Shown piece by piece: positions 1-22,358 of a DNA stretch of 22,358 nt; the first letter of the stretch is position 1, and each line of letters begins with the position of its first letter. The notes below the pieces were generated by a model that made no database searches, was not told where the DNA came from, and was given only the letters and a program-made list of their open reading frames with translations. Position numbers and translations under genes: made by a program. This DNA is from a virus, in the IMG/VR virus record IMGVR_UViG_3300031578_005153, positions 1 through 22,358 of that record; one strand, 5' to 3'.

Positions 1-1318
1 GATGTGCTTCCGATGTTCCCATTGCATCCGTGACGCGCCGAGAAGACACTGCCTGGTACCACCATGTGGGAGCGCTCGAGCGTGAACGTGTCTGCGCCAG
101 CAGCATCAGCTGAGCGGAAGGGTCCGACGCCGGGATGGTGTTGGAGACGAGGTCCTTACATACTTGGAGTGTGGTCTTTTTGATGTCTTGGTTTTGTCGT
201 GCATACTCAGCCCACCACATCGTTTTGAAATCTTCATACTTGATGTACCGGCCAAGGACTTCATCCCACCACGTACCGTAGAAGAGCTCGGGGATGTTCT
301 GTGAAACAGGGCGTCCGGCTGCACCTTCCAGATCTTTCCAGAATGGGCGGCGGCTTCCAGACCACATCGTACCGTTTTGGATTCGGCTGTCGCAGAATAA
401 AAGAACAGCCCGTTCCCACCATACTTTCTTCGACTCGTCGTTCTCCCATCCATCGAACAGTGCGAACTCACGAAGCTCACGCATCGCTCCCGTAAGAGTG
501 TTCTCCTCAAAGTATTTGACCTGTGTCTGAATACCTTCGGCGCTGCCAAACCAGTCTTTGATCGTGGGGTTGACCACAGCCTTATCAGTGCTGTTGTACA
601 CAGCTGCAAGGTCGTCACGGCCACCTAAACGAAGCATATATGCGCAGCTTCCTAAGCTGTTACACTGGAAAATCCCATAGTTGGCTCCTGCGTTATCGCC
701 AATGTCGTTCTCTGCCATGCCGAACGCATCCTGACGGTTGCCCACTTCGTAGTAGGCGATGAGGCTCATGATGCGATAGTTCAGGTCGGGAACGAACGAT
801 GTGGCCTGCGTGATCAACTCTGTTGCCGTGCCTTTGCCGATCACACCATCTACAGGTTCAAGGTTGTTCTTGGTCTGAAACTCCTTCACGGCAGTTTCAG
901 AACCCGCACCGTACCAGCCGTCGACACTACCATCGTACGCAGCAATAGATTTCAGCGCACCCTGGTAAAGAAATACCTCTGGCCTCTTAGTCGTCTTTCT
1001 GATCATGGCTGTGCTGTACCGCTGATACTCCATGGGTCCTCCTCCTGTTGGTGGTTCTACTGGGGGATCTTCTTCGAGCGGGCGTAAGAGCTCAATGGCA
1101 TTCTCGTCAATGAGCGAGATGTTCCAAGTGGTGGTGACGGTAGCGGTGAACACACCACTTACCGTGAACTCCACCACCAAGTCGTCCCCCGACAATTCTG
1201 TTACTGTGAATGTTTGTCCTACGCCGACCGCGATTTTTACGTTCACGTCGGTCCCTACTGCATCAAAGTCAAACGCACGTTTAATACGAATGACATCCCC
1301 TACTCGCCATTCAATCAT
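1..1318 (-). CDS. Modular peptidoglycan hydrolase (endolysin-like), 3' end cut by window edge
   Basis: From ATG at 1318 the frame stays open to the window edge, giving 439 residues without a stop. The start has AAAGGAG six bases upstream. Residues 1-80 form a beta-rich N-terminal domain of unknown function. Residues 81-95 are a Pro/Gly linker (DPPVEPPTGGGP). Around residues 118-168 lies a peptidoglycan-binding type 1 pattern (YQGALKSIAAYDGSVDGWYG, then AVKEFQ and DGVIG). A lysozyme-superfamily-like catalytic region follows, with IAYYEVGN (Glu191) and then AENDIGDNAGANYGIFQ. The spacing from Glu191 to Asp208 resembles GH46 chitosanases as I recall them. The likely role is cell-wall cleavage, either as endolysin or as a virion-associated lysin. 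No signal peptide or membrane segment is visible. A second in-frame ATG at 1033 has a near-perfect Shine-Dalgarno and could give a shorter product. The exact bond cleaved is uncertain. Confidence 0.8.
   Translation of the reverse strand, partial: MIEWRVGDVIRIKRAFDFDAVGTDVNVKIAVGVGQTFTVTELSGDDLVVEFTVSGVFTATVTTTWNISLIDENAIELLRPLEEDPPVEPPTGGGPMEYQRYSTAMIRKTTKRPEVFLYQGALKSIAAYDGSVDGWYGAGSETAVKEFQTKNNLEPVDGVIGKGTATELITQATSFVPDLNYRIMSLIAYYEVGNRQDAFGMAENDIGDNAGANYGIFQCNSLGSCAYMLRLGGRDDLAAVYNSTDKAVVNPTIKDWFGSAEGIQTQVKYFEENTLTGAMRELREFALFDGWENDESKKVWWERAVLLFCDSRIQNGTMWSGSRRPFWKDLEGAAGRPVSQNIPELFYGTWWDEVLGRYIKYEDFKTMWWAEYARQNQDIKKTTLQVCKDLVSNTIPASDPSAQLMLLAQTRSRSSAPTWWYQAVSSRRVTDAMGTSEAH
1037..1046 (-). 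promoter_or_regulatory. Strong internal Shine-Dalgarno inside the hydrolase gene
   Basis: Read on the minus strand this is AGGAGGAGGA followed by CCC and ATG at 1033. AGGAGG lies seven bases from the ATG, in frame with the start at 1318. It sits in the Thr-Gly-Gly-Gly-Pro linker codons. It could start a second polypeptide lacking the N-terminal 95 residues. Whether it is used is inference; Gly-rich linkers written with GGA codons can mimic such a site. Confidence 0.5.
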
Positions 1319-1330
1319 CTGTTGCTCCTT

Positions 1331-1579
1331 TTACTGGACCCGTTTCAGGTATTTCTGTGCCACCCAGCGACGCACTTCAACGTCGTCTGATGCTGGGAAG
1401 CACAGATACGCTTCCCCATTTTTCACTTTTTCTATGGTTGCTTGAGCTCCCGTAGGAAGTGAGAGCTCCAAAGATCGGCTGTGGTAAGTTGCTACAGGGT
1501 GGTTGACTGGTAATGTGACAGTGATGCTCAAATCGTAATTGAGCTCCACGACATCCCCGCAACGGAATTGTCTGGGCAT
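1331..1579 (-). CDS. Small protein of unknown function, 82 aa
   Basis: The 82-residue protein starts at ATG 1579 with GGAGG seven bases upstream and ends in TAA 12 bases before the hydrolase start. I do not recognise the family. It is mostly predicted beta strand: CGDVVELNYDLSITVTLPV near residues 7-25, then a Lys-Asn-Gly-Glu turn, and a C-terminal VRRWVAQKYLKRVQ. This would suit a small SH3-like barrel. The opening GDVVEL loosely resembles GDVIRI at the start of the neighbouring hydrolase, so the two may share a fold; this is a weak similarity. There is no signal peptide, membrane segment or cysteine cluster. A lysis or virion role is possible only from its position. Confidence 0.7.
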   Translation of the reverse strand: MPRQFRCGDVVELNYDLSITVTLPVNHPVATYHSRSLELSLPTGAQATIEKVKNGEAYLCFPASDDVEVRRWVAQKYLKRVQ

Positions 1580-1640
1580 AGCTAATCCTCCAAGTAGAAG
1601 ATTAACTATTTATTTTCGGGAATTCGGAAAGGAGGGAGGG

Positions 1641-2057
1641 CTAGTCTACGATATACATCTTGCGGAACTTCTCATCGGTAACCTTGTATCCATCGGTACC
1701 GTCTTCGTTGTTGAAGACGATCCAATCGCCTGCCTTGTAGTGCGACTCGCCTTCTTTAGTTTTGACAGCACCATCCTCCGTGGCTTTCTTAGCCCAGACG
1801 GAACCTGTCTTGAAGTAGATGCCAGGGGTGTCGGGGTCCACGAGGGTGTACGTACTTGCGAAGCTCTCCACGTCGATGGTGTAGCACTCGCCGCCGTTGT
1901 TGACAAGCCAGTCACCCTCCCTTGCCGTATTGATGCCACCCCACTTTTTATACTGGAGAACCCCTGCTGCGTTTGTGTTATAGAGTGCCAGGTTCAGCTG
2001 GACGGCCACGATGGTAGCGTCTTTTCTGCGGGCGTACTTGGTCAGTCCATTTTCCAT
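1641..2057 (-). CDS. Tandem PGDYG-like domain protein, 138 aa
   Basis: The start at ATG 2057 has AGGGAGGTGA upstream, and only three bases separate it from the kinase stop, so it is probably co-translated with the triad. It has two related halves. The first ends in REGDWLVNNGGECYTIDVES followed by FASTY (about residues 46-70). The second ends in YKAGDWIVFNNEDGTDGYKV followed by TDEKFRKMY (about 107-135). The pattern Gly-Asp-aromatic-(hydrophobic)2, then Tyr-x-(Ile/Val), then Phe-x(3)-Tyr matches the bacterial PGDYG family as I remember it. The molecular role of that family is not known to me. No catalytic motif is evident. Its position next to the kinase suggests a small binding partner or substrate; this is inference. 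Confidence 0.75.
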   Translation of the reverse strand: MENGLTKYARRKDATIVAVQLNLALYNTNAAGVLQYKKWGGINTAREGDWLVNNGGECYTIDVESFASTYTLVDPDTPGIYFKTGSVWAKKATEDGAVKTKEGESHYKAGDWIVFNNEDGTDGYKVTDEKFRKMYIVD

Positions 2058-2060
2058 AAC

Positions 2061-3758
2061 TCACCTCCCTGGTTTCATGCTCATCTGGTAGAGCTTGTTT
2101 CCACGATAGAAGTGCAGCTGCCCCTTCACGCGAGCCAGCAGCATGTCACCGCCAAGCACTGGGTCTTCAAGGTAGCTCAATTTATTAGAACGCCTGTCCG
2201 CTTTGAACACCTCGAGTTTTTCATCCTCGTTCAGACAAACTGTTACACCAGAATCAAGTACGACAAAGTTGAGCCCAGATGGCGTGATGTCCTCCACCAC
2301 GCGCACATCGTACAGCACGTCCTCGAAGCGGAATACCAGACGGTCGTACTGCCCCTTCTTTTCTCCGATGACCATCAGTACCCCACGGTCGTACCTGGCG
2401 TCGACCACCCGGTACCCCTTGAGCTCATCAGGCAGTATCTGGTGCGTGACACCGCTTTTCGGGAACACCGTCACGACCATGGTGCCCAGCATATCCTGGA
2501 TCACCACCCCCGAGAACATCTGAGTAGCGTTCTCTAGTACAGTAGCCGCCAGCTGTGTCGTCGCTACCACGTCGGCTCCCATGTCCACTAGGACAAGCTC
2601 GTACACGTTGTCACGTACACGCATGTACACACGACCGTCGTACGCCATCATGTCCGAAGGCTCCAGTGGGAACGCAATGCCTTGGCGGTCTGTTAGGTTG
2701 TAGAGTTTTGCTCCACGACTAGTGCGCGTTACTGATACCGCTTTGCTGCGTCGTGGACTGTAGGCTATCGAAGTCACCGCTGTCCCAGCTTCTGGAATCG
2801 GGTGCCCGTTCAGCCACACGAAATTGTCTGTCACCACCGCTGTGTGCTGCCCGAAGTCCCACACGCCGCGTATCACACACTTGTCATCACTGTACGAACT
2901 CACCTCTATGATGTCTAGCAGGTTGGTCCCGATGATCTCCCGCAAGTCGGGTACCAGTACCATCACCATGCCAGATTGCACCGGGGGCGCGACACGCTTC
3001 CCATCCTCGAACACCGCTCGGTACCAATCGCGGTACTCACTTGGAATGACCGATACCGGATACGCAGCCTTAGGTACGCGCACGCTCGAGTTGAACACCG
3101 ACACATTAGCTATCATGCGTGCGTCGAGCCCCTTCAGCTGCTTGTGCTTCCCCTTGAAAGGATGGATGCCACAGAACATTTGGAAGCTCACTACGCTAAA
3201 CGCAAACCAGTCCGTGAGTGTTGTGAACCCTCTTGACCCCTTCATGTGCCGGTCACGAATGCTTTCCATCAACGCTGTCGCTGGGAAGCTCTTTGTTTGG
3301 TAGGAATCTGCATCGATGAAAAATATCTCATCAAACTTCTTGTCCACCAGGAAATTCATTTCGTTGAGGTCGACAAGCAGTATCTTCGACTGGTGAACGT
3401 GATGCACACCCTCCTGTAGCTCGCGTACGAGGTGGGTGATTTGCCCAAGGTCCAGCCCGTTACGCTCCCGGAAAGCTCGAGGGAACAGCTGGCACAGTGC
3501 GTACCCTCCCTTCACGCAGGCCATTGTGTATCCAATGGGAAGCCCCTTCGCGTTGGTGAGCACATCAACTGGTTTCACAATGCGTTTGTCTTTGAGAACA
3601 GACAACTCCTGGATCTTCGCCACCGGGATCATCTTCTTCCGGTCCGCGTAAATCTTGTACGCTGTGCTCCCCCGTGCGTACACAGCACCCTCACCCCCCT
3701 GGCCAAGGTAGTTCCGCTTGTCGAGTTGTACAGCTTGTCCGTTCACATAGACTTGCAT
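2061..3758 (-). CDS. Atypical Ser/Thr protein-kinase-like protein with beta-rich C-terminal domain
   Basis: 565 residues. The N-terminal half (about 1-275) has a kinase layout: glycine-rich loop LGQGGEGAVY at 18-27, a Lys at 35 in AYKIY, and Glu51 as candidate alpha-C glutamate. The catalytic-loop equivalent is LLVDLNEMNFLVD, with Asp130 and Asn135. The metal-binding equivalent is FIDADSYQT with Asp149, and DWFAFSVVSFQMFCGIHPF lies at 183-201. HRD is replaced by LVD and DFG by DAD. I associate the D-x-DS(F/Y)Q pattern with kinases of the TerY-P type. Residues about 280-565 are repeated short beta strands that could form a propeller; no known family was recognised. It should phosphorylate proteins on Ser/Thr, opposed by the adjacent phosphatase. 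Its Shine-Dalgarno lies in the end of the PP2C gene. Activity and targets are untested. Confidence 0.85.
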   Translation of the reverse strand: MQVYVNGQAVQLDKRNYLGQGGEGAVYARGSTAYKIYADRKKMIPVAKIQELSVLKDKRIVKPVDVLTNAKGLPIGYTMACVKGGYALCQLFPRAFRERNGLDLGQITHLVRELQEGVHHVHQSKILLVDLNEMNFLVDKKFDEIFFIDADSYQTKSFPATALMESIRDRHMKGSRGFTTLTDWFAFSVVSFQMFCGIHPFKGKHKQLKGLDARMIANVSVFNSSVRVPKAAYPVSVIPSEYRDWYRAVFEDGKRVAPPVQSGMVMVLVPDLREIIGTNLLDIIEVSSYSDDKCVIRGVWDFGQHTAVVTDNFVWLNGHPIPEAGTAVTSIAYSPRRSKAVSVTRTSRGAKLYNLTDRQGIAFPLEPSDMMAYDGRVYMRVRDNVYELVLVDMGADVVATTQLAATVLENATQMFSGVVIQDMLGTMVVTVFPKSGVTHQILPDELKGYRVVDARYDRGVLMVIGEKKGQYDRLVFRFEDVLYDVRVVEDITPSGLNFVVLDSGVTVCLNEDEKLEVFKADRRSNKLSYLEDPVLGGDMLLARVKGQLHFYRGNKLYQMSMKPGR

Positions 3759-3760
3759 GG

Positions 3761-4672
3761 CTACTCCTCCTCTACGTACTCCTCTGCATACACTGCTGCC
3801 ATTGAGAAGTCGTCATAATGTGACCACCCGTGCTCAGCGCAGTACTTGCTCAGGAAGCGTTTGCACCGTCGTGTGACAAACTCTCCCCTCACACTTTTAA
3901 GTTTCATCAATTGCTGAAGAACCTCTTGCAGTGGAATATTCTCCAGCTGTCCCAACACATTCTTTTTCTGGAAAGAGTGTACACCGTCTGAAAGTACAGC
4001 CACCATGTCGAAGTGGCTTCTATTGAACCGCTCGATATGCCAAAACGTTTCGGGGTCACGTGTTACACGACTGTCCAGACGTCGGTCGTCCATCTCAGGA
4101 TCAGGTACTCCCGCTCCCATTCTGCCATCGTACAGCATGAACTTCATCGTCCGAACGCCACATCCTCCTTCGAGAACGCCTGTGTTTAGCTGTCCTGTGG
4201 TGTACGCCTCGAGTCTTTTCTGGTCCATCTGGTAGCTGAGATATGCAGGAGCATTGTGGTTAAATTCGATTTCCTGTGTGTGAATAGTTCCATCACGGTG
4301 ACGAGCTACGATTACACCATCCCCTGAAGCAGCTACGTTGATAAAGCGTGATGTCGTGTACACGAGTAGCAGAGTGGAATCCAGGCATTCCTGAGGAAGT
4401 ATTCTCCCCATCATGGCGCATGCGTGCGGTAGGACAGCGTGCTCGTTGAATTCATAAGGAGGGGACAGTCGCAACGCTTCCTGCGCACCAAGGCACAAGA
4501 AGCGGGCTCCTATGTCAGTGTGTCTAGAGGAGGAGCACCCGTCAGCTACAGCAGCAAAGAATCGCTCCTGACCTCTGGCATAGGATTCTGCTACTTCCAC
4601 TGTCCCAGCCAGCGCGTAGTCTTCACAGATTTTGTGGCTGCTGCCGATGGCAAAATAAGAGTCGGCGTACAC
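3761..4672 (-). CDS. PP2C-family protein phosphatase
   Basis: 303 residues, close to the usual length of a single PP2C domain. The start is GTG at 4672, supported by AGGAGGT five bases upstream. Metal-binding signatures appear in order: CEDYA (Asp18), AVADGCSSS (Asp44), LDSTL (Asp98), ASGDGV (Asp118), LSDGV (Asp229) and HYDDFS (Asp287, Asp288). These match the Mn/Mg-dependent Ser/Thr phosphatase fold. It probably removes phosphates placed by the kinase encoded two bases downstream. The insert around 166-215, rich in Gly, Asp and Arg, is not typical and may bind a partner. The last codons GAG GAG GAG (Glu-Glu-Glu), just before the stop, also form the kinase ribosome-binding site, so the two genes should be translated together. 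No membrane segment is seen. Confidence 0.9.
   Translation of the reverse strand: MYADSYFAIGSSHKICEDYALAGTVEVAESYARGQERFFAAVADGCSSSRHTDIGARFLCLGAQEALRLSPPYEFNEHAVLPHACAMMGRILPQECLDSTLLLVYTTSRFINVAASGDGVIVARHRDGTIHTQEIEFNHNAPAYLSYQMDQKRLEAYTTGQLNTGVLEGGCGVRTMKFMLYDGRMGAGVPDPEMDDRRLDSRVTRDPETFWHIERFNRSHFDMVAVLSDGVHSFQKKNVLGQLENIPLQEVLQQLMKLKSVRGEFVTRRCKRFLSKYCAEHGWSHYDDFSMAAVYAEEYVEEE
3766..3771 (-). promoter_or_regulatory. Kinase Shine-Dalgarno embedded in the PP2C 3' codons
   Basis: On the minus strand the run is GAGGAGGAGTAGCCATG. AGGAGG lies in the final three Glu codons of the phosphatase, followed by its TAG stop and the kinase ATG at 3758, with seven-base spacing. Terminating ribosomes would sit on the kinase start region, so coupling is likely. 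Confidence 0.7.
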
Positions 4673-4686
4673 GAGTACCTCCTGAG

Positions 4687-4718
4687 CAGGTGGCCCAGGC
4701 CCTCCCCCAGGCCACCTG
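4687..4718 (-). repeat. Nine-base-pair intergenic inverted repeat upstream of PP2C
   Basis: CAGGTGGCC (4687-4695) and GGCCACCTG (4710-4718) are perfect inverted arms around a 14-base loop rich in one strand's G. The repeat fills most of the gap between the vWA stop and the PP2C Shine-Dalgarno. No T-run follows, so it is not a classical factor-independent terminator. A role in mRNA stability, or in setting expression between the vWA protein and the phosphatase, is plausible. Confidence 0.65.
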
Positions 4719-4728
4719 GTGTTGAGAG

Positions 4729-5472
4729 CTAGAAGCTTAATGATTTCGACGCGCCGCCTGTCCCGAGGGCCTGAGATTGTGAAGAAATCGACTTCGAGAT
4801 GAACTGACCCAGCTTCGCCAGGGTCTTATCATTCGCGTCCGCGATCTCCACGTACTGCGTGAACCCAGCCTCGTCGGTGAACGCCTTGAGGTAGTCGCTG
4901 AGGTTCGTCGCGTTCACCCCGATGAGCACAGAGATGATGGACTCCATCGACTCCGCTTTCACCGCTTCCTTCATGGCGTCCTTTACCATGTCACGGGTGA
5001 GCTTGGAGCGGTTGTCCATGCCATCGGTGATCACGAAGACCGCTCCGTTCACGTCGAAGTCCTGCTCGGTCAGGTCGCGCCCGTACTGCACCATCGACTG
5101 CACACCGTTGTAGGTAGCATCGTACAGAGCCGTGAGACCCTTGGTTTGGATGCAGCCGTCGTAGTCGTCCTCGTTGCACTCCGACAGCGGCTTGAACCCG
5201 TGGAACTCGTCCACCGTGGAGTTGAAGGTGATCACCCGCAGCATGAGGTTGTCCGCTCGAGGGCTGCGTCGACAAGCCTTGGCGACTTCCTTGACCACCT
5301 TCTCCATCTCGTCCACGAAGCCATTGATGGAAGGGCTGCAGTCGATCACCAGGAGTGCAAGCGTATACTCAGACGCTCCTAGCTCACCAATGCGTTTGGC
5401 AGAAAAACTGAAATTGGAAGCTCCCATCTGATGGGTTTCCATTGTGGGGTCGTCGGTTCCTAGACGTGGCAT
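4729..5472 (-). CDS. vWA-domain protein, TerY-like
   Basis: 247 residues; ATG at 5472 follows AGGAGGT at a good distance. The von Willebrand A fold is evident from the metal-ion-dependent adhesion site: LLVIDCSPS (Asp44, Ser46, Ser48), the threonine in KGLTALYDAT (Thr114) and VFVITDGMDN (Asp150). The first 35 residues and the C-terminal Ser-rich tail (SSQSQALGTGGASKSLSF) lie outside the core, and the tail is a candidate for phosphorylation. vWA domains usually bind partner proteins through a divalent metal. Together with the phosphatase and kinase genes downstream, this matches the TerY-P triad described in comparative genomics of tellurite-resistance-associated stress systems. No signal peptide is present, so it should be cytoplasmic. 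The triad assignment is inference from domains and order. Confidence 0.88.
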   Translation of the reverse strand: MPRLGTDDPTMETHQMGASNFSFSAKRIGELGASEYTLALLVIDCSPSINGFVDEMEKVVKEVAKACRRSPRADNLMLRVITFNSTVDEFHGFKPLSECNEDDYDGCIQTKGLTALYDATYNGVQSMVQYGRDLTEQDFDVNGAVFVITDGMDNRSKLTRDMVKDAMKEAVKAESMESIISVLIGVNATNLSDYLKAFTDEAGFTQYVEIADANDKTLAKLGQFISKSISSQSQALGTGGASKSLSF

Positions 5473-5494
5473 AATATACCTCCTCGTAATATGG

Positions 5495-5512
5495 AGTCCT
5501 CAGTGGAGGACT
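5495..5512 (-). repeat. Seven-base-pair hairpin between nicotinamidase and vWA genes
   Basis: AGTCCTC (5495-5501) and GAGGACT (5506-5512) are perfect arms around a four-base loop. The hairpin starts eight bases after the upstream stop codon and is followed by the vWA Shine-Dalgarno. The bases after it are not a T-run, so a terminator is unlikely. A processing or stability element is possible. Confidence 0.6.
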
Positions 5513-5519
5513 GTAATGA

Positions 5520-6326
5520 CTATTTCAAGAAGTCGACCGTGGTGGTGAGCTTCATGCCCTTCCCGGTCAACTCCTTGACGAAGTCCTCGCCCAGGTTGTC
5601 GAACCCAGGTACGTTCGAGGAGGCGTCCGTCAGCAGGTGCACCTTCTCGATGTACTTCGGGTCGCTGAACGCATCCGCCGTGTCCCGCATGGTGTTGGCC
5701 ACACAGTGTGACAGCGCCTGGCCCGCCAGCAGAATGATGTCCGCGTCCTCGAGCGTCTGCACGAACTTCGCGTTCAACTGCGTGGTGGGGTCCTCCGGGT
5801 CCGGTACTTCAGCCTTCACCGCACTGAAGTGCTCGGTAAAAACATTCGATCCCTTCGTCACGAAGTCCACCGTGGCGAAGCTGTCCTCCCACTTCTGGAG
5901 TGCCTCGAACAGCGCAGGGTACACGTTGTGCCCCCAGCTGCCGATGAGACAGTGCGGTGGCCAGATGCAGTGAGGGTAGCGTCCGTTGGCCTCGAGTTGC
6001 TGCAGGTACTCCAGCGACCGCCCCTGAAGGCTGGGCATTTTCGCGTTCCACTTGCCTGCTTGGACGTCGGCTGCGGTGATGATGGTGAAGGGGTCGGGAC
6101 GGGCACCCGAGGAATCCTTCCACCAGATGGGGTGGGCGATGTCGACCTTGCGGTGGCTGTCGAGGGTGACGTGAATGTCATCGAGTTTCGGATGAATCCG
6201 CTGGACCATGGTTGCTAGGCGCTCCATGTCCTTCTCAGCCCCAGGAACGTACAGCGAGCCGTTGGGGTCGCAGAAATCGTTTTGGGGATCGATACAAACT
6301 AAATGAATGGATACAGGCTTGCTCAT
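5520..6326 (-). CDS. pncA: Nicotinamidase-like cysteine hydrolase (isochorismatase superfamily)
   Basis: 268 residues, longer than typical bacterial PncA (about 190-215). ATG at 6326 follows AAAGGA. The expected catalytic triad is visible: Asp13 in VCIDPQNDFC, Lys158 in VTKGSN and Cys208 in ALSHCVANTMRD. Candidate metal ligands are Asp56, His58 and His65 in TLDSHRKVDIAHP, and WPPHC at 122-126 is also typical. GSLYVPGA near residue 23 fits the family. Nicotinamidase converts nicotinamide to nicotinate for NAD+ salvage. Extra segments around 66-120 and 160-190 may change substrate choice, so another amidase of the superfamily cannot be excluded. The gene sits between the nucleotide-metabolism block and the phosphorylation triad, with hairpins on both sides. 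The symbol is given by family resemblance. Confidence 0.82.
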   Translation of the reverse strand: MSKPVSIHLVCIDPQNDFCDPNGSLYVPGAEKDMERLATMVQRIHPKLDDIHVTLDSHRKVDIAHPIWWKDSSGARPDPFTIITAADVQAGKWNAKMPSLQGRSLEYLQQLEANGRYPHCIWPPHCLIGSWGHNVYPALFEALQKWEDSFATVDFVTKGSNVFTEHFSAVKAEVPDPEDPTTQLNAKFVQTLEDADIILLAGQALSHCVANTMRDTADAFSDPKYIEKVHLLTDASSNVPGFDNLGEDFVKELTGKGMKLTTTVDFLK

Positions 6327-6350
6327 TGTAATGTTCCTTTCGTAATTGTT

Positions 6351-6373
6351 AGCGACCTGCCTCTACAGTCGCT
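6351..6373 (-). repeat. Short inverted repeat in the nicotinamidase leader
   Basis: AGCGAC (6351-6356) and GTCGCT (6368-6373) are six-base inverted arms around an 11-base loop, about 25 bases upstream of the ATG at 6326. The 89-base gap that holds it is the longest in the window. It may be a leader hairpin; there is no T-run to suggest a terminator. Chance occurrence is possible. Confidence 0.4.
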
Positions 6374-6415
6374 CTGCTTGCTGTTAATTACTCGTACATT
6401 TTCTTCGTGACGATG

Positions 6416-7141
6416 TCAAGTAGAAACTGTTTTACAGGCTACAGCTTCCGCGTCGTTCCATGCTCTGGGCAGCATGTCTTCTGGCTTCCACGCTGCTTTC
6501 ATTTTTTCGACGTCACCTTCCGTGTGATATTTACCGCTCACGTTGTACACGTCTGCGTCCTCCACAGCCTCCACCTGCTGGAAGGCTACCTGTGCGTAGC
6601 GCCTACCAACTATTAAGGGTAGGGAGTGATACTTAGAATTATTTTGTATCTCTAGTGTCCAGCGATTGTAATAACCTACATCACCCATACCTGCACAGCG
6701 GCACACTTCGAGGAAGTTACGGCCCGCACTGGAACGTGCAAACAGCTGACTGGTAATCGTGTTACCGCGTCCACCAACGAACTCGTTGGTGTGCGCTAGG
6801 ATGCTCTCGCCAGGATGAATAAAGAACACCTTATCCTTAGGGCCTATCCCTTCTATGCGCCCATTCCGAAAGTCCTCTTTCATTAGTAGATCTTTCGCGT
6901 ACAGTGCACGCTCTTTTGTCCACAAGCGCTTCACGTGCTTCTTGCTGTAGTAGTTGTAGATGGCATTTAAACCAGAGCCTACTGGACCAACTAGGCCAGC
7001 GGTAGGTTGCTCCCGCCAGATCCACTCGCCCAGTGTTAGGTCGTAGCTGTTGGGGCGAAGGTGGTCCGGATTAAATGGGTCGATTAAAATATTGCCTGCT
7101 TCCATCTCACGTAGGATGGCAGGTTTACTCAGTAGCGTCAT
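6416..7141 (-). CDS. dcd: dCTP deaminase (dCTP deaminase/dUTPase fold)
   Basis: 241 residues against about 190 for typical bacterial Dcd. The start at ATG 7141 has AAGGAG seven bases upstream and overlaps the methyltransferase end by 17 bases. Family motifs: RPNSYDLTLG at 29-38, FFIHPGESILA at 106-116, FARSSAGR at 134-141 and GMGDVGYYNRWTLEIQNNS at 151-169. Glu164 in LEIQN corresponds to the catalytic Glu of the deaminase branch, which simple dUTPases lack, so deamination of dCTP to dUTP is favoured; a bifunctional enzyme is possible. Residues about 42-100, rich in Lys and Tyr, are an extra insert. dUTP made here could feed thymidylate or modified-pyrimidine synthesis. No thymidylate synthase or dUTPase gene is in the window. 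Confidence 0.88.
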   Translation of the reverse strand: MTLLSKPAILREMEAGNILIDPFNPDHLRPNSYDLTLGEWIWREQPTAGLVGPVGSGLNAIYNYYSKKHVKRLWTKERALYAKDLLMKEDFRNGRIEGIGPKDKVFFIHPGESILAHTNEFVGGRGNTITSQLFARSSAGRNFLEVCRCAGMGDVGYYNRWTLEIQNNSKYHSLPLIVGRRYAQVAFQQVEAVEDADVYNVSGKYHTEGDVEKMKAAWKPEDMLPRAWNDAEAVACKTVST

Positions 7142-8003
7142 TTACAGTCTCCTTAGTAGCTTGCGGATTCAGCCACAAACATTCCGTGCGACCCTGTGTC
7201 ACTTTAATCACACCGTCCCCCTGCAACTGTGTGTGCTTCGTTCGAGCAGCTGCGTTACAGGAACGGTCAAAGGATACTCGAGTCCACCCGTGCTGCTCGA
7301 GCTCCTTGTACAGATCGTTAGGGTAGCCAGATAAAACGACGGCTCCTTGCAGTTGCTTGGCCTCCTTCACCATTTCTTCTTGCTCTTCAGTGGTCATCTC
7401 AAAGTAGTACCAACCGTCCCGGCGTGTCTCTTTGGGGTAGGGAGGGTCCAGGTAGAACAGCGTGTCGGGACTGTCGTACTCCGCGAAGATCTCCTTGTAG
7501 TCAACGTTGTAAATTTTGACACGCTTCATTCGTTCTGCGATGCGAGGCAACATCTTGATGGCACCGATGTACGCGTTGATGGGCTGCGCCATCCCATGCA
7601 CACTGGTATTCGTCACGAGTCCCCACGAGGTCCTGTCAATCATTCCACCCAAGGACTGCCTGCAGTCCACAAAAAACATCCGTGCTCGAGCTACGTCGTC
7701 CTCGGCATCCTGCCAGTGGTTCTTGCTGTGCAGCCGTTCCTCTCGACTGTAAGGCGTCAGCATCAGCTGCTCAATCAATCGTGCTCGATCTTCGTCGCTG
7801 ACAATCACCTGAAAAAGCGTGGTCACGCGAGGGTCTAGGTCGTTGAATACCTCTACCTCACTGCGCTCCTTCGCCAGCAGGACGCTGCCCCCTCCTCCAA
7901 ACGGCTCCACGTAAATACGGCGCTCGGGGAGGTAGGGAAGTATCTTCCCTCGGAGAACACCCTTGCCTCCAATAATCTTGATGGGGGACCTGAGGACTGC
8001 CAT
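7125..8003 (-). CDS. dam: D12-class DNA N6-adenine methyltransferase (Dam-like)
   Basis: 292 residues. It starts at ATG 8003 in a TAATG overlap with the GyrA-like stop. The N-terminal SPIKIIGGKGVLRGKILPYL is the usual opening of D12 enzymes. The AdoMet-binding motif is YVEPFGGGGSV at 31-41, a second AdoMet contact is probably FNDLD at 53-57, and the catalytic motif is DPPY at 186-189 in FYLDPPYP. A target-recognition region is expected between about 65 and 170. The enzyme would transfer a methyl group to adenine N6 in duplex DNA. The recognised site cannot be read from sequence; GATC is common in the family but not assured. There is no cognate endonuclease beside it, so it is probably an orphan used for protection or timing. 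The symbol is by family resemblance. Confidence 0.88.
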   Translation of the reverse strand: MAVLRSPIKIIGGKGVLRGKILPYLPERRIYVEPFGGGGSVLLAKERSEVEVFNDLDPRVTTLFQVIVSDEDRARLIEQLMLTPYSREERLHSKNHWQDAEDDVARARMFFVDCRQSLGGMIDRTSWGLVTNTSVHGMAQPINAYIGAIKMLPRIAERMKRVKIYNVDYKEIFAEYDSPDTLFYLDPPYPKETRRDGWYYFEMTTEEQEEMVKEAKQLQGAVVLSGYPNDLYKELEQHGWTRVSFDRSCNAAARTKHTQLQGDGVIKVTQGRTECLWLNPQATKETVNDATE

Positions 8004-10162
8004 TACTTGTCTTCCGCTAGCGGAATGATTGCTGTCACTGGTGCTCCTGTCTGTAGCTGTTCAAGCGTTTCCTCGTCCGACGCAAGGTAACGTTTGCCTG
8101 CTTCTGTTACCACCAGATTTTGTTCACCCACTGCGTGTAGTGGATGGTCTGCCTGCGAAGCGTCCGCATAACCTAGTTCTACACCTGTGTTGTCTACCAG
8201 CATGGTGCCTGCTGGGATAACAATGGCTGACGTTACGGTGACCTTCCTTCTACCTGGAAGGGTCTTGGACTGCACGTTGGGACGCGTGATCTTCAGATCG
8301 CTGCACGTGTACGTCATCTGCGTATCATCATCACACATCACAAACAGTTTGCCACCTTCATCTAGCCCTCCAGCGAAAACCAACTCATCGTCGCCAAGCT
8401 GCTTAAACACAGGGAACTGCGTGCGCCGTTGGTCGGGGGGGAACGCTACGTACTTCCCGCTCTTTGACAGTGCTACCACACAGGCGTGCTCCTCCGACGC
8501 TACCCCGATCACCTTCCCCACACTCTTGTCAAATTTCTCGATGAACGAAATGGGAATCGACTGACCGATGTTGTCCTCCGACACCGTAACAAATTTGCCG
8601 GGGGTCCGCACAAGGTCCACGTACGTCCACGTTGCTCGACTCTTCAGCGGGAGCTCCGTGTAGCTATCCACTTTGGCATCCTCGGTTACGCCTACGTAGT
8701 ATGTGGCCTCTGCTACGGTCAGGTCCAGGTCGTCCTTGCCTCCGCGTAGCCGGGTACCTCGCTTGTCCGCGTACTCAAGCATCTCACGCAGCCTACGCGC
8801 TACCACGCGGTCCAGGTTCGTCAGGTCGTCCTCGATCTCATCGATGCGTGCGCTGTACTCCTCAATACGCTTCTCCAGCTTCTTCTTGTTGATCGCCATC
8901 AAGGAACGGACAGACGAGTCAGCAATTACTTTCGCTTGTACGTCCCCTACAAAGCCAAACTCTGTGCTTAGCTGCTCGATCAACTCTTCTTCCGACTTCG
9001 CCTCCATCATTATTTTGATTACGAGTGGAAGTGCTGTGATGGCAATGAGGCGTGCTGCTTCCGCACCTCTCTTGCGTTCCAGTACGACACGCTCATCTTC
9101 CAGTACCAGCTGCTCTACCTTGCGTCGGAAGCGCAGGAAAATCTCTAGCAACTCCTTCAAGCTGTACAGGATGGGGCGTTTCTTATTGTTCAGCGCGTAG
9201 AATTGGTACGTGAGCGATGAGCGTAGCAGCGGGAGCACCCGGTCGTTGATGATCTTCGGGTCCGTGAACTCCACCACCACCCTGGTTCCAATTTTCCTCG
9301 AGCCCTCGTCGTTTGCCGCCGACTCAAGTAGCTTCGCTTCCTTGAGTTCGTCAGTAATACGCACGAGCTTCTTGGCGTCGAAGCCGGGGTTGAAACCGGT
9401 GATCACCAGCTTCTGCTTACCCTTTGCTCCCTCCTCGAAGTGGTAGTTACACGAGAACACCAACCGACCGCGCCCAGTACTGTACACCTTGCGCAAGTCA
9501 TCTTTTTTCGACAGCAGCACACCGCTCCCGTAGTCCGGTCCCTTGACATGCTTGAGCAGGTCGTCCGTTGTACAGTCTGGATTCTCTAGCACCTCTAACG
9601 CTGCGTTGATTATCTCACCCAGATTATGCGGTGGGATATTGGTTGCCACTGCCAACGCTACTCCCACACAACCGTTTACCAGCAACAGCGGTACTCGAGC
9701 AGGTAGGAGAAATGGTTCGTCATGCTCTTCCGTGAATGACTTAACGAGTGGCATGATGTCGACGTCGTCAAACATCCGGTCCGCAAACTTTGACAGCCGT
9801 GTCTCCGTGTATCGGTACGCAGCTGGTGGAGCTTCAAGTAACGACTCCCGAATGCCAAAGTTGCCGTGCTTCTGTATTAGTGGGTGCCGCATCCAACCCA
9901 TGTTAACCAGCGCACCGTAGCAAGCTGAGTCCCCGTGTGGATGGTAGCGCCCTAGCGTGTGCCCCACCACTGTTACACACTTGACCGGGATGCCGTTGCT
10001 GTGACGCTTCAACTCGTGTAAAGACCACAACGTCCTGCGCTGCACAGGTTTGAGTCCGTCACGTGCGTCGGCAATCGCACGGTCTTCAATGGTGTACTCA
10101 CCGTACTCGAGCAGGTTCTCTCGTACGATCGCCGCTGTCTGTTTCTTTTCGGTTTTTACCAT
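8003..10162 (-). CDS. gyrA: DNA gyrase/topoisomerase IV subunit A homologue
   Basis: 719 residues from ATG 10162, chosen because it forms TAATG with the upstream stop and begins MVKTEKK like family members; an ATG eight codons earlier is less likely. Breakage-reunion signatures: ADARDGLKPVQRRTLW at 31-46, GRYHPHGDSACYGALV at 71-86 and APPAAYRYTETRLS at 111-124, with the strand-cleaving Tyr at 118 preceded by Arg117. A coiled-coil gate (about 360-470) and a C-terminal beta-propeller-like domain (about 500-719) follow. It is nearer ParC than E. coli GyrA in length, and no clear GyrA box is seen, so true supercoiling activity is uncertain. The residue matching E. coli Asp87 is Gly83. It should pair with the GyrB-like protein encoded two genes upstream. 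Confidence 0.93.
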   Translation of the reverse strand: MVKTEKKQTAAIVRENLLEYGEYTIEDRAIADARDGLKPVQRRTLWSLHELKRHSNGIPVKCVTVVGHTLGRYHPHGDSACYGALVNMGWMRHPLIQKHGNFGIRESLLEAPPAAYRYTETRLSKFADRMFDDVDIMPLVKSFTEEHDEPFLLPARVPLLLVNGCVGVALAVATNIPPHNLGEIINAALEVLENPDCTTDDLLKHVKGPDYGSGVLLSKKDDLRKVYSTGRGRLVFSCNYHFEEGAKGKQKLVITGFNPGFDAKKLVRITDELKEAKLLESAANDEGSRKIGTRVVVEFTDPKIINDRVLPLLRSSLTYQFYALNNKKRPILYSLKELLEIFLRFRRKVEQLVLEDERVVLERKRGAEAARLIAITALPLVIKIMMEAKSEEELIEQLSTEFGFVGDVQAKVIADSSVRSLMAINKKKLEKRIEEYSARIDEIEDDLTNLDRVVARRLREMLEYADKRGTRLRGGKDDLDLTVAEATYYVGVTEDAKVDSYTELPLKSRATWTYVDLVRTPGKFVTVSEDNIGQSIPISFIEKFDKSVGKVIGVASEEHACVVALSKSGKYVAFPPDQRRTQFPVFKQLGDDELVFAGGLDEGGKLFVMCDDDTQMTYTCSDLKITRPNVQSKTLPGRRKVTVTSAIVIPAGTMLVDNTGVELGYADASQADHPLHAVGEQNLVVTEAGKRYLASDEETLEQLQTGAPVTAIIPLAEDK

Positions 10163-11241
10163 TATCGTACACCCAGGTAACCGCACACAATGTTTATCCC
10201 TAGCTCTTCTATCTTGTTACGCCGGGGGCTATTCTGTAGATCAGTTTTTTGATACTGCAGTTCCAGTTCCTTGCTGAGAGTTTCTTCATACTCCATCAGC
10301 TTCTCGTAGCTCCACTCTCCACGTTTGATAGGCATCAATATAGTAGCGGCGTCTGCACGTGCCACATGCATCGTCTTCTCTTGCAGTATCTCGCCGCACA
10401 TAAGCAGAAGTCGAACAAGGTGCAACGCGTGTTTCGAATCGTAGCCGTGCTTCTCTTCTGCCTCACGACGTCGTGGATTGCGTTCCTTCTTCCAGTGCAA
10501 CCACGACTTGTACTCTTTACGCGCTTTTTGGTACTGCTTCTCTTGTTTCAGCAACTCAAGAAAGTTGTCCTTGAACCCCAGCGCTTTTCCAGCAGACACC
10601 CAACTCTTGTCCGAAATCTCCTGCAGCGTCAGCGACAACGTATGCTCAAGGAAGTTGTTGAGCAGGTGGCGCACTCCCATCGCTGCATCCTTGGGGATGT
10701 CCGACAGTTCTTCTTCGATGGGATACTTGTTGAGGTGGCGACGGATCAACTCCTGCGCCGCGTTGATTGTGTCTACAGGCAGTTCACTCCGGTCACGTAG
10801 TCCAAAGTCCCCCCGCTTAGGTTCTTGGAGCTCCCCTTTCATCAACCACTCTCTGTGATTACGCATACGCCTAAGCTGCGAGTGTGCGTAACCTTTGTGC
10901 GTGTGGTAACACTTCTTCGAGAGAAACAAATCTCTATGCTCTACTAAGCGTTCCCACTCTCCAGTATGAGTCATCCAGAATTGTTCAGGTGTCCATAGAA
11001 GCTCGAGGATGTTCGGATTGTTTTGCGCCGCCAGGTGTAGGAATTTTGAGAAGCCATAGATGACCAGGTCTTCTTCTGACGGTGCGTACTGCTCAAATTT
11101 ACTTGCGTACCCAAACCAGTATTTAAAAGGAGGGATGCACACCCCACGGTAATCGTAGTCTGACTCCTCATCGTAAGTCCCGTACACACGAGAACCAGCA
11201 AGCGTCTTGAAGATGGTGCACTGCTCTACGTCAAAGTTCAT
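10162..11241 (-). CDS. Predicted nucleotidyltransferase (DNA polymerase beta superfamily, RlaP/YcgL-like)
   Basis: 359 residues. I chose ATG 11241 because it overlaps the upstream stop as ATGA and has GTGGAGAG upstream; ATG 11259 lacks a ribosome-binding site. The N-terminus shows the family signature LAGSRVYGTYDEESDYDYRG followed by VCIPP (about residues 14-38). That is a Gly-Ser nucleotide-binding turn followed by a metal-binding Asp-x-Asp. A helical region with PNILELLW near 75 follows, and the C-terminal 240 residues are mostly helix rich in Lys, Arg and Glu. Homologues are often annotated as predicted nucleotidyltransferases in phages and bacteria, some beside RNA ligases, but their substrate is not established. 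It lies between the two gyrase subunit genes. DNA, RNA or protein could be the acceptor. Confidence 0.8.
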   Translation of the reverse strand: MNFDVEQCTIFKTLAGSRVYGTYDEESDYDYRGVCIPPFKYWFGYASKFEQYAPSEEDLVIYGFSKFLHLAAQNNPNILELLWTPEQFWMTHTGEWERLVEHRDLFLSKKCYHTHKGYAHSQLRRMRNHREWLMKGELQEPKRGDFGLRDRSELPVDTINAAQELIRRHLNKYPIEEELSDIPKDAAMGVRHLLNNFLEHTLSLTLQEISDKSWVSAGKALGFKDNFLELLKQEKQYQKARKEYKSWLHWKKERNPRRREAEEKHGYDSKHALHLVRLLLMCGEILQEKTMHVARADAATILMPIKRGEWSYEKLMEYEETLSKELELQYQKTDLQNSPRRNKIEELGINIVCGYLGVR

Positions 11242-11804
11242 TTCGCTCTCCACAACCATTGAAAGGGTGGCAGCGGGTGTAGGTCTCTGGCTTTCACTGT
11301 GAACGCCCCACTGAACACTCCACTGGTGCTAGGGGTCTTCGGTAGCATCGCGTCGGTTGCCCACCCTATCAGGTTCGCCAGCACTGGTTTCGGTTTCTTC
11401 ATCTGTGTGACCAGGATGAGTACGTATATCCATTCTGGATGGCGCTCTCGAGGACGTACTGCCAAACGGTAATCCAGTAGGTCTCTGTTTGGATTGCGCG
11501 CCATGCTTGCTTTGAAATCAAGGTTGGCACCGATTATATCGCTGCCGCCGTCACCCACGGTGGGGTTCTGGTTGGCTACCCATCGAGATTTCATGTAGGG
11601 ATCTGCGCTTCCAAACAACCACATGCTTCCAACGTACTGCCCTACCTGTCCTACCAGCTGGTCCTCACGTAACGTGGTCTGCCTGTCTGCTCCGCGAATG
11701 TTTGACCTGCCTCCGATAGAGGCCAGCTTCGCGTGCTGGGCCACGATGTTCATCTCGCGTCCTGCTATCTGTACCCGGATAATATCTTCCGCTGTAATGG
11801 TCAT
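11238..11804 (-). CDS. Unrecognised protein, possible PD-(D/E)XK nuclease fold, 188 aa
   Basis: 188 residues from ATG 11804, which overlaps the GyrB stop as ATGA and itself overlaps the next start as ATGA, so all three are translationally linked. The family is not recognised with certainty. The stretch DGGSDIIGANLDFKAS (about 85-100) gives Asp89, then Asp96-Phe-Lys98, which resembles the core of PD-(D/E)XK nucleases. Glu47 in the helix LREDQLVGQVGQYVGS could be the extra acidic residue, and a following hydrophobic strand WIYVLILVT fits the fold. If correct, it would cleave or bind DNA near the replication proteins. The C-terminus (FSGAFTVKARDLHPLPPFQW) is typical of nothing I know. An open frame continues upstream to 11897 but has no good start there. 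Confidence 0.7.
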   Translation of the reverse strand: MTITAEDIIRVQIAGREMNIVAQHAKLASIGGRSNIRGADRQTTLREDQLVGQVGQYVGSMWLFGSADPYMKSRWVANQNPTVGDGGSDIIGANLDFKASMARNPNRDLLDYRLAVRPRERHPEWIYVLILVTQMKKPKPVLANLIGWATDAMLPKTPSTSGVFSGAFTVKARDLHPLPPFQWLWRAK

Positions 11805-13675
11805 GACGCGTCGACCACGCCCATGATTTTCTTTCTGTGTACGGGGTCTTTTCCCATGTACGCAAGTACCAACGCCTGGTCCTTCTTGCCGCCCCATTGC
11901 ACCTGCAGCACGTTGCGGCTTTTGGGATCCATCGCGTAAATCTCCAGGTCCGCTGCCTCCGACTCTCCCAACCCCTTGAACCGTGTGATGCGAGTTTTCG
12001 CGTTCCCTTTTATCTGCGCACGCACCTCTTCTATCGTATCCCCGTACACACGCTGCGACGCCGTAACGCCCATGAACAAAGGACTCAGTACAATGAACAG
12101 CTTGCCGTCCTCAATAAGCTGCGCCATGTGGGCAGCGAAGAATGTTAGCAAGAGGGCTTGGATGTGCTTACCGTCTGAATCAGCGTCCATCAACAAGTAG
12201 ATACTCTTGTAGCGACATTTGTCGAGGTTGAACGCCGGTCCGATACCTGTGCCAATGGCTTGCGTGATACTGGTGAGCTCCGCGTTCAAAAGGATTTTGT
12301 CGATGTCTACCTCGGCAGCGTTCTTCACCTTCCCACGCAACGGTAGAATTTCCTGGAAGTGTACGTTCCCTTTCAGGGTCACTCGAGCGTCCCGCGCACT
12401 GCCAAAGGCCGACGTCCCCTCAACGATGAACAACTCGCGCTCGTCAGGTGAACAGTCCGACGCTTCACACAGTTTGCCAGGTAAGATACTCTTGGCACCC
12501 TGCTTTACCTTGGTCTCGCGGATTGCCTTCTGCTGCTCACGCAACTTCTTCTTCGCGTCCCGTAGTAGAACCGCGTGCTCCAGTAGCTGCTTGGTTACGT
12601 CCGGGTTAGCTGCTACAAACTTCCGCAGGGCGCTCTCCACGATAGCCTGGATCTTTTCCTCCACATCCTGGTTTTGTAGGCTCCTCTTAGTCTGTCCCCG
12701 AAATTCAGGCTCGAGTACGTGCGCGTGGATAACCCCTACGATGCCTTCACGTAGATAGTCGCCCTTCAGCTTGCCGTACTTGCCGTTGGTAGCCTGGTCC
12801 TGCAGTACCTTCTGGATTGCTTTCTTTGCCCCAGTCACATGCTTCCCGTGCTCTGGTGTGCTCGTGACGTTTACGAAGGATGCCCACCGTTCGTTGGACC
12901 CGTCCGTCCAAGCAAATGCGATGTCCACGAGGTCTTCTTGGATGACAATAGGTTCATGTAGGTGTACAGCGTCCCCATGTTCCTGCATAAAGGTTGGCAG
13001 CATATCTACCAATCCACCCTCAGCCACAAACCGTTCTGGGGGCTCGTCGTCTACTTTGAACTCGACTACCAAACCAGGGCACAGGTAGGAGATCGCCCGC
13101 AACCGTTGCCCGATGCGCTCGACATTAAATTGGGTGCCCTTGAATATTGCAGAGTCGGGTAGAAAGCGAATGCAGGTGCCTGCATTCATGTTGCGCTTTA
13201 CCACGCGCACCTTTGAAGCGGGTTCCCCTCGCTCGAATGTTTGGTGGTATACCTTCTCCCGCTGCACTGTCCACACGGAAAGCTTTTCCGACAAGGCGTT
13301 CGTTGCTTTTATTCCAATGCCGTGAAGCCCTGCTACTGCACTCGTGTACGCACCGTGCCCGAATTTGCCACCCGAGTGCAGCTTGGTGAGTACAGCAGTG
13401 AGAAGAGGAAGCCCGGTTTTCTTGTGCTTAGTGACTGGAATGCCACGCCCGTTGTCGAGCACCATCGCAATTTGGTGCTCGGTGTCAATTTTTACAGCGA
13501 TGGCAGTTACGTGGCCATCCATATACTCGTCTACTGCATTGGCTACTACCTCTTCAAGAATGTGGTGTAAACCATCAGGGCCAGTGTCCCCTATGTACAT
13601 TGCTGGCCGTAGACGTATGGGTTCCAGATTTTCGAGGATACGGATGTGATCCCCGTCGTAGTGCTTCTTTTTCAA
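11801..13675 (-). CDS. gyrB: DNA gyrase/topoisomerase IV subunit B homologue (TTG start)
   Basis: 624 residues, ParE-sized; the roughly 170-residue insert of E. coli GyrB is absent. The GHKL ATPase region shows HHILEEVVANAVDE (Glu42, Asn46), VLDNGRGIP (72-80), GGKFG (102-106) and AGLHGIGIKATNALS (115-129). QTK (Lys330) in the transducer domain contacts ATP. TOPRIM residues are Glu419 in LFIVEGTSA and Asp497/Asp499 in MDADSDGKHI, with PLRGKVKNA between. The usual EGDSA is EGTSA here. The C-terminal FKGLGESEAADLEIYAMDP is conserved. The start must be TTG at 13675: AGGA lies seven bases upstream, no ATG exists between it and the in-frame stop, and the first internal ATG lies within conserved sequence. 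It follows the polymerase gene by nine bases. Confidence 0.93.
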   Translation of the reverse strand: MKKKHYDGDHIRILENLEPIRLRPAMYIGDTGPDGLHHILEEVVANAVDEYMDGHVTAIAVKIDTEHQIAMVLDNGRGIPVTKHKKTGLPLLTAVLTKLHSGGKFGHGAYTSAVAGLHGIGIKATNALSEKLSVWTVQREKVYHQTFERGEPASKVRVVKRNMNAGTCIRFLPDSAIFKGTQFNVERIGQRLRAISYLCPGLVVEFKVDDEPPERFVAEGGLVDMLPTFMQEHGDAVHLHEPIVIQEDLVDIAFAWTDGSNERWASFVNVTSTPEHGKHVTGAKKAIQKVLQDQATNGKYGKLKGDYLREGIVGVIHAHVLEPEFRGQTKRSLQNQDVEEKIQAIVESALRKFVAANPDVTKQLLEHAVLLRDAKKKLREQQKAIRETKVKQGAKSILPGKLCEASDCSPDERELFIVEGTSAFGSARDARVTLKGNVHFQEILPLRGKVKNAAEVDIDKILLNAELTSITQAIGTGIGPAFNLDKCRYKSIYLLMDADSDGKHIQALLLTFFAAHMAQLIEDGKLFIVLSPLFMGVTASQRVYGDTIEEVRAQIKGNAKTRITRFKGLGESEAADLEIYAMDPKSRNVLQVQWGGKKDQALVLAYMGKDPVHRKKIMGVVDAS

Positions 13676-13682
13676 TTGCCAA

Positions 13683-13686
13683 TCCT
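13683..13686 (-). promoter_or_regulatory. Ribosome-binding site deciding the GyrB TTG start
   Basis: The minus strand reads TAGGATTGGCAATTG. AGGA overlaps the polymerase TAG stop and lies seven bases from TTG at 13675. This supports a non-ATG start and coupling to polymerase translation. The rare start codon may lower subunit B output. Confidence 0.6.
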
Positions 13687-16675
13687 ACGCCCTAGCCTGA
13701 ACATTCTGTTTTCGTTGCCACCAGTCCCAGTAGCTCAGAACCTTGGGAAGCGGTCCCGATTTAAGCTGTACTTCTACTTCTTTGCAACCGCACTCTTCAC
13801 AACGTTTATTTTTAGGGTACGCCGTTTCCTTCCGCTCTTTTTTACACTCGGGGCAATTTACGCTGTATTTCTCCTGTATGTCAACATTTATTTGGTCCGC
13901 CCAGTTAGGCCCGATTGAAAAATCGACCACAAAAGGAATTGACATCGTCAATCCAAACGGCTTCATGAGGTGTGGATCCACCATGATTCTATCGGAGACC
14001 TTCATGTAGTCTTCCACGTCATCACGCGGTATTTCAGCAATGATGGAGTCGTGTACAATATTGAGTAGTCGCCACGGTCGTTGGTGTTCCTCAATGTATC
14101 TTTGGATGGCGATGCACGCCATTAAATTGGTGTCGCTGGCGATAGCCTGGATAGGAGCGTTACGGCAGACGCGATCCTCATAGCCCTTGTACTTGCCAAT
14201 GTCTGTGATCACGCGCTTCCCGTTGACGTCGAAGAACTGGTTGTCGTCTGTGGACACGAAACCAGATACCAGGTGGCGACGCCTTCCAATCGCAGACTCG
14301 ACATACCCCTTATCGAATCCGTGCTTCTCGATCCAGTAGAGCCACTTACGCGCCTTCGGAAACTGGTTCAGGAATTTCTCCTGGTAGTTCTCTGCTTCCT
14401 TGAAGGAAATTTTCAGCGCTTCAGCGATGCCGAATACAGACATACCGTAGATGATGCCGAAGACTATGGCTTTTGACGCACTTCTTTCGTCGTCGGTGAT
14501 CTCGTGCGCAGGCTTGTCAAAAATCTGCGACGCGGTCTGCCGGTGGAAGTCGCCTTCCTGTAGCATCCGTATTCGATTTTCCTCCGTAGGATTTTCCAGG
14601 TAGGCTTTCTGAACCTGGGCGACAGCTTCAAAGGCTTTCTTCAGCAGCGGGTCGCCGGTTACCTGTGCAAGCCACCGCACCTCCGCTTGGCTGTAGTCAA
14701 CGCAGACCATGAGGTGCCGCGCCTCGACGGTGTAGACACGCTTCACTGCTAGCGCGTTAACCGTCTTACCCTTCGGGATGTTCTGCATGTTAGGGTCGCT
14801 TGAGCTCGTTCTTCCTGTAGTTGTCTTGTGGAAGTTGAACGCTGCACGAATGCGACCGTCCCGCATCTCTGGGCTCGTCTGAAGCATCTTGTAGGGTGAC
14901 TCGATGTACGTTCCGCGTAGCTTGTCAAGCGCTGCCCATTCCGATGCCAGGTCGACCTCTGCTACACCCTTGTTCTCTTTGTAGAATGTTTTGTCGATTT
15001 TAGGCTGATTACTCTTTGGTGTAACCTGTGTGGGAAGATGTAGCACGTCCACGAATAATGCTTTCTGTGAAGCAGTCTTGTTGATGTGAAACAGCCAGGG
15101 ATCCTTCGCCTGATTTCCCCATATCCCCGCCATCCCACGGGTCCTCTTTACCTGCTGCAGCAATAGTTTGTTGGCCTCCTTTACTGTGTCCCTACTCGCA
15201 AAATCCTCCTCGATTTTCGCTATGCGCCCAACAATAGGGGAATCCTTCGCCATCAGATAGCGCAGCTGCTCCTTGTCAGCGCGGATGCCATTGTGCTCCA
15301 TCCTCGCCGCAAACATAGACACCGGGCCGTGCATGTTAAGACCTAGCTGCTTGAGGGTGGAGCGGTACTTCTGCTGGTGAGCTATCCTGTCTTGCATGTC
15401 ATGAAGCCGCCACGTGACATAGCAGTCCATCCCGTTGTACTCACAGACCTGCTCGATCGGCCCCTCCTCCAACGTGTGCCCCTTCATCTTGATCAGCTTT
15501 CGCATAGGTACAATGTCTTCGTCGTAGTACCCCTTGAACCCCAACCACTCATCACTCAACGTCTTCAGGCCAAACGGTGACTGTACCACCCCTTTCCTGT
15601 TTTCGTTGAGGGCGTGCGCACGTAGCATCGTGTCCTCGAGTGGTAGGTTCCACAAGGACACACCAAACTCGTCCAATGTTAACGCGCATTCAAACTTGAG
15701 GTTGTGTGCTACCAAGGCGCGAAAGGGTGCGTTGCGCGTCGTGAAAAACTTCCGCAGTAGCGCCCGTACTTCACGAAGCTCCTTGCCTGTCCATGGACTT
15801 TCTGGATGCTTGTACGGGATCACGAAAGCCTTGTCCGGGCCGTACGCAAAGCCCACCGTGATTATTTTGTTGTCGATCCTGTCTAGCCCGGCTGCCTCGT
15901 AGTCGAACGCTACTATTTGCTCCTTGGTAAGCTTTGTTGCCATGTACTTGAGTAGCTTGAACACACGCTCCACGGTGTTCACCATGACTACCTTATCACC
16001 ACGTTTACTGTAGTCAGGTACAATCCCACGAGCGCGGTAGAAAGCTCGAGCGATGTCCTCCTCAAAAACCCCTCCCATCTTTGGTGTACGACTGACGAAA
16101 GCAAAGTGGAAGGTGACTATGGCTGGGTAACTTTCGCCGTCTGGAGTTTTGACCACCACCTCTTTTCCACGTAGCTGGAAGACCTTGGAGTTGGGGTCGA
16201 TAGGCTCCCCTGTGGACTTGTTGCTCGCTAGCCCTACCGCTGAGGAACCACCCAGCAAAACGATGTAGGCGGGCTTGATCTTCATGATATCGTGCAAGAT
16301 GTTGCGACGGCAATGCACCACCTCTTTCGTAGTGGGCGCCCGGTCCTTCCTCGGGTCGTCGTCTTGTACCGGACGGCACCGTACGATGTTGCCGTAGGCT
16401 ACTCCGCGCTCCGTACCTCCATTGAGCTTGTCTACCAGCTGCCGTAGAATCTTGCCCGTCCCGCCAATTACTGGACGCCCCACCTCGTTCTCCACGCGGC
16501 CCGGTGCCTCCGCGATGAACATCACGTCCACGCCCATCCCCTTCTTATTCTGTCCTCCTCGATGTACTTCGGTGGGTACCTGTTTGCGAACAAACCGGTT
16601 GCCTAGGAGTGGGCACCCGTTGCTGGCTTCACAGGTTTCTTCTGCGAGGGGTGAAAGGATGAAGTTTTCGTCCAT
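13685..16675 (-). CDS. DNA polymerase: UDG-like domain, 3'-5' exonuclease, family A polymerase, zinc ribbon
   Basis: 996 residues. Residues 1-225 resemble family 4 uracil-DNA glycosylases: MFIAEAPGRVENEVGRPVIG (52-71), VRCRP and FHFAF. Cys15, Cys21, Cys100 and Cys122 could hold an Fe-S cluster. Residues 250-430 are a proofreading exonuclease: FDYEAAGL (Asp258, Glu260), AHNLKFE (323-329) and YNGMD (Tyr413, Asp417). Residues 580-930 are the polymerase: motif A VDYSQAEVR (Asp660), motif B RSASKAIVFGIIYG (Lys735, Phe739, Tyr743) and motif C IVHDSIIAE (Asp876). Cys941, Cys944, Cys959 and Cys962 form a C-terminal zinc ribbon. This order recalls the SPO1 polymerase, whose N-terminus also carries a UDG-related domain. 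It is probably the phage replicative polymerase. The start overlaps the preceding gene by 47 bases but is required by the conserved cysteines. Confidence 0.93.
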   Translation of the reverse strand: MDENFILSPLAEETCEASNGCPLLGNRFVRKQVPTEVHRGGQNKKGMGVDVMFIAEAPGRVENEVGRPVIGGTGKILRQLVDKLNGGTERGVAYGNIVRCRPVQDDDPRKDRAPTTKEVVHCRRNILHDIMKIKPAYIVLLGGSSAVGLASNKSTGEPIDPNSKVFQLRGKEVVVKTPDGESYPAIVTFHFAFVSRTPKMGGVFEEDIARAFYRARGIVPDYSKRGDKVVMVNTVERVFKLLKYMATKLTKEQIVAFDYEAAGLDRIDNKIITVGFAYGPDKAFVIPYKHPESPWTGKELREVRALLRKFFTTRNAPFRALVAHNLKFECALTLDEFGVSLWNLPLEDTMLRAHALNENRKGVVQSPFGLKTLSDEWLGFKGYYDEDIVPMRKLIKMKGHTLEEGPIEQVCEYNGMDCYVTWRLHDMQDRIAHQQKYRSTLKQLGLNMHGPVSMFAARMEHNGIRADKEQLRYLMAKDSPIVGRIAKIEEDFASRDTVKEANKLLLQQVKRTRGMAGIWGNQAKDPWLFHINKTASQKALFVDVLHLPTQVTPKSNQPKIDKTFYKENKGVAEVDLASEWAALDKLRGTYIESPYKMLQTSPEMRDGRIRAAFNFHKTTTGRTSSSDPNMQNIPKGKTVNALAVKRVYTVEARHLMVCVDYSQAEVRWLAQVTGDPLLKKAFEAVAQVQKAYLENPTEENRIRMLQEGDFHRQTASQIFDKPAHEITDDERSASKAIVFGIIYGMSVFGIAEALKISFKEAENYQEKFLNQFPKARKWLYWIEKHGFDKGYVESAIGRRRHLVSGFVSTDDNQFFDVNGKRVITDIGKYKGYEDRVCRNAPIQAIASDTNLMACIAIQRYIEEHQRPWRLLNIVHDSIIAEIPRDDVEDYMKVSDRIMVDPHLMKPFGLTMSIPFVVDFSIGPNWADQINVDIQEKYSVNCPECKKERKETAYPKNKRCEECGCKEVEVQLKSGPLPKVLSYWDWWQRKQNVQARA

Positions 16676-17027
16676 CTGGAGATCTCCCAGGAGAAAGTAC
16701 TGTGTCAGCAGTACGTAATATCTGCACCAGGGAGACGCCCGTCGCGGCCTTGTCGCGGAAGGGTCCGGGGTTTTTGTTCATCGCCTGCAGCACGCGATTC
16801 AGGTTGTTGACAACCGTCCTAGCTACAGGTCCGTTGCACCCGTAGTTAGAGATAAACTGGGCAACGTCTACGAAGTTGCCCTTTTCGCCACGCATGTACA
16901 GACCGTATCTGCCCTGGACGTTCATTGTCCAGAACCGCACGTTAGCACCACCCTGCTCTAGTATTTTACAAGGTGGCCTCCCGTTTTGGACGGGTGCAGG
17001 CTTGGCATGTCCTCGACAGCATCCCAT
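16629..17027 (-). CDS. Protein of unknown function, 132 aa, overlapping the polymerase start
   Basis: 132 residues from ATG 17027, with AAGGA eight bases upstream. It overlaps the polymerase gene by 47 bases in another frame. I do not recognise it. The first 25 residues have three Cys and a His (GCCRGHAKPAPVQNGRPPC), a pattern that might bind metal. The middle, NVQGRYGLYMRGEKGNFVDV followed by AQFIS, looks like a small alpha/beta fold. The end, PGRSPDGRKLHPFTPRRRNL, is basic and may contact nucleic acid, although part of it is forced by the overlapping polymerase codons. Position and overlap suggest a replication accessory; no motif supports this. ATG 16925 is a poorer alternative start. Confidence 0.65.
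   Translation of the reverse strand: MGCCRGHAKPAPVQNGRPPCKILEQGGANVRFWTMNVQGRYGLYMRGEKGNFVDVAQFISNYGCNGPVARTVVNNLNRVLQAMNKNPGPFRDKAATGVSLVQILRTADTVLSPGRSPDGRKLHPFTPRRRNL
16676..16690 (-). promoter_or_regulatory. Polymerase Shine-Dalgarno within a palindrome
   Basis: Minus strand CTGGGAGATCTCCAG lies immediately before the ATG at 16675. GGGAG is the ribosome-binding site, and GGAGATCTCC (16678-16687) is a perfect 10-base palindrome. Folding could pair the Shine-Dalgarno with the bases next to the start codon, or the palindrome could bind a dimeric protein. Either role is inference; the stem is short. Confidence 0.45.
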
Positions 17028-17045
17028 TTAATGTATCCTTCTCAT

Positions 17046-17564
17046 CTATTGTTGCGCCTCAGCCCTGTTAGTAACCTTTCCAGGGAGCTCTTCCTTCGGC
17101 CAGTCGGTCGCGCCGTTAAAGACAACGATGATGCTGTTCACTTTGTACTGACCTTCTTCTCTATGTTTATTCATCAGCTTTCTGCGCATTGTCAAGCTGC
17201 AGATCCAGTTTGGTCCAAGTTCCTCTGGGTAGCTCAGAATTTTGGGATGAAGAAGTATAGTGTTTTCTGTGAGTTCCGTAGTGTAAGTTCCAGGAATCAT
17301 ATGTATAATATCTGGCTCCCCGTCCTTGACTTTCTCAGGTACTTTTTGGATAGGGCGCAGCATGAACACTCCTCTCGAGGTACCTGCTCCTTTTTCTTTC
17401 ATTATTTCTACGTACCAGAACTCCTCTGCTTGGGGGACCTGGTCTTGGCCGTTGATGTGTTCCCAGGAGAGGACGCCGGTCTTGCCTAGCGTTTTGGAGA
17501 TCACCTTGTTATTTGGTGGAGCGTCTTCCTGGCGATTCTTCATAAATTTGACGAGCGTAATCAT
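17046..17564 (-). CDS. Protein of unknown function, 172 aa
   Basis: 172 residues from ATG 17564 behind AGGAAGG. The family is not recognised. The protein is charged and probably soluble. MITLVKFMKNRQEDAPPNNK at the start is followed by a segment with EHINGQDQVPQAEEFWYVEI (about 35-54), and two more strand-rich parts follow: GVFMLRPIQKVPEKV (about 65-79) and KVNSIIVVFNGATDWPKEEL near the end. No signal peptide, membrane segment or catalytic motif is visible. It sits between the tail-like genes and the small gene before the polymerase, with 15- and 18-base spacers, so it belongs to the same transcription unit. An early small regulatory or virion role cannot be told apart. Confidence 0.7.
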   Translation of the reverse strand: MITLVKFMKNRQEDAPPNNKVISKTLGKTGVLSWEHINGQDQVPQAEEFWYVEIMKEKGAGTSRGVFMLRPIQKVPEKVKDGEPDIIHMIPGTYTTELTENTILLHPKILSYPEELGPNWICSLTMRRKLMNKHREEGQYKVNSIIVVFNGATDWPKEELPGKVTNRAEAQQ

Positions 17565-17579
17565 CGGTTTAATACCTTC

Positions 17580-18494
17580 CTAGAAGTACTTCCAGAAATG
17601 AACGCGAGCTCTACCTAGCCGAATGTACTCGCCTTGGTTAACGTCGAAGGTAAGGCGCACTGTGTAGGGTTTACCGTCGTCGAACGTTCCAGAAGCCTGG
17701 TCGACGTCAACGTGGTGGGCTGTCCACGCACCGGAGCCCGCAATAACCCCTCCAGTAACTGTTACAGGTGCCTGGCTGGTATCAAATAGCTCTACCGTCA
17801 GGCGCGTGCTAGGAGAAGAGGCAAACTCTACGTAGACCTCGACAGCGACTGGACGTAGGCCGCTCTGCATGAAGAACCCCAGGTTTTGCACTAACTGCTG
17901 CACAGGGGGTATAGCGGTGGGGGTGTTGGACACTTCTTCATAGACGAGAAAATTTCCAACGTCGAACGCAGTATCGGTGAACGTTATGTCTGTGCCCACC
18001 ACTGAGTTTGCATACCGCGTGAATGGCGGAATTAGTTCCACAGGTAATGACTGCGAAACCAACATCGCGTAGTCATCCTCTGCCAGCTTGGGTGCTTCTA
18101 TGATGTACTCTTGTAGTAACGGTCCAGATCCTGGATGGTTTATCCATCCTAGTACGATGCCGTTTGTAACCGTTTCGTTTGTTGCCAACGCTTCCTCAAG
18201 CGTATATTCAACGGCTGTTCCTCCCAAGATGCGACGGTTGGTGTGTGTAGCTACCAAAGTGTACGAAGTTGCAATGGACGGGGCCGTGAAGACAATCGTG
18301 CGCTCGTCATCTTCCTGCCACACGACTCCATCATGCTGCAGGCCAAAACCAGCCCCCATCACCAGGTTGAAGTCTGTGTTCACCGACAACTCAAACCCAC
18401 GGTACACCCCTTTGGGATGCAGCGCGTATTGCGTAAGGTTCTCCGTTAAGTCGTCCAGTGTCGCGCCGTAGTTGTAGTATCTCGTCTGTGCCAT
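17580..18494 (-). CDS. Probable virion structural (tail or baseplate) protein, 304 aa
   Basis: 304 residues from ATG 18494 with AGGAG six bases upstream. The protein is beta-rich, low in Lys and Cys, and high in Thr, Val, Asn and Gly, as in phage tail components. The N-terminal half has ALHPKGVYRGFELSV and a strand-turn segment (GFGLQHDGVVWQEDDERTIV followed by FTAPS, about 50-75). The C-terminal 100 residues (VEVYVEFASSPSTRLTVELF to RVHFWKYF) look like a sandwich or jelly-roll domain that may bind other virion proteins or sugars. It follows the 737-residue structural gene by nine bases. The Dg-strand-PS segment is similar in style to one in that protein. A precise role such as baseplate wedge or fibre attachment cannot be assigned. 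Confidence 0.7.
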   Translation of the reverse strand: MAQTRYYNYGATLDDLTENLTQYALHPKGVYRGFELSVNTDFNLVMGAGFGLQHDGVVWQEDDERTIVFTAPSIATSYTLVATHTNRRILGGTAVEYTLEEALATNETVTNGIVLGWINHPGSGPLLQEYIIEAPKLAEDDYAMLVSQSLPVELIPPFTRYANSVVGTDITFTDTAFDVGNFLVYEEVSNTPTAIPPVQQLVQNLGFFMQSGLRPVAVEVYVEFASSPSTRLTVELFDTSQAPVTVTGGVIAGSGAWTAHHVDVDQASGTFDDGKPYTVRLTFDVNQGEYIRLGRARVHFWKYF

Positions 18495-18503
18495 TTGAAG
18501 CTC

Positions 18504-20717
18504 CTAACCGAAGACGACCATTCCGATGTAGTCGACGCAGTTAACCGCTACTTTGATCATCGGTGGGGTACCGCTCAATGTGGTCTCAAACATGTTGGGT
18601 ATACCAGCGACGGGTGTCATCACAACAGGTATCCAGGTAAAGAACCAGTAGTACAGCACCGGAGGGTTTTGATAAGTATAGTAGATGTCTGCACGTGTTT
18701 CTTTAATAGGTACAAAGGCTACGCGCCAATGATTACCAGATGCACTGTTTACCGCAACCGCTCTTGTCGCGTAGTAGCCCTCTGCACCCACACGCAGCTT
18801 GCTCATGTTGTTCGCTGGAAGAACGTTAGAAAGATTTGCTCCGCGCTCTGTATTAGGTACCATGTCGTGGTACCTGGGGGCGCGAAAGTCCTCTGTAAAT
18901 GTTGTTGCGTTTCCTCCAGCCATTACCATAGCGATATACTGCAACGTCTCGTTACCAATCGGACGGAGTAGCTGGTCGCGTACTGTGGTAGATATGATCC
19001 GCTTGTCCCGAATCTCCGCCATGCGGAAGCCATCCCACATAAGCTGCGCAACATGGCAGGCGTCCTTTAACTTGTCGTAAGTGTCATACGGATTCAATGC
19101 GGCCCACATCATGATAGCTGCACTGGGGCCTGCAGAGGTTTTTTCATCGATTATAATCTGGTCCAGGCTGGCAAAAACCTGAGGAGTAACCTTAATCGCT
19201 TGAGATGTCAGTGTGTCCTTGGGTACCGGACCTGGGTCTACCCAGGAAGAGTCAAACTCGAATACGTGTTCGATAGAACTTCCGTTGGCATCCTTTCCGT
19301 AAAGATGCACTTTCACTATCATGGTAGCGTCACCAGATGCAGCGTCTAGTCCGCACATGATGCGGGCTGGTCCGTAGAGCCCTATGTCGAAGGTGTCCGA
19401 CGTCCCGATTACCTCGAGCCGCTTGTGGCAGTAAACCACCTGCGGGGTTTTTATGATTTCGCCTTCCCCGTCTACCAGTATCTCGTAGAGCATGGGGAAC
19501 TTCTGCGCGTCGGCGAAAGGCTCCTGAGTATTTGTGAGCGACGTAAACCCGGAACCACCTGCGATAATCAACTCCTCCTCAGCGGGGTTCTTCGTGGTAA
19601 AGACTATTTCATTCCTACCTACAGGCGGCTCACACGCATCTACTTTGGTGTAGTAAATGTGGATGGTGGCATCCGCAGGCATCGTGAACCTCGGGAACAC
19701 TACTCGATTGGTTCCTTCAACAAGGTCCGACCCAATGTCCATCTCGGTTGTGGTACCTGTAGTGGTTATCCAAGCTCTTCCCAAGCGTACTGGGTAGTTG
19801 GTAAGCTCCACATACTCCGCGTTGGGGTACGTGGTTTTGGAGCCTACTGAGTCGTCTGTCAATACAGACGAGTACGGGAAGGCCACTTCACAACGGACAC
19901 CGGGGATCTTTGCAATTGACCTGTCGTCGGCCACGATCATTCCGTGGTCCAGCTGCAGCTGCATTGGTGTAAAATCACCAATAGTCAAATCGTTCTGCGA
20001 AATCGCGTGCGGGTTGGTAGCGGTAGACACACCTGTTCCTAGCTGTGCTCTATGCGCCGAGTCCACAGCCGAGAACCAGGGCCTGTTTATGCCGTAGCTT
20101 CCTCGTGTGAGATCGATAGACAGTTCACTAGTGACCACACTGGTAAGTGGGTCTTCTGTGCTCTGCATGGTCACTATTGCCAGCGGAACAAGGTCATCTC
20201 TTACGCTTTGGTCGTACCCCTGGTAAGCTTCTAGCGTGTCCGTGTCAACCTGGGACTGTGCACCTAAGAAACTATTAGGGGAGCTCGGGCGGTACGTTAC
20301 TGGGATTACAGCATCGAAGTAGTCATTTAGTTGTGTGTCTGCTGGGTCCACGACGTACCGTAAATACACCACGTTAGTGACGCCAACAGATGGGTCTGCG
20401 AGCTCTACCTGCCGTATGTAATCAGGCAGCAAGATCCACATCCCGCTTTTAGTGACCACCATACCTGGGCTGATGTCTAACGTTTCTTCGTTGGTGCTAT
20501 TTACAGAAACTGTAAGCGGAACGGTTGTCGTTCCTGGAACAGCTGTTCCGGGGTCTGGTTCACTTACGATACCAAAGGAAGTAGTAGTGAAATAGTCCGG
20601 GTGGCCCATCATCAGCTGGATACGCTGCACAAACTCTTCGTTGTACACGGATGCTTGATACTGCAGCCGGTCAAGCGACTGACGAATTGTATAGTTGATT
20701 CCAGGGATGATAGCCAT
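18504..20717 (-). CDS. Probable virion structural (tail or baseplate) protein, 737 aa
   Basis: 737 residues from ATG 20717, with GAGGG upstream. The protein begins MAIIPGINYTIRQSLDRLQY and is rich in Thr, Val, Pro and Asp with few Lys or Cys, as in large tail proteins. The segment DSAHRAQLGTGVSTATNPHA followed by ISQNDL near residue 225 resembles the HRA-x-L-G/NPHG-x-S-x-ND motif common in phage tail or baseplate structural proteins. The remainder is a chain of beta domains; a central part (around 440-530) has DTFDIGLYGPARIMCGLDAA, which may be a sandwich. The C-terminus is hydrophobic (MIKVAVNCVDYIGMVVFG). It is flanked by two other structural genes in one transcription unit. Baseplate or tail fibre is most likely; no enzymatic motif is seen. 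Confidence 0.78.
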   Translation of the reverse strand: MAIIPGINYTIRQSLDRLQYQASVYNEEFVQRIQLMMGHPDYFTTTSFGIVSEPDPGTAVPGTTTVPLTVSVNSTNEETLDISPGMVVTKSGMWILLPDYIRQVELADPSVGVTNVVYLRYVVDPADTQLNDYFDAVIPVTYRPSSPNSFLGAQSQVDTDTLEAYQGYDQSVRDDLVPLAIVTMQSTEDPLTSVVTSELSIDLTRGSYGINRPWFSAVDSAHRAQLGTGVSTATNPHAISQNDLTIGDFTPMQLQLDHGMIVADDRSIAKIPGVRCEVAFPYSSVLTDDSVGSKTTYPNAEYVELTNYPVRLGRAWITTTGTTTEMDIGSDLVEGTNRVVFPRFTMPADATIHIYYTKVDACEPPVGRNEIVFTTKNPAEEELIIAGGSGFTSLTNTQEPFADAQKFPMLYEILVDGEGEIIKTPQVVYCHKRLEVIGTSDTFDIGLYGPARIMCGLDAASGDATMIVKVHLYGKDANGSSIEHVFEFDSSWVDPGPVPKDTLTSQAIKVTPQVFASLDQIIIDEKTSAGPSAAIMMWAALNPYDTYDKLKDACHVAQLMWDGFRMAEIRDKRIISTTVRDQLLRPIGNETLQYIAMVMAGGNATTFTEDFRAPRYHDMVPNTERGANLSNVLPANNMSKLRVGAEGYYATRAVAVNSASGNHWRVAFVPIKETRADIYYTYQNPPVLYYWFFTWIPVVMTPVAGIPNMFETTLSGTPPMIKVAVNCVDYIGMVVFG

Positions 20718-20729
20718 TGTTTACCCTCG

Positions 20730-22358
20730 TTACACGCGGAGGTAGCCGCCGTTGAGCTTTCCGTACCAGCCCAGCTTTGTTTCCAGATCACGTAGCGAAG
20801 GGAACAGTGGTTTTATAAACAAACCGTTCGCTGCGTACGTATGGTCGCCTAGCATTTGCGATATGTACTCATGGGAAACTGCTGCCATTCGTCTCGTAAC
20901 AATATTCCAGTCACCCATCTTCACTTCGCCCGCAGCAGCACCCTTCATCAAAATGTCAATACGCTCAATAGGTTTATCCGTGGAGGCCAATGTAGCGTTC
21001 ACCAATGTGGTGACGCCACCCGTAAGATTCACATCTGTCCAGTCGTTTGGGAAGAACCTCGTGCGCAGCAGAATATCTTGGTCAGGTGTGATCTCGAAGC
21101 TCCACTGTACACCGCCTGTTCCACCGCTCATACCGTTGATGAGGAAGTTGGAGTCCGTGACGCTGTAAGTGATTGGGTTGTTACCCGCTACGCCTTTTAC
21201 TTCACTGAAAATCTGGAACGAGTTGAAGATGCCAGGCGCTTCCGCTGTTACCTGCAGTTCCGATCTGTTAATCGCCGCACTGGTGAGAATAGCCACTTCA
21301 ACAGCGGTGGTAGCTGCGCTGACATCTATGGTCTCGAGGTCATCAGTTCCTCCACTCATTGCGAAGGAAGATGCCCAACTGAGCGGAAAAGTAGTCAGGT
21401 TCGCGGTAAGAGTAAACGGTTGGTTACCACGAAGACTAACCACGTCGTTCGACAGGTTTAACGTGGCCCCTATGCGTGCCGCTGTTATCTTGAGTGCTGC
21501 TACTGCGTTTACCGCCGCCTCCGTGGCAACCGCTACGTCTACAGGGAAAACAGCTGCTGTGATGTCAATCACACGCGCTCCACTGGTTTGTGCAAACGCT
21601 GCGTTAACCTTGTACTCAAAAATAATTACAGTGCCGAATCCATCATCCAGAGTAAATCCGTCGTTGTTGTTTATTAGTGGAACATTCGCTGGATTTGGAT
21701 CGACAGTAATCCATCCAGTAGCCGCTACCGTTGGTGTTGGAACGTAGGATCCATTTAGCTGGAACTCGAAGAGCATTGCATCTTCGCCATCGTCTATCCG
21801 GAACCAATCGTTATTCACAAGGTTTGCCGCAGCCACGGTGACCATCGACCCAGAAGCATGTGTAAACGGTATTTCTATGACGGGTGTGCATGTATGCTTT
21901 AGCCACCATTTCCCATCATCGTTCAGCAGCGCGAGGAACTTCTTGTCACTGTTGTCGTAGTTCATTTCGCCGTCGACCTTGTCCCAAAACAGGAACTGGT
22001 CGGCTATGATCGGAGCTTCTAAAAAGACGGTGTTCTTTTGTATTTCTAAAGGCGCTCCGATTTTTCCGTAAGCGGAATCGTATTTTTGTATGTACTGCGT
22101 CTCCGCCATTGTGACCCCAGCGGTGAAAGGAGTCGAGCGCCAGTCAAGAAGGAAAGGTCCACGAACCTGTTGTACGAACCCAGAGTTTACAGGCAATGGC
22201 AGTATTTTAGATTTGTACGCCAGGTATGCGCGTATTTGTATTATTTCTTCATCGTCAAGGTCGCGATGTATTCCTCGGTCCAACGTTACCTGGTATTGAT
22301 AAATGCCGTTTACTAAACTAGTAAACGCATAGTCGAGTACTTTATATTCTTTAAATGC
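20730..22358 (-). CDS. Probable virion structural protein with repeated beta domains, 5' end cut by window edge
   Basis: The minus-strand frame is open from the right edge of the window to TAA at 20730, giving at least 542 residues with no ATG near the edge. The first residues visible (AFKEYKVLDYAFTSLVNGIY) are continuous with the rest, so the gene starts outside the window. A TTG at 22283 lies within the frame but has no need to be the start. Residues about 175-415 hold three related units with motifs DDGEDAMLFEF and LDDGFGTVIIFEYKVN, closing with MSGGT twice. The units resemble Ig-like or adhesin-type repeats. The C-terminal 130 residues end in KLGWYGKLNGGYLRV. Composition and position next to two other beta-rich proteins suggest a tail, baseplate or fibre component. 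Confidence 0.75.
   Translation of the reverse strand, partial: AFKEYKVLDYAFTSLVNGIYQYQVTLDRGIHRDLDDEEIIQIRAYLAYKSKILPLPVNSGFVQQVRGPFLLDWRSTPFTAGVTMAETQYIQKYDSAYGKIGAPLEIQKNTVFLEAPIIADQFLFWDKVDGEMNYDNSDKKFLALLNDDGKWWLKHTCTPVIEIPFTHASGSMVTVAAANLVNNDWFRIDDGEDAMLFEFQLNGSYVPTPTVAATGWITVDPNPANVPLINNNDGFTLDDGFGTVIIFEYKVNAAFAQTSGARVIDITAAVFPVDVAVATEAAVNAVAALKITAARIGATLNLSNDVVSLRGNQPFTLTANLTTFPLSWASSFAMSGGTDDLETIDVSAATTAVEVAILTSAAINRSELQVTAEAPGIFNSFQIFSEVKGVAGNNPITYSVTDSNFLINGMSGGTGGVQWSFEITPDQDILLRTRFFPNDWTDVNLTGGVTTLVNATLASTDKPIERIDILMKGAAAGEVKMGDWNIVTRRMAAVSHEYISQMLGDHTYAANGLFIKPLFPSLRDLETKLGWYGKLNGGYLRV

Follow-up and report, generated by a model that had tools for sequence, protein, structure and literature searches.

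What is a set of signalling proteins doing in the genome of a very large phage? The window analysed here, a stretch of 22,358 nucleotides of viral DNA, carries on its minus strand consecutive genes for a vWA protein, a PP2C phosphatase and a protein kinase (5472-2061 in the open reading frame calls), which an earlier note on the sequence had read as a TerY-P-like triad standing alone. The TerY-P triad was reportedly described by Anantharaman in 2012, and as a defence system by Gao in 2020. We find that the three genes belong to a conserved four-gene set shared by very large phages, the fourth member of which encodes a predicted nicotinamidase (NIC).

The vWA gene occupies positions 4729-5472 (247 aa), the PP2C gene 3761-4672 (303 aa, with a GTG start codon that is backed by relatives) and the kinase gene 2061-3758 (565 aa). 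The gap between the PP2C and kinase genes is 2 nt and that between the vWA and PP2C genes is 56 nt; translational coupling is therefore plausible for the former pair only, and the translationally linked triad described earlier stands as to its consecutive order but not as to a link between vWA and PP2C. The NIC gene lies on the same strand at 5520-6326 (268 aa), 47 nt upstream of the vWA gene. The description of this side of the triad as nucleotide metabolism was thus incomplete, since the nicotinamidase of the same unit sits there.

The catalytic and metal sites of the triad are intact and conserved far beyond chance. The earlier reading of a vWA protein with a complete MIDAS, a PP2C phosphatase with its metal Asp residues and a kinase is borne out in each case, and the kinase and phosphatase folds, whose possible absence had been raised against the triad, are both supported. 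The MIDAS of the vWA protein consists of D44, S46, S48, T114 and D150, of which S46 is conserved at 90% and the others at 98-100% in 98-99 phage relatives. While the Pfam VWA_2 match is weak (E 0.05, below the curated cut-off), the AlphaFold2 model (pLDDT 92.9) has PDB matches among vWA/integrin I domains (E about 1e-8), and hhalign aligns the protein with E. coli YegL (95%, E 2e-8), including a conserved Ser-rich C-terminal tail (S226, S228, S230 and S233). Assignment as a TerY-like vWA protein thus appears to hold, through homology to YegL, the predicted fold and the MIDAS. The phosphatase matches Pfam PP2C_2 above the curated cut-off (E 4.8e-13) and aligns with E. coli PphC/YegK (hhalign E 8e-8), and its metal residues D18, D44, D118, D229, D287 and D288 are kept at 99-100% in the same number of relatives.

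The kinase matches Pfam Pkinase above the curated cut-off (E 1.6e-8), as do 45 of 50 of its relatives, and its structure model has a pLDDT of 90.4. The kinase domain, delimited by motifs, conservation, the model and the YegI alignment, spans residues 1-260 (2979-3758) and contains a GQGGEG P-loop, K35, the catalytic residues D130 and N135 and the metal residue D149 (FIDADSYQ); these four residues are 98-100% conserved among 98-99 phage relatives, and hhalign matches the protein to E. coli YegI (99%, E 7e-18). Residues 281-561 (2076-2918) form, in the secondary structure of the model, an all-beta C-terminal domain of about 28 strands. Foldseek matches for the kinase or this domain include LRRK2, which combines a kinase with WD40, and viral WD40 or propeller-like proteins; the tail is consistent with a propeller for which we infer seven blades.

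The product of the fourth gene is predicted to be a nicotinamidase of the PncA/Pnc1 family, and so to deamidate nicotinamide. Its catalytic triad is D13-K158-C208 and its metal site D56-H58-H65-H125; in 101 phage sequences the former residues are conserved at 99, 100 and 100%, respectively, and the latter, including the His of the WPxHC motif, at 94-100%. Taken alone, the NIC protein of the window does not reach the cut-off of Pfam Isochorismatase (23.7 bits against 27), but a profile built from 53 relatives finds yeast Pnc1 nicotinamidase as its best PDB match (E 5e-22), with other PDB nicotinamidases also among the best matches. In three chromosomal relatives H65 is replaced by S or F.

An HMM survey found all four genes together in 95 of 103 distinct phage loci, and they are co-directional in every one of the 94 loci that hold all four in one record. 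The homologues are thus linked, and not scattered as the earlier note had allowed they might be. The usual order is NIC-vWA-PP2C-kinase, with NIC upstream of the vWA gene in most phage loci, and is held even at about 20-30% identity, while the flanking genes outside the unit turn over between loci. NIC is present in 56 of 58 kinase-centred loci, and the kinase in 56 of 62 NIC-centred loci; the claim that the triad stands alone is refuted by this near-constant fourth gene and by the NAD+ biosynthesis genes that cluster with it. Several first readings were rejected. The nearest relative (L002) seemed to lack NIC and vWA, both of which were masked by a long antisense open reading frame and are found by the HMM survey; gene fusions in L017 and L148 were judged by eye from the coordinates to be overlapping open frames; and a 483-aa reading frame in L007, considered as a NAMPT, is DUF2828/DUF7788 in Pfam.

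The commonest other neighbours of the module are NAPRT (near 32 loci), NrtR-like (33), NadE (26) and NadD (21) genes, with NADAR near 13 phage loci. NAPRT, NadD and NadE complete deamidating NAD+ synthesis, and the NrtR-like genes regulate it. All of NIC, NAPRT, NadD and NadE lie in or adjoin the module in four large records (L087, L042, L175 and L179) and also in smaller contigs such as L147; the L087 operon reads NAPRT-NadE-NIC-vWA-PP2C-kinase-NrtR-NadD, and in L147 the NAD genes are interleaved with the module (NIC-vWA-NAPRT-NadE-PP2C-NadD-kinase). NadE (4 of 8) and the NAPRT family (6 of 8) are also found in huge phages that lack the module, so mere presence of these genes is weak evidence, and we dropped it as proof of a link; only clustering is strong. 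Of the 25 large records that hold both NadE and the kinase, 12 have the two genes within 10 kb of each other, where 1.4 are expected, and random placement reproduced this proximity in 0 of 100,000 trials, although related genomes among the 25 are not independent. Within the window, which is a fragment, NIC is the only NAD-related gene. In its nearest large relative (G001, a 350 kb record with 84% kinase identity) NIC is likewise found, the NAPRT and NadE genes are some 180 kb distant, and NadD gave no hit.

The module has cellular counterparts. E. coli YegL-PphC(YegK)-YegI resembles the phage triad in its three folds, in the order vWA-PP2C-kinase and in gene-for-gene homology, and shares the kinase motifs GGEG and ID-DS-(F/Y)Q as well as the Ser-rich vWA tail. 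The YegI alignment to the phage kinase ends at residue 282 of 648, and the E. coli locus, unlike the phage module, has no nicotinamidase. YegI is reportedly a membrane-bound protein and forms with PphC a reported kinase-phosphatase pair, in which autophosphorylation of YegI is reversed by the PP2C (PMC13232886). Chromosomes of the phylum Acidobacteriota carry PP2C-kinase-NIC-vWA adjoining NADAR and NrtR, NADAR being present in two such operons, and the kinase of this version retains a zinc ribbon.

Taken together, four genes with intact active sites, their conserved linkage, the clustering with NAD+ genes and the chromosomal counterpart are the computed grounds on which we propose, as the reasonably likely reading, that this huge-phage module is a phosphorylation switch of the YegL-PphC-YegI/TerY-P type coupled to NAD+ salvage. 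The nicotinamidase would convert nicotinamide, which host NADase immunity and ADP-ribosylation both release, to nicotinate, which would feed NAPRT, NadD and NadE of phage or host so that NAD+ is rebuilt. The kinase would phosphorylate its partners and the PP2C would take the phosphate off, with the vWA protein as a metal-dependent scaffold or substrate and the propeller-like kinase tail sensing a ligand or docking a target. We infer NAD+ enzymes to be the targets of the switch; the triad may tune salvage, or host NAD enzymes, up or down with the state of infection. The benefit is probably counter-defence against NAD+-depleting immunity, and one known Sir2 NADase defence is directed at jumbo phages (PMC12931631).

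The likeness to TerY-P raises a different possibility, namely that the module is a phage-borne defence that blocks competing phages, with the nicotinamidase as a metabolic effector or accessory, for example in NAD+ manipulation on superinfection. Triads of the TerY-P type, built from these three folds, have been reported to be anti-phage systems that act on their own (PMC11090510; PMC7699616), and superinfection-exclusion factors have been argued for in jumbo phages (PMC7824862). A TerY-like vWA protein, a PP2C and a Ser/Thr kinase are indeed encoded together in the phage module, and this part of the TerY-P-like description stands; the strict kinase tail does not, since that of TerY-P is a zinc ribbon or OB-fold and that of the window kinase is propeller-like, with no CxxC..CxxC motif. 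This motif occurs in 1 of 99 phage kinases (L068), which with the three chromosomal relatives that keep it therefore bridges the phage module and TerY-P; because the collection scan used a narrower kinase alignment (A1), a diverse one having proved too variable, distant cellular kinase relatives are undersampled. The phage module also differs in its constant nicotinamidase partner, and TerD is found in none of 29 large module-bearing phage records, in keeping, for TerD, with the earlier statement that the window lacks Ter genes. PADLOC models of known defence systems gave no TerY-P or triad match for the kinase, PP2C or vWA protein (kinase matches to mad6 and PD-T4-6 were weak only and were set aside), and the frequent neighbours identified at phage loci include NAD+ synthesis enzymes but no nuclease or other effector. 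We therefore consider a defence role unlikely.

Phages carry host-directed kinases, and the four genes might merely be co-expressed, the nicotinamidase boosting NAD+ and the triad phosphorylating unrelated host targets such as transcription or translation factors. However, the four genes stay together as a fixed unit even at 20-30% identity, when the rest of the neighbourhood changes, and the same association occurs with NADAR and NrtR on bacterial chromosomes, where host takeover is irrelevant, so that we give this explanation little weight. It is more improbable still that the module serves ADP-ribose or nicotinamide signalling and not NAD+ supply, with the triad answering ADP-ribosylation stress and the nicotinamidase clearing nicotinamide, which inhibits ADP-ribosyltransferases and sirtuins as their product. 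NADAR genes, near 13 phage loci and also in two of the chromosomal operons, and NrtR, a reported ADP-ribose sensor (PMC9503650), near 33 loci would fit, but NAPRT, NadD and NadE (32, 21 and 26 loci) are no less common and point to synthesis.

A switch coupled to NAD+ salvage would have partial parallels. The phage-encoded NadV/NadM/NadR and NARP1 (Adps and Namat) pathways likewise rebuild NAD+ from nicotinamide; they use it directly, whereas the module route deamidates first (nicotinamidase, NAPRT, NadD, NadE) and, unlike them, has a kinase-phosphatase-vWA unit attached. No Adps or Namat gene was noticed in the window. ARG-centred bacterial operons are similar in bringing together a Nudix-type NrtR, phosphatases, NADAR and a vWA chaperone, but are centred on an ADP-ribosylglycohydrolase, and a kinase and nicotinamidase are not described in them (PMC9503650). 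Two comparative surveys make no mention of nicotinamidase, TerY or PP2C, and we found no link between nicotinamidase and kinase in phages in the literature searched, outside which lay subscription papers and most preprints. We give an even chance to the stronger claim that this is an undescribed, widespread switch that directly controls NAD+ salvage, present on bacterial chromosomes and acquired by huge phages as a regulated response to NAD+-depleting immunity.

Depleting NAD+ is among the chief weapons of bacterial immunity, and jumbo phages are the specific target of some NADase systems (PMC12931631). If our proposal is true, deamidating NAD+ salvage joined to a Ser/Thr phosphorylation switch would add a new layer to phage counter-defence and be a first phospho-regulated viral NAD+ pathway. 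It would also supply a biochemical context for the orphan YegL-PphC-YegI/TerY-P switch: our data suggest that YegL-PphC-YegI, which earlier work reportedly did not find expressed under any condition, and also TerY-P triads may have a role in NAD+ homeostasis. The question could be tested without the uncultured phage, through the chromosomal version that carries NrtR and NADAR.

ORF calls on the 22,358-base virus record, whose gene content is typical of a very large phage, bear out the succession of vWA, PP2C and kinase genes claimed in the earlier note. On the minus strand (5472-2061) lie a vWA gene (5472-4729; weak Pfam match), a PP2C gene with a GTG start (4672-3761; Pfam 4.8e-13, above cut-off) and a kinase gene (3758-2061; Pfam 1.6e-8, above cut-off). 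The three genes are real, but the triad is incomplete as described, since a fourth member was missed: an isochorismatase-fold nicotinamidase, with a profile match to Pnc1, encoded upstream of the vWA gene (6326-5520, minus strand). An isochorismatase-fold gene is found in this position in every one of the first relatives (LR745208, LR756511, LR756500 and MT837596), and a profile of 53 relatives has yeast Pnc1 nicotinamidase as its best PDB match (5e-22). The Asp-Lys-Cys triad (D13, K158, C208) and metal residues (D56, H58, H65, H125), which we take to be such by placing them on PncA numbering from family knowledge, are 94-100% kept in 101 sequences. Among PDB structures, the vWA protein model (pLDDT 92.9) resembles vWA and integrin I domains, and the kinase, phosphatase and MIDAS catalytic residues are kept at 98-100% among module relatives, except MIDAS S46 (90%). 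The C-terminal tail of the vWA protein is Ser-rich, with S226, S228, S230 and S233 kept at 97-100%. Elsewhere in the window, an RlaP/phage nucleotidyltransferase gene (PF10127, PHROG 388; 10162-11259) is flanked by 8003-10186 and 11801-13675, which by eye resemble gyrase/topoisomerase subunits, and a 996-aa ORF (13685-16675) looks, also by eye, like a uracil-DNA-glycosylase-type domain fused to family A DNA polymerase.

IMG/VR was scanned three times, with kinase, nicotinamidase and vWA alignments as queries, giving, with earlier matches, 190 loci in 103 distinct groups. By profile search, 95 of these groups have all four genes; more than 80 follow the nicotinamidase-vWA-PP2C-kinase order, while five read PP2C-kinase-nicotinamidase-vWA. 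The nicotinamidase is present at 56/58 kinase-centred loci, the kinase at 56/62 nicotinamidase-centred loci, and all four genes at 30/32 vWA-centred loci. Wherever a single record contains the complete module (94 loci), the four genes all point the same way, and the nicotinamidase-vWA gap has a median of about 40 bp. Gene order is kept in lineages at just 17-30% identity to the window (kinase, PP2C, vWA), and module contigs reach 619 kb. Some modules have a second vWA paralogue nearby (L034:10211-10960, L131:15118-15876, L116:1714-2370), a reminder of Type III-A CoCoNuT systems, for which duplicated TerY-like vWA genes have been reported; immediately upstream of the nicotinamidase in one gut phage contig is a DUF2828/DUF7788 protein that carries a vWA domain of its own (L007:2849-4300). 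Hypothetical proteins in 29 Microbacterium phage records (e.g. NC_073370.1:39142-39672) are weakly similar to the window vWA.

Against E. coli K-12, the triad profiles match YegL (95%, 2e-8), PphC (94.5%, 8e-8) and YegI (99%, 7e-18), whose gene order is that of the phage triad. A published study reports serine autophosphorylation of YegI and its reversal by PphC (PMC13232886). The TerY-P likeness proposed in the earlier note holds for composition, and the window triad probably works like the TerY-P triad, an anti-phage system (PMC11090510, PMC7699616); however, TerY-P kinases are followed by a zinc ribbon or OB-fold, and the window kinase has neither, so we do not class it as TerY-P. That note saw no TerD in the window, and none turned up when 29 large module-bearing records were searched in full. 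In the model of the kinase (pLDDT 90.4), residues 1-260 form the kinase domain and residues 281-561 an all-beta domain of about 28 strands, which we read as a predicted seven-bladed propeller. In Foldseek searches the model's top PDB match is LRRK2, which combines a kinase with WD40, and the BFVD matches include viral proteins of WD40 or propeller-like type.

A cellular counterpart of the phage module exists. Of 199 genomes from the phylum of an Acidobacteria MAG, G036, 22 encode the long nicotinamidase and five a related kinase. G036, one of these five, has a phage-type module; the other four have the order PP2C-kinase-nicotinamidase-vWA, one split over two contigs. Three such chromosomal operons (L248-L250; contigs G084:C51, G093:C116 and G105:C207) encode a zinc-ribbon kinase: a CxxC-CxxC ribbon directly follows the kinase domain in 3/3 chromosomal kinases read and in 1/99 phage kinases, solely that of locus L068. 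Two operons continue with NADAR, then a Band 7 protein, a 313-aa protein that matches nothing in Pfam, and NrtR. The chromosomal contigs reach 627 kb with bacterial-looking neighbours, and catalytic residues are retained except nicotinamidase H65. The bacterial nicotinamidases form one clade in a midpoint-rooted tree with bacterial sampling from one phylum. Other bacterial long nicotinamidases adjoin NadE or NAPRT, which independently ties the enzyme to NAD+ synthesis.

When all other ORFs around the phage module are clustered, no further gene reaches beyond 25/103 groups. NAD+ genes lead the list: NAPRT, a Nudix-winged-helix NrtR-like regulator, NadE, a NadD-like adenylyltransferase and NADAR. 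By profile, NrtR occurs near the module in 33 of the 103 groups, NAPRT in 32, NadE in 26 and NadD in 21, with at least one of them in 53. At locus L147 the NAD+ genes are interleaved with the triad, with short overlaps (nicotinamidase-vWA-NAPRT-NadE-PP2C-NadD-kinase), NAPRT and NadE scoring above NCBIfam cut-offs and NadD and NrtR similarity being clear; locus L087 reads NAPRT-NadE-nicotinamidase-vWA-PP2C-kinase-NrtR-NadD. Because these positions vary among loci, the data suggest repeated association rather than one frozen block. Calcineurin-like phosphoesterases (15 loci, e.g. L135:1527-2108, L020:1878-2702) and Thg1-like genes (nine loci) also recur nearby.

Of the 29 large records, searched over their full length, 25 have NadE, 21 a NAPRT-family gene (19 above cut-off) and 21 NadD (only 7 above cut-off). 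Carrying NAD genes is a general huge-phage trait, since huge phages used as controls, which lack the kinase, have NadE (4/8) and NAPRT-family genes (6/8) too; the signal is proximity to the module. The module's nicotinamidase subfamily is absent from these controls, which gave two weak matches to shorter proteins. In 12/25 records NadE lies no more than 10 kb from the kinase, where 1.4 would be expected (0 of 100,000 random placements), and the NAPRT family does so in 7/20 against 1.1 (7 of 100,000), although these statistics overstate significance because related genomes are not independent. In G001, the window's nearest large relative, NAPRT adjoins NadE about 180 kb from the module. The 735-kb phage LR756501.1 (record of L202) lacks the triad; an 8-kb stretch of it (about 423-431 kb) encodes a short nicotinamidase-like protein, NadE and NAPRT: deamidating NAD+ salvage genes without the switch.

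For NAD+ synthesis by phages, the accessible text of earlier surveys gives NadV, NadM and NadR, with NARP1 the known route of counter-defence; neither that text nor what our literature searches returned mentions the four-gene module. Computation establishes the genes, active sites, linkage, NAD+ context and homology to a known kinase-phosphatase pair. We propose that the nicotinamidase would feed deamidating NAD+ synthesis, which a kinase-phosphatase-vWA switch may tune; the Ser-rich vWA tail would be a likely phosphorylation site, and the kinase propeller may sense or dock. The benefit to the phage may lie in countering NADase immunity, or in meeting the NAD+ demand of a large genome.
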